64,000 bases of DNA from contig DAIBTC010000002.1 in assembly GCA_027415345.1 (NCBI GenBank), positions 1-64,000 of the forward strand, read 5' to 3'. The translations under genes and the position numbers were made by a program. Below, one piece after another: positions 1 through 64,000 of the stretch (position 1 is its first letter; every line of letters starts with the position of its first letter). Under the pieces are notes generated by a model that had not been told where the DNA came from, did no database searches, and saw only the letters and a list, made by a program, of their open reading frames with translations. The DNA is from Nitrospirota bacterium. Lineage in GTDB: Bacteria > Nitrospirota > Leptospirillia > Leptospirillales > Leptospirillaceae.

Positions 1-888
1 GAGGATGTCCGGGTTCTTTTTCTGGGGCATCATCGAAGAGCCGGTCAGAAGCCGGTCGGGGAGGCGGATCAGGCCGAACTCGCGCGTCGACCAGAGAACC
101 CACTCCTCGGCCCATCCGGACAGGTGGACCATCAGAAGGGAGAGGGCATGGAGAAGGTCGGCCACAAAATCCCTGTCCCCGACGGCGTCAAGGCCGTTCT
201 GGGTCACCCCGGCAAATCCCAGCTCCCGGGCCACCCCCTCCCGGTCGATCGGAAGGGTCGTGCCGGCCAGGGCCCCCGAACCCAGAGGGGAGAGATTTGT
301 ATTCTCCACCACGGCCAGAAGCCGGCTTCGGTCCCGGAGAAAGCGTTCCGCATAGGCCCCGAAATAATACCCCCCCGAGATGGGCTGGGCCTGCTGGGTG
401 TGGGTGTAGCCGGGGAGAAGAAGGTTCCGGTATTCCCGTGCCCGAAGAAGGATCCTCCGGAGAAGGGCTTCCACGGATTTCGAAAGTTCCCCGGCCTCCC
501 GCCGGACATAGAGCCTGAGATCGAGGGCCACCTGGTCGTTCCGGCTCCGGGCGGTGTGGATCTTGAGACCGGCAGGTCCGGCATGGTGGACCAGCCTCTT
601 CTCCACATGCATGTGGACATCCTCCCACTCGATCCGGATGGGAAGGGATCCGTCGGCAAACTCGGCGGCCACCTTGTCGAGGCCCGAGAGGATCTGCCCA
701 AGCTCCTCCTCCGTCAGAAGGCCGATCCGCCGGAGCATGCGGGCATGGGCTCTCGAGCCTTCGATATCTTCCCGATAGAGGCGCCGGTCGAAGGAAATCG
801 ATTCGGTGAAGGCTTCCACATCCCGGTCGGTTGGCTCCGAGAAGCCTCCACCCCACGGCTTTCCGGGAAGCTCCCCCGACTCTTCCAC
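1..888 (-). CDS. argH: Argininosuccinate lyase, 3' end truncated by window start
   Basis: Minus-strand frame from GTG at 888 translates MEESGELPGKPWGGGFSEP...LTGSSMMPQKKNPDIL, with the SSMMPQKKNPD signature of the ASL/fumarase superfamily; follows argG. Confidence 0.93.
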   Translation of the reverse strand, partial: MEESGELPGKPWGGGFSEPTDRDVEAFTESISFDRRLYREDIEGSRAHARMLRRIGLLTEEELGQILSGLDKVAAEFADGSLPIRIEWEDVHMHVEKRLVHHAGPAGLKIHTARSRNDQVALDLRLYVRREAGELSKSVEALLRRILLRAREYRNLLLPGYTHTQQAQPISGGYYFGAYAERFLRDRSRLLAVVENTNLSPLGSGALAGTTLPIDREGVARELGFAGVTQNGLDAVGDRDFVADLLHALSLLMVHLSGWAEEWVLWSTREFGLIRLPDRLLTGSSMMPQKKNPDIL

Positions 889-890
889 GC

Positions 891-2123
891 TCACAGGGAG
901 CTTCCTTCCTGGTCGGAAAAGAGCTTGAGGCGGAGGGCCTGGATCCGGATGAAGCCGTCCGCATCGGCCTGGCGGTATACACTGTCCGTCTCGAAGGTGG
1001 CCAGATCCTTCCGGTAGAGGGAATAGGGGGAGCGCCTTCCCGTGACACGGAGTCCCCCCTTGTAGAGAAGGAGCCGGACATCTCCTGTCACCCGGTGCTG
1101 GGTGGAGGCGATCAGATCGGCCAGAGCCAGACGTTCCGGAGAAAACCAGAACCCGTTGTAGATCATTCGTGCGTACTGTGGCATGTACTGGGCCTTCATG
1201 GACAGGAGCTCCCGGTCGAGGGTCAGCGTTTCGAGCGCCCTGTGGGCGGCGTGAAGGAGGGTCCCTCCCGGGGTCTCGTAGACGCCCCGGGACTTCATGC
1301 CGACAAAACGGCTTTCCACGAGGTCGACCCGGCCGATTCCATGGAGCGCCCCCAGGCTGTTCGCCTTCTCCATGAGGTCAAGCGGCGACAGAAGGGCGCC
1401 GTTGATGGCGATCGGAACCCCCTTTTCAAAGGAGACCGTCACCTCCTCCGGTTCGTCGGGCCCGGTCCGGGGATCCCGTGTCAGCTGGAAGATCTCCTCC
1501 GGAGGTGCCACCCAGGGATCTTCGAGTATGCCCCCCTCGTAACTCGTATGGAAGAGGTTCCGGTCCACGCTGTAGGGTTTCTCGAGGGTGGCCGTCACGG
1601 GGATCTGATGTTTTTTCGAATAGTTGATGAGTTCGGAGCGGCTGGTGAAATTCCAGAGCCTCCAGGGGGCCAGAATCCGGATCCGCGGATTGAAGTAATA
1701 GTAGGCAAGCTCGAATCGCACCTGGTCGTTGCCTTTGCCTGTCGCCCCGTGGGCGACCGCATCGGCCCCCCTCTCCCGGGCAATCTCCATCTGGACCTTG
1801 GCGATCAGCGGCCGGGCGATGGAGGTTCCCAGAAGATAGCCGTCCTCGTAGACGGCCCCTGCCTGGATCATCGGGAAGATATAATCCCGCACGAAGATCT
1901 CCCGCAGGTCGACCACGACCACGTCGGAGGCCCCGCTCTTCCGGGCCTTTTCCGAGACGGCGGAAAGGTCCTCTCCCTGCCCCAGGTCGGCACAGTAGCA
2001 GATCACCTCGCACCCGTAGGTCTCCTTGAGCCAGACGATCGCCACCGAGGTGTCGAGTCCCCCCGAGTAGGCCAGGACAACCCGGGAGGGCCGGTCCTTT
2101 CCCTCGTTCTTTTTCTGTTCCAT
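891..2123 (-). CDS. argG: Argininosuccinate synthase
   Basis: ORF 410 aa, VVLAYSGGLDTSVAIVWLKE PP-loop motif. Confidence 0.97.
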   Translation of the reverse strand: MEQKKNEGKDRPSRVVLAYSGGLDTSVAIVWLKETYGCEVICYCADLGQGEDLSAVSEKARKSGASDVVVVDLREIFVRDYIFPMIQAGAVYEDGYLLGTSIARPLIAKVQMEIARERGADAVAHGATGKGNDQVRFELAYYYFNPRIRILAPWRLWNFTSRSELINYSKKHQIPVTATLEKPYSVDRNLFHTSYEGGILEDPWVAPPEEIFQLTRDPRTGPDEPEEVTVSFEKGVPIAINGALLSPLDLMEKANSLGALHGIGRVDLVESRFVGMKSRGVYETPGGTLLHAAHRALETLTLDRELLSMKAQYMPQYARMIYNGFWFSPERLALADLIASTQHRVTGDVRLLLYKGGLRVTGRRSPYSLYRKDLATFETDSVYRQADADGFIRIQALRLKLFSDQEGSSL

Positions 2124-2125
2124 TT

Positions 2126-3064
2126 CTATTGCTCCCTTCCCATGCAGAACATCATGATCGCCTTCTGGAGCGGAAGCCGGGCGGCCGCCTGCTCGAAGAC
2201 CCGCGAGCGGGGTCCGTCAATAACCTCCGCGGTGATTTCCTTTCCCCGGTAAGCCGGAAGACAGTGCATGACGATCACTTCCGGATCGGCAAGCCCCACA
2301 AGGTTCCGGTCGATGCAGTATCCCCGGAAGGCCTTTTCCCGGATGGCCGACTCTGCTTCCTGCCCCATGCTTGTCCAGACATCGGTATAGAGGACATTGG
2401 CTCCTCTCGAGGCCTCGACCGGGTCCGACAGGGTCCTGACACTTCCTCCAGCGCTCTTCGCGATCCGGTCGAGACCTGCCACCTCGGTCTCCGGAAGCGA
2501 ATAGTCGGGAGGAGAGGCCAGAGTCAGATGGACCCCAAGAAGGGCGGCCCCTTCGGCCAGGGATCGGGCCATATTGTTTCCATCCCCCACATAGGTCAAC
2601 CGAAGTCCCCCAAGGGATCCGAAGACCTTTTCCATGAAGTAGAAGTCGGACAGAGCCTGGCAGGGGTGATGGCCGTCGGTCAGGCCGTTGATGACCGGGA
2701 TCGCGGCCGCGGCGGAAAAGGCTTCGATCCGGTCATGGCCAAAGGTCCGGATGACCAGCATGTCGAGATAGGCGCTCATGACCCGGGCCGTATCCTCGAT
2801 CGTCTCCCCCCTCGCGAGCTGGATGTCTCCCCCCAAAAACAGGCTTCCCCCGCCAAGCTGGCGGATCCCTGCCTCAAAGGAGAGTCGGGTCCGTGTCGAG
2901 CTCTTCTCGAAGAGGAGACCTACGGTCTTCCAGGCGAGCGGCGTCCGGAATCCGTCCGGATCGGCGTCGATCCGGACGGCAAGGTCCATGATGGTCCGCA
3001 ACTCGCGGGGAGTCCGCTCGAGAAGGGTCAGAAAGGAGCGATGATGGCTTTTTTTCAAGATCAT
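2126..3064 (-). CDS. argF: Ornithine carbamoyltransferase
   Basis: ORF 312 aa, FEKSSTRTRLSFE and MHCLPAYRGKEI motifs. Confidence 0.96.
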   Translation of the reverse strand: MILKKSHHRSFLTLLERTPRELRTIMDLAVRIDADPDGFRTPLAWKTVGLLFEKSSTRTRLSFEAGIRQLGGGSLFLGGDIQLARGETIEDTARVMSAYLDMLVIRTFGHDRIEAFSAAAAIPVINGLTDGHHPCQALSDFYFMEKVFGSLGGLRLTYVGDGNNMARSLAEGAALLGVHLTLASPPDYSLPETEVAGLDRIAKSAGGSVRTLSDPVEASRGANVLYTDVWTSMGQEAESAIREKAFRGYCIDRNLVGLADPEVIVMHCLPAYRGKEITAEVIDGPRSRVFEQAAARLPLQKAIMMFCMGREQ

Positions 3065-4299
3065 GAACCTCCGGGTTTTCCCATGGATGAAAAAATACTG
3101 TCCGCAGACTGGATGAATGTGGCAATCTCTTCCAGGGAGAGATTGACGGGAGGAAGAAGACGGATCACCTCCGGCCCCGTCGCATTGACCAGGATCCTTT
3201 CCCGGAGAAAGCGGTCCTTGACCTCGACGGCCCTGCCGGGGAGCACGAGCCCGATCATCATCCCCCGGCCGCGGACCTCCCGGATCCAGGCCGGATGAAG
3301 ATCTTTCAGGGAGATCAGCTCGTCCCAGAGATTTTCGGCGATCCGCTGTCCTCCCTCCGGAAGGTACCCTTCTTCGTAAAGGGCCTCGAGGACAGCAAGA
3401 CCCGCCGCGCAGGCCAGGGGGTTGCCACCGAAGGTCGATCCGTGGGATCCGGGAGGAAGAAATTCGGCCAGAGGAGAGGTCGTCAGAAGGGCCCCGAGAG
3501 GAAGTCCGCCGCCAAGGGCCTTGGCCGAGAGGAGAATATCGGGAACGACATCATAGGATTCATAGGCAAAAAGGGTTCCGGTCCGGCCGATTCCTGTCTG
3601 GATCTCATCGAAGACGAGAAGGATGTCCCTCTCCCGCGTGAACCGCCGGAGGTCGCGAAGGAAGGCGGGGTCGGCAGGAATGACCCCTCCCTCCCCCTGG
3701 ACCGGCTCCACGAAGATGGCGACGGTCTCCGGGGTCACCTTCCTGACGACTCCCTCGAAGTCGTTGAACGGCCCCCAGTCGAATCCCTCCGGAAGGGGGC
3801 CGATCCCCTCCCGGATCTTTTTCTGGCCCGTCAGGGTCAGGGCTCCCAGAGTTCTCCCGTGAAAACTGCCCTCAAGGCCCATGATCCCAAACCTGCCGGT
3901 CTTGGCTCCATAGCGCCGGACAAGCTTGATGGCCGCCTCCACCACCTCCGTGCCCGAGTTGGCAAAGAAGACCTTGTCGGCAAATGTTTTACTGACAAGA
4001 AATTCCGCCAGAAGGATCTGGGGTTCGTGGTAATAGAGATTGGAGGTGTGGAGCAGTCGCTGGGCCTGTTTCTGGACCGAGACCGTAACCCTGGGATGGC
4101 AGTGGCCCAGAACATGGATCGCCACCCCTCCCAGGAAGTCGAGATAGGGTCGCCCTTCCACATCGTAGAGCCAGGCTCCCCTTCCCTTCCGGAAAACCAG
4201 CTCTTCCCGGCAGACGTTTCCCACCAGCACCCGGCTTCCGCGGGCCGCCCATTGGGCGTTTGATAACGGTGACGGATGAGCCCCTTCCTCAAGCTTCAC
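3061..4299 (-). CDS. argD: Acetylornithine aminotransferase (class III PLP)
   Basis: ORF 412 aa, LVFDEIQTGIGRTG and ALGGGLPLGA PLP-lysine region; 4-bp overlap with argF start. Confidence 0.94.
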   Translation of the reverse strand: MKLEEGAHPSPLSNAQWAARGSRVLVGNVCREELVFRKGRGAWLYDVEGRPYLDFLGGVAIHVLGHCHPRVTVSVQKQAQRLLHTSNLYYHEPQILLAEFLVSKTFADKVFFANSGTEVVEAAIKLVRRYGAKTGRFGIMGLEGSFHGRTLGALTLTGQKKIREGIGPLPEGFDWGPFNDFEGVVRKVTPETVAIFVEPVQGEGGVIPADPAFLRDLRRFTRERDILLVFDEIQTGIGRTGTLFAYESYDVVPDILLSAKALGGGLPLGALLTTSPLAEFLPPGSHGSTFGGNPLACAAGLAVLEALYEEGYLPEGGQRIAENLWDELISLKDLHPAWIREVRGRGMMIGLVLPGRAVEVKDRFLRERILVNATGPEVIRLLPPVNLSLEEIATFIQSADSIFSSMGKPGGS

Positions 4300-4320
4300 C
4301 TCTTGCCTCCCCCTGCTTGG

Positions 4321-5346
4321 TCATGTCCGGACTCCGGATTCCTGCTCCCCCGCCATCAGGACCCTGATCCGTTCGAATTCGTCCCGGGAACCGATCATGA
4401 CGATCTGGTCCATCGCCCGCAAAACACTCTGGGCCGTCGGCAGGACGAAATTTTTGCCTCCAGCCGGCCGGATAGCGATGATGTGGGAACGGATCCCGAA
4501 CTTTTTCCCGATCTCGGCGATCGACAGGTCGCAAAAAGGGGAGATCTCCGGAACCACCAGCTCTTCGAAGGTGAGTCCCATCCCGTCCCGTGTCGTCACC
4601 ACATCCATGACATCGAGGAGGGTCGGCTGGGTGAGGGCCATCACCATGCGGTTGCTCCCGAGAATGAAAGGGGAGACGACCTTGTTCGCCCCCGCCTTCA
4701 AGAGTTTGGCCTCAGTCCGGGAATCGTTGGCCATGGCGATGATCGTCAGGCCGGGGTGGTCGATCCGGCTGCTCATGACGATATAGGCGGCGTCGGCGAC
4801 TCGCGTCGACAGGGTCACCAGTAACGCCTGGGCCCGGTCGATCCCGGCCTTCCTCAAAACCCCTTCCTCGGTCGCGTTTCCCATCACCACCAGGAATTTC
4901 TTCCCGACGATTTCCTTGACAAGGTCGGGATTTTCCTCTACAACGACGAAGGGAATATCCCGCCCTGCAAGGGCGGCCGCCGTCAGCGAACCGATCCGGC
5001 CGAACCCGCAGACAATCACATGGTTCTCAAGCTTTTCGATCATCCGCTCCATCTTGCGGCCTCCCCAGAAACTCTGCAGATGTCCTTCAAGGATGGTTTC
5101 CGAAAGGGTGGCGATCGCATAACCCAGCGTGCCGACCCCCACGACGATCAGGGCCATCGTAAAAAAAAGGCCGGCCCTGTCGAGGGGATGAACCGTCTGG
5201 TAACCGACGGTGGACAGGGTGATGACCGTCATGAAGAGGGAGTCCACCCAACCCCATCCTTCGATCTCCACATATCCGAGTGTTCCCCCTCCGATCAGGA
5301 GGAAAAACAGCAAAAGAGAAAGGCGGAATCGCTGGATGGGCGTCAC
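4321..5346 (-). CDS. Two-TM potassium channel with RCK/TrkA-N and TrkA-C domains (MthK-like architecture)
   Basis: Pore segment TVITLSTVGYQTVHPL, then TrkA-N (HVIVCGFGRIGSLTAAAL) and TrkA-C like C-terminus. Confidence 0.88.
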   Translation of the reverse strand: MTPIQRFRLSLLLFFLLIGGGTLGYVEIEGWGWVDSLFMTVITLSTVGYQTVHPLDRAGLFFTMALIVVGVGTLGYAIATLSETILEGHLQSFWGGRKMERMIEKLENHVIVCGFGRIGSLTAAALAGRDIPFVVVEENPDLVKEIVGKKFLVVMGNATEEGVLRKAGIDRAQALLVTLSTRVADAAYIVMSSRIDHPGLTIIAMANDSRTEAKLLKAGANKVVSPFILGSNRMVMALTQPTLLDVMDVVTTRDGMGLTFEELVVPEISPFCDLSIAEIGKKFGIRSHIIAIRPAGGKNFVLPTAQSVLRAMDQIVMIGSRDEFERIRVLMAGEQESGVRT

Positions 5347-5364
5347 AGGGACCTTTCTTATTCG

Positions 5365-6738
5365 TCAGGCTTCGAGCAATCCGGCAAGCTTTCTTTCGAG
5401 ATCTTCCGGCGTGATGCGGTCCCGGAGATATTTGACCCAGAGGACCTTCTCGGACTCCCGGTACCGGCAGTCGACCACCCCGGCCATGTCTCCCATCTGG
5501 CGGACGAGAGGCATGGGATCGGAGAGTTCCCTCTCCACCGGACGCTCGAATGTTTCGAGAAGGTTCGGATCAGTGAGCCCCAGCGCGATAAAAAACCAGA
5601 TGACGGCGATCACCAGCATCCCGATGAAAAAGGCCTCGTTCGAAACCGTGACCAGGGCTCCGCCCAGGGCCCCCCCTAAAAACGCTCCCAGGAACTGGCT
5701 CATATTGAAAACTCCCGAGGAGGTTCCCCGTGTCCGGGTCCGGACAAAGCGGGTCATGATGGAGGGCATGAGAGGCTCCAGGAGGTTGAATCCGACAAAG
5801 AATACCGAAAGACCCGCGATCAGGCCAACTTCGGTCCGGTATCCCATCAGGAAGACCACGAAGCTCAGGACGATGAGGGCGATGGCGATCAGGTACGCCA
5901 CCTTGAGCTTTTTGCGCTTCTCGGCCACGATCATGCCCGGCACCATGAGGAACATCCCGCCCAGAATCACGGGCAGGTAGACCTTCCACATGCTTTGGGC
6001 CGACATGTACTTGTGGAGCAGGACCGGGAAGCTCACAAAGACTCCTGTGAGAAAAAGGTGCAGGGTGAAGACGGAAATGTCGATCCGGAGAAGGGCCGGA
6101 TTCCTGAGAACATACCCAAGCTGCGATAAAGAAAGCTCCATTTCGTTCTTGTGGACCGCCCCGACAGGATTGGGGACGACCAGGAGCAGGATCGCGATTC
6201 CCAAAAGAGAGAGAACGGCCGTCATCCAGAAGAGGGAGGAGACTCCGTAATGGGCTCCCACGATCGGCCCCACGACCATCCCGACGGCAAAGGAAAGTCC
6301 GATCGAGATCCCGATTCCGGCCATGGCCCGTGTCCGGTACTCTTCCCGTGTGAGATCAGCCATCAGTGCGATCACCACCGAGGCCACCGCACCGGCCCCC
6401 TGAAGAAGCCGCCCGACGAAGAGTCCGAGAACCGAATGGGCGGTCGCCGCAAAGACGGATCCGCCGGCAAAGATCAGAAGCCCGATGATGATGATCGGCT
6501 TTCGTCCGAAACGATCGGACAGCATCCCGAACGGAACCTGCAGAATCGCCTGGGAAAGGCCATAGCCTCCCAGGGCCAATCCGAGCCAAAAGGGGTCCGC
6601 TCCCGGAAGCGTCCGGGCATAGAGACTGATCACCGGAAGCACAATGAAGAGTCCGAACATCCTGATTGCAAAAATCATGCTGAGGCCGACCAGAGTTTTT
6701 TTCTCGACCGGGCTCAGTCCCTCGCCGCCACCTGCCAT
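5365..6738 (-). CDS. MFS transporter, YajR-like, with C-terminal cytosolic domain
   Basis: 457 aa, many TMs, GMLSDRFGRKPII MFS motif A; about 65-residue soluble tail after the last TM. Confidence 0.85.
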   Translation of the reverse strand: MAGGGEGLSPVEKKTLVGLSMIFAIRMFGLFIVLPVISLYARTLPGADPFWLGLALGGYGLSQAILQVPFGMLSDRFGRKPIIIIGLLIFAGGSVFAATAHSVLGLFVGRLLQGAGAVASVVIALMADLTREEYRTRAMAGIGISIGLSFAVGMVVGPIVGAHYGVSSLFWMTAVLSLLGIAILLLVVPNPVGAVHKNEMELSLSQLGYVLRNPALLRIDISVFTLHLFLTGVFVSFPVLLHKYMSAQSMWKVYLPVILGGMFLMVPGMIVAEKRKKLKVAYLIAIALIVLSFVVFLMGYRTEVGLIAGLSVFFVGFNLLEPLMPSIMTRFVRTRTRGTSSGVFNMSQFLGAFLGGALGGALVTVSNEAFFIGMLVIAVIWFFIALGLTDPNLLETFERPVERELSDPMPLVRQMGDMAGVVDCRYRESEKVLWVKYLRDRITPEDLERKLAGLLEA

Positions 6739-7169
6739 AAAACTATCCTTTCCCGAAATTCACCTGTTTCCTTGTTCCATAGGACTCTGATTCACCGCAA
6801 GACCTGCAGCGCACATCTTTAAAGAGTAACCGTTACGGCTCTTGAAATTCAACCATCGCTGCCGGATAAGCAAGCCATATCGTCATGGGTCTCCTGTCAG
6901 GGGGGCCCGATCCCCCCCTTTCGCTCCGGAATGGTCCGGGGCCCGACCCTTTTGGAAATTCTCGCCGTCTTGATATTGTCCGGGCGCAGATCCCTCTTTG
7001 TCACATTCGGGACCCAGGGAAGGTGTCATTTTTTTGACGGGCCGGCTTTGCCGGGCGGGAAACAGCGTGTCATTTCGGATGGTCTGTGGTCGGATGGGCC
7101 TGGGGAGGGAGGTCCTTCATGGGCAGAGGGGATCCGCCCGGGGTGATCACAAGATCGGCGGGCCCGACA

Positions 7170-7355
7170 TTATTTTTGAGGACTGGCGGAAGGAGGGGAG
7201 GGTGGGTGGGAATAATGGCTGAAGGAATCCTTGCCCAGCAAACCCCACATCATGGAACCGAAAAGGAGAAGAAAAAGACCGATGACACCGGCCAATATGA
7301 AAAATATCGGCCGGGCATCGGTCCACATCTTTTTGATTTCCGCGATGACCCGCAT
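7170..7355 (-). CDS. Single-TM micropeptide (61 aa), unknown function
   Basis: MRVIAEIKKMWTDARPIFFILAGVIGLFLLLFGSMMWGLLGKDSF...; SD-like AGGA upstream; sits 33 bp downstream of another sORF. Confidence 0.6.
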   Translation of the reverse strand: MRVIAEIKKMWTDARPIFFILAGVIGLFLLLFGSMMWGLLGKDSFSHYSHPPSPPSASPQK

Positions 7356-7388
7356 CAGAAATTCCTAAAAAACGACCGTCACGGAAAC

Positions 7389-7517
7389 CTACTTGTCGGG
7401 ATTGGAATAGATGGATGAGATGGCCATAAACCAGCCAGCGACAATTGCAAACCCAAGCGCGATCGGGATTACCCACTCCAGCGCAGTCCAGTTACCAACG
7501 GTTTGAATGGGAGCCAT
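7389..7517 (-). CDS. Single-TM micropeptide (42 aa), unknown function
   Basis: Own translation: MAPIQTVGNWTALEWVIPIALGFAIVAGWFMAISSIYSNPDK*; GGAGG SD 7 nt upstream of ATG; absent from the supplied ORF list because of length. Confidence 0.62.
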   Translation of the reverse strand: MAPIQTVGNWTALEWVIPIALGFAIVAGWFMAISSIYSNPDK

Positions 7518-7583
7518 TCTGGAACCTCCAGTCAGGATATTGTAATAGTTCGGGCGGCAAAGAGGTGCCTCGCCGATTCCTTG

Positions 7584-7612
7584 AGAATATCCGAAGAAAT
7601 CAAAAATCGCAA
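7584..7612 (-). promoter_or_regulatory. Candidate sigma70 promoter of the micropeptide dicistron (TTGCGA-N17-TATTCT)
   Basis: Minus strand: TTGCGA at 7607-7612, 17-nt spacer, TATTCT at 7584-7589. Confidence 0.45.
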
Positions 7613-7662
7613 GTCACGAATCTACAGAGGCAATCCCGGAAGACGGATCGTCCCCTTGACCT

Positions 7663-8235
7663 CTATCTCCCGTATCGCCCCACGAGCCTCCCCTTCCCGA
7701 TCGTCTTAAAATGGAGGAAATAGCCGACCTGGGCCGGCGACGCCCCGGGCGACACCCCGAGCTTCGGGGTCTTCAGGGCATAGACGGTGATGATGTAGTG
7801 ATGGGGGCGGTCTCCTTTTGGCGGACAGGGCCCGCCATAGCCCGGAGCCCCGAAGTCCGTCACGGCCTGAACGGCTCCGGCCGGAAGGCGCCGGCCCTCC
7901 TTCGTTCCGACCCCTTCGGGAAGCTCATGGACGGACGGGGGGATATTGTAAACCACCCAGTGCCACCAGCCGGAACCGGTGGGGGCATCCGGGTCGTACA
8001 CGGTCAGGGCGACACTTTTCGTTCCCCGGGGAAGGGTACCCCACCGGATTTCGGGGGAGACATTCCTGCCATTGCACCCGAATCCGGAAAAGACGTATTT
8101 CTCTCCGATCCGGCCTCCGTTTTTAAAGGCGGTGCTGGTCACCCGGATCCCCGATGAGGCGTAGGAGAGAAGGGGTGCCAGGACAAGGATCGCCATAAAA
8201 AGACCCCAAAACATTTTTTTCCCTGCCGGAATCAT
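7663..8235 (-). CDS. YbhB/YbcL family Raf-kinase-inhibitor-like (PEBP) protein, exported
   Basis: Start MIPAGKKMFWGLFMAILVLAPLLSYA (signal peptide) with GGAGGTGA SD; YDPDAPTGSGWWHWVVYNIP and GPCPPKGDRPHHYIITVYAL PEBP motifs. Confidence 0.9.
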   Translation of the reverse strand: MIPAGKKMFWGLFMAILVLAPLLSYASSGIRVTSTAFKNGGRIGEKYVFSGFGCNGRNVSPEIRWGTLPRGTKSVALTVYDPDAPTGSGWWHWVVYNIPPSVHELPEGVGTKEGRRLPAGAVQAVTDFGAPGYGGPCPPKGDRPHHYIITVYALKTPKLGVSPGASPAQVGYFLHFKTIGKGRLVGRYGR

Positions 8236-8290
8236 TGTCACCTCCATGAAGGCTCCCCCGTGGCACGGCGGGGAGACCGGTTGTCGTTCC

Positions 8291-9157
8291 TCAAACAAGG
8301 GTCGGGGAGGAGATCCAGAACCCCGCCAGGATGAGGGCTCCCAGGAGCGCATGGGAGCGGAACAGGCGAAGGGGCTCCTCCCCGGAGAGCCCCCTTTTGA
8401 TTCTGAGGGACTGCCAGAGCACGACGCAAAGGAAGAGGAGAAGGGAGAGGAAAAGCCATCCCGACTGGGGAAGGGAGCGCCCGGCGACCCCCAGAAGAAA
8501 GGCCGCCAGAACGGAGAAAAAAAGGAAGACGGCCCAGAGGGAGTCTCCGAAGGTGACCGCTCCGGATCGGATTCCGGCCTTTCTGTCATCCGGCAGATCG
8601 GCCACCGCATAGATCAGGTCGTAGGCCGTGGCCCAGAAAAGGCCGGCCAGGGCCAGGAGAATCCCGGAGAGGGAAATCCTTCCCGTGAGCTGGACCCAGG
8701 CCATGAGGGGGGCCGTCGCCCCGAAGGGAATCCCCATGAAGAGCTGGGGAAGCGGAAAAAAGCGTTTCATCAGGGGATAGACCACCGCCGAGCCGTACCC
8801 CAGCACAGCCACCAGGATGGCCCCTCCGGAGAAGAACAGGAGAAGGGAGGCCGAGAGAAGGGTCAGGAGACTGAAGATCCCGAGGGCCCAGGAGACGGAC
8901 AGGCGACCGTCGGCCAGGGGACGCGCCTTCGTCCGGGCGACCTTCCCGTCGATCTTCCGGTCGAAGAAATCATTGATGACACATCCTGCCGACCGCGTCA
9001 GAAAGGATCCGGCCAGGAAAATCGTGATCCATTTCCAGGGAACCTCTCCGGGCCGGGCCAGAAGGAGGGCCCACCCGGCGGGAAGAAAGAGGAGGATCCA
9101 GCCGATGGGCCGGTCAAACCGGATCAGCTCCAGCGTGGCAAGGAGCCGGCCTCTCAT
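8291..9157 (-). CDS. ubiA: UbiA-type prenyltransferase (4-hydroxybenzoate polyprenyltransferase-like)
   Basis: 288 aa, NDFFDRKIDGKVARTKARPLADGRLS and DLIYAVADLPDDRKAGIRS Asp-rich motifs, multiple TMs. Confidence 0.92.
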   Translation of the reverse strand: MRGRLLATLELIRFDRPIGWILLFLPAGWALLLARPGEVPWKWITIFLAGSFLTRSAGCVINDFFDRKIDGKVARTKARPLADGRLSVSWALGIFSLLTLLSASLLLFFSGGAILVAVLGYGSAVVYPLMKRFFPLPQLFMGIPFGATAPLMAWVQLTGRISLSGILLALAGLFWATAYDLIYAVADLPDDRKAGIRSGAVTFGDSLWAVFLFFSVLAAFLLGVAGRSLPQSGWLFLSLLLFLCVVLWQSLRIKRGLSGEEPLRLFRSHALLGALILAGFWISSPTLV

Positions 9158-9687
9158 GGGGGTCCGCCTCCGGCAAGACGCAAAAGGGGAGGAAGAAAAA
9201 ACTCCTCGATCCTGAGAGAGAGGCCCTCTCGGGTCCTCATCCGGTAGGACCGGGCCCAGGTCTCCCCCGGTTCGCTGGGTCCATCGGAATCGAAGGGGCC
9301 GATGACGGAGAAGACAGAAAATTCATCCTTGAGGAGGGGGCCGTAGCGGGCCTCCATCGACTGGCCAATGGCCAGGTCTCCCCGCAGGAGGGTGGCGATA
9401 AAGGGATCGGATCCCTGCCCCGGGGATGGAAGAAGGCGGGTTCTGGCGAAGACCAGGCGTCCCAGGGTGGGAACCCGGAGATAGACCTTTCTCTGCCCTT
9501 CCGGAGAATCAGGAAGGAGAACGGTTTCGACCTCCACACTCTCCCCCGAGAGAAAGGTGAGGGATCGGGTCAGGGTTCCGTCAAGACCAAGCAGCATCCG
9601 GAAGGGGCCCGGAAGGCGGGAAAAGCCGGCCGGAACCGGGCCTTCAAGGATCGCCTCCATAGCTTTCGGCTCCGTTTTTTCCTTCAC
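9154..9687 (-). CDS. Chorismate lyase-like protein (UbiC/chorismate pyruvate-lyase family)
   Basis: GTG start at 9687 overlaps the upstream stop (GTGA); MLLGLDGTLTRSLTFLSGESVEVETVLL...VYLRVPTLGRLVFARTRLLP pattern typical of chorismate lyase; between radical SAM gene and ubiA. Confidence 0.72.
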   Translation of the reverse strand: MKEKTEPKAMEAILEGPVPAGFSRLPGPFRMLLGLDGTLTRSLTFLSGESVEVETVLLPDSPEGQRKVYLRVPTLGRLVFARTRLLPSPGQGSDPFIATLLRGDLAIGQSMEARYGPLLKDEFSVFSVIGPFDSDGPSEPGETWARSYRMRTREGLSLRIEEFFLPPLLRLAGGGPP

Positions 9688-11255
9688 GAGGCCCGGGCCA
9701 CCACCGATCCCTTGGCCGAAACCCCGGCGATTCCCAGGGATCTCTTGATCTCCCGCATCACCACGCGCCCCATGGCCATGGGCTCGATGTCCCAGGCCAG
9801 AAGACAGGCCTTCGCGATCAGCTCGCCCAAGGGTCCGGGATTGTAGAGAAGCTTTCTGATCGTCCAGGGATTGAGGGAGATGGGGTCGTAGTCCGGGTCG
9901 AGCCACCCTTCCCTCATGAGACGCTTCTCGAAACTCGTGTGGGGCTGGACCGCCAGAAAGAAGACCATGGGATAGACATTTTCCGGCCCGAAGATGTCGC
10001 AGATCTCCTCGTAGCTCTCGACCGCACAGGCCAGGGATTCCGGCGTCTCTCCGGGGGCGTTCAGGGAATAGTTCAGGATGATCTTTCCCCGGTAACCGGC
10101 CTCCTTGAGATTGCGGCACCCTTCCATCAGCCCCTCGAGGCGGAAGCCCATCTTGAGGGAGTCCAGGATCTCCTGGGACCCTGAGGTGATCGCCACTTCA
10201 AGGTCTCCCATCCCTGACTCCACCATCAGGCGCGCCATCTCGGGAGAGATGAGGCTTGTGCGGATATACCCGCTCCAGGTGATGTCGAGACGGCTGTCCC
10301 GGAGGGCCGTCAGGAGCGAAAGGGCCTCCGGCACGGCCTTGACCCCAGGGATGAACTGGGCATCGGCGAACCAGAAGTTTTTTATTCCCCACCTGTCCCG
10401 GTACTGGCGGATTTCCTCCACCACCTCCTCGGGGTCACGATAGTAAACCCGTTTCCCCTCGATGTAGGTATAGAGGCAGAAGGAGCATCCGTAGGGACAC
10501 CCCCGCTTGGTCTGAATGCCGACCGTTTTCCCGTGGTAGATCTCATGGCCGGGGAAAACCGATTCAAGATAGGCAAGATCGAAGGGGGCGCGACGGATTT
10601 CCACGGCCCCGGCCTTTTTGCCCAGGACGATCTGGGACCCCTTGCGGGTGATGACCCGTTCGTCATCGACCGGCCGCCCCTCCAGGGTCTTGATCATGGC
10701 CTCCTCGCCCTCTCCGACTACCCCGATGACCCCCTCGGGAAGGAGCCTGATGATCTGTTCGGCAAAGACGGAAAAGGCTCCGCCCCCCACCATGACACGG
10801 GCCTTGGGGGCCCGACGGACCCCCTCCTTGATGAAGCGGAGCTTCTTGTGGAATTCGGAACGGTATTTCCAGACCATGCGAAGGCCATCCCAGGCGGCAT
10901 AGGCCCGGGTGAGAAGATTGGGGGAATAATAAAATTCGAAGGCCCGGCGGAGGGAGTTGTCTCCCTCGTGGGGAGCGAAGATCTGGACATCGCGCCAGGA
11001 ATAGGCCAGGAGATCGGGGGAGAATTCCTCGATCCTGGAGATCAGGGCCTTCATCTGGTCGGGTTCCTCGAATCGGGTCAGGTCGAGAACCTCCAGGGTC
11101 ACTTCCGGATGCTCCCGGTGGATCCAGTTCACGAGATAGCCGATTCCCACCGGAAAGATCTGGCGGACAGGGAGCCAGACGAAGAGAATTCTCCGGTACA
11201 GGCTGGGTGGCCGGGTCCCTGTCCCCGCCACCATGGGCAGTTCCATTGTCTCCAT
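9684..11255 (-). CDS. Radical SAM protein with cobalamin-binding-like N-terminal domain, in quinone operon
   Basis: 523 aa, RGCPYGCSFCLY CxxxCxxC motif; N-terminal RILFVWLPVRQIFPVGIGYLVNWI Rossmann-like segment. Confidence 0.88.
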   Translation of the reverse strand: METMELPMVAGTGTRPPSLYRRILFVWLPVRQIFPVGIGYLVNWIHREHPEVTLEVLDLTRFEEPDQMKALISRIEEFSPDLLAYSWRDVQIFAPHEGDNSLRRAFEFYYSPNLLTRAYAAWDGLRMVWKYRSEFHKKLRFIKEGVRRAPKARVMVGGGAFSVFAEQIIRLLPEGVIGVVGEGEEAMIKTLEGRPVDDERVITRKGSQIVLGKKAGAVEIRRAPFDLAYLESVFPGHEIYHGKTVGIQTKRGCPYGCSFCLYTYIEGKRVYYRDPEEVVEEIRQYRDRWGIKNFWFADAQFIPGVKAVPEALSLLTALRDSRLDITWSGYIRTSLISPEMARLMVESGMGDLEVAITSGSQEILDSLKMGFRLEGLMEGCRNLKEAGYRGKIILNYSLNAPGETPESLACAVESYEEICDIFGPENVYPMVFFLAVQPHTSFEKRLMREGWLDPDYDPISLNPWTIRKLLYNPGPLGELIAKACLLAWDIEPMAMGRVVMREIKRSLGIAGVSAKGSVVARAS

Positions 11256-12031
11256 TACTTATCTCCCATATGGATCGCCACGATCCCTCCCGACAGGTTC
11301 CGGTAGACGACATTGGAAAATCCGGCCTTCCTGATCGTCTCGCTGAATATCTCCTGGTCAGGAAATTTCGCGATCGACGCCGGCAGGTATTCGTAGATCC
11401 CCGTATTGTCCCTTGATATCCATTTTCCGATTTTTGGCAGTATATAAAAGGAATAGAAACGGTACAGCCCGTCCCAAAGGGCATTGACGGGATGGGAAAA
11501 CTCCAGGCACGCAAATCGGCCGCCCGGCTTCAGGACCCTGTAAATTTCCGACAGGGCCACATCGAGATTGGTCACGTTCCTGAGGCCGAATCCCACCGTC
11601 AGGCGGTCCACCGATCCCGCGGGAAGGGGAATGTTTTCAGCATTGGCCTGGATCATGACCGGCCGTGCCCGGCTCTTTCTCTCCTTCAGGCCGTCGATGA
11701 CCCGGGATCGGGCCTTGGAAAGGCCCACACGGAGCATGGCCATATTGAGATCGACGGTCATGACAAGGCCCTCCCCTCCCGCCTTCTCCGCGGCCAGAAG
11801 AGACAGGTCGGCGGTTCCCCCGCACAGGTCCAGAATCACATGGCCTTTCTCGATCTTCAAAAGATCAATCGTCAGGCGCTTCCACCGGTGATGCTGGCCA
11901 AGGCTCAGGACGGAATTGTTGAGGTCGTAGGCCTTGGCGGCCGAGGTGAACATGTTCTGGACGACGTCCTGCTTGCGTTCCTTGGCAGGAAGGGAGTACT
12001 CCGACATTCCGGTCCTTTCGGATATTGGCAT
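11255..12031 (-). CDS. ubiE: UbiE/MenG/COQ5 family C-methyltransferase
   Basis: 258 aa, VILDLCGGTADLSLL SAM motif, GFGLRNVTNLDVALSEIYRVLKPGGRFACLEFSHP UbiE signature. Confidence 0.93.
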   Translation of the reverse strand: MPISERTGMSEYSLPAKERKQDVVQNMFTSAAKAYDLNNSVLSLGQHHRWKRLTIDLLKIEKGHVILDLCGGTADLSLLAAEKAGGEGLVMTVDLNMAMLRVGLSKARSRVIDGLKERKSRARPVMIQANAENIPLPAGSVDRLTVGFGLRNVTNLDVALSEIYRVLKPGGRFACLEFSHPVNALWDGLYRFYSFYILPKIGKWISRDNTGIYEYLPASIAKFPDQEIFSETIRKAGFSNVVYRNLSGGIVAIHMGDK

Positions 12032-12090
12032 GGAAAGGGCGTGCCCCGCCGACTGGAGGACGGGCCGTTGGCCCCTTGATCAGTTTTCCC

Positions 12091-12118
12091 ATTATAACCC
12101 AAGATTTCCCGGGATCAA
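12091..12118 (-). promoter_or_regulatory. Candidate sigma70 promoter of the ubiE-led operon (TTGATC-N16-TATAAT)
   Basis: Minus strand: TTGATC at 12113-12118, 16-nt spacer, perfect TATAAT at 12091-12096, upstream of ubiE ATG. Confidence 0.65.
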
Positions 12119-12183
12119 TCGTACTCTTCCGGACTCGAGCAATTCTCCTTGGAAGTCGTCCTGTGCTGTGGCACAATCAAGCC

Positions 12184-13719
12184 ATGAGCCTTCAGAAAAT
12201 CGCCCTCATCGACATCGGATCGAACTCCATGCGCCTCGAGATCGTGGCGATTCGGGGAGGCGATTTCTGGACCGTCGCCCGCTACAAGAGTTCCGCCCGA
12301 ATCGCCTCGGGAATGTATCCTTCGCTTCTGATTACTCCGGAGGCCATCGACCGCGCCTGCCGGGCCCTTGAAGATTTTCGCCGCCGGATCGGTCTCCATC
12401 AGGCCGACGAGGTCCGGTGCGTCGCCACATCGGCTGTCAGGGATGCCAAAAACCGCGATGAGGTTCTCGAGCGCCTGTCGGCCTCCCTCTCAGGAGAGGT
12501 CGCGATCCTGTCGGGAGAGCAGGAGGGCCGGTACAGCTGTCTTGGGGTCCAGAACGGCTTCGACCAGCCGGATGCCCTCGTTTTCGACATCGGAGGCGGG
12601 AGCGCCGAACTGATCGACCTCCGGGACAATCGCCCGAGGAAAATCCTGACCCTTCCGCTGGGGGCCGTCCGTCTGACCGAGATGTTTTTTGAAAATCGGG
12701 GACGGCCGACTCCCGCCGAATGGAAAAAAATGGAGCGATACATCGGTTCCACGCTTGAAGAATCCGGACTCTTCGACCGATCCTTTCCGGCCCTGATCGG
12801 AGTGGGCGGAACGGCTCGTCAGCTGGCGCGCATTTCGCAAAAAATCCGCTCCTACCCCTTTTTCCCCGACATCCACCATTATGAGATTCCCGCCCGGGAG
12901 GTGGCCCGGATCACGAAACGGACCGGCCGCAGGCTCACTCCCGAGCAGGCGCGGACCTTCAACATCGGGGCTGACCGGGCCGACATCCTTCCCGCGGGAC
13001 TTTCGGTCATCAGTGCGATCACCTCCCTCTCCGGCTCCCCCCTTCTGACCTTTTCCCACTACGGACTCCGCCAGGGGCTCTTCATGGAGCTCTATCACAA
13101 GTCCAACGCCATTGAGGACGGTCCTGTGGGCCGTGCGACACTCCGGCGCCTCTCCCGCCGTTATGGCCGGATCCGGGATTCGAGGCCGCTTCGGGAGACC
13201 CTTCACGAACTCCTCAGGCTTCTTCTGCCGGCCTCCCTCCAGTCGGCCAGACTTCTCCTCCTTTGCGACATGATAGGAACCCTGGCCCTGCTCCCCGTAT
13301 TTTACAATCCGTCTCCCAACACCCGGGAGCTCTGGGATCTCCTTTTGCATGGGGATCTTCCGGGACTCTCCCAGCGAGACCGCCTCCTGTGCGGTCTCAT
13401 CCTTTGCCAGACGGAAGACCGGACGGGACGGGCCAAAAAGAAAGGCCATCCCTACCTTCGCCACCTGACCAAGGAAGACCAGCGCCTTTTGGGCCTCCTT
13501 TCTCCCCTCCTGGGACTCGCGCGAGACATTCTCCTCTCCTCGGGCGGAGAGGAGGCCGCCCTGTCCTACCGGGCCCCGGTCCTCAGGGTCATGCCACGTG
13601 ATCTCGAGGAGTCGGACGAATCCCTCTCCCTTCTGGCGACCGAAAGCCGGGAGATCGGCCTGGGACACCCCCTGTCGGTGCAGTGGTTTTCAGAACCGAA
13701 AAGACCTCCCGAAGACTGA
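12184..13719 (+). CDS. ppx: Ppx/GppA family exopolyphosphatase
   Basis: Start MSLQKIALIDIGSNSMRLEIVAI; DALVFDIGGGSAELID phosphate-binding motif; 511 aa. Confidence 0.9.
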   Translation: MSLQKIALIDIGSNSMRLEIVAIRGGDFWTVARYKSSARIASGMYPSLLITPEAIDRACRALEDFRRRIGLHQADEVRCVATSAVRDAKNRDEVLERLSASLSGEVAILSGEQEGRYSCLGVQNGFDQPDALVFDIGGGSAELIDLRDNRPRKILTLPLGAVRLTEMFFENRGRPTPAEWKKMERYIGSTLEESGLFDRSFPALIGVGGTARQLARISQKIRSYPFFPDIHHYEIPAREVARITKRTGRRLTPEQARTFNIGADRADILPAGLSVISAITSLSGSPLLTFSHYGLRQGLFMELYHKSNAIEDGPVGRATLRRLSRRYGRIRDSRPLRETLHELLRLLLPASLQSARLLLLCDMIGTLALLPVFYNPSPNTRELWDLLLHGDLPGLSQRDRLLCGLILCQTEDRTGRAKKKGHPYLRHLTKEDQRLLGLLSPLLGLARDILLSSGGEEAALSYRAPVLRVMPRDLEESDESLSLLATESREIGLGHPLSVQWFSEPKRPPED

Positions 13720-13826
13720 CTTAACCCCCCGAATTCTCTCCTGCCTTCTGTCAAACCGCCCAAAAGGAGGCCGAATCCACGGAATATTGTGGGTTATTTT
13801 AGAGAGATAGGACGAAAGGCCCGGAA

Positions 13827-14684
13827 TCAGGAGGAGGGGTCGCGGACAAAACGGCTCCCCCCAAAATAGGCCAGGGACAGAACCAGAATCACGCCGACTC
13901 CTGTCAGGGTCTCGGTCAGGGGAGAGTCGAAAATGGCATCCTTCATGAATGTCGTCACCAGGACGAATAGGCCGACGAGAAGACTCAAAAGGGCCACCGT
14001 CCACCCCATCACCCGCGACAGGCGCACGCCCCCGAGATCGGACCGTTCAATCAGGCGGGCGATCCAGAGCCCGTTGGCTCCGTCGGTGAGGCTCATTCCC
14101 AGCACAAAGGCGATCCCCACGGCCAGCCCCTCCAGCTTCCCTCCCAGGGAGGCGGCGGCAAGGGAGAAGACGACCGTCTGGGAGAGGGTGTCGAAGGAGA
14201 CGGCAAAGAGCATTCCGAGAAGAACGGCGAAGACCGGCCGGTCGAGGGGGAAGGACCGGAGAAGGATCCGGGCCCGGGGACCCACGGGCGAAAAGGGAAT
14301 TCCTGGCCCCGACCGGGCCAGGGAAAGGCCGTTGGCCCCGGCCATTCCCAGGAGGAAAAGACCCGAGAAGAGTCCTCCGGCAAGGGAGAGGGGCGGAGGG
14401 ATCCGGACATGAAGAAGGACCAGGTTGACAATGAGCCCTCCGAGCGTCAGGACGACAATCCCGTGGCCCAGAGAAAATAGGAGACCGGTCCATCGGACCA
14501 TCCTTTTCCGGACCGACTGGAATCTCAGGATGGCATCGATGGCCGTCAGATGATCGGGATCGAGACCATGGCGGATCCCCATCCCTAAAGCCAAAAGGAC
14601 AAGGAGGAGGCTTTCGGCGGCAGATCCCCGGGCCAGGAAGAAGGGAGATGTCCACCCTGTTGCGGGTCCGGGAAAACCTGTCAT
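13827..14684 (-). CDS. NiCoT-family nickel/cobalt permease
   Basis: RHGLDPDHLTAID matches the HX4DH signature of NiCoT transporters; clustered with hyp genes. Confidence 0.88.
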   Translation of the reverse strand: MTGFPGPATGWTSPFFLARGSAAESLLLVLLALGMGIRHGLDPDHLTAIDAILRFQSVRKRMVRWTGLLFSLGHGIVVLTLGGLIVNLVLLHVRIPPPLSLAGGLFSGLFLLGMAGANGLSLARSGPGIPFSPVGPRARILLRSFPLDRPVFAVLLGMLFAVSFDTLSQTVVFSLAAASLGGKLEGLAVGIAFVLGMSLTDGANGLWIARLIERSDLGGVRLSRVMGWTVALLSLLVGLFVLVTTFMKDAIFDSPLTETLTGVGVILVLSLAYFGGSRFVRDPSS

Positions 14685-14697
14685 CCTTCGCCTCCTT

Positions 14698-15759
14698 TCA
14701 GCAAATCCGGGGGAGCGGATCCCCCAGAAGCCAGTCCACCGTCCGGGTTCCTCCCATAAGGGTCTTCATCCGGACACTCCCCGAGGGGAAATTCGGGTGT
14801 CCTCTTCCGACCCGTCCGAGGGAGACCGCCTCACGTCCCGCGGGGTGATTTCTCATCGCCCGAAGGAGGGTGTCGGCCGCCTCGGGGCGGCAGACGGCCA
14901 GAAGCCGGCCTTCATTGGCCAGGTAAAGAGGATCGATCCCCAGAAGTTCGGAGACTCCCTTCACTTCAGGCCGGATAGGGAGTCCGGCCTCCTCGATCTC
15001 GAAGGAAAGCCCCGAAAGACGGGCCCATTCGTTCAGTGTCGCGGCCACCCCTCCCCGGGTCGGATCCCGGAGACAGACCAGCCCCGGGCCACTTTCCACC
15101 ATGGCCCCCACCAGCCCGTGGAGAGGCGCCGAATCGGAACAGAGCGAGGTGGCGAGACCCCAGTTTTCCCGGGCGGCGAGAACGGACGCTCCGTGGTCTC
15201 CCACCGGTCCCGAGAGAAGGAGGGCATCTCCCGGCCGGATTCCGGAAGGATCAAGATTCACCCCGGGGGGGATCCTTCCTATCCCGGCGGTGTTGATGTA
15301 GATCCCGTCCCCCTTGCCCCGTTCCACGACCTTGGTGTCTCCCGCCACCACCGAGACCCCGCAGGACCGGGCCGCCTCACCCATGCTCCGGGCGATCCGG
15401 ACAAGGTCGGCCAGGGGAAATCCCTCCTCGAGGACGAACCCTGCCGTCAGATAGAGGGGGAGGGCCCCTCCCATGGCCAGATCGTTCACCGTCCCGTGGA
15501 CGGCAAGGGATCCGATGTCCCCTCCCGGAAAGAAAACAGGCGAAATCACGAATGAGTCCGTGCTCATGGCCCACCGCCCCTCCGAAAGGTCCAGCTGGGC
15601 CTGGTCGCCCTCCTTTCTGAGCCACGGATTGTCAAAGGCGGGGAGGAAAATCTCTTCCACGAGCTGACAGGAAGCCCGTCCCCCGCTTCCATGGACCATC
15701 TCCACGCACCCCTTTTCAAGATCGAGCCTCGGGCCCGTTGATCCCCGTCCCCCGCTCAC
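14698..15759 (-). CDS. hypE: Hydrogenase maturation protein HypE
   Basis: GTG start overlapping hypD stop; MVHGSGGRASCQLVEEIFLPAF; C-terminal PRIC motif. Confidence 0.96.
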   Translation of the reverse strand: MSGGRGSTGPRLDLEKGCVEMVHGSGGRASCQLVEEIFLPAFDNPWLRKEGDQAQLDLSEGRWAMSTDSFVISPVFFPGGDIGSLAVHGTVNDLAMGGALPLYLTAGFVLEEGFPLADLVRIARSMGEAARSCGVSVVAGDTKVVERGKGDGIYINTAGIGRIPPGVNLDPSGIRPGDALLLSGPVGDHGASVLAARENWGLATSLCSDSAPLHGLVGAMVESGPGLVCLRDPTRGGVAATLNEWARLSGLSFEIEEAGLPIRPEVKGVSELLGIDPLYLANEGRLLAVCRPEAADTLLRAMRNHPAGREAVSLGRVGRGHPNFPSGSVRMKTLMGGTRTVDWLLGDPLPRIC

Positions 15760-16877
15760 GAGACCGCCCCCTCCCGGTCTCCGTAGTGGAAAACGGCCGC
15801 ACAGGCCCCCTCCGAGCTGACCATGCAGGCTCCAACCGGCGTGTCGGGGGTGCAGATCGTTCCGAATATCCGGCAATCCCGAGGTCCCTTGACGCCCTTC
15901 AGGATGTCTCCGCATTCGCAGATCCCCGGGTCGGAAACATGGCCGACCTCGATCGAAAATCGCCTTTGGGCATCGAAAAAACCAAACTCTTCCCGGATCG
16001 CAAGACCGCTTTGGGGAAGGAGCCCGAGACCCCGCCATTCGAAGGCGGGGGCCCTTTCGAAGACCCGAGATATCAGCTCGAGCGACCGGGGGTTCCCTTC
16101 GGGAGCCACCGCCCGGGCATATTCGTTTTCCACCTCCGAACGGCCTTCGGCAATCTGGGAGAGGAGCATCCGGAGGGCCAGAAGGATGTCCAGAGGCTCA
16201 AATCCTGCCACCACCAGGGGAACCTTGTGGATCCGGGCCACAAAGTCGTAGGGGCGTGTGCCGATGACCGTGCTGACGTGGGAGGGACCGATGATGCCGT
16301 CGAGGGAGGTCCCTGACAGGATGGCCTCCATGGCGGATGGGGTCAGCACATGGTTTGCGAAGACGGAAAAATTCCGAAGACCCCGTCTCTTAGCTTCCAG
16401 GATCACGGCGGCCGTGGGGGGGGTGGTCGTCTCGAATCCGATGGCGAAGAAGACGACGTCCCGGTCGGGGTGGGTCTCCGCCAGGGCCAGGGCTTCCATG
16501 GCGGAGATGACGGTTTTGATCTCCCCTCCTCTGGCCCGGGCCTTCATGAGGGTCATCGCGTGCGAGCCCGGGACCCTGAGAACGTCCCCGTAGGTTGCGA
16601 GAACGGCTCCCTTTTCCAGGGAGAGATCGATCGCCGCGTCGATCCGGCCCTTGGGAAGGACGCAAACCGGGCATCCCGGCCCATGGACCATCCGGATTTC
16701 CGGAGGAAGGAGTTCGAGAAGCCCGAACCGGTGAAAGGCATGGGTATGGCCTCCGCAGAATTCCATGATCCGCACGGGGGTCCGGGGGAGCCTCCTGGCC
16801 AGGGTTCCAAGCGAAGCCAGAAGGGACCGACCAATCTCCGGATCACGAAATGACTCAAGATATCTGAGATCGGACAT
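15756..16877 (-). CDS. hypD: Hydrogenase maturation protein HypD
   Basis: 373 aa, MEFCGGHTHAFHRFG, HGPGCPVCVLPKGRID, FAIGFETTTPPTA. Confidence 0.97.
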   Translation of the reverse strand: MSDLRYLESFRDPEIGRSLLASLGTLARRLPRTPVRIMEFCGGHTHAFHRFGLLELLPPEIRMVHGPGCPVCVLPKGRIDAAIDLSLEKGAVLATYGDVLRVPGSHAMTLMKARARGGEIKTVISAMEALALAETHPDRDVVFFAIGFETTTPPTAAVILEAKRRGLRNFSVFANHVLTPSAMEAILSGTSLDGIIGPSHVSTVIGTRPYDFVARIHKVPLVVAGFEPLDILLALRMLLSQIAEGRSEVENEYARAVAPEGNPRSLELISRVFERAPAFEWRGLGLLPQSGLAIREEFGFFDAQRRFSIEVGHVSDPGICECGDILKGVKGPRDCRIFGTICTPDTPVGACMVSSEGACAAVFHYGDREGAVS

Positions 16878-17106
16878 CCTCCCCTCCTTCGAAGCCGGCG
16901 GCCTCCCTCATGAGGGCGAGCGTCTTCTGCGCCTCCGCGGGGTCGAGCCGGCTCAAGGCAAAGCCCACATGGACGATGACAAAGTCCCCCTTCCGAAGAT
17001 CCCCGACCAGAACGGTCGAGACCTCCTGGAGGACGCCTCCCAGGCGCACCCTGGCCTGGGAATCCCCCAGGATCTCCTCCACCCTTGCCGGAACAGCAAG
17101 ACACAT
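16855..17106 (-). CDS. hypC: Hydrogenase maturation chaperone HypC
   Basis: Start MCLAVPARVEEI (conserved Cys2), GDFVIVHVGFALSRLDPAEAQKTL. Confidence 0.95.
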   Translation of the reverse strand: MCLAVPARVEEILGDSQARVRLGGVLQEVSTVLVGDLRKGDFVIVHVGFALSRLDPAEAQKTLALMREAAGFEGGEDVRSQIS

Positions 17107-17131
17107 CGTTCCTTCTCCCCTTTTACCCGAT

Positions 17132-19486
17132 TCAGGCGGGATTTTCCCCGGCCCACACGGCCCAGGCCTGTCCCAGAGCCAGTCCCCCGTCGTTTGCCGG
17201 AACCCGCAGGGGTTCGACGATCCGGAATCCTGTACCTTCGAGGCGCTTCCGGAGGAGTCCTGCCAACAGGCGGTTCTGAAAGACCCCTCCCGACAAGATA
17301 AGAGTCGAGAGCCCGGTCTGCTCCCGTCCGATTTGAACCCACTCCCCCAGTCCCGTCGCGAGGGCCTCGTGAAAAAGACGGGCTCCCCTCTCCCGAGACG
17401 GCTCTTTGGCGAGATGGTCGAAAAGCGGACGAAAGTCGAGGATTCCTGCGCTGATCCGGTGGAATCCTCCGGTCCGGCCGGCCGGATCCGGAGGCCCCTT
17501 TCGGGCCCACGCCTCGAGCTCCATCGCTCCCTGACCCTCGTAGGAAAGCCGTTCCCGGCCCTCCAGGAGGGCGTAGGCGGCATCAAAAAGACGGCCGGCG
17601 CTCGTGGTTAGGGGAAAGAGGCCCGGGCGTGCCCCGTCAAGAAGGCCCAGAAGCTCTCCGGCCCCCGGGGCCCGAAAGCGCCGGAGAGCCTCCTCTTTCC
17701 TCTCCAGGGCATGAAGGACCGCCATCCCCATCCGCCAGGGCTCCCGGAAGGCCCGGGCCCCTCCCGGAACGGGAAACGGAAAAAAATGGCCCAGGCGCGT
17801 CCATCCCGACCGGTCCACCCGGAGAAGCTCCCCTCCCCAGAAGTGTCCGTCCGTTCCCAGCCCGAACCCGTCCAGCGCCAGTCCCAGGACAGCTCCCTCC
17901 ATGGCCCGATCGGCCATCACCGAGGCCACATGGGCGTGATGGTGCTGGACGGGAGTCACCGGAATCCCCCATTCCGTGCCCAGGGAGAAGGCCAGCCGGC
18001 TCGAGGGAAAGTCCGGGTGGAGATCGCAGGCCAGATGGGTCGGCCGGCTCCTCTCCCGCTCGATGAATCGCACCAGGGTCTCCCTGAACGATTCCTGGCT
18101 CTCGAAGGATTCGAGATCTCCCAGATGGGGAAGGAGCAGGGCCCGTCCGTTCCGGACCCGGCAGGGAGCGATCTTCTGGTGAGCCCCCAGGGCCAGCACG
18201 ACCGGGCCGGAGGAAGGGCCTTTTCCCCGGACAATCCCGAAGGAGGCGGGGACCCATCCCCGGGAGCGGCGAAGAAGAACGGCCCCCTTTTTTGAAGGAA
18301 GGGCCAGACTGTCGTCCTGGCGTTCCCGGACAGGACGGCCATGAGCGAGGATGCCCTCCACCTTTCCCCGGAAAAACCCCAGGGTCTCCCGGAGGCTTGC
18401 GGCAATCGGGCGCCCCTCCGGATTGGCGCTCGTCATGACGAGGGGGGGAAGAGCCTCTCCGTCCTCCCCGAAAAGAAGGTGATGAAGGGGGGTCGAGGGA
18501 AGAAAGAGGCCGATCCGGTCGAGGCCGGGAGTGAGACTCTCCCGGGCGACCGGGCTCCCTTTCCGGTAGGGCAGCAGAACGATCATGTTCTCCGGGGCCA
18601 GCAGAAGACGGCGGGCCCCTGGAGAGATTCTGGCCAGGGTCCCCGCCATGGCCAGAGATCCCGCCATCACCGCCAAAGGCTTCTCCGGCCGGTTTTTGAG
18701 AGCCCGGATGCGAAGGATCGCCTCCCGGTTCCGGGCATCGCAGGCTAAATGGAATCCTCCCAGCCCCTTGAGGAGAAGGACTCCGCCCGACCGGAGGCGG
18801 CGCCCCGCCTCCTCCAGATAGCCTTCGGTTCTCCTTCCCCGCCCGTCTCCCTCCATGAACCAGGTTTTCGGACCACACTCCGGACATCCGAGGGTCTGGG
18901 CATGGAAGCGGCGGTCGGCCGGATCCTCAAACTCCCTCCGGCATGTGGAACACAGGGGAAAGCGCCGGAGAGTGGTACGGACCCTGTCGAAGGGAGGGCG
19001 GAGGGCGATCGAATACCGGGGACCGCAGACGGTGCAGGAGATCAACGGATACCGGAACCGGCGGTCTTCCGGGTCGAAGAGCTCCCGGAGGCAGTCCCGA
19101 CAGACCGCCGAATCCGGCCGGAGCTGGGAGATGTCTCCCTCCTCCCCCCTCTCCCGGGACTGGCGGATGGAAAACCCATTCTCCCGCAGCCTGGGCGCCA
19201 ACTCTGCCCGACTGAGCCGGTCTATTCTGGAGCCGGAAGGGGCCTTTCGCACAAGCTCCTCAAGAAACCTGCCAAGACAGCTCCGGGGGCCCTGAATCTC
19301 CAGATGGACTCCCCCGGGGGTGTTGGCGACCGACCCCCCAAGAGACAATTCCCCCGCCAGGCGGACAACGAAGGGCCGAAAGCCCACCCCCTGGACCCGT
19401 CCCGAGATCTCAAGGGAGAACCGGGCCAGATCCGAAGCCCCATCCTCGAAGGATGAATCTTCCGTTTTCGCCGGGTACGGTTTCAT
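17132..19486 (-). CDS. hypF: Carbamoyltransferase HypF
   Basis: 784 aa: acylphosphatase N-term (SGRVQGVGFRPFVVRLA), zinc fingers, YrdC-like and Kae1-like (VTPVQHHHAHVASVMAD) domains. Confidence 0.96.
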   Translation of the reverse strand: MKPYPAKTEDSSFEDGASDLARFSLEISGRVQGVGFRPFVVRLAGELSLGGSVANTPGGVHLEIQGPRSCLGRFLEELVRKAPSGSRIDRLSRAELAPRLRENGFSIRQSRERGEEGDISQLRPDSAVCRDCLRELFDPEDRRFRYPLISCTVCGPRYSIALRPPFDRVRTTLRRFPLCSTCRREFEDPADRRFHAQTLGCPECGPKTWFMEGDGRGRRTEGYLEEAGRRLRSGGVLLLKGLGGFHLACDARNREAILRIRALKNRPEKPLAVMAGSLAMAGTLARISPGARRLLLAPENMIVLLPYRKGSPVARESLTPGLDRIGLFLPSTPLHHLLFGEDGEALPPLVMTSANPEGRPIAASLRETLGFFRGKVEGILAHGRPVRERQDDSLALPSKKGAVLLRRSRGWVPASFGIVRGKGPSSGPVVLALGAHQKIAPCRVRNGRALLLPHLGDLESFESQESFRETLVRFIERERSRPTHLACDLHPDFPSSRLAFSLGTEWGIPVTPVQHHHAHVASVMADRAMEGAVLGLALDGFGLGTDGHFWGGELLRVDRSGWTRLGHFFPFPVPGGARAFREPWRMGMAVLHALERKEEALRRFRAPGAGELLGLLDGARPGLFPLTTSAGRLFDAAYALLEGRERLSYEGQGAMELEAWARKGPPDPAGRTGGFHRISAGILDFRPLFDHLAKEPSRERGARLFHEALATGLGEWVQIGREQTGLSTLILSGGVFQNRLLAGLLRKRLEGTGFRIVEPLRVPANDGGLALGQAWAVWAGENPA

Positions 19487-19499
19487 AGAGCTCTCCGGC

Positions 19500-20339
19500 T
19501 CAGCCCCGGGCCTGGGGGAGAGACCCGGCCTTCTCCCGATGGGCCAGAAGCCAGGAGAGCCAGAGACCGAACCCTTCCCCTGTCCGGGAGGAAAGGGCGA
19601 TGGTCTCCCCCCGGGGGTTGACCCCGCGGAGGGAACTTTCCGCCCAGGTCCGGTCGAAGTCCAGATGGGGAAGAAGATCCGACTTGGTAAGGAGGGTCAG
19701 GTCGGCCTCCCGGAAGATCCGGGGATATTTGAGGGGCTTGTCCTCCCCTTCCGTCACCGAAAAAAGAACGACACGGGCGGTCTCTCCAAGGTCAAAAAGA
19801 GCCGGGCAGACCAGATTCCCGATATTTTCGATGACCAGGACCGTCCCGGGAAAAAGTTCGAGATCGCCTGCCGCATGGGCCACCTGATGGGCATCGAGAT
19901 GGCAACCGGCTCCCGTGTTGATCTGGACCGCCTGAACCCCCAACCTCCGTATCCGGTCCGCGTCACGGGAGGTCTCCTGGTCTCCTTCAATGACGGCCAT
20001 GGGACACGTGGTCCCCAGAGCGCTGATGGTCCGTTCAAGAAGGGTGGTTTTTCCCGATCCCGGAGCCGAGAGGAAATTCAGGACGAATATGCCGTGCTCC
20101 CGGAAAAAATCCCGGTTGTCGCGGGCGATGCGGTTGTTCTTTTCCAGGATGTCCTGCCCGATCCTGATCGTCCGATTAACTTCCGGCCCCTCCGGGAGAG
20201 GGAGGGACGCCCCCGGACCGGAGCCCTCGTGCCCCTCTCCCTCATGATGATCGTGATGGAGGTGGGGAAGAACAACACCCCGCCTCCTCTCTCCCCCGAC
20301 CTCTTGTCCCGGTGCCCCGCAGCCGCATTCCACACACAT
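19500..20339 (-). CDS. hypB: Hydrogenase nickel incorporation GTPase HypB
   Basis: MCVECGCGAPG CxxCGC, His-rich HLHHDHHEGEGHE, FLSAPGSGKTTLLER P-loop. Confidence 0.96.
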   Translation of the reverse strand: MCVECGCGAPGQEVGGERRRGVVLPHLHHDHHEGEGHEGSGPGASLPLPEGPEVNRTIRIGQDILEKNNRIARDNRDFFREHGIFVLNFLSAPGSGKTTLLERTISALGTTCPMAVIEGDQETSRDADRIRRLGVQAVQINTGAGCHLDAHQVAHAAGDLELFPGTVLVIENIGNLVCPALFDLGETARVVLFSVTEGEDKPLKYPRIFREADLTLLTKSDLLPHLDFDRTWAESSLRGVNPRGETIALSSRTGEGFGLWLSWLLAHREKAGSLPQARG

Positions 20340-20719
20340 TACCCCACTCCTTTCCGGGATTTTTCCAGCGTTCGTCTGTCCCGGACGACCAGTTCGCAAA
20401 GACGGAACTCCGTTCCCCCTGTGGGGAGGAGGCCCAAGCTTCCACAAACGGGACACTCTCTCAGGGGCTCCCGAATCCGCACGGTCTCCTCACATTTAAG
20501 ACACCAGCCCGTCCCCGGAGTCTCCCTGATTTCAAGGACGGCCGATTCGATGACGGATCCCCGGCCGGCCACGTCGAAACTGAATCGGAGCGCGGGAAGG
20601 GAAACTCCAGAAAGCTCCCCCACCTCCAGGACGATCCGGTCGATCCGGTCGAAACCGCCCCGGGAAGCCTCGGCCTCGCAGAGCTCGAGGAGGTTCACCA
20701 CGAGCGAGAGTTCATGCAT
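20339..20719 (-). CDS. hypA: Hydrogenase nickel insertion protein HypA
   Basis: MHELSLVVNLLELCEAEA start; zinc motif CLKCEE...CPVCGS. Confidence 0.95.
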   Translation of the reverse strand: MHELSLVVNLLELCEAEASRGGFDRIDRIVLEVGELSGVSLPALRFSFDVAGRGSVIESAVLEIRETPGTGWCLKCEETVRIREPLRECPVCGSLGLLPTGGTEFRLCELVVRDRRTLEKSRKGVG

Positions 20720-21422
20720 TCTTTCCCTCTGTCTTTTGCCCGGGAAAGCCTTCCAGGAGCAGGACTTGCGCGCCGGGATCAACGACCCAGAGGGCCGATG
20801 ACTTCAAGGGAGGGAACTCTCCGGGGCCAGAAAACACTCTCCGGGATATTTTTTCACGATGGCCCCAAGGCCGGCCTCCCCCCCGGAATCCTGCCCTTGT
20901 CCTTAAAATGTGTTCGGAATCAAGAGAAATCATCGGCAAGATGGCCCCCTTGGCCGACGGATGAGAGAGGCGGAGGGCCCCTACGTTCAGAAGGGGGCCA
21001 CCCAACCCAGGGCCCCGGAGACCGGATCCCCTTGTCCCGGGTTCAAGAACCTCTTCAGTTTCGAAGTCCCGGGCGGAGCCATCCGACTGACCGAAGGCCA
21101 TGGCATGGTCAATCGCGGGAAGACTCCTTCCGGTGTCTCCCGGACTTTGCGTGACCCCGTAAACTGTCCCGGACATGGCCACTCCTCGGTCACTCCGGAT
21201 GCCTCACAGGAGGGAGACTCTTCCGACGGAACGGGGTTGGCGTCGTCGATGACGTCAGGAGTGAGACAGGAACCGGTTCCGTCACCGGAGAAAAAAAATG
21301 ACAGGAGGGAGCCGGATATCTGCTCCGAGGGGGAAAGGATACGCGGGAACTATACCTCCGGGGGAAGAGGTTTGCAACTTCCGGCTCATTTCACCACGGA
21401 GGGCCTGTCCGCCCGATATTGC

Positions 21423-21451
21423 TTGACTTTATCAGCGGTGGTTGATAACTT
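21423..21451 (+). promoter_or_regulatory. Candidate promoter with inverted repeat TTATCA-N8-TGATAA in the spacer, upstream of the tmk paralogs
   Basis: TTGACT 21423-21428, 17-nt spacer, TAACTT 21446-21451 (weak -10); inverted repeat 21429-21448. Confidence 0.35.
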
Positions 21452-21505
21452 TTCGTAATAGGACTCTGGACGGGCAAAAGACAAATTCACCAAGGATGAT
21501 CCCTT

Positions 21506-22204
21506 TTGGAACGGACCTCCCAGTACCCCGGTCTCCTGATCGCCATTGAAGGCACCGACGGGTCCGGAAAGACCACCCAGGCCGAGCTCCTTAAACACTA
21601 CTACCTCTCCCGTGGCGTCGCGGTCGTCGTCTCAGCCTGCAACACCGTCGAACTTATCCGCCGGGCCATCTCGGATCTCAAGCAGCAGAACTTTCTCGAT
21701 CCCCTGACCTTCAGCTTCCTCTACGCCGCCGATTTCGTCGACCGCTTCGAGCACCAGATCATTCCGGCGCTGGAAGCCGGCCAGCTCGTGATCGCCGAAC
21801 AGTATGTCTATACGGTCTTCGGCCGGGCCATCCTCCGGGGGATCGCCCCCGAATGGATCGCGAACATCTTCGACTTTGCCCTGGTACCGGCCAAGACCTT
21901 CTATCTCGACCTCCCTGTGGAGTCCCTTCTCGAGAGGATCCACTGGAAGACCCGCCAGGAGCGCTTCTTCGACTATTATGAAGCGGGAATGGACATGAAT
22001 CTTTCCAGCCGGAAAAAGGACTCCTTCGTCATCTACCAGCGCCGGCTCATCGAACTCTACCGGGAGATGGCCCAGTCCTACGGGATGGAGACCGTCGACG
22101 CGATGGCGCCCATCCACCGCCAGCAGAAGACCCTCCGGGGGAAAATCGACAATCTCCTGGCGACCCACCGCAAGGGAATGGGTCTGGCCGGAGGGGGCCG
22201 ATGA
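21506..22204 (+). CDS. Thymidylate kinase-like protein (paralog 1, diverged DRY motif)
   Basis: IEGTDGSGKTTQAELL P-loop; LVIAEQYVYTVFGRA where canonical Tmk has DR(Y/H). Confidence 0.8.
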   Translation: MERTSQYPGLLIAIEGTDGSGKTTQAELLKHYYLSRGVAVVVSACNTVELIRRAISDLKQQNFLDPLTFSFLYAADFVDRFEHQIIPALEAGQLVIAEQYVYTVFGRAILRGIAPEWIANIFDFALVPAKTFYLDLPVESLLERIHWKTRQERFFDYYEAGMDMNLSSRKKDSFVIYQRRLIELYREMAQSYGMETVDAMAPIHRQQKTLRGKIDNLLATHRKGMGLAGGGR

Positions 22205-22863
22205 GCCACACCCCACCCCATTCCTACCCCGGTCGTCTCATCGTCGTCGAGGGCATCGACGGGTCCGGGAAATCCACCCAGATGGATCTCCTGGCCGACT
22301 ATCTCCAGGCCCGGGGCTTCGGGGTTCTGAAGAGCGCCTGGAATTCAAGTCCGGACATCTCTCCCGTCATCCGCAAAGCCAAGAAAAAACAGATCCTGAC
22401 CCCCTATGCCTTCAGCCTCCTGCACGCCGCGGATTTCAGTTTTCGCTATACCTACGAAATCCTTCCGGCCATGGAGGCGGGCATGGTCGTCCTCTCGGAC
22501 CGGTACATCTTCACCGCCATCGCCCGGGACTGCGCCCGGGGAATTCCCAAAAAGTGGCTCGTCTCGAATTTCCGCTTCGCCATCGTTCCCGACCTGACCT
22601 TCTTCTTCCGGGTGGATCCCGAGACCTCCTACCAGCGGATCACCCGCACGCGCCCCATCAAGTTCTACGAAGCCGGGATGGACATGAATCTCTCGACCAA
22701 TCCCCGAGAATCCTATACCCTGTTCCAGTCCCGGGTCCTGTCCGAATACGAGGCCATGAAGGACGAATACGGCTTCCATGTGGTGGACGCCACCCTGAGC
22801 CTGGAACGGACCCAGGCCCGGATGCGCCGCCTTCTGGGGCCCATCATACGTTCCCTTTCCTGA
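22201..22863 (+). CDS. Thymidylate kinase-like protein (paralog 2)
   Basis: VEGIDGSGKSTQMDLL P-loop; VVLSDRYIFTAIARD; 4-bp overlap with paralog 1; shared (Y/F)YEAGMDMNLS. Confidence 0.83.
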   Translation: MSHTPPHSYPGRLIVVEGIDGSGKSTQMDLLADYLQARGFGVLKSAWNSSPDISPVIRKAKKKQILTPYAFSLLHAADFSFRYTYEILPAMEAGMVVLSDRYIFTAIARDCARGIPKKWLVSNFRFAIVPDLTFFFRVDPETSYQRITRTRPIKFYEAGMDMNLSTNPRESYTLFQSRVLSEYEAMKDEYGFHVVDATLSLERTQARMRRLLGPIIRSLS

Positions 22864-22879
22864 ACAGTCGTCTTTTAAG

Positions 22880-23368
22880 CTAGGGAGTCCTGAGACAGCC
22901 ACGGGTATGGACCCGCACGAGGAGGCTGTTTTTCGACACGCGCCTTCCATTCGAGCTGTAAATCCGGAACTGGTAGGCGGTGCAGGGAAGAAGGCCCGTG
23001 ATCCGGGTCTGGTTTGTCGGCACATCCTCCACAAGGCGGTTGCCGTTATAAACCAGATAGTCGGTGACATTGTCCACCCGGCGCCACTGGAGAAAGATCC
23101 CGTCCCCCTCGGCCAGGGGAACGACATGGGAGAAGGTCGGGGGCTCAAGCTCGCTTCCAAAGCCGTCGCGGGAAGTTTTCGTCGTCGTCTCGGAGTTGGA
23201 GGGGGTGACAGTCGGAGCAGGACTCTGTTTGGAGGGGGAGAAGAGTCCTCCCAAAAGGCCGTGAGGATTGTTCCAGGCCTCGGCGGTGCAGCCGGAAAGG
23301 GCGGCAAGCCCCAGAAGTGCCGTGAGAATGGAGCGAACCCCCAGATCCCGCAATGTCTTCCCATTCAT
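22880..23368 (-). CDS. Putative lipoprotein with fibronectin type III-like domain
   Basis: MNGKTLRDLGVRSILTALLGLAALSGC lipobox; ISLQW-like FLQWRRVDNVTDYLVYNGNRLV...CTAYQFRIYSSNG FN3 pattern. Confidence 0.7.
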   Translation of the reverse strand: MNGKTLRDLGVRSILTALLGLAALSGCTAEAWNNPHGLLGGLFSPSKQSPAPTVTPSNSETTTKTSRDGFGSELEPPTFSHVVPLAEGDGIFLQWRRVDNVTDYLVYNGNRLVEDVPTNQTRITGLLPCTAYQFRIYSSNGRRVSKNSLLVRVHTRGCLRTP

Positions 23369-23421
23369 AGGCAAAAATCCGTATTCAGGAAGGTCTCCGG
23401 GTCGCATCCCGCCCGTTTCGG

Positions 23422-23430
23422 TGCTATAAT
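23422..23430 (+). promoter_or_regulatory. Candidate extended -10 promoter of rpiB (TGCTATAAT)
   Basis: TG-N-TATAAT at 23422-23430; poor -35; 69 bp upstream of rpiB ATG. Confidence 0.5.
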
Positions 23431-23498
23431 CTTATGACAGGTTTTTTGTTTTGTCACCCTGACCCTTACCGCAAAAAATCAAACGAAACGATGCCTTC

Positions 23499-23963
23499 AT
23501 GTCAAACGACACCTCCGGTTCTTCCCGTTTTTACTTCGGATCCGATCATGCGGGACGGGAACTCAAGGATGTCCTCGTCGCCCATGCCAAAAACAGGGGC
23601 TTTGCGGTCGAGGATCTGGGGACCTATTCCGACGATTCGGTCGACTATCCCGATTACGCCGAGAAGGTGGGCCGTGCCGTCGTCTCCCATCCCGGCTCCA
23701 CTGGCGTCCTCGTCTGCGGAACAGGCATCGGGATGAGCATTGCCGCCAACAAGATCCGGGGCATCAGGGCCGGCCTTCTCTACAATGAAAGCACCGCCAG
23801 GCTTGCCCGGCAGCACAACAATGCCAATGTCATCGCAATGGGTGGCCGGGAGATTTCCCCGCTCCAGGCCGTCACCTGGTTCGACATCTTCGTGGCGACC
23901 GCCTTCGAGGGAGGGCGGCATGAGCGGCGCCTCGAAAAGATCGCCCGTCTCGAGACTCCGTGA
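23499..23963 (+). CDS. rpiB: Ribose 5-phosphate isomerase B
   Basis: SDHAGRELKD, GVLVCGTGIGMSIAANKIRGIRAGL. Confidence 0.95.
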   Translation: MSNDTSGSSRFYFGSDHAGRELKDVLVAHAKNRGFAVEDLGTYSDDSVDYPDYAEKVGRAVVSHPGSTGVLVCGTGIGMSIAANKIRGIRAGLLYNESTARLARQHNNANVIAMGGREISPLQAVTWFDIFVATAFEGGRHERRLEKIARLETP

Positions 23964-23998
23964 TTTTCGACAGCGAACCCTCCTACAAACAGACCCAA

Positions 23999-24030
23999 GG
24001 CGCAAAAGGGAGAAGACCCCCCTTTGCGCC
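23999..24030 (+). other. Strong hairpin in rpiB-glyA intergenic region / glyA leader
   Basis: GGCGCAAA ... TTTGCGCC perfect 8-bp arms with additional AGGG/CCCC pairing; no T-tract. Confidence 0.6.
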
Positions 24031-24056
24031 CCTCATCGAGAGAGGACCGGCATTTT

Positions 24057-25325
24057 ATGTTCTGGCTTGAGCAGAAAGACCCCGAAACCTACCAGGCAAT
24101 CATGAACGAAGTCAGGCGGGAGCAGGACCGCCTTATCCTCATCGCCTCCGAGAACTATGTGAGCCCCTCCATTCTCGAGGCGGTGGGATCGGTCATGACC
24201 AACAAGTATGCGGAAGGTTATCCCGGCCGGCGCTACTATGCCGGATGCGAAGCGGTCGATGTCGTCGAGGAGCTGGCCATTTCCCGGGCCAGAACGCTCT
24301 TCGGGGCCGAGCATGTGAACGTCCAGCCCCATTCCGGCTCCCAGGCCAACATGGCCGTCTATCTGGCGGCGATCAAGCCGGGAGACACCATCCTCGGGAT
24401 GAACCTCTCCCACGGGGGACACCTGACGCATGGCTCCCAGGTCTCCTTTTCCGGACACTATTACAAGTCGGTCTTTTACGGGGTCGACCCGAAGACAGGA
24501 CTGATCGACTTCGACGGACTCAGAGCCCAGGCCCGGGAGCACCGGCCGCGCATCATCATCGCCGGCGCCAGCTCCTACCCCCGGACGATCGACTTTGCCC
24601 CATTCCGGGCGATTGCCGACGAGGTGGGGGCAACCCTTCTCGTGGACATGGCCCACATCGCGGGCCTCGTGGCGGCCGGGCTCCATCCCTCCCCCTTCGG
24701 CGTGGCGGATTTCATCACCACCTCCACCCACAAGACCCTCCGTGGGCCCCGGGGCGGCATGGCCTTCTCCCGCGAGCCCTTCGGGAAGGCCCTCGACAAG
24801 GCGGTCTTTCCCATGATGCAGGGAGGTCCCCTCATGCATGTCGTGGCCGGAAAGGCCGTGATGCTGAACGAAGCCCTGGCCCCCTCCTTCCGTGAATACA
24901 TGGCCCGAGTCCTGGAAAACTGCCGGGTCCTGGCCCGTTCCCTCTCGGAAGCCGGTTACAGCCTCCTGACCGGAGGGACGGACAACCATCTGCTCCTGAT
25001 CGACCTCAGGCCTCAGGGACTCTCGGGAAAGGATGCCGAACACTATCTCTCCCAGGCAGGAATCTTCGTCAACAAGAATGCAGTCCCTTTCGACGACAAG
25101 CCTCCCACCATCACCAGCGGCATCAGGATCGGCACCCCCGCCGCCACCACCCGCGGCCTGGGCCCCCAGGAAATGCTCCTGGTGGGGGGCTGGATACGCC
25201 AGGCCCTGGAAAGTCGCGGCAAGGAGGAGGTCCTTCGGCGCATCTCCGGAGAGGTCGGGGAACTCCTCTCCCGCTTCCCCATCTATGGAGAGATCCGGAA
25301 GAGTTCCTCCTCTCCCCGTATATGA
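24057..25325 (+). CDS. glyA: Serine hydroxymethyltransferase
   Basis: [63 protein letters not shown]. Confidence 0.97.
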
Positions 25326-25792
25326 ACTGCCCCTTCTGCCGCACGGCCGACTCGAAGGTGATCGACTCCCGGCTGACCGCCGACGGGCGGGGAATCCGCC
25401 GTCGGCGGGAATGTCCGGGCTGCCGCAACCGCTTCACGACCTACGAATGGGTCCAGGAATCGGCGCCGATAGTGGTCAAGAAGGACGGGCGCCGCGAGCC
25501 CTTCGACCGAAACAAGCTTCAGGAAGGACTCAGGCGGGCCTTCCAGAAACGGCCCGTTTCCACCGGAACACTCGAAGATCTTGTCAGGACGATCGAACGA
25601 ACCCTCTCCGAATTTCCCTCTCCCGAAATTCCCTCCAAACGGATCGGCGAACTTGTCATGGACCATCTGGCCCGGATCGATCACGTGGCCTACGTCCGTT
25701 TCGCCTCGGTCTACAAGAACTTCAGGGACCCGGAAGAGTTCGCCCAGGAAATCACACGGCTCAAGCATGGATCCGATTTCAAGCCCCTCTGA
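25322..25792 (+). CDS. nrdR: Transcriptional repressor NrdR
   Basis: [17 protein letters not shown]...[16 protein letters not shown] zinc ribbon and ATP-cone. Confidence 0.97.
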
Positions 25793-27767
25793 GTCCCAGC
25801 TCAATATTCTTCCCCTCGAGCCCCTGGAATCTCCCTTTCTGACCTATCGCCTTCCCGAAGGCCGTGAGCGGCCCGAACCCGGAACCCGGGTCATCGTTCC
25901 CCTTGGCCGCCGCCTGGTGACCGGACTCGTCTGGCCTTCCTCCCTCCCCCCTTGGGAAGGAGAGACCCGGGAGATCGCGGACCTTCCCGACCCCCGGCCC
26001 GTCCTTCCCCCCTTCCTTTTTTCCCTTCTTGAGTTTGGGGCCTGGTATTACCGGATCCCCCTCGGGGCGCTGGTCCGTTCGGCCCTTCCTCCACAGCTCA
26101 CGGCGACACGCCCCCTCTCCTCCCGCTTCTGGAAGGAATGGGAGTGGCAGAGGCCTCCCCGTCCCGATCTTCCCCCCTCCCTTCCTCCCCTCTCCCCCGA
26201 CCAGGTGCGGGCCTTTGAGGACTGGAGCAATGTGCGGAGCCGCGGAGGGTTTTCCCCTTTTCTGCTGGAGGGAATCACAGGCTCCGGAAAGACCCGCCTC
26301 TACCAGGAAATGGCCCGGAAGGTCATCGAAGAGGGGAAGCGTGTGCTCCTCCTGACTCCCGAAATCGGACTGGTGGGACCCCTTTACTCCTCCATGGAAC
26401 AGGTCTCCCCCGGCACCGTCTCCCTCCACAGCCGCCAGACTCCGGCCGCCCGGGCCCGGGGATGGGCCCGCATTCTCTCGGGACAGGTACAGGTTGTCGT
26501 CGGTCCTCGTTCGGCCCTTTTCGCGCCCCTTCCGGATCTCGGTCTGGTCATCGTCGACGAGGAGCACGACCCCTCCTACCAAGCCTACGAGGGACTCTCC
26601 TTCAACGCCAGGAATCTGGCCATCAAGCGGGCTCAGGAGGCGGAGGTTCCCGTTGTTCTGGGATCGGCCACTCCCCTTTCCGACTCTCTCTTCCACGCGG
26701 GGGCGGGACGGTACCATCCTCTCCGTCTTCCCCGGAGGATCGGGGGATTTCCTCTTCCCCCCATCGACCTTGTGGTCCCGGGGAACGGTCCGTCCCCGGT
26801 CCCCGGTGAGGTCCGGGAGGCACTGGCCCTGACCCTTTCCCGTCGCGAACAGGCGGTCATCCTCCTGAACCGGCGCGGATATGTCCCCACGCTTCTCTGC
26901 CGGGACTGCCACTCCCACGTCACCTGCCCCTCCTGCGCCGTCCGGCTTGTTCTCCACAAGGTGCCGGAGAGGCGGATGATCTGTCACTTCTGTGCGGCCT
27001 CCTATGCTGTCCCGTCCCTCTGTCCTTCCTGCCGCGGCAGGAATCTGGATCTTAGGGGGATCGCTACCCAGAAACTCGAGGAGGAGCTCCGGTCATTTTT
27101 TCCGGAGACCCGCATCATCCGGCTCGATCAGGACCAGAAGGAGGATGCCTGGGAAAAAATCGGAAGGTTCAGGGAGGGGGAGGGGGAGATCCTGATCGGG
27201 ACGCAGGTGGTGGCCAAGGGGCATGACCTGCCCGGGGTCACCCTAGGCGTGGTGCTGGAGGCTGACGGCATGCTGGCCTTCCCCGACTACCGCGCAAGCG
27301 AGCGCGCCTTCGGGCTCTGGATCCAGCTGGCCGGGCGGGTTGGCCGCCACCGGACGGGGGGGCGGGTGATGCTTGTGACGCGGGAGCCGGAGAACCCGAT
27401 ATTCGGATGGGCGAAAAACTACGATACGCGATCCTTCCATGAAAGCCTGCTCGAAGAAAGGAAGCTTCTGGGTTATCCCCCCTATTGCCGCCTTGCCTCG
27501 GTCATCCTCTCATCGGCCTCCGAAGAGGTGATCCGAGAGGTCTTAGCCGAACCCTCTCCCTTCGGATCCCATCCTCCCGGAAACGGGATCTATGGTCCGA
27601 TCCCCGCCCTCCCTCCCCGTCTCAAAAACCGCTACCGGGCCCAGATCCTGATCAAGGCTCCGACGGTCCGGGAGATCCATGAACGTCTTTCCCTGATCCG
27701 TCATCATTACCGGCCCGGGAAGAAAATTCTGGTGGAATGGCAGATCGATCCGTCCGCCCTGGCCTAA
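25767..27767 (+). CDS. priA: Primosomal protein N' (replication restart helicase PriA)
   Basis: EGITGSGKTRLYQE Walker A, IVDEEHD, zinc motifs CRDCHSHVTCPSC...CHFC...CPSC; 26-bp overlap with nrdR. Confidence 0.95.
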   Translation: MDPISSPSESQLNILPLEPLESPFLTYRLPEGRERPEPGTRVIVPLGRRLVTGLVWPSSLPPWEGETREIADLPDPRPVLPPFLFSLLEFGAWYYRIPLGALVRSALPPQLTATRPLSSRFWKEWEWQRPPRPDLPPSLPPLSPDQVRAFEDWSNVRSRGGFSPFLLEGITGSGKTRLYQEMARKVIEEGKRVLLLTPEIGLVGPLYSSMEQVSPGTVSLHSRQTPAARARGWARILSGQVQVVVGPRSALFAPLPDLGLVIVDEEHDPSYQAYEGLSFNARNLAIKRAQEAEVPVVLGSATPLSDSLFHAGAGRYHPLRLPRRIGGFPLPPIDLVVPGNGPSPVPGEVREALALTLSRREQAVILLNRRGYVPTLLCRDCHSHVTCPSCAVRLVLHKVPERRMICHFCAASYAVPSLCPSCRGRNLDLRGIATQKLEEELRSFFPETRIIRLDQDQKEDAWEKIGRFREGEGEILIGTQVVAKGHDLPGVTLGVVLEADGMLAFPDYRASERAFGLWIQLAGRVGRHRTGGRVMLVTREPENPIFGWAKNYDTRSFHESLLEERKLLGYPPYCRLASVILSSASEEVIREVLAEPSPFGSHPPGNGIYGPIPALPPRLKNRYRAQILIKAPTVREIHERLSLIRHHYRPGKKILVEWQIDPSALA

Positions 27768-28941
27768 GGAGCAAGGCGCCGTCCAGATAGGAGTCGACAA
27801 TGGCTGACTGGACCAGGGGCTCCCGCATAAGCCACCCCGTCACTCGTCCGTCCCGGAGGACAGGGATTCCTTCGGGACGCTGGCCAAGGGCCTCGAGAAT
27901 CCGGCTCGGGCTGTCTTTTAAATCCACCGCCGGCCCGGAGACGATCCCGGAAAGATCCAGGACCCGGACCCCGTCCCACTGGGAGAAGGATCGAGTCCGG
28001 AGATTTTCCCAGGAGATCTCCCCCAGATAGTGTCCATCCTCCCCCGACACGACAGGAACCCGGCCCCGGCCCTCCCGGAGGAAGGGTCCCAGGATCACTT
28101 CCTGGACCCACATGTCGGATCTGACCAGGGTGGGAACCGGGGTGAGCCACCGTTCGATCCCTCCCTCCTCAAGGATCCTGGCGATCCGGTTTCTCTCCCG
28201 GAAGTCCATGAGAAGATTCAGGACGAGATATCCGAGGATCATTCCCCCGAATCCAGAGACCAGCATTCCCCGGGCCACCAGGAGAAGTCCGGCCAGGGAT
28301 AGGAAAAATCCTCCCGCCCATCCCAGCTTTTCCGGGAGGCTTCCCTCTCCCGGACGGTCCTTCCCGACGGCCTGGGTGAAGATGAGACCCACCAGAACCC
28401 CCATGTCGAACGGAAAGCCGGGAAAGAGGTTGAGAAGGGCGATGAGGAGATTCAAATTGGCAAAGATCCGGAGGAGATAGGCAAGCTGGGGGAAAAAGAA
28501 GGTCCAGTCCCCCCCGGCAAAGGACAAAACGGACAGAGAGAGCTGCCAAAGGAGGAGATTGACGGCGGGCCCGGCCGCCCGGACGGCTAGGGCGCCGGGT
28601 CCCGGTGGACCGAAATCGACCCGATGCTCAGGAAAGCCTCCCCAAAAGGAGAGACGGCTCCCGTCATAGGGAACGCGAAGGATCCGGGCCATCGCCCGAT
28701 GGCCCAGCTCATGAAGGAGAGTCGTCAGAAGGCCCAGAAAAACCGTCGAAATCCCAAGCGCCACAGAGCCGTAAAGTCCCCTGGAGGGAGACCCCCCCGA
28801 AAATCCGGCCGCCCAGAAGAGGTAAAGGCCATAAAAAGTCCAGGACCGGTCAAGGCGGATTTTTCCGTCGGAACCCTGTCGGCCGGATGGAGAGCGGCCT
28901 CCGCCAAGAAGGCGGCCGACAAGGGGATGTCTGGAAATCAC
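27652..28941 (-). CDS. M50 (site-2 protease type) membrane metalloprotease with C-terminal CBS-like region
   Basis: GTG start overlapping upstream stop; LLHELGHRAMARIL (HExxH), NLFPGFPFDMG; ORF end is antisense to the priA 3' end. Confidence 0.8.
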   Translation of the reverse strand: MISRHPLVGRLLGGGRSPSGRQGSDGKIRLDRSWTFYGLYLFWAAGFSGGSPSRGLYGSVALGISTVFLGLLTTLLHELGHRAMARILRVPYDGSRLSFWGGFPEHRVDFGPPGPGALAVRAAGPAVNLLLWQLSLSVLSFAGGDWTFFFPQLAYLLRIFANLNLLIALLNLFPGFPFDMGVLVGLIFTQAVGKDRPGEGSLPEKLGWAGGFFLSLAGLLLVARGMLVSGFGGMILGYLVLNLLMDFRERNRIARILEEGGIERWLTPVPTLVRSDMWVQEVILGPFLREGRGRVPVVSGEDGHYLGEISWENLRTRSFSQWDGVRVLDLSGIVSGPAVDLKDSPSRILEALGQRPEGIPVLRDGRVTGWLMREPLVQSAIVDSYLDGALLLRPGRTDRSAIPPEFSSRAGNDDGSGKDVHGSPGPSEP

Positions 28942-30182
28942 AGGACCCGGCCGGCGGCTGGGCGGCGAATGGGAAGAAGCCTTCCCAGGGCCCGGCGGAT
29001 CACTTCCCGGGAAAAGGAGCGGTAGTCGTGATCCCCCGTGAGAATCGAGGCGTAAAGCTCGAGGAGCTTGGGATAGCGACCCGTGAGCGCAAAGAAGATT
29101 CCGGGGAATCGGTAGATCGTCCTGGCCAGCCGGGACCCCTGGCGAAAGTCCGGCCAGATATTCCTGTCGAGCCACCGGACATACTCCATTGCGGACTGTT
29201 CGGGGAGATCCGGACCAGAGTGCAAGACATTCCGGCTCCGTATATAGGATTCCGCCGCCTTGGTCCCGGACAGGACCGCATAGTAGATCCCTTCCCCAAG
29301 AAAGGGATCGACGATGCCTCCCGCATCGCCCACAAGAAAGAGACCCGGAATCCGTCCGTGGCTGACCGCGCGGAAGTTCGGAAGGGGCCAGGTCAGCGCT
29401 CCTCCCGAATCGAGGTCGGCCTCCCTTACGACCAGGTAACGGGAGAAGACGGAGCGGGGATCTCCGAGCGGCTTGAGGAAGCCCGCCACGCCCAGGCCCC
29501 AGAGGGAGTCCTTCTTCGGGAATGCCCAGGCATACCCTCCGTCGACCAGTCCAAGATCGATGGCGACGAAGCGCGCATCGAGAGGATCCCTGAGAGAGGC
29601 CCATCCCTCGGCCGAGGTCCAGGGACGAAGAAGCGGATTTTTTCTGATTTTTGACGCCGAATCCGGATCAAGGTCCCTTAAGACCTTGCTTGTCGCCCCG
29701 TCTGCCGCCATGACGGCCCGGGCAAAAACAGTTTTCTCCCCGATCATGGCCACAAATCCCCCTCCCCTGCGGGAAAGCCTGATATCCCGGATTCCGGTCA
29801 TGATCCGGGCCCCGGTCCCCCGGGCCTGCTCAAGAAGAGCCAGGTCGAACTGGTCGCGTCGCACCTGATAGGCGATGGGGCGGCCAAAATCCTGTCGCTG
29901 CTCCCGCTTTCCACGCAATGTCAGGGAAATTCCCTGGGTCGTCTGGTGCGGGAGACTTTCCATGAAATTTTTCGGAAGGAAGGGGAGGGTCCGGGCGGAG
30001 ACGCCTCCCCCACAGGGTTTTTCGCGAGGGAATTCGGCCCGGTCAACTCCCAGGGCCGATATTCCGGACGAGGCCAGAATCCGGAGGGCCGTGCTGCCGG
30101 CAGGACCCAAACCCACGACAAGGACCTCCACCTCGATGGGACGGAGGGCCGTTGGCCCGGAGGGGGTGATTTGTCCGTTCAT
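28938..30182 (-). CDS. Geranylgeranyl reductase-family FAD-dependent oxidoreductase
   Basis: EVLVVGLGPAGSTALRIL dinucleotide-binding, DRAEFPREKPCGGGVSARTL, GLFLVGDAGGIVDPFLGEGIYYAVLSG. Confidence 0.85.
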   Translation of the reverse strand: MNGQITPSGPTALRPIEVEVLVVGLGPAGSTALRILASSGISALGVDRAEFPREKPCGGGVSARTLPFLPKNFMESLPHQTTQGISLTLRGKREQRQDFGRPIAYQVRRDQFDLALLEQARGTGARIMTGIRDIRLSRRGGGFVAMIGEKTVFARAVMAADGATSKVLRDLDPDSASKIRKNPLLRPWTSAEGWASLRDPLDARFVAIDLGLVDGGYAWAFPKKDSLWGLGVAGFLKPLGDPRSVFSRYLVVREADLDSGGALTWPLPNFRAVSHGRIPGLFLVGDAGGIVDPFLGEGIYYAVLSGTKAAESYIRSRNVLHSGPDLPEQSAMEYVRWLDRNIWPDFRQGSRLARTIYRFPGIFFALTGRYPKLLELYASILTGDHDYRSFSREVIRRALGRLLPIRRPAAGRVL

Positions 30183-30195
30183 CGCCCGGGCCGGC

Positions 30196-30945
30196 TCAGA
30201 GGTTGGGGGTCCAGCCGATATGATGCTGGGTCAGGAAGGCGGAGATGATGGTGAAGGCATTCGTGAAGATCAGGACTCCCATGACCACCAGAAAGCTGCC
30301 CGATACGCGGGTAATCCAGGGCATCCATTGCCGGAGGGAGCGCATGCTTCCCAAAAAGAGGTTAAAGAGAACGGAGGCCAGGATGAAGGGGATCGCCAAG
30401 CCCAGGGAATAAAAGGAGAGGAGAACAACCCCCTTCATGACCGTTCCCTGGGTACCGGCATAAAACAGGATGGCGCCCAGGATCGGTCCGACACAAGGAG
30501 TCCATCCGGCCGCAAAGCCGATCCCGACCAGAAATGACCCCGAGAGGGTGGCCTTTTTTCCCCGGAAGGAGAGGTGGAGTTCCCGGTTCAGAAAGGGAAT
30601 CCGAAGCCAGCCTGCGATAAAAAGTCCGAAGAGGATGATCAGGATCGCGCCCAGTCTGCGGATAATGTCCTGGTAGGTCAAAAGAAGTTCGCCCAGGAAG
30701 GAGGCCGAGGCGCCGAATCCGATAAAGAGTGTCGAGAAGCCAAGGCTGAAGACAAGGGCATGGACAAGGGATTCCCGCAAGATGACCTGGCGTGACAACG
30801 ACTGGGAACGCCCTGTCAGTTCCTCGAAGGACAGTCCCGTGATATAGGAGACATAGGAGGGAACAATGGGAAGGACACAGGGGGAAACAAAAGAGACCAG
30901 CCCCGCCAGAAAGGCCAGAGTCCAGGAAATTGGCTGATGAGCCAT
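30196..30945 (-). CDS. ccdA: CcdA-type cytochrome c biogenesis / thiol transport protein
   Basis: GLVSFVSPCVLPIVPSYVSYITG and GWTPCVGPILGAIL paired Cys-Pro motifs, six TMs. Confidence 0.92.
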   Translation of the reverse strand: MAHQPISWTLAFLAGLVSFVSPCVLPIVPSYVSYITGLSFEELTGRSQSLSRQVILRESLVHALVFSLGFSTLFIGFGASASFLGELLLTYQDIIRRLGAILIILFGLFIAGWLRIPFLNRELHLSFRGKKATLSGSFLVGIGFAAGWTPCVGPILGAILFYAGTQGTVMKGVVLLSFYSLGLAIPFILASVLFNLFLGSMRSLRQWMPWITRVSGSFLVVMGVLIFTNAFTIISAFLTQHHIGWTPNL

Positions 30946-31541
30946 CAGAAGCCTGCCTTTGAAGAGATGAAGCTTTTCAGGTAACTGCGGACCCGGGGAT
31001 CATCCCAGTCGACCGCCCCGGAAACCCGGCTCAAAACATGCCCCCCCGCGTCGACAATGAAAGTTGTCGGCAGCCCATGAACCCCCAGGGCCCGCGAAAA
31101 TTTCAAGGCAGGATCCCTGATCAGGGGAAAAGGGATCTTCGTTTTCCGGAGAAACTCGTTCAGGGTTTTCTTTCCCATCGGTCCTTCGAGGATCCCCCGG
31201 ATGGCGAATGTCTTGGGCTCCGTCCGGGAGAGCCGGACAAGGGATGGGATCTCCCGGAGACAGGGATCACACCAGGGGGCCATGAAATTCAGGATCAGGA
31301 GCGGATGGCCTGAAAATGCCGAAGTCTGAACCGTCCTTCCCGAAAGATCCCTAAGTTCCAGCGATGGCATCACCGGAGGATGGTCCGCTCCCAGGGTCCC
31401 GGGAGGCGGCGGGGACGAGGCAAGGGCTCCCTCTTGGCAGAATGAGATCATACCCAGAAAGGCCAGGGCAAAAGTCCGCGCAAGGATCCTTACGACATTT
31501 CCCCTGGTTCCTGCCACAAAGGACAACGGGAAACCCTTCAA
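30945..31541 (-). CDS. TlpA/ResA-like thioredoxin-fold protein (WCDPC)
   Basis: FMAPWCDPCLREIPSLVRLSR; N-terminal signal. Confidence 0.85.
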   Translation of the reverse strand: MKGFPLSFVAGTRGNVVRILARTFALAFLGMISFCQEGALASSPPPPGTLGADHPPVMPSLELRDLSGRTVQTSAFSGHPLLILNFMAPWCDPCLREIPSLVRLSRTEPKTFAIRGILEGPMGKKTLNEFLRKTKIPFPLIRDPALKFSRALGVHGLPTTFIVDAGGHVLSRVSGAVDWDDPRVRSYLKSFISSKAGF

Positions 31542-32137
31542 TAGCCTGATGCAGCATCCTTCTTGGCCGCGAGATAGGCCGAGGGAGGTTTGGGTCCGTG
31601 GTCAAGAAGACTGTGCACGGTTACAAGACTGTCCTTCATCCTCCAGTCCCGGGGTCCGATCACGTGTTCAGCCACCACACCCTTCTGGTCGATGATGAAG
31701 GTCTCGGGAACCCCTGTGATCTTGTACAGGTGGTCGAGTTTGCCCAAGGGATCCACGGGAACAGGAAAATCAATTCCGTACTTCTGGAGAAAGGGACGGA
31801 TCTTCCCCTGGTAGAAGATGTTGTTCTCGTTGACCGCGATCAGGTCAAAACGGTCACCGGCCAGGTTCTTGAATCCATGGTACATCTCTTCCATCGAGGG
31901 CATTTCCTGGCGACAGGGCTTGCACCAGGTGGCCCAGAAGTTGAGCATGACCACCTTTCCCCTTAGATCCGAAAGGTGGACGGTCTTTCCGTCCACCGTG
32001 GAGAGCGTGAAGTCGGGGGCCACCATCCCGACAGAGACAGGGTTGATGTTTGCCGTCTTGACCACATATCCGACCACAAGAATCACGACGGCAGCAGCCA
32101 CGAGATAAGGCCACCTGTCCTTCATTCCGCCTTTCAT
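31538..32137 (-). CDS. TlpA/ResA-like thiol-disulfide oxidoreductase (WCKPC)
   Basis: LNFWATWCKPCRQEMPSMEEMY; N-terminal TM. Confidence 0.9.
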   Translation of the reverse strand: MKGGMKDRWPYLVAAAVVILVVGYVVKTANINPVSVGMVAPDFTLSTVDGKTVHLSDLRGKVVMLNFWATWCKPCRQEMPSMEEMYHGFKNLAGDRFDLIAVNENNIFYQGKIRPFLQKYGIDFPVPVDPLGKLDHLYKITGVPETFIIDQKGVVAEHVIGPRDWRMKDSLVTVHSLLDHGPKPPSAYLAAKKDAASGY

Positions 32138-32155
32138 GATGTTCCTCCCGCCTCC

Positions 32156-33010
32156 TCAGGCCGCGTAGGCATGGAGGCCCGGGATGATGAAACTCACACC
32201 CCAGTACAAAAAGATGACCGCCACAAAACCGAGAATAGAAAAGTAGGCACTGGGCGCCCCGCGAAGCCCCCGTGTCATCCGGGCGTGCAGATAGGCCGCA
32301 TAGACGAACCAGGTGATCAGGGACCAGGTTTCCTTGGGATCCCAGGACCAGTAGCCGCCCCAGGCCTCATAGGCCCACATGGCTCCGAAGATCACTCCCA
32401 GTGTCAGGAGCGGAAAGCCGACGAGAACAGACTTGTAGGTGAGGTCGTCGAGATCCTCCGCGGAGGGGAACTCCTGAAGAATCCATCCCACCGACCCCTT
32501 CTTTTCCGCACGACGCTTGGCCAGATAGATTCCGGCCAGGGCGGCCGAGATGCCGAAGGCCGCATAGGAGAGAAACATCGTGAAGACATGGATTTTCAGC
32601 CAATAGGAGTTGAGCGCCGGATTGAGAGGTTCGACCATCTGGTAGCGGTAGGGGAGCATGCGGGCGGCTCCAACGGCAAACATCACCAGGGTCAGGACGA
32701 AGGCGCCGGCGACCCGGACCTTGTACTTGAACTCCATGACCATGTATCCCAAAACGGAGGCCCAGGAGAAAAGAAAAAGGGTCTCATAGAGATTGGACCA
32801 TGGAGCATGGTGATCGGCAAAACCCCGTCCCACCAGGGCGGCGGTATTCACGATCCAGCCCGAGAAGGTCACTGTCGAGGCAATCTTTCCCACTTCTTTC
32901 CGGTGAGAGATCAGGAACAGGAAGTAGGCCACGGTTCCGGCAAGGTACAGGACAATAACGGTGTTGTAAAGTATAAAGGAAGATCCGACAGAATTAATGA
33001 GGGACATCAC
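32156..33010 (-). CDS. ccsA: Cytochrome c biogenesis protein CcsA/CcsB (System II, WWD-type)
   Basis: GGYWSWDPKETWSLITWFVYAAYLH motif, multiple TMs. Confidence 0.93.
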   Translation of the reverse strand: MMSLINSVGSSFILYNTVIVLYLAGTVAYFLFLISHRKEVGKIASTVTFSGWIVNTAALVGRGFADHHAPWSNLYETLFLFSWASVLGYMVMEFKYKVRVAGAFVLTLVMFAVGAARMLPYRYQMVEPLNPALNSYWLKIHVFTMFLSYAAFGISAALAGIYLAKRRAEKKGSVGWILQEFPSAEDLDDLTYKSVLVGFPLLTLGVIFGAMWAYEAWGGYWSWDPKETWSLITWFVYAAYLHARMTRGLRGAPSAYFSILGFVAVIFLYWGVSFIIPGLHAYAA

Positions 33011-33107
33011 CAGTCTCCTTGCTCAGTGTTCGCCATATAACATCTCCGGAAAACCAGGTCTCAGGAGAGTCTCTTTCACATTTCGCCTTGAATCGGCCAA
33101 CCCCTCC

Positions 33108-34667
33108 TCATCCGTTCGAAAGGGAGGGCCTTTGCGCCATCGCTCCGGAGACAGGCTCCGTGGCGGGACGGTCAGGAGGCGACAGGGCCGTCTTCAGATC
33201 AGCGACGATCGCCTCGAACTCACGTTCAAATCCTATCTTGTCCTTGTGGCCGAATCCCCCGACGGCCACGGAGAGTCCCTCCCCGTGCGGCCGGACCCTG
33301 AGCCATATTTTCCGGTGAAAGATGAAGGAGGACAGGAAAAGCCCTCCGACCAGAAGGAAGGATCCTGTCCACACGACGGGAACTCCGGGATCCTTGGCAA
33401 GCTCAAGCCCCGTATAGAATGGCGCGTGATAACCTCCGAAAATAAAGAATTCCGGCACACTTTTCAAGACCTGGACCTGGGGGAACTTGTAAAAAAGCCA
33501 GGGGCTCCCCAAAAGTTTCCCGTCCTGGTAGACCTCGATCTGGACGGCCGGGTTCTTCGGCTTTTCCGATTGGGTAAAGACCGACCCTGTTTTCGGATCA
33601 AAGGCAAAATCCGAGACGTACCGGACCACCTTCAGGGTATAGGGAGTCCTGGGAATCGGAACCGGTTTGTCCCAGGCGAGGGAAAACCGTCCAAGAAACT
33701 GTTTTTTCTGCTTGTCCACCACAAGGATGTCGGCCTTTTCCAGCCTGTCGGGGGCCTCTCCGAAACTCGCCTGGTAAAAGCGAAGTCCCTTGTACTCCAG
33801 GGGATGATTGACCTGGATGACCTTGTGCTTCAGGATTTTCCCGTCTTTCAGGATATCCACATCGCTGAAATAGGACTTGACCATCCCGTTCTTGTAGTGA
33901 GTGATCCAGAACTTGTTGATCCGGAGATCCCATCCCCCCTGGGGGATGAAGGTGGTCGTGTTGACATAGAAGGTTCCGAATAGACGGAACCCGGTCAGGC
34001 TCCCCAGAAGGCCGCCGGCCAGAATCACGATCACCGAAAGATGGGCGACGTGGGATCCGATGCGTCCCAGGACACCCTTATGGGCAAAGATGGCGGTTTC
34101 CTTGCCGTCACCTGATGTCTGGACCCTGTAATGGTGGGCCTTGAGGGTGTCCGTCACCAAGGAGGGAACGGAGGCTGGCGGAACGGGAGAGCGGGCAATC
34201 TCGATTTCCCTGTATTCTTTCTGTCTTTTCAGAAAGTCCCGGCTGACATTCACGCGTTCCCGGAAGAGGGAGCGGATCGTCACCGGGAAACGCCGATAAA
34301 CGCAGGTGAGGGCGTTGACACAAAGGAGCGCCAGGAGGCTCGTGTAGTACCAGCTGTGGTAGATGTTGTCGATCTTGAGATTCAGGATCCAGGGTCCCCA
34401 TTTGGGCCCATAGGACGCCAGGTAGAAGGCGGGATCCCGTCCCTGCTCGATGAAGGTCCCGAAGATGGTCAGAACGGCCAGGGTCAGGAAGAGGAAGATG
34501 GCCAGGGCAAGGGAGGAAAGAAAACGAATCAGAATATGGTCGCGGGCTCCGTGGAAAGGGAACGACCCTGAGGAGGGTCCCGTGGAGGAGCTGGCTTCCT
34601 CCACCCCGGATGCCCCCTCTATTTCAAGGGCATGCTGCTCTTCAGGACTATATCGCTCTGTCATCAA
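33108..34667 (-). CDS. resB: ResB-like cytochrome c biogenesis protein (System II)
   Basis: 519 aa; FLSSLALAIFLFLTLAVLTIFGTFIEQG and HVAHLSVIVILAGGLLGSLTGF ResB features. Confidence 0.92.
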   Translation of the reverse strand: MMTERYSPEEQHALEIEGASGVEEASSSTGPSSGSFPFHGARDHILIRFLSSLALAIFLFLTLAVLTIFGTFIEQGRDPAFYLASYGPKWGPWILNLKIDNIYHSWYYTSLLALLCVNALTCVYRRFPVTIRSLFRERVNVSRDFLKRQKEYREIEIARSPVPPASVPSLVTDTLKAHHYRVQTSGDGKETAIFAHKGVLGRIGSHVAHLSVIVILAGGLLGSLTGFRLFGTFYVNTTTFIPQGGWDLRINKFWITHYKNGMVKSYFSDVDILKDGKILKHKVIQVNHPLEYKGLRFYQASFGEAPDRLEKADILVVDKQKKQFLGRFSLAWDKPVPIPRTPYTLKVVRYVSDFAFDPKTGSVFTQSEKPKNPAVQIEVYQDGKLLGSPWLFYKFPQVQVLKSVPEFFIFGGYHAPFYTGLELAKDPGVPVVWTGSFLLVGGLFLSSFIFHRKIWLRVRPHGEGLSVAVGGFGHKDKIGFEREFEAIVADLKTALSPPDRPATEPVSGAMAQRPSLSNG

Positions 34668-34779
34668 CTATCCTTGGGTAAGCACGAAGACAACATCCCC
34701 CCATCTCCTTGGCAAAAGCCGGCATCCTTGAGGGGACTATCCTGTCATGGTCCAATCGGGTTTCTTTTCCTGTCCTTCC

Positions 34780-34808
34780 AGAATACTGATCCGGCGCCCT
34801 TTCGTCAA
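34780..34808 (-). promoter_or_regulatory. Candidate sigma70 promoter of the resB-ccsA-tlpA-tlpA-ccdA operon (TTGACG-N17-TATTCT)
   Basis: Minus strand: TTGACG at 34803-34808, 17-nt spacer, TATTCT at 34780-34785. Confidence 0.6.
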
Positions 34809-34831
34809 ATCCGAGATTCTTAAAATCCGGC

Positions 34832-36430
34832 TCAGGGAAGATGGCCGGCAATCAGATACTTCAGGGTTTCGTCATTGAGGATGAGTCCTCCCCCGACGAG
34901 TGGAGAGGCCACGCTGGCATTGAAAACATTGTAATATCCCGCATTGAGCCAGATGTGGTTGAAGAGGGTATAGGTCAGGAAAATCCGGGAATAGGGATTG
35001 GGAGTCATCGGATCATAGGTTCCGATATTGTACATGGTAAATGTCAGGAAGAGGTTCTTGAGAATCTGATAGTCGGCCCCGACGCCGAAGCTGTTCTGGA
35101 TTAGGCCTGCCCTCACGTCGAAGTCGCCGAACTTTTCCCCGAACTCCACGCTGAACTTGATTCCCTGGGTCGTCCCCGTGATCTGCGTCGGCCCGGCCAC
35201 ATAATTGCCGTTGATCTGGGTATAGGGGGTTGTCTGCGTGTAGTAGGGATTGGTCGTGCTCACCACCTGGATGCGGTAAAACTTGTCCGACCTGGGATAG
35301 AGGTCGAGGGTGAAAAACCCTTCGGCGGTCCCGGCCCGGGGCATATAGAATCCCCGCATCCAGACATCAAGCTCCATCCGGTCAGCCTTGTTGGTGACCC
35401 CTGAAAGTTTTTTGAGCGTTTTCGACAGGTTGTCATAGACATCCGGATTGTTGACCAGCTTTCCGATCGTTCCCTGCCCTTCGTCGATCTTCTTCAGGAT
35501 GCTGTTCAGGTGGGCCAGGGACTGGTTGGCGTTGTCGTAGACGTCGTTCTTGTTGACCAGGGAGCCGATGGTTCCGACCCCGTTGTCGATCTTGTTGGCG
35601 ATGGAATCGACCTTGTTGAGGATATCCGGGGACTTTTTCTTGAGGCTCAAAGTAAAATCCCGAAGATTGGTGGTGAGCTCGTCCAGATGCTTGAGCGTCC
35701 GGCGAAGCTGTTCCTTTCCCTGGGGTGTCCCGATCGACCCCTTGAGCGATTTCGAGACGGCCTGGATGTCGTCCGCGATCTTGTTGAGCTTTTTCACGAG
35801 CCTGTTGACGCTGACGGTGTTTCCCGGAGCGGCGAGAGTCGCACCCGGAGCCAGCTCGCCGGATGACGGGTCCGGAGGGCCGGCCTGGGAGGGACCCGTC
35901 CCGGCAGGGGAAGAAGCCGGGCTCGTTTTTGAGGAAGAGGAAGGAGAAGGTGGCGAAGGGGAAGGGGGCGGGGCGGAACCCTCTTCGGCCCAGGCCCGGG
36001 CCGGGAAGTCCATTTTCCCAAAGATCCGCCGGAGAAGTCCGGGCGGCTCCCGGTCCCGGTCAGGATCGAACCGTGGCCTGGCTCCCGATGGGCCGGGTTC
36101 AATTTCCACATACATCTTTCCCAGAAATCCGTTGGAAAAGATGACGGCCCGGGCATCGGCGGGTATGACGACCTTCTTGGTGACCAGCATCCGGACCCGG
36201 GCCATGCCGTCGGGACCCAGGGTGATGGCATCGACCTCCCCCACCTTGACGCCCGCCACTTCCACGTCGGTTCCCTTTTCGAGGCCGTCCACGGAAGAAA
36301 ATTTGGCATAAAAGGCAAAGGAATGATCCGGCTTCAACTTGTGATGGCCAAGACGGAGGGACAGGAAGGCGATCACTCCCAGCGCGACCAGCACAAAAAA
36401 ACCGAGCCGCGTTTCGGCGGACACTTTCAA
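34832..36430 (-). CDS. MCE/MlaD-domain protein with long C-terminal, beta-barrel-like extension
   Basis: MKVSAETRLGFFVLVALGVIAFLSLR N-term TM, VEVAGVKVGEVDAITL MCE signature; Pro/Ser linker; coiled middle; C-terminal half with alternating amphipathic strands. Confidence 0.82.
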   Translation of the reverse strand: MKVSAETRLGFFVLVALGVIAFLSLRLGHHKLKPDHSFAFYAKFSSVDGLEKGTDVEVAGVKVGEVDAITLGPDGMARVRMLVTKKVVIPADARAVIFSNGFLGKMYVEIEPGPSGARPRFDPDRDREPPGLLRRIFGKMDFPARAWAEEGSAPPPSPSPPSPSSSSKTSPASSPAGTGPSQAGPPDPSSGELAPGATLAAPGNTVSVNRLVKKLNKIADDIQAVSKSLKGSIGTPQGKEQLRRTLKHLDELTTNLRDFTLSLKKKSPDILNKVDSIANKIDNGVGTIGSLVNKNDVYDNANQSLAHLNSILKKIDEGQGTIGKLVNNPDVYDNLSKTLKKLSGVTNKADRMELDVWMRGFYMPRAGTAEGFFTLDLYPRSDKFYRIQVVSTTNPYYTQTTPYTQINGNYVAGPTQITGTTQGIKFSVEFGEKFGDFDVRAGLIQNSFGVGADYQILKNLFLTFTMYNIGTYDPMTPNPYSRIFLTYTLFNHIWLNAGYYNVFNASVASPLVGGGLILNDETLKYLIAGHLP

Positions 36431-36482
36431 TGAAGGGCTCCTTCAAATAAAAAGGGAGAATATCGGCCTGGCCCACATCTCA

Positions 36483-37265
36483 TCACGGAGCTGTCTCCTC
36501 GACAATGACAGGGATCGGTCCCGATGTTTCTCCCCTGACGAATTGTCGGAGAACGGGATCTTCCGTCTCGCGGACTTCCCGGGGAATGCCTGAAAAATGA
36601 ATTTTCCCCTGGTAGAGGAAAAGGATCCTGTCCGCGATCCGAAATGCGCTGTTCATATCATGCGTGATGACAAGACTTGTCACATGAAGCTCCGCCTTCA
36701 TCTTGAGGATCAGCTCATCGATCGAGCTTGCCAGGACCGGATCAAGGCCTGTGGTTGGTTCGTCGTAAAGAAGGATTTCGGGCTCCAGGGCAATGGCCCT
36801 GGCAATGCCAACCCTTTTCTTCATCCCTCCCGAAATTTCGGAGGGATATTTTTTTTCTACCCGGTTCAGTCCGACAAGCCGGATCTTTTCACGGGCAATC
36901 CTCTCGATCTCCACAGCGGAGAGATCCCTCCGGTGCATGGTCAGCCCAAAGGCCACGTTTTCAAGGCATGTCATGGAGTCGAAGAGGGCCGATTCCTGGA
37001 AGACCATCCCCATCTTTTTCCGCACATCGTCTAGTGAGGTCCCCGAAAGGCCGACAATGGACTCACCGTCAATCCGGATATCCCCCGAATCGGGAACCAG
37101 AAGACGCATGACATGTTTCAGAAGGACCGACTTCCCCTGGCCGGATCCACCGATAATACAATAAGTCTGGCCCCGGGGAACCTCAAAGGAGACATTCCGG
37201 AGAACCTCCTGGTTTCCAAAGCTTTTTGTGAGGTTCGATATGGTGATCGCCGGCGGGGAGGACAT
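36483..37265 (-). CDS. mlaF: MlaF-type ABC transporter ATP-binding protein
   Basis: [15 protein letters not shown] Walker [38 protein letters not shown] overlap with mlaE. Confidence 0.92.
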
Positions 37266-38038
37266 CAGAAAAGCCATGCCGTCAGGAAATAGTCGACGAC
37301 CAGAATGCTCATCGAGGCACTGACCACAGCACGGGTCACGGCCCGCCCCACCCCCGCCGCCCCTCCGGTGGCCACAAATCCTGTCCGGCAGGCCCACAGG
37401 GAAAGTATTCCCCCGAAAAAGACCGATTTCACGATCCCCGAAAGAAAATCATGAAGTTCGACGTAGTGGCGTATCTCCTGAAAATAAAGATGGGGAGAAA
37501 GGCCCAGGAGATTGACAGAGACAAAGTACCCTCCCCCGATCCCGATGAGATCGGCCAGGGCCGTCAGAAGAGGAAGGGCCACAAGGGAGGCATAGAAACG
37601 CGGCGTGACCAGGTAGTCCACAGGGTTTACGGCAAGACTTTCCAGGGCGTCGATCTGTTCGCTCACGCGCATGCTTCCAAGCTCTGCTGCCATCGCCGAA
37701 CCGGACCGCCCGGTCACCATGAGGCTTGTGATGACGGGACCGAGCTCCCGGGTCATCGACAAGGTCACCACCGCTCCCACAAGACCCTCGGCATTGAACT
37801 TCCGAAATCCGATCCAGGCCTGGAGGGCAAGCACCATCCCGGTGAAAAAAGCCGTGACTCCGACAACGGCCGTCGAATCCGCCCCGATCTTCAAAAGCTG
37901 CTCAAGAAAGTTCCGAAACAGGAAGGCCGGACGGAAGAGCCCGAGAAGCCCTCTCAAACCCATGATGAAGAGAGCCCCCGCCGTCCCCAGGATCCGGCCG
38001 GCCAGGTCAGAAATCATTCTGGAGAAACCTCGAAGCAT
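37265..38038 (-). CDS. mlaE: MlaE-type ABC transporter permease
   Basis: [52 protein letters not shown] permease signature; overlaps alr 3' end. Confidence 0.93.
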
Positions 38039-39230
38039 CGCCGACAAACCTCCTGTCCGCCCGGTGGCCGAGAAGGCAGAGCACCTCGTAGGGAATGGTC
38101 CCGGTCCACCGGGCAATCTGATCCACGGTCATGGATTCGGATTCCCTGGGATCGATGATGCTGACCCATTCCCCGATCTCCACGGGCCGCGGGAGATCCG
38201 TCAGGTCAACTTCGACCATGTCCATGCAGACCCGCCCGGCAAATGGAACCTTCCGGCCGTCTATCATGCCCCATCCGCGGCCGGAGAGGGCCCGCGGCAG
38301 GCCATCGGCATATCCCACTCCAAGGATTCCCAGCCGACTGTCCCGGGACAGGACTTCCGTTCTTCCGTAAGAGACGGAATGGCCTTTCGGGAGATTCCGA
38401 AGGGAAAGCAGCCGGGCTTCTACGGTAAGGACTGGGGATATCTCTTCCCACCCGGGAAGATCGCTGACGGGAAGATGGCCATAGAGCATCAATCCGGGTC
38501 GGGCCCAGAATGTGAGAGATTTTCCCGAAGACCTGGGGGTCGGAAAGGAGACAAGTCCTTGCATGACGCCTCCGCTGTTGGCCATGTGAATGACCGACAG
38601 GCTGGAGAGCGCCGGATGGGAAAGACTGGAAAGGACACACTCCTGAAAGAGTTCGAGACAGTCTTCCGTATCCTTCCGGTCCTCGGAAAGGGGAAAATGG
38701 GTCATGACCCCCGTTATTCTCCCTTGGGGAATCCGGTGAATCCGGTCAAGGACTTGGGGGATCTCGGGAGGGAGAAAGCCAAGACGCCCCATCCCGGAGT
38801 CGATCTTGAGGTGGAGGTCCAGGGGCTCCCTGGCCGGAGAAAAGGCTTCAAGAAGACGGATTTGGTCCCGATGATGAAGGACCGGCGTGAGTTTTTCCCG
38901 AAAACAGAGTTCCAGCTCCTTCCCGGAAAACCCTCCGAGAAGGATGATCGCGCCGGAATACCTTCCCCGCCTGAGAGAGAGGGCTTCATCCGTTCCCATG
39001 ACTGCCACCTGGTTGATTCCGATTGAGGACAGGGCCGTCATGACCGGAAGAAGTCCATGGCCATAGGCGTTGGCCTTGATGACCGGAAGGAGCCCCTCGT
39101 TCTTTCCGAGGCGATGGATCACCTTTCGGACATTCCGGAGCAACTGGTCCAGATCAACGGTGACACGGGTCCGGCCCTCCGGATACCCCGGATCCGGGAT
39201 GGATTGCGGCGTGGGGTCCCGAGGTTTCAT
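38007..39230 (-). CDS. alr: Alanine racemase
   Basis: VIKANAYGHG PLP-lysine motif, ILGVGYADGLPR. Confidence 0.95.
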   Translation of the reverse strand: MKPRDPTPQSIPDPGYPEGRTRVTVDLDQLLRNVRKVIHRLGKNEGLLPVIKANAYGHGLLPVMTALSSIGINQVAVMGTDEALSLRRGRYSGAIILLGGFSGKELELCFREKLTPVLHHRDQIRLLEAFSPAREPLDLHLKIDSGMGRLGFLPPEIPQVLDRIHRIPQGRITGVMTHFPLSEDRKDTEDCLELFQECVLSSLSHPALSSLSVIHMANSGGVMQGLVSFPTPRSSGKSLTFWARPGLMLYGHLPVSDLPGWEEISPVLTVEARLLSLRNLPKGHSVSYGRTEVLSRDSRLGILGVGYADGLPRALSGRGWGMIDGRKVPFAGRVCMDMVEVDLTDLPRPVEIGEWVSIIDPRESESMTVDQIARWTGTIPYEVLCLLGHRADRRFVGDASRFLQNDF

Positions 39231-39234
39231 GGGG

Positions 39235-39789
39235 TCAGGTCGTCAGGATCTCCTGCTCCTTCTTCCGGGCATGTTCGTCGACCTTGGCCCCCGCCCCGTC
39301 GACAAGCTTCTGGACTTCATCCTGAAGGCGCTTTACCCGGTCCTCCTGGATCAGTCCTTCCTTGTGCCTCTTTTTGATGTCCTCGTTCGCATCCCGCCGG
39401 ATGTTTCGCAAGGAAACCTTCGCATCCTCGGCCATTTTCTTCAGAAGCTTGACCATCTCCTTGCGACGTTCCTCTGTCATCGGGGGAACGACGATCCTGA
39501 CGGCCTTTCCGTCATTCTGCGGGGTCAGCCCCAGATTGGCCGCCATGATGGCCTTTTCGATATCTCCGATGAGCTTTGACTCCCAGGGAGTGATGGTGAT
39601 CATCCTGTTGTCGACGATGTTCAGGGCCGCCACCTTGTCGAGGGAGACCTGGTTCCCGTAATAGTCCACCCGGATATGTTCGATGAGGGAGAGCGACGGC
39701 CGCCCTGTTCTCAGGGTCTGGATCTCCTTGCGGAAATGGTCCACCGCATGGTCCATTTTTTCTGAAAATCCCTTAAGTTCCGCATCCAT
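39235..39789 (-). CDS. frr: Ribosome recycling factor
   Basis: LRTGRPSLSLIEHIRVDYYG, TEERRKEMVKLLKKMAEDAKVSLRNIRRDAN. Confidence 0.97.
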   Translation of the reverse strand: MDAELKGFSEKMDHAVDHFRKEIQTLRTGRPSLSLIEHIRVDYYGNQVSLDKVAALNIVDNRMITITPWESKLIGDIEKAIMAANLGLTPQNDGKAVRIVVPPMTEERRKEMVKLLKKMAEDAKVSLRNIRRDANEDIKKRHKEGLIQEDRVKRLQDEVQKLVDGAGAKVDEHARKKEQEILTT

Positions 39790-39819
39790 TTAAGCCTCCC
39801 GTTCCGCGACACCGGACAT

Positions 39820-41123
<1,304 letters not shown>

Positions 41124-41223
41124 CTTGTTTCTTTCCTCCGTCTCTATCCGTCTGGCGTTCTTCACTGGGCTCAAGGCATGACAGGCTGCGGAAAGGGAGA
41201 GGATCTTCCTCTCCCTCATTCCT

Positions 41224-42000
41224 CTATTTCTCTCCGGATTCTCCGGCCGAGAAGGCCTGCTCAAGCTCGGAGGCGACCGCCGGGGATTCAGGCGCCGACG
41301 CCTTGCCGGATGATCGGCGGGACAATCCCCCCTCGATCACGGCGTCGGCTATGCCTTCAGCCATGAGCCGGATAGAACGGATTGCGTCATCGTTGGCCGG
41401 AATCGGAAAATCGATCAGGTCCGGGTCGCAGTTCGTATCCACCATCGCTACCACCGGAATTCCGAGACGGTTGGCCTCGTGAATGGCGATATGCTCTTTC
41501 TTGGGATCCACCACAAAAATGGCCCCGGGAAGCTGTCCCATCCCGCGAATTCCCGACAGGGTCGAACGCAGCTTGGACTCCTCCTTTTCGATCTGGGCCA
41601 CTTCCTTTTTGGGCAGACGGGCCCACTGGTCACTTTCCTTCATCGCTTCGATCTTCTTCAGACGATCGACGGATTTGCGGATCGTCTGGTGGTTTGTCAG
41701 CATGCCGCCCAGCCAACGATGGGTGACATGGAACATTCCGCAACGTTCCGCCTCCTCCTCGATGATCGATTGGGCCTGTTTCTTGGTGGCGATGAAAAGG
41801 ACAGACTTTCCTTCTCCCACGACATTCCTGATAAATCGCGTGGCCTGGCGATAGCGCCGGGTCGTCTGCTGAAGATCGATGATGTAGATTCCGTTTCTCT
41901 CTCCGTAGATGAACCGCTTCATCTTCGGGTTCCACCGCTTGGTCTGGTGTCCGAAATGGACGCCGGCGTCGAGAAGCTCCTTGATTGTCACATTCTTCAT
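41224..42000 (-). CDS. rpsB: 30S ribosomal protein S2
   Basis: [66 protein letters not shown]. Confidence 0.98.
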
Positions 42001-42251
42001 TCCTGTCTCCTGATCTGTGGGTTGACCTTTGCGAACCGTTCCCGCCGCCCAGGCCGGCGACAAAAAACGCCTTTGCGGACCCGTGGGATTTCCGGATGAA
42101 TTCCGCGATTCGCTGCAGTATTTGTTATAGGACCGATATCGGCCGAAGGCCGAGGTCTGGTCCAGCCATAAACCTGTCCAGTCCGGAGAGGCTGTCATGG
42201 CTGAACCTGAAGTGAAGAAGAAGGTCGCCACTTCTCTTCATAAAACGTTTT

Positions 42252-42280
42252 TTTATACCACAACGGGGTAATAAATACAA
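42252..42280 (-). promoter_or_regulatory. Candidate promoter of the rpsB-tsf-pyrH-frr operon (TTGTAT-N17-TATAAA)
   Basis: Minus strand: TTGTAT at 42275-42280, 17-nt spacer, TATAAA at 42252-42257; about 250-nt leader to rpsB ATG. Confidence 0.55.
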
Positions 42281-42285
42281 TTTTT

Positions 42286-43503
42286 CTAAGTCCTTCCTTT
42301 ATACCCGGCATTGATCCGGACATAGTCGAGCGAGAGATCGGTCGTCCAGTATTCGGCCTCCATTGAGCCCAGGCCCAGCATGACACGAAGGGTGATTTCC
42401 TTCCCTTTCATGACTTCGAGGGCCTTTTCCTCCTGGAGGGGTCCCAGGCCTACACCCTTGTGCACCAGGGCGACAGGCCCCATGAAAATATCGATCCGTT
42501 CCTCGAAGATCCTGACTCCGGAATTGCCGATCGCAACCATGATTCTTCCCCAGTTCACATCCTCCCCGAAGAAGGCTGTCTTGACGAGAAGGGAGCGGGA
42601 TATTGACTGGGCCACCCTCCGCGCATCACCCCGGGATCGGGCCCCCGAAACCTGGACCCTGATGATCTTTGTGACGCCCTCCCCATCCCTGACAAGCTGG
42701 TCCCGGAGGGATTCGCACACGGAGAGAACAAGGGAGTAAAACTCCTGGAACTCGGGGGAGTTTCTGGTGACTCGAGTATTCTCGGCCAGACCGCTCGCCA
42801 TGATCAGGGCCGTATCATTGGTGCTCGTATCCCCGTCGACCGTCAGGGCATTGAAGGTCTTATCCGAAGCCTGGAGGAGGGCGCTTTTAAGGGCCTCCTT
42901 TTCCACAGAAGCGTCGGTCGTCAGAAACACGAGAAGGGTGGCCATCTGGGGATGGATCATTCCCACTCCCTTGGCGATTCCCCCGACCCTGACAGTCCGT
43001 CCGCCCACAATTCCTTCGGTCTGGGCCGATTTTGACCTGGTGTCGGTCGTCATGATCGCCTGGGCGCAGGCTTCATGACCGAAAGGACTGGATTGTTTAA
43101 CCAGGACGGGGAGAGAAGCCAGGATCGCCTCCATGTTAAGCGGGCGACCGATCACTCCTGTCGATGCCATAAGGATCTTCCTGGGATCGCATCCCAGATG
43201 GACCGAGAGCTTTTCCGAAATCAGGAAGGCATCCTTCTCGCCCTGTTCGCCGTTACAGGCATTGGCATTCCCGCTGTTGACGATGACCGCCCGGATCCCT
43301 GCCCCCCTGACCCGGCGCTGGGAGATTCTGACAGCCGGAGCCTTGATCTGGTTTGTTGTGAAGACCCCGGCGGCCAGGCATTCCGTTTCGCAAAGGATCA
43401 GGGCGAGATCGGGCTTGCCGTTCTTTTTCACGCCGGAAAAGAGGCCTCCGGCGGAAAATCCCATCGGATAGGTGATTCCCCCCGCCATTTTTTTTCTGGA
43501 CAT
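42286..43503 (-). CDS. argJ: Bifunctional glutamate N-acetyltransferase / amino-acid acetyltransferase ArgJ
   Basis: NSGNANACNGEQGEKDA, KGVGMIHPQMATLLVFLTTDA autoproteolysis site region. Confidence 0.96.
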   Translation of the reverse strand: MSRKKMAGGITYPMGFSAGGLFSGVKKNGKPDLALILCETECLAAGVFTTNQIKAPAVRISQRRVRGAGIRAVIVNSGNANACNGEQGEKDAFLISEKLSVHLGCDPRKILMASTGVIGRPLNMEAILASLPVLVKQSSPFGHEACAQAIMTTDTRSKSAQTEGIVGGRTVRVGGIAKGVGMIHPQMATLLVFLTTDASVEKEALKSALLQASDKTFNALTVDGDTSTNDTALIMASGLAENTRVTRNSPEFQEFYSLVLSVCESLRDQLVRDGEGVTKIIRVQVSGARSRGDARRVAQSISRSLLVKTAFFGEDVNWGRIMVAIGNSGVRIFEERIDIFMGPVALVHKGVGLGPLQEEKALEVMKGKEITLRVMLGLGSMEAEYWTTDLSLDYVRINAGYKGRT

Positions 43504-43535
43504 GACGTCTTTCCCATGATGGTTTGTGTTTAAGC

Positions 43536-44591
43536 CTAGGGGAAAAGGGCTTCCTGCCTCAATCCGTCCGTTTCATTAAACCCAAAGATGCGGTTCATCG
43601 ACTGGATGGCCTGACCGGCCGCTCCCCGGACGAGATTGTCGATGGCCGTCAGGACAACGAGACGATCTTCCCGGATCTTGGCGTGGATGTGGACATTGTT
43701 GGTGCCCCGGACACCCATCGTATTGGGGGGAGAGGCCACCCTTCTCACAAAAGGACTGTCCCGGTAACTTTCATCAATCATCCGGTCCGCTTCCTCCTGG
43801 GAACACCGACCCTCCGTCACCATGTAGATCGTCGACAGAATCCCCCGGTTGAACGGCAAAAGGTGGGGGACAAAGGTGAGCCGTCCCCCTCCCATCCCCT
43901 CCAGGGCCTGCTCCATCTCGGGGACATGCCTGTGGTCGAGGAGCTTGTAGGCCAGAACACCTTCTGAAATTTCGGGAAAATGCGTCTCCAGGGTGAGACC
44001 TCTTCCGGCGCCTGTGATCCCGGACTTTCCATCGACAAAGATCATGTCCCTTTTGATCCGTCCGCGATGGAGAAAGGGGAGGATTCCCAGAAGGGCTCCC
44101 GTAGGAAAGCACCCCGGGCAGGAGACGAGACGGTCTTTGGCAAGGGAATTTCCTGCCAATTCCGGAAGAGCATAGACCGCCCGGGAGAGACCTTCCGGAA
44201 ACCCGTGGTCGATTCCGTAGACCTTCCTGTAGAGAGCCGGATCCCGAAGACGGTAGTCCGGACCCAGATCGATGACAACGGTTCCCTGTTCAAGGTATCG
44301 GGGAACCAGACCAAAGCTCTGCCCGGCAGGGAGGGCGAAAAATACGACATCCACATCGGTCCAGAGGGGAGATTCCGAGGCCTTTTCCAGAAGGGCGGAG
44401 GAGGCAAGATGGGGGAAAAGATCCCTGAGCGAAACTCCGGCTTTGGACTCTCCTGCCAGGCGGACGACCTCCGTTTCAGGATGCGAGGCCAGAAGACGGA
44501 CAAGCTCTGCTCCGGCATATCCCGAAGCGCCGACAATTCCGGCGCGAATCTTTTTCCCTTGCTGGTCCTTTTCTTTCGGTTCTTTCGGCAT
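43536..44591 (-). CDS. argC: N-acetyl-gamma-glutamyl-phosphate reductase
   Basis: AGIVGASGYAGAELVRLLASHPE, LVSCPGCFPTGALLG active-site Cys. Confidence 0.97.
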   Translation of the reverse strand: MPKEPKEKDQQGKKIRAGIVGASGYAGAELVRLLASHPETEVVRLAGESKAGVSLRDLFPHLASSALLEKASESPLWTDVDVVFFALPAGQSFGLVPRYLEQGTVVIDLGPDYRLRDPALYRKVYGIDHGFPEGLSRAVYALPELAGNSLAKDRLVSCPGCFPTGALLGILPFLHRGRIKRDMIFVDGKSGITGAGRGLTLETHFPEISEGVLAYKLLDHRHVPEMEQALEGMGGGRLTFVPHLLPFNRGILSTIYMVTEGRCSQEEADRMIDESYRDSPFVRRVASPPNTMGVRGTNNVHIHAKIREDRLVVLTAIDNLVRGAAGQAIQSMNRIFGFNETDGLRQEALFP

Positions 44592-44611
44592 TTTTCTCCA
44601 GTTTCAGCACG

Positions 44612-44639
44612 AAAAAAGGGGAGACCGAGGTCTCCCCTT
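44612..44639 (-). terminator. Rho-independent terminator after rpsI
   Basis: Minus strand AAGGGGAGACCTCGGTCTCCCCTTTTTTC: 11-bp perfect arms followed by a U-tract, 24 bp beyond the rpsI stop. Confidence 0.9.
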
Positions 44640-44662
44640 CATATCGGGACACACTCCAGAGA

Positions 44663-45073
44663 TTAGCGCTTGGAGAACTGAAAACGCTTTCTGGCACCCT
44701 TTTGTCCAAATTTCTTTCTTTCCTTGACCCTGGCGTCCCGGGTCAGGAAGCCTTCCTTTTTCAGGGATTCCCGAAACTCCGGGTTTATTTCGAGCAGGGC
44801 CCGGGAAATTCCATGCCGGATGGCTTCGGCCTGTCCGGTCAAACCGCCTCCGGTGACCTTGGCAAAGACATCGAGTTTCCCGACCATATTCGTAAGCTCG
44901 ATGGGAGCCTTCACCTGAGTAGTCCACAAGGTCCTCGGGAAGTATTCTTCGAGGGGTCTATCATTGACCTGAATCAGACCCGTACCACTTTGGACGCGCA
45001 CACGGGCGATGGCGGTCTTACGCTTTCCGGTCGCAGAACCCCGTCCATCCTCATTCGGTTCTCTCTCCATCAA
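44663..45073 (-). CDS. rpsI: 30S ribosomal protein S9
   Basis: [30 protein letters not shown]-terminus. Confidence 0.97.
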
Positions 45074-45516
45074 CGACCTCCTAATGCGTAGACTTCGGGA
45101 TTCTGGGCCTGGTGGGGATGCGATTCCTCGGCATAGACCTTGAGGCGGCTCATGAACTGGTTGGAAAGCTTGTTTTTGGGAAGCATTCCCTTCACGGCGT
45201 GAATGACCAGATGCTCAGGGTTCCGGGAGCGGACTTCCTTTGCGGTGGCTGACTTGAATCCACCGGGATACCCGCTGTGCCGGTAATACATTTTCTGGCT
45301 CCACTTTTTTCCTGTGAAGGCGACCTTGGCCGCATTGATCACGATGACAAAATCCCCCGCATCCTGATGCGGAGTAAAGAAAACCTTGTTCTTTCCCCTC
45401 AGAAGAAGCGCGACGGCCGTGGAGAGCCTCCCAACGGTCTGACCGTCGGCATCCACGACATACCACTTTTTCTGGGAGAGTTCTTCAGCGGTTGCGATTC
45501 GTGTCACTTTTTCCAT
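45070..45516 (-). CDS. rplM: 50S ribosomal protein L13
   Basis: [29 protein letters not shown]; overlaps rpsI by 4 bp. Confidence 0.97.
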
Positions 45517-45549
45517 TGCCTGAAAATCTCCTTCAGATTCGGGTCGGCC

Positions 45550-47427
45550 TCAGGAGGTCATCTGGACCATCACCGGCTTGATCTCCTCCGCCGTCGACGG
45601 TGAAGTCCTGATTCCTGCGATAGTCTCCTTGTAGGCTCGATGAACCCTGTCCAGATCCTGTGTAAAAAATGCTCCCAATTGGGCCAGCGAGGAGTAAAGG
45701 GAGCCGTCCTGCTTGTCAAGGAACAGGGAGACGGCTGTCGGAGCCGACTGCTTGTGCTGGGCCAGCCACTGCTTCAGACTCTCGATTTTCTGGAAAAACT
45801 CTTCCTCTCCCTGACGCGCCCGCTCCATCACCGGCAACACGATGCAGTCCACCTTCCCGCGAATCCTGGAAAGGGCCGTCGGATCATCCCCATCGGCCAC
45901 AGATTCGGAAAAGGGAACCACTGAACTGCCAAGTCTTGCGAAAAAGGCGACAAGACCTGAACCCAGCTCCGAGTCAAGAATGAACCTCGGAACGCCCACA
46001 CGGTTCGTGCGTGGATTTCTGGAGGAGGATTCGATCCGCTCCTCCGCTTTTTCAAAGACCGTCGACCGGAGTTCCTCAAGGAATCCCTGATTTTCCCGGC
46101 GCCAGTTCTTCAAAAGATGTTTCGCCCCAAACTGGATCAATGTCGAATAGTAGTCCCGCCTCATGGCGCTTCGGGAGATATTTTTCCAGGAATAGAAATC
46201 TTCCATCGCTCCGATCGCAGCCTCGTTCAATTCGTAGGCGGTCATATTCTTCGGACGGTAGACGGCATGATGTCCGTCGTAAAGGCTCCAGTCCTTGTAA
46301 AGAAGCTCCCGGTTTCCCGTGGCATAAAAATGGTCGAAATCGGGAGAACCCGGCAGCGGAGTGAGTATCATCAGCTGGATGGACTGAAGCTGCCACTCCT
46401 GGGCAAGGCGAGCCGTTTCGTAGATCGTATCCTTGTCGTCGGTATCGGCACCGACCACGAACATCCCGTGAATCCTGATACCAGCCTTGTTGAAGGCCTC
46501 GACGGAACGGACAATTTTTTCGTAGGTCTGCCGCTTGTTGAAGAGATCGAGAGTCTGGGGATTGATCGACTCAAACCCGATAAAGACATTGAAGCAGTTG
46601 CTGGCCTTCATGAGCTCGAGCAGTTCAGGATCGAAAGCGGTTTCCGTCCTGATCTGGGCTCCCCATTCCGGGGTGAGCCCCTCCTCGATCATCCTTTTAA
46701 GGAGATCCTTGGTCCTTTTCCTGTTGGCCGTAAAAAGGTCGTCGGCGAAAAAGACATATTTCGGATTGTTGACCCGGATTTCCTCAATGACCCTCTCGAT
46801 GGAATGCATCCTGAATCCATGGCCGTACATCCCCGGGACGGAACAAAAAGTGCAGGTAAAGGGACATCCACGGGAGGTGGCAATGGAAATCAGGCCTCTC
46901 TTCTGGGTATTCCACCCCTCCACCAGGCCGTAATCGGGGATGGGATTCGAATCAAGGTCCTCCTTGAGTGGCCGGTCCGGATTATGAAGCTTCCGGGAGC
47001 CCTTCCAGTAGGAGAGACCAAGGATCTTCTCCATCTCGCCACGGCCTTCCATGGCATCGATCAGCTCGAAGAGTGTCTCCTCGCCCTCTCCCCGAACGAC
47101 ATAATCCGCGAAATCGAGAGCTTCGTCCGGAAGAAATGTGACATGGGTGCCCCCGATAACGACGGGAATCCCCGCCTTGCGAACAGTCTCTGCCAGACGG
47201 TAGGACTGGGGAGCGGTGGAAGTGAGCGTTGAAATTCCTACAATGTCTGCAGAAAGCACTTCCTTCATGTCAACGGGAGCCACATCCTCGATGTAGACCC
47301 TGACATCCCATCCTCGGTCTCTCAGCATGGTTCCAAGCAGAATGACGCCAAGTCTGGGAATGGTGAATGAACTATAGACATGGAGATGAGTTGACTTTGG
47401 CTCGACAAGCACAAATTTCTTTGCCAT
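45550..47427 (-). CDS. B12-binding-domain radical SAM protein with long C-terminal extension
   Basis: 625 aa; IPRLGVILLGTMLRDRGWDVRVYIED B12-binding-like N-term; ATSRGCPFTCTFCSVPGMYG CxxxCxxC. Confidence 0.9.
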   Translation of the reverse strand: MAKKFVLVEPKSTHLHVYSSFTIPRLGVILLGTMLRDRGWDVRVYIEDVAPVDMKEVLSADIVGISTLTSTAPQSYRLAETVRKAGIPVVIGGTHVTFLPDEALDFADYVVRGEGEETLFELIDAMEGRGEMEKILGLSYWKGSRKLHNPDRPLKEDLDSNPIPDYGLVEGWNTQKRGLISIATSRGCPFTCTFCSVPGMYGHGFRMHSIERVIEEIRVNNPKYVFFADDLFTANRKRTKDLLKRMIEEGLTPEWGAQIRTETAFDPELLELMKASNCFNVFIGFESINPQTLDLFNKRQTYEKIVRSVEAFNKAGIRIHGMFVVGADTDDKDTIYETARLAQEWQLQSIQLMILTPLPGSPDFDHFYATGNRELLYKDWSLYDGHHAVYRPKNMTAYELNEAAIGAMEDFYSWKNISRSAMRRDYYSTLIQFGAKHLLKNWRRENQGFLEELRSTVFEKAEERIESSSRNPRTNRVGVPRFILDSELGSGLVAFFARLGSSVVPFSESVADGDDPTALSRIRGKVDCIVLPVMERARQGEEEFFQKIESLKQWLAQHKQSAPTAVSLFLDKQDGSLYSSLAQLGAFFTQDLDRVHRAYKETIAGIRTSPSTAEEIKPVMVQMTS

Positions 47428-47448
47428 TACACTGCCCCCTTCAGGGGA

Positions 47449-47474
47449 CCTCCCTGCCAGAATGCGCAGGGAGG
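47449..47474 (-). other. Intercistronic hairpin between ferredoxin and radical SAM genes
   Basis: CCTCCCTGC - 8-nt loop - GCAGGGAGG, perfect 9-bp arms; second small CCCC/GGGG stem next to the radical SAM start. Confidence 0.65.
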
Positions 47475-47481
47475 CGCCCCG

Positions 47482-47736
47482 TTATCCGTTCGGATGGATC
47501 CGATCTTTCTTCGCAAGAAGCTGTTCTTTTGTTTCGACGTAATTCGGATCAGGTATGCAGCATTCATCAATGGGGCAGACTGCGGCACACTGGGGCTCAT
47601 CGTGAAACCCTATGCATTCCGTGCAGAGATCCGGATCGATCACGTAGATAGGATCCCCTTCGCTGATAGCGTCATTCGGACACTCCGGAAGGCAGGCTCC
47701 GCAGGAGATACAATTATCGGCAATCATAATAGACAT
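47482..47736 (-). CDS. YfhL-type 2[4Fe-4S] ferredoxin
   Basis: MSIMIADNCISCGACLPECPNDAISEGDPIYVIDPDLCTECIGFHDEPQCAAVCPIDECC. Confidence 0.93.
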   Translation of the reverse strand: MSIMIADNCISCGACLPECPNDAISEGDPIYVIDPDLCTECIGFHDEPQCAAVCPIDECCIPDPNYVETKEQLLAKKDRIHPNG

Positions 47737-47885
47737 CCAGGCCTCCTTGACCATTTCCTTGCTTGCAATCAAACGCCTCAGACCAGCGCCTGGGGCACTC
47801 TCCATTATCCGGGTCCACAGAAACCGGACATCTTCCCAAAGGCTCTCTTAAATGGAAAAGAGGCCGAGGTTACTACAAGATGCTT

Positions 47886-47925
47886 ATTCTATCGGCAATC
47901 AATCAAACAAATCAACTGATTTGTT
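47886..47925 (-). promoter_or_regulatory. Candidate promoter of the ferredoxin-radical SAM operon with palindromic operator over the -35
   Basis: Minus strand TTGATT (47910-47915)-N18-TAGAAT (47886-47891); 20-bp palindrome AACAAATCA-AC-TGATTTGTT at 47906-47925. Confidence 0.55.
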
Positions 47926-47971
47926 CAGAATTTCACAGCGGTCCCATTTAACGTGCGGCCTCCTTCCAACA

Positions 47972-48811
47972 TCATATCAGAATCCCAAGATTCAGGAAGA
48001 GGAACCGGGAAAAGGCCTCTCCGAAGAGGATCATGAGAAGGGCCACATACAAAAGGCCCGTGGCGGCCTGGGTCGAATGCATCCGGACGGTGCGGTAGGC
48101 CAGGATGGAGATCACCAGTCCCCCGACCACCCCGACGAGAAGTCTTCCCCAGAGATAGAGCCCCTGGAAGGATTCCAGGAGAAGCCCTTCGGCGAAACCA
48201 GGTCGTCCCTGCCAGTCCATCCATGTCAGGATTCCCGAAAGGATGGCGGTCAGGGCGGTGCATCCCAGAAGGGCCCGGGAAAGAAAGGCCAGCGGTTCGA
48301 TGGGCAGGGTGGGGTTGGTCAGATAGAAGTGCCCCCAGTTCATGGCAAGAAGAACGGCGCCCAGGAGAAACGAAGAGACAAACATGGTCACGAGAAGGAT
48401 CATTCCCGAGACGGAGAGGCTGAGGGAAGCATTCAGGATCAGCGTGGCCGTTCCCGTGGCGCCCAGAAGCAGGAGGGCAGAAATATTGAGGACAGGTCTC
48501 GTGATGGGACGGATCCGGTTCCAGGAGACAAAGTTGACCAGGAGGTTGTATCCCACCAGCCCTGCCGTTCCCGACATCATGAGGTAGACGGCAAGCTGGT
48601 CCAGATGGCCAGGATGAAAGGCCGGGATTCTCATTCCGGACGGGCCGAGTGCAAACAGGGCCCCTCCTGAAAAAAGGAGGAATAGGAGGCCGTGCAAGCG
48701 GTAAAAGGATCGGTTGACCGATGGGTACCGGTACATGAAGGTCATGAGGAAGCATCCTCCGGCCGTCACCTGCAAAAGAAGAAGTCCAAAGACATTGGGG
48801 TGAAAGATCAT
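47972..48811 (-). CDS. Multi-TM integral membrane protein, unknown function
   Basis: 279 aa, about eight hydrophobic segments; overlaps folB-like stop by 4 bp. Confidence 0.75.
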   Translation of the reverse strand: MIFHPNVFGLLLLQVTAGGCFLMTFMYRYPSVNRSFYRLHGLLFLLFSGGALFALGPSGMRIPAFHPGHLDQLAVYLMMSGTAGLVGYNLLVNFVSWNRIRPITRPVLNISALLLLGATGTATLILNASLSLSVSGMILLVTMFVSSFLLGAVLLAMNWGHFYLTNPTLPIEPLAFLSRALLGCTALTAILSGILTWMDWQGRPGFAEGLLLESFQGLYLWGRLLVGVVGGLVISILAYRTVRMHSTQAATGLLYVALLMILFGEAFSRFLFLNLGILI

Positions 48812-49239
48812 TCTGGTCCTTCCTGGTTTTTTTCGTTTCTTTCCTCCAGGCGCGTCCGGGATTTCCGGTCTTCCCAGCGGGGCCGGGTCTCCCGGACCTT
48901 AAGCCCCACCCTCCCGAGGGAAAGTGGAAGCGGGGGCGGGTCCTTCCAGAGGAAGAGGGTCATTCCGGCCACTCCCGGAAAGATCCCCATGACATGGTCG
49001 ACGATCGCCTCACCGAGTCGTTCGAGCAGAAAAAACTCCGATGCCTCTCCTTTGGCAGCGATTTCCCGAAGAAGGCGGTCATAGTCCACTGTCTTGTGAA
49101 TGGCGTCATTGCCCCAGGGAATCTCTGAAAGTTCGATCTCTCCCGACAGAAGAAGGCGTTGGGGACGGGACCTTTCCTCCTGTCCCGTCCCGATTTTCAC
49201 ATGAATTGAGAGTTGTTCAAAAAAAAGAGTCTTGGACAT
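48808..49239 (-). CDS. Dihydroneopterin aldolase-like (FolB family) protein
   Basis: LFFEQLSIHVKIGTGQEERSRPQRLLLSGEIEL...TVDYDRLLREI...FFLLERLGEAIVDHVM. Confidence 0.75.
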   Translation of the reverse strand: MSKTLFFEQLSIHVKIGTGQEERSRPQRLLLSGEIELSEIPWGNDAIHKTVDYDRLLREIAAKGEASEFFLLERLGEAIVDHVMGIFPGVAGMTLFLWKDPPPLPLSLGRVGLKVRETRPRWEDRKSRTRLEERNEKNQEGPE

Positions 49240-49242
49240 CGT

Positions 49243-49728
49243 TTAAGGTCCGCTCCCCGAGACGGTCGGCAGTTTCTGGTCGATGAGGATCTTGACGGGG
49301 GAGCCTCCGACCGTTCCCTCTACGGGGACGGTTCCGCTGTATTCCCCGCTCGCAACCAGGGAGCTCCCTGATTCGAGGGAGAGACGAGCCACAAGCCGCA
49401 CCGTTCCCTGGAAGTTGATTCCTGTGAGGCGGACATCCTTCTGGGAGATCTCGAAGGGGACAGGAAATGTCGGATGGACAAAGACGACACGGGCGACTGG
49501 GAGCCAGTCCGGAGAGGTGGGTCCCTTCATCAGGGCCACCACTGCCAGGGACCCATGAGTCATCCAGAGGGGGACCCGGGGATCGAGGAAGACCGTCCCC
49601 ACCACCTTGCCGGGAACATGTCCCTTGCCGGCCGGAGGCTTGGAACATCCTCCGGAAAAAAGGACCACCAGGAACAGGAGGCCTGCCAGGAGTCTGCCGG
49701 AAGGGAAAAGGCGGGTTCTATTCATCAT
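49243..49728 (-). CDS. Putative lipoprotein resembling the C-terminal domain of CcmI/CycH cytochrome c biogenesis factors
   Basis: LLFLVVLFSGGC lipobox; GTVFLDP...SLAVVALMKGP...PLWVARV-like pattern, PFEISQKDVRL...VARLSLESGSSLVASGEYSG. Confidence 0.5.
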   Translation of the reverse strand: MMNRTRLFPSGRLLAGLLFLVVLFSGGCSKPPAGKGHVPGKVVGTVFLDPRVPLWMTHGSLAVVALMKGPTSPDWLPVARVVFVHPTFPVPFEISQKDVRLTGINFQGTVRLVARLSLESGSSLVASGEYSGTVPVEGTVGGSPVKILIDQKLPTVSGSGP

Positions 49729-49750
49729 GGGACCTTTCGACGCTGTCGTT

Positions 49751-51316
49751 TCATGGAGAGACAATGACAAACTCCTCGATATGATAGAGGGGATCGCTCT
49801 TGATGATCACCTTTCGGCGGATCACCTGCTGGACGGCATCCAGAAAAATCTTCTCCGAGGCGAGCTCCGCCTCGACATCCGGATGGACGTAGAGGATCAC
49901 GCGGCGGTCCTTCGCTCCGCGACCTGAGGGAAGCTTCCGGAGATCTTCGAAAATTTCGTAGATGATCGTCCGGACGGACTTGACGTATCCCTTTCCGTCA
50001 CAATAGGCGCAGGTTTCTCCCAGAAGGTGGACAAGGTCCTCCCGGACCCTTTTTCTGGACATTTCCACCAGGCCCAGGTCAGAGATCTTGAGGGCATTGG
50101 TTCGGGCCTTGTCCTTCGTCAGCATTTCCTGAAGCCCCTGGAAGACTCTCTCCCGATTTTTTTCCTTTTCCATGTCGATGAAATCGAGGATGATGATTCC
50201 TCCGATGTTGCGAAGGCGCAACTGATGGGCGATTTCCTCCACCGCCTCAAGATTGGTCTTGAGGATTGTCTCTTCCGGATCCTTGTCCCCGACAAATCGC
50301 CCCGTATTCACATCCACCACCGTCAGGGCCTCGGCCCGGTCGATCACAAGGTAGCCTCCGGATTTGAGCCAGACCTTCTTCTCGAGGGCCCGGGCGACCT
50401 GCTGGTCCACCGAATATTCCTGGAAAAGAGAGGATTTTCTGCTCCAGAGTTCTATCTTGTCTGCATAGGCGGGCAGATAGGTCCGGACAAATTCGAGAAC
50501 CCGCTGGTACTCCTTCTGGCTGTCGATGACGAGACGGTCGACTTCGTTGGTCAGGTAGTCCCGTATCGTCCGGAAGACCACGTCCAGATCGACACGAACG
50601 AGCGCCGGAGCCCGGACAGTCTCCTTCTTTGACTTGATATCCTCCCAGAGAAGATCAAGAAAAACCATATCCATCCGGGCTTCGTCCTCGGTCATGCCTT
50701 CCGCGACTGTCCGGATGATATACCCGCCCTTGTGGGTGCGAAGCCCCCCCACGATCTCCTTGAGCCTCTGTCTTTCTCCCTCGTTCGTGATCCTGCGGGA
50801 GACTCCGATATGGTTGACCTGGGGCATATAGACAAGATAGCGGCCAGGAAGGCTGATATAGGTTGTTGCCCGGGGGCCCTTGGTACTGATCGGGTCCTTG
50901 GTCGTCTGGATCAGAAGCTCCTGTCCGTCGGTCAACAGCTCCTCGATGGGGCGTCTTCCCGAACGTTTTGCTGGCTCCGGAGGGGCCTCCCCTTCGGGTG
51001 TGGCCGGGATGGCGGCCGGGGTTTCTTCCTCGATCACCGCCCCCGGAGGAGACTCCTCTCGCAGGGCATCGGGAAGCGTCTCGGTCCCTTCGACAAAGAT
51101 ATCGTCAACATAAAGGAATGCGGCTTTTTCAAGACCGATATCCACGAAGGCCGCCTGCATTCCGGGGAGCACCTTGCTCACCTTTCCCTTGTAGATGTTT
51201 CCCACGATCCCCTGGGCCTGCTTCCTGTCAAAAAAGTATTCGGCCAGACGTCCGCCCTCGACGATGGCCACCTTCGTCTCTTCTTCAGTCACATGAATCA
51301 GGATTTCCGAACCCAT
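49751..51316 (-). CDS. rng: Ribonuclease G/E family protein
   Basis: MGSEILIHVTEEETKVAIVEGGRLAEYFFDR; S1 region GNIYKGKVSKVLPGMQAAFVDIGLEKAAFLYV; VDVNTGRFVG; zinc CAYCDGKG. Confidence 0.95.
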   Translation of the reverse strand: MGSEILIHVTEEETKVAIVEGGRLAEYFFDRKQAQGIVGNIYKGKVSKVLPGMQAAFVDIGLEKAAFLYVDDIFVEGTETLPDALREESPPGAVIEEETPAAIPATPEGEAPPEPAKRSGRRPIEELLTDGQELLIQTTKDPISTKGPRATTYISLPGRYLVYMPQVNHIGVSRRITNEGERQRLKEIVGGLRTHKGGYIIRTVAEGMTEDEARMDMVFLDLLWEDIKSKKETVRAPALVRVDLDVVFRTIRDYLTNEVDRLVIDSQKEYQRVLEFVRTYLPAYADKIELWSRKSSLFQEYSVDQQVARALEKKVWLKSGGYLVIDRAEALTVVDVNTGRFVGDKDPEETILKTNLEAVEEIAHQLRLRNIGGIIILDFIDMEKEKNRERVFQGLQEMLTKDKARTNALKISDLGLVEMSRKRVREDLVHLLGETCAYCDGKGYVKSVRTIIYEIFEDLRKLPSGRGAKDRRVILYVHPDVEAELASEKIFLDAVQQVIRRKVIIKSDPLYHIEEFVIVSP

Positions 51317-51438
51317 TCTCTACCCTCCTGCAACGACCATTAAAATCCTCCGGCATCAAAAATCCTGTCCTCTCGAAGAGGACCTCATCCCAGACCTTCA
51401 GGAAATCATTCGGAAACCGTGTGTCCCTTAAACCGGCG

Positions 51439-52530
51439 TTATCTCTTTGCATAAAAGCGGACATTCATCAAAAGAGCCATGGCCCCCAGAGAAACAATCA
51501 TGGCCGACCCCCCGTAACTCATCAGAGGCATCGGAACCCCCACGACAGGGAGGATCCCCAGCACCATCAGGACATTGATCAGAAAACAAAACAGGAAAAA
51601 ACCTGTCACGCCGGCCGAAAGATAGAACCCTGCCGGGTCCCGACAATCCATGGCCGTGCGGAATCCAAACCAGACCAGATAGGAGATCAAAGCCAGGAAG
51701 ACCAGGGCTCCGGCAAATCCCCATTCCTCCGTAAAAACGGCAAAGACAAAATCGGTGTGTGCTCCCGGAAGAAACTGGTACCGCACCTGGGTGGCCCCGG
51801 ACAACCCTTGGCCGAACCACCCCCCCGATCCGACCGCCACGATGGACTGGATGGTGTGGTATCCGAGGCCGGAAGGATCGGATGCGGGATCGATGAAAGC
51901 CCGGATCCTGTCCTTCTGGAATTCATGGAGGTGTGTCCAGACTCCTTCCCAGAGAACCGGAAAGAAAGCCAGTCCTGCCAGGACAGAGATGGTCACGATC
52001 CTGGAGGGAATTCCCTTCAGAAAAACGAAGACGGAAAAGATGATCATCAGTTCAAAGGCCGTTCCAAGATCCGGCTGCCTCGCGATCAAAAGGGCCGGAA
52101 AAACCGAGGCCAGGAGACCGGCTGCGAAACGGGCCGGCCGTAGCGGGATATCCCGTTTTTCCGGGACGAAAAGCCAGGTCAGAAAGAGAATCAGTCCCAG
52201 GATCATGAACTCCGAAGGCTGGATCTGGAACCACCCCAGCCCGATCCAGCGCCTTGCTCCATGGCTGGCATGTCCGCCAAGAAAGACGATGGCGAGGAGG
52301 GCCAGGACAACCCCGTATATCCAGCGGGCATTTTTCAGGAAAAAGGAATAGGGAACAAGGAGGATGCCAAGCCCCATAAGAAGGCCGAAAACCTCCCAGA
52401 GTCCCTGCTTGACAGCCAGATAGGGTGACACGGAAAAAAGGGTCAGGAGATCGATTAACAGGAGGGCGGACAGAACCACCAGAAAGGCTGGATGGACCCT
52501 GACAACATAGGCGAGAATTTTGGCGACCAA
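51439..52530 (-). CDS. rodA: Rod shape-determining SEDS glycosyltransferase RodA
   Basis: SEDS features, RQPDLGTAFELM and PLMSYGGSAMIV. Confidence 0.95.
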   Translation of the reverse strand: MVAKILAYVVRVHPAFLVVLSALLLIDLLTLFSVSPYLAVKQGLWEVFGLLMGLGILLVPYSFFLKNARWIYGVVLALLAIVFLGGHASHGARRWIGLGWFQIQPSEFMILGLILFLTWLFVPEKRDIPLRPARFAAGLLASVFPALLIARQPDLGTAFELMIIFSVFVFLKGIPSRIVTISVLAGLAFFPVLWEGVWTHLHEFQKDRIRAFIDPASDPSGLGYHTIQSIVAVGSGGWFGQGLSGATQVRYQFLPGAHTDFVFAVFTEEWGFAGALVFLALISYLVWFGFRTAMDCRDPAGFYLSAGVTGFFLFCFLINVLMVLGILPVVGVPMPLMSYGGSAMIVSLGAMALLMNVRFYAKR

Positions 52531-52547
52531 ATTCCAGTGTCCCTTCC

Positions 52548-54392
52548 TCAGGATGCAACGGCGGGCGTGGGATTTCCTTTTTCTGCCAGCCGCGTAATGT
52601 AGAACATGCGGAAAACCTCCCGGGCCACAGGCCCGGCCACATCTCCGCCGTCTCCTCCGTTTTCGATCAGGACGGCGACGACGATCCGGGGATCATCGAA
52701 GGGCCCGAACCCCACAAACCAGGAGTCGGCCTTCGGACGCTTGGTACCCTTGTTTTTTCCACGGTTGCTGACCACCTGGGCCGTCCCGGTTTTTCCTGCG
52801 ATGGCGAAAAACGGCAGATTCACCGGATGGCCCGTCCCGTGCGGAGCCGCCACAACATCCCTGAGATCGGCCCGGACAATGTCGAAATCCTTTTTGGGAA
52901 TCGGAATCGGAGTCAGGTCCGGGGCCCTTTGACCGGTTCCGTTTCCCCTCTCTCCGAGCAGAAGATGGGGGTGGGAGAGTTGTCCGTTCATGGCCACGGC
53001 TCCCATCAATCTGGCCATTTCAAGGGGAGTGACTGTCAGATACCCCTGACCGATGGCCATAGGCGGGGTCTCTCCCGGGTACCAGGGAGTGTGGAGATAC
53101 TTCCTTTTCCACTCCCGGTCAGGCACGACCCCTGAAAGCTCAGCCGGAAGGTCGATTCCGGTACGGGAGCCCAGCCCAAAAAGGCGTGCCACCCTGGCAA
53201 TAGGTTCGGGACCCAGGGTCATTCCAAGATGGTAGAAGAAAATGTCGCAGGACTGTTCGATCGCCTTGTGAAGATGGATCGTTCCATGCCCCCCCCTCTT
53301 CCAGTCGTGAAAGATCACGGATCCGACCCTGAAGGTTCCTGCGCAATGGAAGGACGCATCGGGATCAACCTTGTGTTCCGAAAGGCCAGCCAAGGTCGTG
53401 ACGATCTTGAAGACCGAGCCCGGAGGGTAAAGCCCCTGGACGGCACGGTCCGTCAGCGGGTGGTCGGTGGCCTGGACGAGGGTTTTCCAGCGGGCGGAAC
53501 TCATGGCCTGCGAAAGCTCTTCCGAGCTGTAGGAGGGATGGCTCGCCAGGGCAAGGATTTCTCCGTTTCTGGGATCTAGCGCCACCACGGCACCACGCCT
53601 GTCTCCCAGAAACCGTTCCGCGGTCATCTGGAGCCTCATGTCGATCGTGAGCCTCAGAGAGCGGCCCTCTTTCGGTGGTTCGTTCCTGAGATTCCGGACA
53701 ATCCGCCCGTGGGAGTCGACCAGCTGGCGTCTCAGGCCGGGAGCTCCCTGGAGGAGGGCGTCATACTCCTTTTCGATTCCCGACTTTCCGATTCCTGTTC
53801 CCGGCGGAAGATGACGATAGAAGGACCCCTTGAGGTCGGAGGAGGTGAAGGAGCCGACATAGCCCAAAAGATGGGCACCGATATTGTCCGGGGGGTAGAT
53901 CCGCTTTGGCATGACCTGGATGTAAAAACCCGGCAACCGGTAGAGATCCATGTTGACCCGGCCGACCTGGGCCATGGAAAGCCCTGTCTCCAGGGGGACG
54001 GGCATGTGGGGGGGGAGGACGAATCCCAGACGGGAGAGGGAATGCCGGAGTTGGTTTGCGGGGATTCCCAGATCATAGGCAAGCCAGGCCAGTTCGCGCC
54101 GAGGATGGCGGACCTCCCCCGGAATTTCGAAAACGGCAAAATCCGGTCCATTGCGGACCAGAACCACACCATTCCTGTCGGTAATTTCTCCGCGGAGGGG
54201 AGGAATGGGCACAACTTTTACGACATTGTCCCTGGCAAGGGCCAGATAATGATGGTGCTTGATCACCTGAACCACATAAAGGCGAACAATCACCACCGCC
54301 ATGCCCAGCCAGAAGACAAAAATCAACCCGTTGAGACGGGCCCTCGGAGATCCTAAGATCCCATTTTTATGAAAGCGGAATTCCGATGCCAT
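52548..54392 (-). CDS. mrdA: Penicillin-binding protein 2
   Basis: PPGSVFKIVT SxxK, KTGTAQVV KTG motif; next to rodA. Confidence 0.95.
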   Translation of the reverse strand: MASEFRFHKNGILGSPRARLNGLIFVFWLGMAVVIVRLYVVQVIKHHHYLALARDNVVKVVPIPPLRGEITDRNGVVLVRNGPDFAVFEIPGEVRHPRRELAWLAYDLGIPANQLRHSLSRLGFVLPPHMPVPLETGLSMAQVGRVNMDLYRLPGFYIQVMPKRIYPPDNIGAHLLGYVGSFTSSDLKGSFYRHLPPGTGIGKSGIEKEYDALLQGAPGLRRQLVDSHGRIVRNLRNEPPKEGRSLRLTIDMRLQMTAERFLGDRRGAVVALDPRNGEILALASHPSYSSEELSQAMSSARWKTLVQATDHPLTDRAVQGLYPPGSVFKIVTTLAGLSEHKVDPDASFHCAGTFRVGSVIFHDWKRGGHGTIHLHKAIEQSCDIFFYHLGMTLGPEPIARVARLFGLGSRTGIDLPAELSGVVPDREWKRKYLHTPWYPGETPPMAIGQGYLTVTPLEMARLMGAVAMNGQLSHPHLLLGERGNGTGQRAPDLTPIPIPKKDFDIVRADLRDVVAAPHGTGHPVNLPFFAIAGKTGTAQVVSNRGKNKGTKRPKADSWFVGFGPFDDPRIVVAVLIENGGDGGDVAGPVAREVFRMFYITRLAEKGNPTPAVAS

Positions 54393-54882
54393 GTTGTTTT
54401 CGGGGCGGGGGGCCAAGTGTCCACCCCAGGGATCTCCTCAACAAAACGAGCATCATCCCCAGGAGGCCTGTCACCCCGTCCATCACCAGCCAATCTCTGA
54501 ATAATTGTGTCTCAAGGGGGTAATCCAGGAGCTTCCTGACAAGAAGTCCAGCCCCCATATCGATACCGAGAACGATCCACACCAGAAGGTACTGCCTGAA
54601 ACCGGAACCGGTCGAAAAATCCGAAAGGCGTGAAAAGAGCCAGGCTTCGGAAAGATATAGTAGCACCCAGAAGGATACCGGCCCATAGGAAACAAGAGAA
54701 AGGACAAGACCGGCCAGCAAGCCAAGGACAAGGAACCCGTACTTCTCCTTCTTCTGTAGAAGAAAAAAAAGAATCAACGGAACCGGATTGATCCAGGAAG
54801 ACAGGTAAGGGAACCATCGAAGTCCGGAAACCGAAAGGACCATAAGAAGAACCAGAAGAACGGCCCGGACCGGAAGTTTCAC
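54367..54882 (-). CDS. mreD: Rod shape-determining protein MreD
   Basis: 171 aa, multi-TM, position between mreC and mrdA. Confidence 0.82.
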   Translation of the reverse strand: MKLPVRAVLLVLLMVLSVSGLRWFPYLSSWINPVPLILFFLLQKKEKYGFLVLGLLAGLVLSLVSYGPVSFWVLLYLSEAWLFSRLSDFSTGSGFRQYLLVWIVLGIDMGAGLLVRKLLDYPLETQLFRDWLVMDGVTGLLGMMLVLLRRSLGWTLGPPPRKQHGIGIPLS

Positions 54883-55739
54883 TGTTGCCCCTTTCCAAGA
54901 AGGGGTTTTTCTGTCCAGTCGAGCGGCGGAACGAGGACCATGACCGCATACAGGGAATGGAGCTTCTCGGAACTCTCGAGCCTGATCGACTGAAACAACT
55001 GGTGGCGCGAGTTTCCGCTCCGGACGACGGTACCGATCGGTTGATCCGGCGGGAAGAAGCCGTCTTCTCCGGTCGTCACCACATGCACGCCATTTTCCGT
55101 CGATGCCATGGAGGGAATATACTCGAGCCTGAGAAAGTGCCCTGTCCCCCGTCCGCGCACAAGCCCATTCTGCCCCGAATCCTGAAGTCGTCCCTCCAGA
55201 GCAAACATCGGATCCTCGATCCAGAGTACCTGCGAGAATCCGGAAAAAACCCTCACAACATAACCGACCACGCCGTGGGTTCCGATCACCCCATCCCTGA
55301 CTCGCACTCCCCTTTCCTTCCCGCAGTCCAGAAGGAGGGTTTTGGGAGAGGCCGTCGGATTGTCCGCAATCACATGACAGGCGATTTCCTTTTGCGGGAT
55401 CCTTTTCTTGAGGTCGAGCAAAGTCTTGAGATCCTCACTTCTCAGAAAAAGCTCCCGGTCGTGTTGAAGAGAGTTCCTGAGGGTCTCGACCTCCTGCCGG
55501 AGCCTCTGATTTTCCTCCTCGCTCCCGACAAGATGAAGATAATGGCTCCAGAGCCCCGTCGATCCTTGCGACAGGTCTGTGACTCCCAAAAGGGCCAGAC
55601 GAAAAGCCTTCAGGGGAGGGTCCAGAACCCAGCGCCGGAAAAAATCCGGATAAAATCCGAGAACGACCAGAATCACCAGAACAATCAGAAAAACCGGAAC
55701 GGCCTTGGCGGATTTTGGTCGTTTCAGGGTAGGTCGCAC
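54879..55739 (-). CDS. mreC: Rod shape-determining protein MreC
   Basis: VIADNPTASPKTLLLDCGKERGVRVRDGVIGTHGVVGYV. Confidence 0.93.
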   Translation of the reverse strand: MRPTLKRPKSAKAVPVFLIVLVILVVLGFYPDFFRRWVLDPPLKAFRLALLGVTDLSQGSTGLWSHYLHLVGSEEENQRLRQEVETLRNSLQHDRELFLRSEDLKTLLDLKKRIPQKEIACHVIADNPTASPKTLLLDCGKERGVRVRDGVIGTHGVVGYVVRVFSGFSQVLWIEDPMFALEGRLQDSGQNGLVRGRGTGHFLRLEYIPSMASTENGVHVVTTGEDGFFPPDQPIGTVVRSGNSRHQLFQSIRLESSEKLHSLYAVMVLVPPLDWTEKPLLGKGQQ

Positions 55740-55747
55740 CGTTTCGC

Positions 55748-56779
55748 CTAGTCTCCGAGTGTGACCTTTCTCAAGACATCGAGCTCCTCAAGAGTCTTCC
55801 CCGTCCCGATGACAACCGTCGTCAGGGGGTCGTCCACGGTGATGATGGGGAGACGGATCTCGTCCCGGATCCGGACATCAAGTCCCCGGAGCATGGATCC
55901 CCCGCCCGTCAGAACGATTCCTCGGTCGATGATATCGGCCGAGAGCTCCGGAGGGGTGTTCTCAAGGGTCTTCTGCACAATCGACACGATACTGTTGATG
56001 GTCTCCGAAAGGGCCTCGCGTATTTCCTCTTCCGTGATCTTGAGGGTTTTGGGAAGACCGGTGATGAGATCCCTTCCCTTGATGATCATGACGTGGCCCT
56101 CTTTCTGCGGACAGGCAGAGCCGATCTCCATCTTGATCCGCTCCGCCATCGAGTCCCCGATCAGAAGGTTGTGCTGCTTCTTGATATAGGCGATGATGTC
56201 TTCGTCCATCTTGTCACCGGCCACCTTGATGGACTCGCTGTAGACTGTCCCCCCCAGGGAGATCACGGCGACATCCGTCGTGCCTCCTCCGATGTCGATC
56301 ACCATGTTGCCGGAAGGCTCCATGATGGGAAGCCCCGCCCCGATAGCCGCCGCGAGAGGTTCCTCGATCAGGTAGACCTCCCTCGCTCCGGCCATGCGCG
56401 CCGAATCCTTCACCGCCCTCTGGGCCACCATCGAAATTCTGGACGGGACGCAGATCACCATCCGGGGACGGACAAAAGCCGACCGTCGGTGGACCTTGTT
56501 GATGAAATAGGACAGCATCTGCTGCGCGATGTCGGGATTGTCGATGACGCCGTTCCGGACCGGTCTCACCGCCACGATGTTTCCCGGCGTCCTGCCCAGC
56601 ATTTTCTTGGCTTCTCGTCCGATGGCGAGGACCGACCCAGATTTCTGGTCCATGGCCACGATCGAGGGTTCATTGATGACGATCCCCTGGTCTCGCACGT
56701 AGACCAGGGTATTGGCCGTTCCAAGATCGATCGCCAGATCCTGGGAGAGAAACCCGAAAAGATTTGCGATGAGCCCCAA
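55748..56779 (-). CDS. mreB: Rod shape-determining protein MreB
   Basis: DLAIDLGTANTLVYVRDQGIVINEPSIVA, IDIGGGTTDVAVISLGG. Confidence 0.98.
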   Translation of the reverse strand: MGLIANLFGFLSQDLAIDLGTANTLVYVRDQGIVINEPSIVAMDQKSGSVLAIGREAKKMLGRTPGNIVAVRPVRNGVIDNPDIAQQMLSYFINKVHRRSAFVRPRMVICVPSRISMVAQRAVKDSARMAGAREVYLIEEPLAAAIGAGLPIMEPSGNMVIDIGGGTTDVAVISLGGTVYSESIKVAGDKMDEDIIAYIKKQHNLLIGDSMAERIKMEIGSACPQKEGHVMIIKGRDLITGLPKTLKITEEEIREALSETINSIVSIVQKTLENTPPELSADIIDRGIVLTGGGSMLRGLDVRIRDEIRLPIITVDDPLTTVVIGTGKTLEELDVLRKVTLGD

Positions 56780-56797
56780 AATGATTTTCCTTATTCT

Positions 56798-57301
56798 TTA
56801 GGGAGTCGACGACTCCGTTGTGTCCCCGAGGGAAGCTTCCGAGGCATTGTCCTGTCTGTTTTTATTCTCCCTGAACCCGCTCTTTCTGACCATGGTTCCC
56901 ACAAGATCATCCCCGAACCTGCGGTCGGAGGGCATTCCGGCAAGGATGAGGGCCTCGAAGGAGACAACGAGCACCCCCAGGACCCACCCGATCCATGGAA
57001 TCTGGGAGAGGATGTAGGCCAGTCCCATCGGAATGTTCCGGATTGTGGACTCGTAAAAACTGCAGGGACGCCCTGTCCTTCCGGCAACCCACAATCCCGT
57101 CAGCCTTTTTCCGAGACTTTTGCCCCCGGGAAGACCGTCGGCAACGAGGAGATAGGCTGTCGCCGCGAGCCAGGCCAGCCAGGAGCTGCCCAGCAGAAAC
57201 CCGGCATGCTCAAGCGAGAGGGCCAGAAGATAGTCCACAAACTTGGCCAGAAATCGGTCAAAAAGGTAGGAGAATCGGTCAGACGGTTCCCTGATGTCCA
57301 C
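56798..57301 (-). CDS. RDD-family membrane protein
   Basis: FVDYLLAL, GKSLGKRLTGLWV, RFGDDLVGTMV RDD-family pattern. Confidence 0.75.
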   Translation of the reverse strand: MDIREPSDRFSYLFDRFLAKFVDYLLALSLEHAGFLLGSSWLAWLAATAYLLVADGLPGGKSLGKRLTGLWVAGRTGRPCSFYESTIRNIPMGLAYILSQIPWIGWVLGVLVVSFEALILAGMPSDRRFGDDLVGTMVRKSGFRENKNRQDNASEASLGDTTESSTP

Positions 57302-57470
57302 CCCTTCCTCCCCCGGCCCGGACGGACAAATCCATAAAATTCTTCACAAGAGAAAACTTACCCCAGCACGCATGAAAAATGCAACACAAGATTTATTTTG
57401 GACTCGACAGGGGGGGGATTTTTCCGGAAATTTTTCGTTTTCATGATAAACAGGATTTTTTCACGACGGT

Positions 57471-58160
57471 TTACCGGTTCTCCTCCAGGCGCTTTTGGAT
57501 ATCCCGGAAGACCTCTTCGCAAGGAGTCTCTCCGAAAATGGCGGACCCCATGACCACGGTGTCGGCCCCACAGTCCACCACCCGGGCAATGTTGGCGGGC
57601 TTGATCCCTCCGTCAACCTCCAGTCTCACGTGGCCGGCCCCTCTCTTGTCCAGGAGATCCCGCATGGCGGCGATCTTTTCAAAAGAGTGGGGAATGAAGG
57701 ACTGTCCCCCGAACCCGGGGTTCACCGTCATGACGAGGACCAGGTCGATCATGTCAAGAATATCGGACACCATGGTCACGGGGGTTGCCGGGGAGAGGGC
57801 CACGCCCGCCCTCATGCCAAGCTCCCGAATCCGGGAGAGGACGTAATGGAGATGAGAGGAGGCCTCCCAATGGACAGTCACCCGGTGCATCCCGTATTGC
57901 GCGAGCTCCGGAAGGTAGAGCTCCGGGTGTTCCACCATCAGGTGGGCTTCAAGGGGAACATCGGTGATTTTCCGCAGCCCGCAGATGACGGGAGGACCGA
58001 ATGTCAGGTTGGGAACAAAATGGCCATCCATCATGTCCAGATGCAGAAGGTCGGCCCCGGCGGCGGAGACCTCCCGAACCTCCTCTCCCAGGGCAAGAAA
58101 GTCGGCGGAGAGAATGGAGGGGGCGATCAGGATCTTGCGGTCGTTCCGGGAAATCCCCAT
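57471..58160 (-). CDS. rpe: Ribulose-phosphate 3-epimerase
   Basis: IAPSILSADFLALGEEV, LHLDMMDGHFVPNLTFG, VMTVNPGFGGQSFI. Confidence 0.97.
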   Translation of the reverse strand: MGISRNDRKILIAPSILSADFLALGEEVREVSAAGADLLHLDMMDGHFVPNLTFGPPVICGLRKITDVPLEAHLMVEHPELYLPELAQYGMHRVTVHWEASSHLHYVLSRIRELGMRAGVALSPATPVTMVSDILDMIDLVLVMTVNPGFGGQSFIPHSFEKIAAMRDLLDKRGAGHVRLEVDGGIKPANIARVVDCGADTVVMGSAIFGETPCEEVFRDIQKRLEENR

Positions 58161-59045
58161 CTAAAAGGCATGCCGCGAGAGGGAGAGGCTGGAGCCGGCC
58201 ATGGCCTCAAGTCTCCGGATTCGCTCTTCCGTTGGGGGATGGGTCGAAAAAAGGGCCATCAGACCTCCGGCGTGGAAGGGTTCGAGAATGAACATGTGCG
58301 CAGTGGAAGGGTTGGCGGCCATGGGGACGGCATCGATGCCCCGTTCAAGCTTCGACAGGGCCCGGGCCAGGAACAGGGGATTTCCGCAAAGCTTCGCCCC
58401 CCCTTCGTCGGCCGCGAATTCCCTCGAGCGGGAGATCGCCATCTGGACCAGCATGGCCGCGATGGGAGCCAGGATGATCATCAGGAGATCCCCGAATCCC
58501 CCCCCTTCCCGCTCCTCGCGTTCACGGCCTCCGAAGATGGCCGCCCACTGGGCCATGTTCGCCAGCATCGTGACGGCTCCCGCGATGGAAGCGGCCACCG
58601 TGGAGGTCAGGGTGTCGCGGTTGATGACATGGGTCAGCTCGTGGCCCAGGACCCCCGACAGTTCTTCCGGCGTCATGAGGTCCATGATCCCGGTCGTGAC
58701 CGCAACCGCCGCATGGGACGGATCCCGGCCCGTCGCAAAGGCGTTGGGAGAGGGATCGTCGATGATGTACAGGCGGGGAAGAGGGATCCCGCCGCGCCGG
58801 GCCAGACCTGCCAGGAGCTGCTGGATCTCAAGGATCCGGGGGTTCCCGGAGTCGCCGGTCACTTCATGGGCCTGGTACATCGAAAGGACGATCTTGTCGG
58901 AAAACCACCAGGAAAAGAAGTTCATCCCCACCGAGAGGACCAGGGCGATGACCATGCCTGTCTGGCCTCCCAGCTGTTTTCCGATGACCAGGAGGAATCC
59001 CGTCAGAAGTCCTAAGAGAAGAACGGTCTTGAAAGAGTTGAACAT
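58161..59045 (-). CDS. htpX: Membrane protease HtpX
   Basis: GVLGHELTHVINRDT HExxH, SRSREFAADEGGA. Confidence 0.95.
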   Translation of the reverse strand: MFNSFKTVLLLGLLTGFLLVIGKQLGGQTGMVIALVLSVGMNFFSWWFSDKIVLSMYQAHEVTGDSGNPRILEIQQLLAGLARRGGIPLPRLYIIDDPSPNAFATGRDPSHAAVAVTTGIMDLMTPEELSGVLGHELTHVINRDTLTSTVAASIAGAVTMLANMAQWAAIFGGREREEREGGGFGDLLMIILAPIAAMLVQMAISRSREFAADEGGAKLCGNPLFLARALSKLERGIDAVPMAANPSTAHMFILEPFHAGGLMALFSTHPPTEERIRRLEAMAGSSLSLSRHAF

Positions 59046-59097
59046 TGTCTTGAAACTCCGCTATGGTTTCTGTCGTTGGTTGGTCTTTTTCAAAGCC

Positions 59098-60054
59098 TCA
59101 TGCCCCGAAAATCAGGATCTCGCCTTTTTCGAACCGGCGACCTGCCATGAACTCCCCCGAGGAAATCATCCTCCCCCCTTCGCGCTGGAGGGAGAGAATC
59201 CGGTAGACCCCTTTTCCGCAGGCCACATCGATTCCTTCCGGCCCCTGGTCAAGGATCTGTCCGGGAACGGAAGGAGAAGAATCCTCCCGAAGGACCTCTC
59301 CGGATCCGACCCGGATCCGGCCCAGGGAGGAGCCAAAGGTCGCCCCTGGCCAGGGATTCATCGCCCTGACATGGGCATCCACCTCCCGGGCGGAGGATTC
59401 GAAAGGCATCCGCCCGTCCTCTTTCCGGAGAATGGGTGCCAGGGTCCCCTCCTCGGGCTGGGGAACCGGGCTGAGAGTTCCTCCGATATATCCCTCAAGG
59501 CCCCGGATTAGAAAGGAAGGACCCCGTTCCTTCATCTTTTCCGCAAGCGAGACCTGGGTTTCCCGGGGATCCAGAGGAATCTCGAGACGGTCGAATACGG
59601 GTCCCGTATCCATTCCCCGGTCCAGGAGCATGAGGGACAGACCCGAGACTGTGAGCCCCTGGCGGATGGCCCAGACGATGGGAGAGGCTCCCCGGAGGGA
59701 GGGCAGGAGGCTGGCATGGACATTGATGCACCCCCATCGGGGAAACTCCAGAATCTCTCCTGGAAGTATTTTACCATAAGCCACCACAACGATCAGGTCG
59801 GGGGACCATTCCCCCAGAAAGGCCCGCCCTTCCGGAACCCGGAGGGAGGAGGGCGTGACCGTGGGGATCCCTCTTTCCAAGGCCCAGGCCCTGACCGGAA
59901 CCGGAGCCGTCACCTGCCCCCGTCCCCGGGGGCGGTCGGGCTGGGTCACCACCCCCCGCAGGTCAAAACCCGCCAGGACAAGAGAGGACAGGAAAGGGAC
60001 CGAAAAGTCGGGGCTCCCCATGAAGACCGTCCGGATTCGGGAAAAGTCGGTCAC
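59098..60054 (-). CDS. fmt: Methionyl-tRNA formyltransferase
   Basis: GTG start overlaps def stop (GTGA); RTVFMGSPDFSVPFLSSL, CINVHASLLPSLRGASPI. Confidence 0.95.
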   Translation of the reverse strand: MTDFSRIRTVFMGSPDFSVPFLSSLVLAGFDLRGVVTQPDRPRGRGQVTAPVPVRAWALERGIPTVTPSSLRVPEGRAFLGEWSPDLIVVVAYGKILPGEILEFPRWGCINVHASLLPSLRGASPIVWAIRQGLTVSGLSLMLLDRGMDTGPVFDRLEIPLDPRETQVSLAEKMKERGPSFLIRGLEGYIGGTLSPVPQPEEGTLAPILRKEDGRMPFESSAREVDAHVRAMNPWPGATFGSSLGRIRVGSGEVLREDSSPSVPGQILDQGPEGIDVACGKGVYRILSLQREGGRMISSGEFMAGRRFEKGEILIFGA

Positions 60055-60578
60055 AGACAACTCTCCATCCGTTTTTCCCAGAGGGTTCGGCGCCACAGGG
60101 AGAGGAAACGCGAAAGGGAAGGCTGGCGGTCGGGAAGGAGAATCCCCTCGAGGTGGTCCACCTCATGTTCGATCATCCGGGCAAACAGTCCTGATCCGGT
60201 GTAGACCACCTCTTCTCCCTTTTCGTTTTGTCCGGAAACGGTCACCCTTTCGGGGCGCCGGATCGACAGGTCGAGGCCGGGAAAGGAGAGACACCCCTCG
60301 ACCACCGGCACTGACCCGGTCCGCTCCCGTATTTCCGGGTTGAGGAGGACTCCCCGGGCGGGAGGACCTCCCGGATCCCGGGGTCGCTTCAGGTTCCAGA
60401 CGAAAAGGCGGCAGGAAATGCCGATCTGGGGCGCGGCCAGGGCCACCCCCCGCTGGGTGGCCAGGGTGTCCCATAGATCTATGATCGTCTGCCGGACCTC
60501 GATGGAGCATGGATCGGCCCGGAGAGCGACAGAGCGGAGAGAGGTCTCCCGGTGGCCCACCAGGGAACGGATCGGCAT
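60051..60578 (-). CDS. def: Peptide deformylase
   Basis: GVALAAPQIGIS, EGCLSFPGL, EHEVDHLEGIL. Confidence 0.96.
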   Translation of the reverse strand: MPIRSLVGHRETSLRSVALRADPCSIEVRQTIIDLWDTLATQRGVALAAPQIGISCRLFVWNLKRPRDPGGPPARGVLLNPEIRERTGSVPVVEGCLSFPGLDLSIRRPERVTVSGQNEKGEEVVYTGSGLFARMIEHEVDHLEGILLPDRQPSLSRFLSLWRRTLWEKRMESCL

Positions 60579-60589
60579 TCTTCCGGCCC

Positions 60590-61009
60590 TCAGGACTCTT
60601 TTCCTGTCGGGGGACAGGAATAGGGAGCCCCTCCGGGAACGACGACGGGAACCGGGACTTCATCTGTTTTGACGATCTGGTCCCTTCCCGCCAGCTCATA
60701 CCCCAGCCGGTGGCGGCCGGCGGACAGATGGCCGACACAGACCATAATCGAATGGCCCGGTATAACCTTCCTTCCCATCAGACGCCCCCTGTCCACCGTC
60801 AGATGCAGGAACCGGCCAGCCGGTTTTCCGGGAATCGCAAGCGTCAGGATGACGGTCGAGCCCTGGACAGAGACAGAGGAAAGGGTCGGCGGAAGAGGGG
60901 AGCTGTCGCCCTCCGCCCTTCCCGAACCGGGAAAGGGGAAGACCAGAACGGAAAGCCCCAGGACAAGACAGAAAAGGATGAGGCGAAAAGGGCCGGTCGG
61001 GTGATTCAT
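60590..61009 (-). CDS. Hypothetical exported protein
   Basis: 139 aa, N-terminal signal-like segment; in line with def-fmt operon. Confidence 0.6.
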   Translation of the reverse strand: MNHPTGPFRLILFCLVLGLSVLVFPFPGSGRAEGDSSPLPPTLSSVSVQGSTVILTLAIPGKPAGRFLHLTVDRGRLMGRKVIPGHSIMVCVGHLSAGRHRLGYELAGRDQIVKTDEVPVPVVVPGGAPYSCPPTGKES

Positions 61010-61097
61010 CGGGCGTCGATATCCTTCTTTTGGAGGGACAAGGTCATGGCCCTATCCTATCCCGACCCGGGGGCAGGACTCAACACCTCGTGGCCGT

Positions 61098-61781
61098 TCA
61101 AGGCCGTCTCCCTCCCTCCTCTTCGTCCCCTTCCAGAATTCCTCCCATCCACTCCCCGATGGCCCCGATCTCCGGAAGGCAGACGGAATGGCCCATGAGA
61201 TACTGCTGCCACTCCCGGACTCCTTTGCCGCCCAGTCTCTCCAGGGCCTCGAAGGTCTTCCGGCCAAGGCCCAGCGGAACGACCGGATCCTCCGTCCCGT
61301 GAACCATGAGCAAGGGTGTCGGACTGTCGGAGAGAGGAATCCCGGCATCGACCGGAAGATAGGTGGAAAGGGCCAGGAGGCCCCCCCAGCGCTCCCCCCC
61401 GTCTCCGAAGACGGTCAGAAGGGCGATCACTCCCCCCTGGGAGAAGCCGGCCAGGATGATCCTTTCCCTGGGAATCCCCCGGTTCATTTCATGTCTTGCC
61501 AGCTCCCGGACGTGCCCCACCGAGCGCCTCATTCCCTCGAGGTCGGGGGACCTGGAAAGGTCGGGGAGGGCCACATCATACCAGGCCCGCATGGGGGCCC
61601 CCCCGTTGATCCTGACCCGCATGACCGGAGCATGGGGGAAGACGAAGCGAAGGGGAACCGGGGGCAGGGGCATCTCGGGGACAATTCCGGCGAAATCGTG
61701 GCCGTCGGCTCCGAGCCCATGGAGCCAGATGACCGCCCATCGCGGATCGGGGCCCGTTTCGAGGGTGACCGACTCAAGCAT
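61098..61781 (-). CDS. Carboxylesterase/phospholipase-type alpha/beta hydrolase
   Basis: [47 protein letters not shown]. Confidence 0.92.
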
Positions 61782-63813
61782 GAGCGCCTCCCCCTTCCCC
61801 GACCCCGGAGAGTCTTTCCAGAAGGGTCTCCAGACCGTCGTCGACAGGAGGGAGGCATCCGAAGGTCCCGCAGATCCAGGCCCGGGTCGATTCCTGTCCA
61901 GCCGGACTTTTGCCTGCGATTTCCCTTCCCTCTGCAGAAAGGATTGTCCAGACGGGGATGTGAGAGGAGAGAGCCCGACTTTGCCACCGGGCGGCCTCCC
62001 TCCCCTGGAGGATCACTGTCGGAGCCCCGGCAAGCCTGTAGGACAAGGCGGACAGGAGGGAATCGAAACCCTCGGGCCGGCTGTTGAATGTGCCCGCAAA
62101 AAGCGTGAGGGCACGTTCGGCCGACTCGAGCATGGGAAGATCCCCGAGAAGGGATCCCAGACGAAGGAGGCCCCGGACCGCGACCCCGTTCCCGTTGGGA
62201 AGGGACTGGTCATGGCCGGTCTTGATCCGGCACAGGAGCTCCTCGTGGTCCCGGGCGGTGAAGAAGAATCCTCCTTCCTGCCGGTCCTCGAAGGCGTCGA
62301 GAAGGACCGCGGCGATCTCCCGGGCCCAGAAGAGACGGTCGTCGGAATAATGGGCCGAAAGGCTTTCAAGGAGGGCGTCGAGAAGAAAGGCATAGTCGTC
62401 GAGATAGGCCGGAAGACGGCTTTCCCCCTGCGTCCGGACGGCCAGGAGCCGACCATTTTTCCAGAGATGGGTCCGCACGGCCGAAAGGCCGTCCTGGCCT
62501 CTCCTGATCCACTCTGGCCGTTCGAGGATCCGTCCGGCTTCGAAAAGCCCGCGCAGGTAGAGCGCATTCCAGGCGGTCAGGATCTTCTCGTCTCGACCCG
62601 GATGGACGCGCCTTTCCCGGGCCTCGAAAAGCCGTCTTCTGGCGGAGGCGAAGAGCCTTTGGAATTCTTCTTCCTCCCCTCCCTCCTCCCGGGCCAGTTC
62701 TTCCGGCGTCCGGGCAAGGACCGGATTCCAGAACTGGTGCTCGAAATTGGGCTCTCTTGAAAACCCCAGGCAGGCCATGGCGATCCGGCGCTCCTCTCCC
62801 GCCAGGACCTCCTCGACCTCATGACGGCTCCAGCGGGCGAATTTTCCCTCCTCCCCCTCCGAATCGGCGTCAAGGGAGGCATACCAGAGCCCTTCAGGTG
62901 CCAGCATCTCCCGGTCCGCCCAGGCCACGATCTCCTCCGCCACCCCCCGGAAGAAGGGATCCTTCGAGATGTCAAAGGCCCGGGCATAGAGGCCGAGAAG
63001 CGGGCCGTTGTCGTAGAGCATCTTTTCGAAATGGGGAATTTCCCATCGCTCGTCGACGCTGTACCGGGCAAATCCCCCGCCGATCTGATCGCAGATTCCC
63101 CCACGCCCCATCTTCCGGAGAGTGAAAAGGGCCATTTCGCGGTCTTTTTCCAGGGGCGAGTCGAGAAGGAAGGAGAGCCCCTGGGCATGGGGGAATTTCG
63201 GAGCCCCCCCGAACCCTCCCCAGACCGGATCAAAGACCTGGCGAAGATGGGCCCGGAGCCCCTCGACCGGGGCCGGAGACAGGGAGGCCCCCTCCTGACG
63301 TTTCGGAACGAGGAGGTCAAGGGTTTCGATCACCGAGCGGTTTTCCGGACTTTCGAGCTGGTCTTTGTGCTCGGAATAGAAGGCATGGATCCGGGTGAGA
63401 ACCTCGGAAAATCCAGGCAGGCCGAAGCGTCCCGTCCTGGGGAAATAGGTCCCGGCGGCAAAGGGGACCTTCCGGCCGGTCAAAAAGACGGTCAGGGGCC
63501 ATCCCCCTCCCCGCCGGGCCAGAAGCTGGTGGGCGGTCTGGTAGATATGGTCGAGGTCGGGGCGCTCTTCCCGGTCCACCTTGATGTTGATGAAGAGATC
63601 GTTCATCAGCCCAGCCGTCTCCGGATCCTCGAACGACTCGTGCGCCATCACATGGCACCAGTGACAGGCGGCGTACCCGATGGAGAGGAGAACCGGCTTT
63701 CCCGTCTCCCTTGCCGCCGTCCAGGCCTCCTCTCCCCAGGGAAACCAGTCCACGGGGTTGTCGGCGTGCTGCCTTAGATAGGGACTGGTCTCCCGTCCCA
63801 GCCGATTTGACAT
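61774..63813 (-). CDS. YyaL/DUF255 thioredoxin-domain protein (spermatogenesis-associated protein 20 family)
   Basis: [56 protein letters not shown] upstream of this start. Confidence 0.93.
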
Positions 63814-63922
63814 GAATATCCTCCCTTTCCGCAAAAATATCCTGTTTGTCCGATGGCTCGCATTCACAATACTGGAATTTCATTCTAACGGCCCCTCTCC
63901 GTCCCCGTCCAATTAAACCCGG

Positions 63923-63951
63923 TTGAAGCCCCCGGGCCAATCCGGTATGAT
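63923..63951 (+). promoter_or_regulatory. Candidate sigma70 promoter (TTGAAG-N17-TATGAT) for a plus-strand gene at the window end
   Basis: TTGAAG 63923-63928, 17-nt spacer, TATGAT 63946-63951. Confidence 0.55.
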
Positions 63952-63971
63952 CCCTCGAAAAAGGAGACGAG

Positions 63972-64000
63972 ATGGGGGTTCGAGAGGAGACAGAGCGCCA
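63972..64000 (+). CDS. Start of a plus-strand gene truncated by window end (MGVREETER...)
   Basis: ATG at 63972 preceded by AAAGGAG SD and the promoter above. Confidence 0.35.

Follow-up and report, generated by a model that had tools for sequence, protein, structure and literature searches.

Among the small membrane proteins that attach to larger partners, KdpF is bound to the Kdp transporter and AcrZ has AcrB as its partner. CcoQ/FixQ and CcoS/FixS are small proteins with a single transmembrane (TM) helix that belong to cbb3 oxidases, which are haem-copper oxidases. AcrZ has been described as a micropeptide bound to a transporter (PMC7267776) and CydX as a subunit of cytochrome bd of about 37 amino acids (PMC4325964, PMC6005532). 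We analyzed a 64 kb stretch of DNA from a member of the Leptospirillaceae (the window), which encodes two adjacent micropeptides, mp42 and mp61 (Table 1). Like CydX, these are single-helix micropeptides of comparable size that are conserved in their clade, but they are encoded as a pair and show no Pfam (YbgT_YccB) or PDB similarity to it; no cydAB genes were seen among their neighbors. CcoQ and CcoS resemble them as small single-TM proteins, and the Leptospirillaceae do possess dispersed cbb3-type genes. However, mp42 and mp61 match neither PF05545 nor PF03597 and lie outside the ccoO/ccoP-like cluster, which carries a FixS-like protein of its own. KdpF and AcrZ likewise consist of one TM helix with few residues outside the membrane, but no similarity of theirs to the pair was found either, and the pair's adjacency to an MFS transporter gene is not constant. 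Searches of Pfam (using 17 members each of mp42 and mp61), NCBIfam and the PDB revealed no similarity to known small subunits. Homology to CydX, CcoQ or KdpF was rejected for lack of a match in these databases, the listed PDB matches being chance hits with E values of 0.14 or worse.

The original prediction described two open reading frames of 42 and 61 amino acids, 33 bp apart, with one hydrophobic helix each. Both were found on the minus strand, with 33 nt between the stop codon of mp42 and the ATG of mp61, and the GGAGG Shine-Dalgarno sequence claimed for the shorter frame is indeed present 7 nt 5' of its ATG. The best 19-residue stretch reaches a hydropathy of 2.15 in mp42 and 2.61 in mp61, so that both combine a length below about 70 amino acids with one hydrophobic helix, as expected of micropeptides. 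Only three open reading frames in the 64 kb, including these two, have an ATG start preceded by a Shine-Dalgarno sequence, a length of 30–70 amino acids and a strong hydrophobic helix. The reversed sequence contained none and Markov sequences a mean of 0.15.

Table 1. Positions of the features discussed (window coordinates unless a locus or contig is named).
Feature	Position	Strand	Basis or remark
MFS transporter, downstream	5365..6738	-	PF07690
mp61, 61-aa single-TM micropeptide with variable tail	7170..7355	-	family orthologues, pN/pS, invariant residues
mp42, 42-aa single-TM micropeptide	7389..7517	-	family orthologues, pN/pS, invariant residues
Short inverted repeat CTGGA-GGT-TCCAG	7519..7531	-	overlaps Shine-Dalgarno of mp42
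Shine-Dalgarno GGAGG of mp42	7525..7529	-	sequence; invariant in 13/13 same-genus loci
Inverted repeat CGGCGA...TTGCCG in leader	7555..7575	-	possible mRNA hairpin or operator
Promoter TTGCGA-N17-TATTCT	7584..7612	-	sole window match; footprint in same-genus loci
PEBP-family protein, between ubiA and the micropeptides	7663..8235	-	PF01161; not constant outside genus
UbiA prenyltransferase	8291..9157	-	PF01040, E 8e-50; nearest constant upstream gene
Chorismate-lyase-like (UbiC-like) protein, start approximate	9154..9690	-	PF01947, E 8e-4, weak, below cut-off
B12-binding radical SAM protein	9684..11255	-	PF04055 and PF02310
UbiE/COQ5 methyltransferase	11255..12031	-	PF01209, E 2e-69
mp42b	L100 8342-8473; L101 5575-5712; also L157-L172	- (L100, L101)	family-wide
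mp61b	L102 7605-7790; also L187-L199, L206	- (L102)	family-wide
mp61b, window's own assembly	G000:C155:12221-12370		
Divergent cbb3-like accessory cluster	L142 4974-9824; also L143, L146		

Conservation of the reading frames in relatives had been proposed as a check. When this was carried out, both frames were found to be kept: among 21 genomes that represent five genera of Leptospirillaceae, 20 have adjacent orthologues. Protein searches detected the pair in every genome of the same genus and in 6 of 7 genomes of four other genera, and the sole genome without it is an assembly that is only 64% complete. The spacing between the two genes ranges from 31 to 39 nt across relatives. At the codon level both genes are under purifying selection, pooled within-genus pN/pS being 0.16 for mp42 and 0.30 for mp61. 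The TM core of mp61 is under tighter constraint than its tail, with values of 0.20 for the first 47 codons and 0.57 for the C-terminal part. Invariant residues are N9, W10, G28, W29, I36, Y37 and N39 in mp42, and I7, K9, M10, F18, F19, L21, G23, F28, L30, L31, S34, M35, W37, G38, G41, D43 and F45 in mp61. Core identity to the other genera amounts to 40–54% for the two peptides, similar to the 49–53% of UbiA. In genome G008 the entire locus occurs twice, in diverged form (L072 and L073); since it is listed with 7% contamination it may be a mixed bin.

Across 396 phylum genomes, no homologue outside the family stood out from noise. A scan of contigs from 84,980 species, done for mp61 only, returned 19 loci with its profile, all of them titled Leptospirillum or 'Nitrospirae' MAGs. 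Early weak matches (L103, L106 and L107) were discarded as chance hits, their frames being non-TM or implausible. The term orphan used in the original prediction does not hold, as both peptides have orthologues throughout the family and mp42 also has a clear paralogue. We found no account of these genes in the open-access literature. Small membrane proteins as such are already known; the pair itself is new and lineage-specific. We consider it almost certain that mp42 and mp61 really are small membrane proteins, conserved within this lineage and specific to it, and that they have a promoter of their own.

The predicted promoter TTGCGA-N17-TATTCT was located on the minus strand at 7612-7584, and the slightly relaxed pattern TTGCGA-N17-TATNCT has one match in the 64 kb with 0 expected. 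It agrees with the sigma-70 consensus at about 8 of 12 positions, a weak match, and was therefore not picked up by a consensus scan. The -35 element TTGCGA is invariant in all 13 same-genus loci, in which the -10 element reads TATTCT, TATCCT, TATGCT or TAATCT and is followed by a conserved leader of 65–69 nt; the sequence upstream of TTGCGA aligns poorly. Judged from these alignments the promoter is a strong phylogenetic footprint, and we infer that mp42 and mp61 are co-transcribed as one operon. Two inverted repeats lie within the leader. In the alignment the CGGCGA...TTGCCG helix is paired in 93.6% of cells, with one variable pair (GU/AU/GC), and the CTGGA-GGT-TCCAG helix in 98.5%; for both combined the value is 95.8%, compared with 26–52% in slid versions. 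Conservation of the second repeat may stem from constraint on the Shine-Dalgarno sequence itself. The folding energy of the leader is unremarkable (z about -0.6 to -1.0) and there is little true covariation. Compensatory changes are almost nil. The repeats may exert control at the level of RNA or serve as an operator.

Both micropeptides have likely relatives elsewhere in the genomes of the family. A micropeptide of about 44 amino acids with the motif W-x-x-x-D-Y, mp42b, is encoded between crp/fnr and glgA. Comparison of mp42 and mp42b with hhalign gave a full-length match (93% probability, 34 columns, E 3e-7), and searches with mp42b retrieve mp42 loci. The two align over their whole length, sharing an N-terminus of the type W-x-x-x-[ED]-[WY] and the TM segment, and by this comparison are paralogous. 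The second relative, mp61b, has 50–68 amino acids and the pattern FDPxDP...W-[IM]-L...D-[FY] and is encoded beside dapF and a GGDEF-like gene. Its hhalign match to mp61 is weaker (71% probability, E 4e-5), and the mp61b search reaches mp61 at E 0.004–0.016 in five genomes. The two appear to share the TM and W/Y...D-F/Y layout, the N-terminus of mp61b being acidic (FDPxDP), and they are probably paralogous as well. The genes of mp42b and mp61b are located apart from one another and from the mp42/mp61 pair. The window's own assembly, which is 82% complete, contains mp61b and lacks mp42b. Since paralogue-like relatives of both peptides occur family-wide, two versions of the same parts are suggested.

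Conserved residues occupy all helix faces of mp42 and mp61 (conservation moments 0.21 and 0.15), as would be expected if the helices were buried within a larger assembly. For mp61 an N-in/C-out orientation is likely because of its positively charged N-terminus, and a weak prediction places mp42 probably the other way round. With opposite orientations the two helices could sit antiparallel. An AlphaFold2 model of the pair, in which stops were read as glycine, was uninformative (pLDDT 62, pTM 0.31). We propose that the promoter drives a two-gene operon for two single-helix membrane micropeptides, which would be packed inside a larger complex of the inner membrane, as small subunits with a structural or an assembly role. 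This complex would be particular to the Leptospirillaceae, and its most likely class would be an electron-transport complex. Both the packing and the respiratory nature of the complex we infer. Membership in a membrane complex, by preference a respiratory one, is the reading we favor, though only tentatively and with doubt slightly outweighing belief.

The original prediction of respiratory subunits thus stands in part: a co-encoded single-TM pair with its own promoter and under purifying selection is real. Its respiratory part found no direct backing, as similarity to CydX, CcoQ, CcoS or KdpF is lacking in Pfam and the PDB and no gene for an oxidase, a bc complex or NDH is linked to the pair in any relative examined. 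Circumstantial points in its favor are the all-face conservation and the scattered cbb3-type genes, which are accompanied by other micropeptides and are without a recognizable CcoQ. The place of the pair behind genes of quinone biosynthesis is a further point, of little weight given the conserved gene order of the region. In the Leptospirillaceae ccoN stands alone, apart from the ccoO/ccoP-like cluster. This cluster encodes FixO-like and FixP_N-like proteins, a cytochrome c, membrane micropeptides of 34 and 68 amino acids, a FixS-like (CcoS-like) protein below the cut-off and two proteins that match only the last third of COX1. No FixQ/CcoQ exceeded the Pfam cut-off in the 21 family genomes, although this profile detects poorly, with no more than 1 of 14 control genomes above its cut-off. 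A location of the pair inside an oxidase operon was discarded after the small open reading frames at COX1 loci had been read; neither mp42 nor mp61 was among them. More specifically, mp42, mp61, mp42b and mp61b might be subunits of the dispersed cbb3-type oxidase or of a quinone-cytochrome complex in iron respiration and replace CcoQ-like subunits, which we regard as distinctly unlikely.

The genomic neighborhood brings other functions into consideration. The ubi cluster lies upstream of the pair wherever that side is present on the contig, UbiA being called there in 16 of the loci compared; a gene for a B12-binding radical SAM protein is placed within this ubiE/ubiC-like/ubiA cluster. The pair might therefore serve quinone biosynthesis by anchoring or scaffolding UbiA and soluble Ubi-type enzymes at the membrane, a function suggested by the common orientation of ubiE, the radical SAM gene, the ubiC-like gene and ubiA, in this order, ahead of the pair in five genera. 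Between ubiA and mp42 no further same-strand gene is called in g2, g4 and g5, where the gap is 214–294 nt, and the ubi cluster stays upstream while the downstream neighbor changes. However, the conserved promoter is the pair's own, and on the ubiA side another gene may intervene, such as the PEBP-family gene, which is missing from several genera. The paralogues adjoin crp/glgA and dapF instead of quinone genes, and the linkage carries limited weight because the whole ubi-arg region keeps its order across the five genera. We consider a role in quinone biosynthesis rather unlikely. On the downstream side follow an MFS transporter gene, a TrkA-type channel gene and arginine-biosynthesis genes, the first two sharing the orientation of the pair in most relatives. 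Accessory regulation of this transporter or K+ channel, comparable to that of AcrB by AcrZ or of Kdp by KdpF, is nevertheless highly improbable, since an opposite-strand fliM-like gene (named by eye) intervenes between pair and MFS gene in G004 and G011, the MFS gene of G010 is not beside the pair and a different gene follows there, and the gap in the window amounts to about 430 nt.

An adaptation of the envelope or of the stress response to very low pH, in which the peptides would act on the membrane or on various partners outside any fixed complex, would agree with the restriction of the pair to a family of acidophiles. The conserved inverted repeats of the leader suggest regulation, and the mp42 paralogue adjoins a Crp/Fnr-type regulator. 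Many polar and aromatic residues are invariant, on every face of the helices, and the pairing of the two genes is fixed, which points to specific protein contacts instead, and such an adaptation appears no more probable than a function in quinone biosynthesis. Small size, hydrophobicity and the short operon are also features of type I toxin-like peptide pairs. This reading was set aside as scarcely credible because the genes are neither multi-copy nor rapidly evolving: almost every family member has them just once, at a locus that is conserved, and they are under strong purifying selection.

In bioleaching and acid mine drainage, leptospirilli are leading iron oxidizers; to our knowledge, the electron-transport complexes of their membranes have not been fully described. 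The mp42/mp61 genes are an example of short genes that length cut-offs can miss. Present in nearly every member of the family and found nowhere else, the micropeptide pair offers native-membrane proteomics a concrete target. Should mp42 and mp61 belong to a terminal oxidase or a bc complex, subunits would be missing from the present inventories for this lineage.
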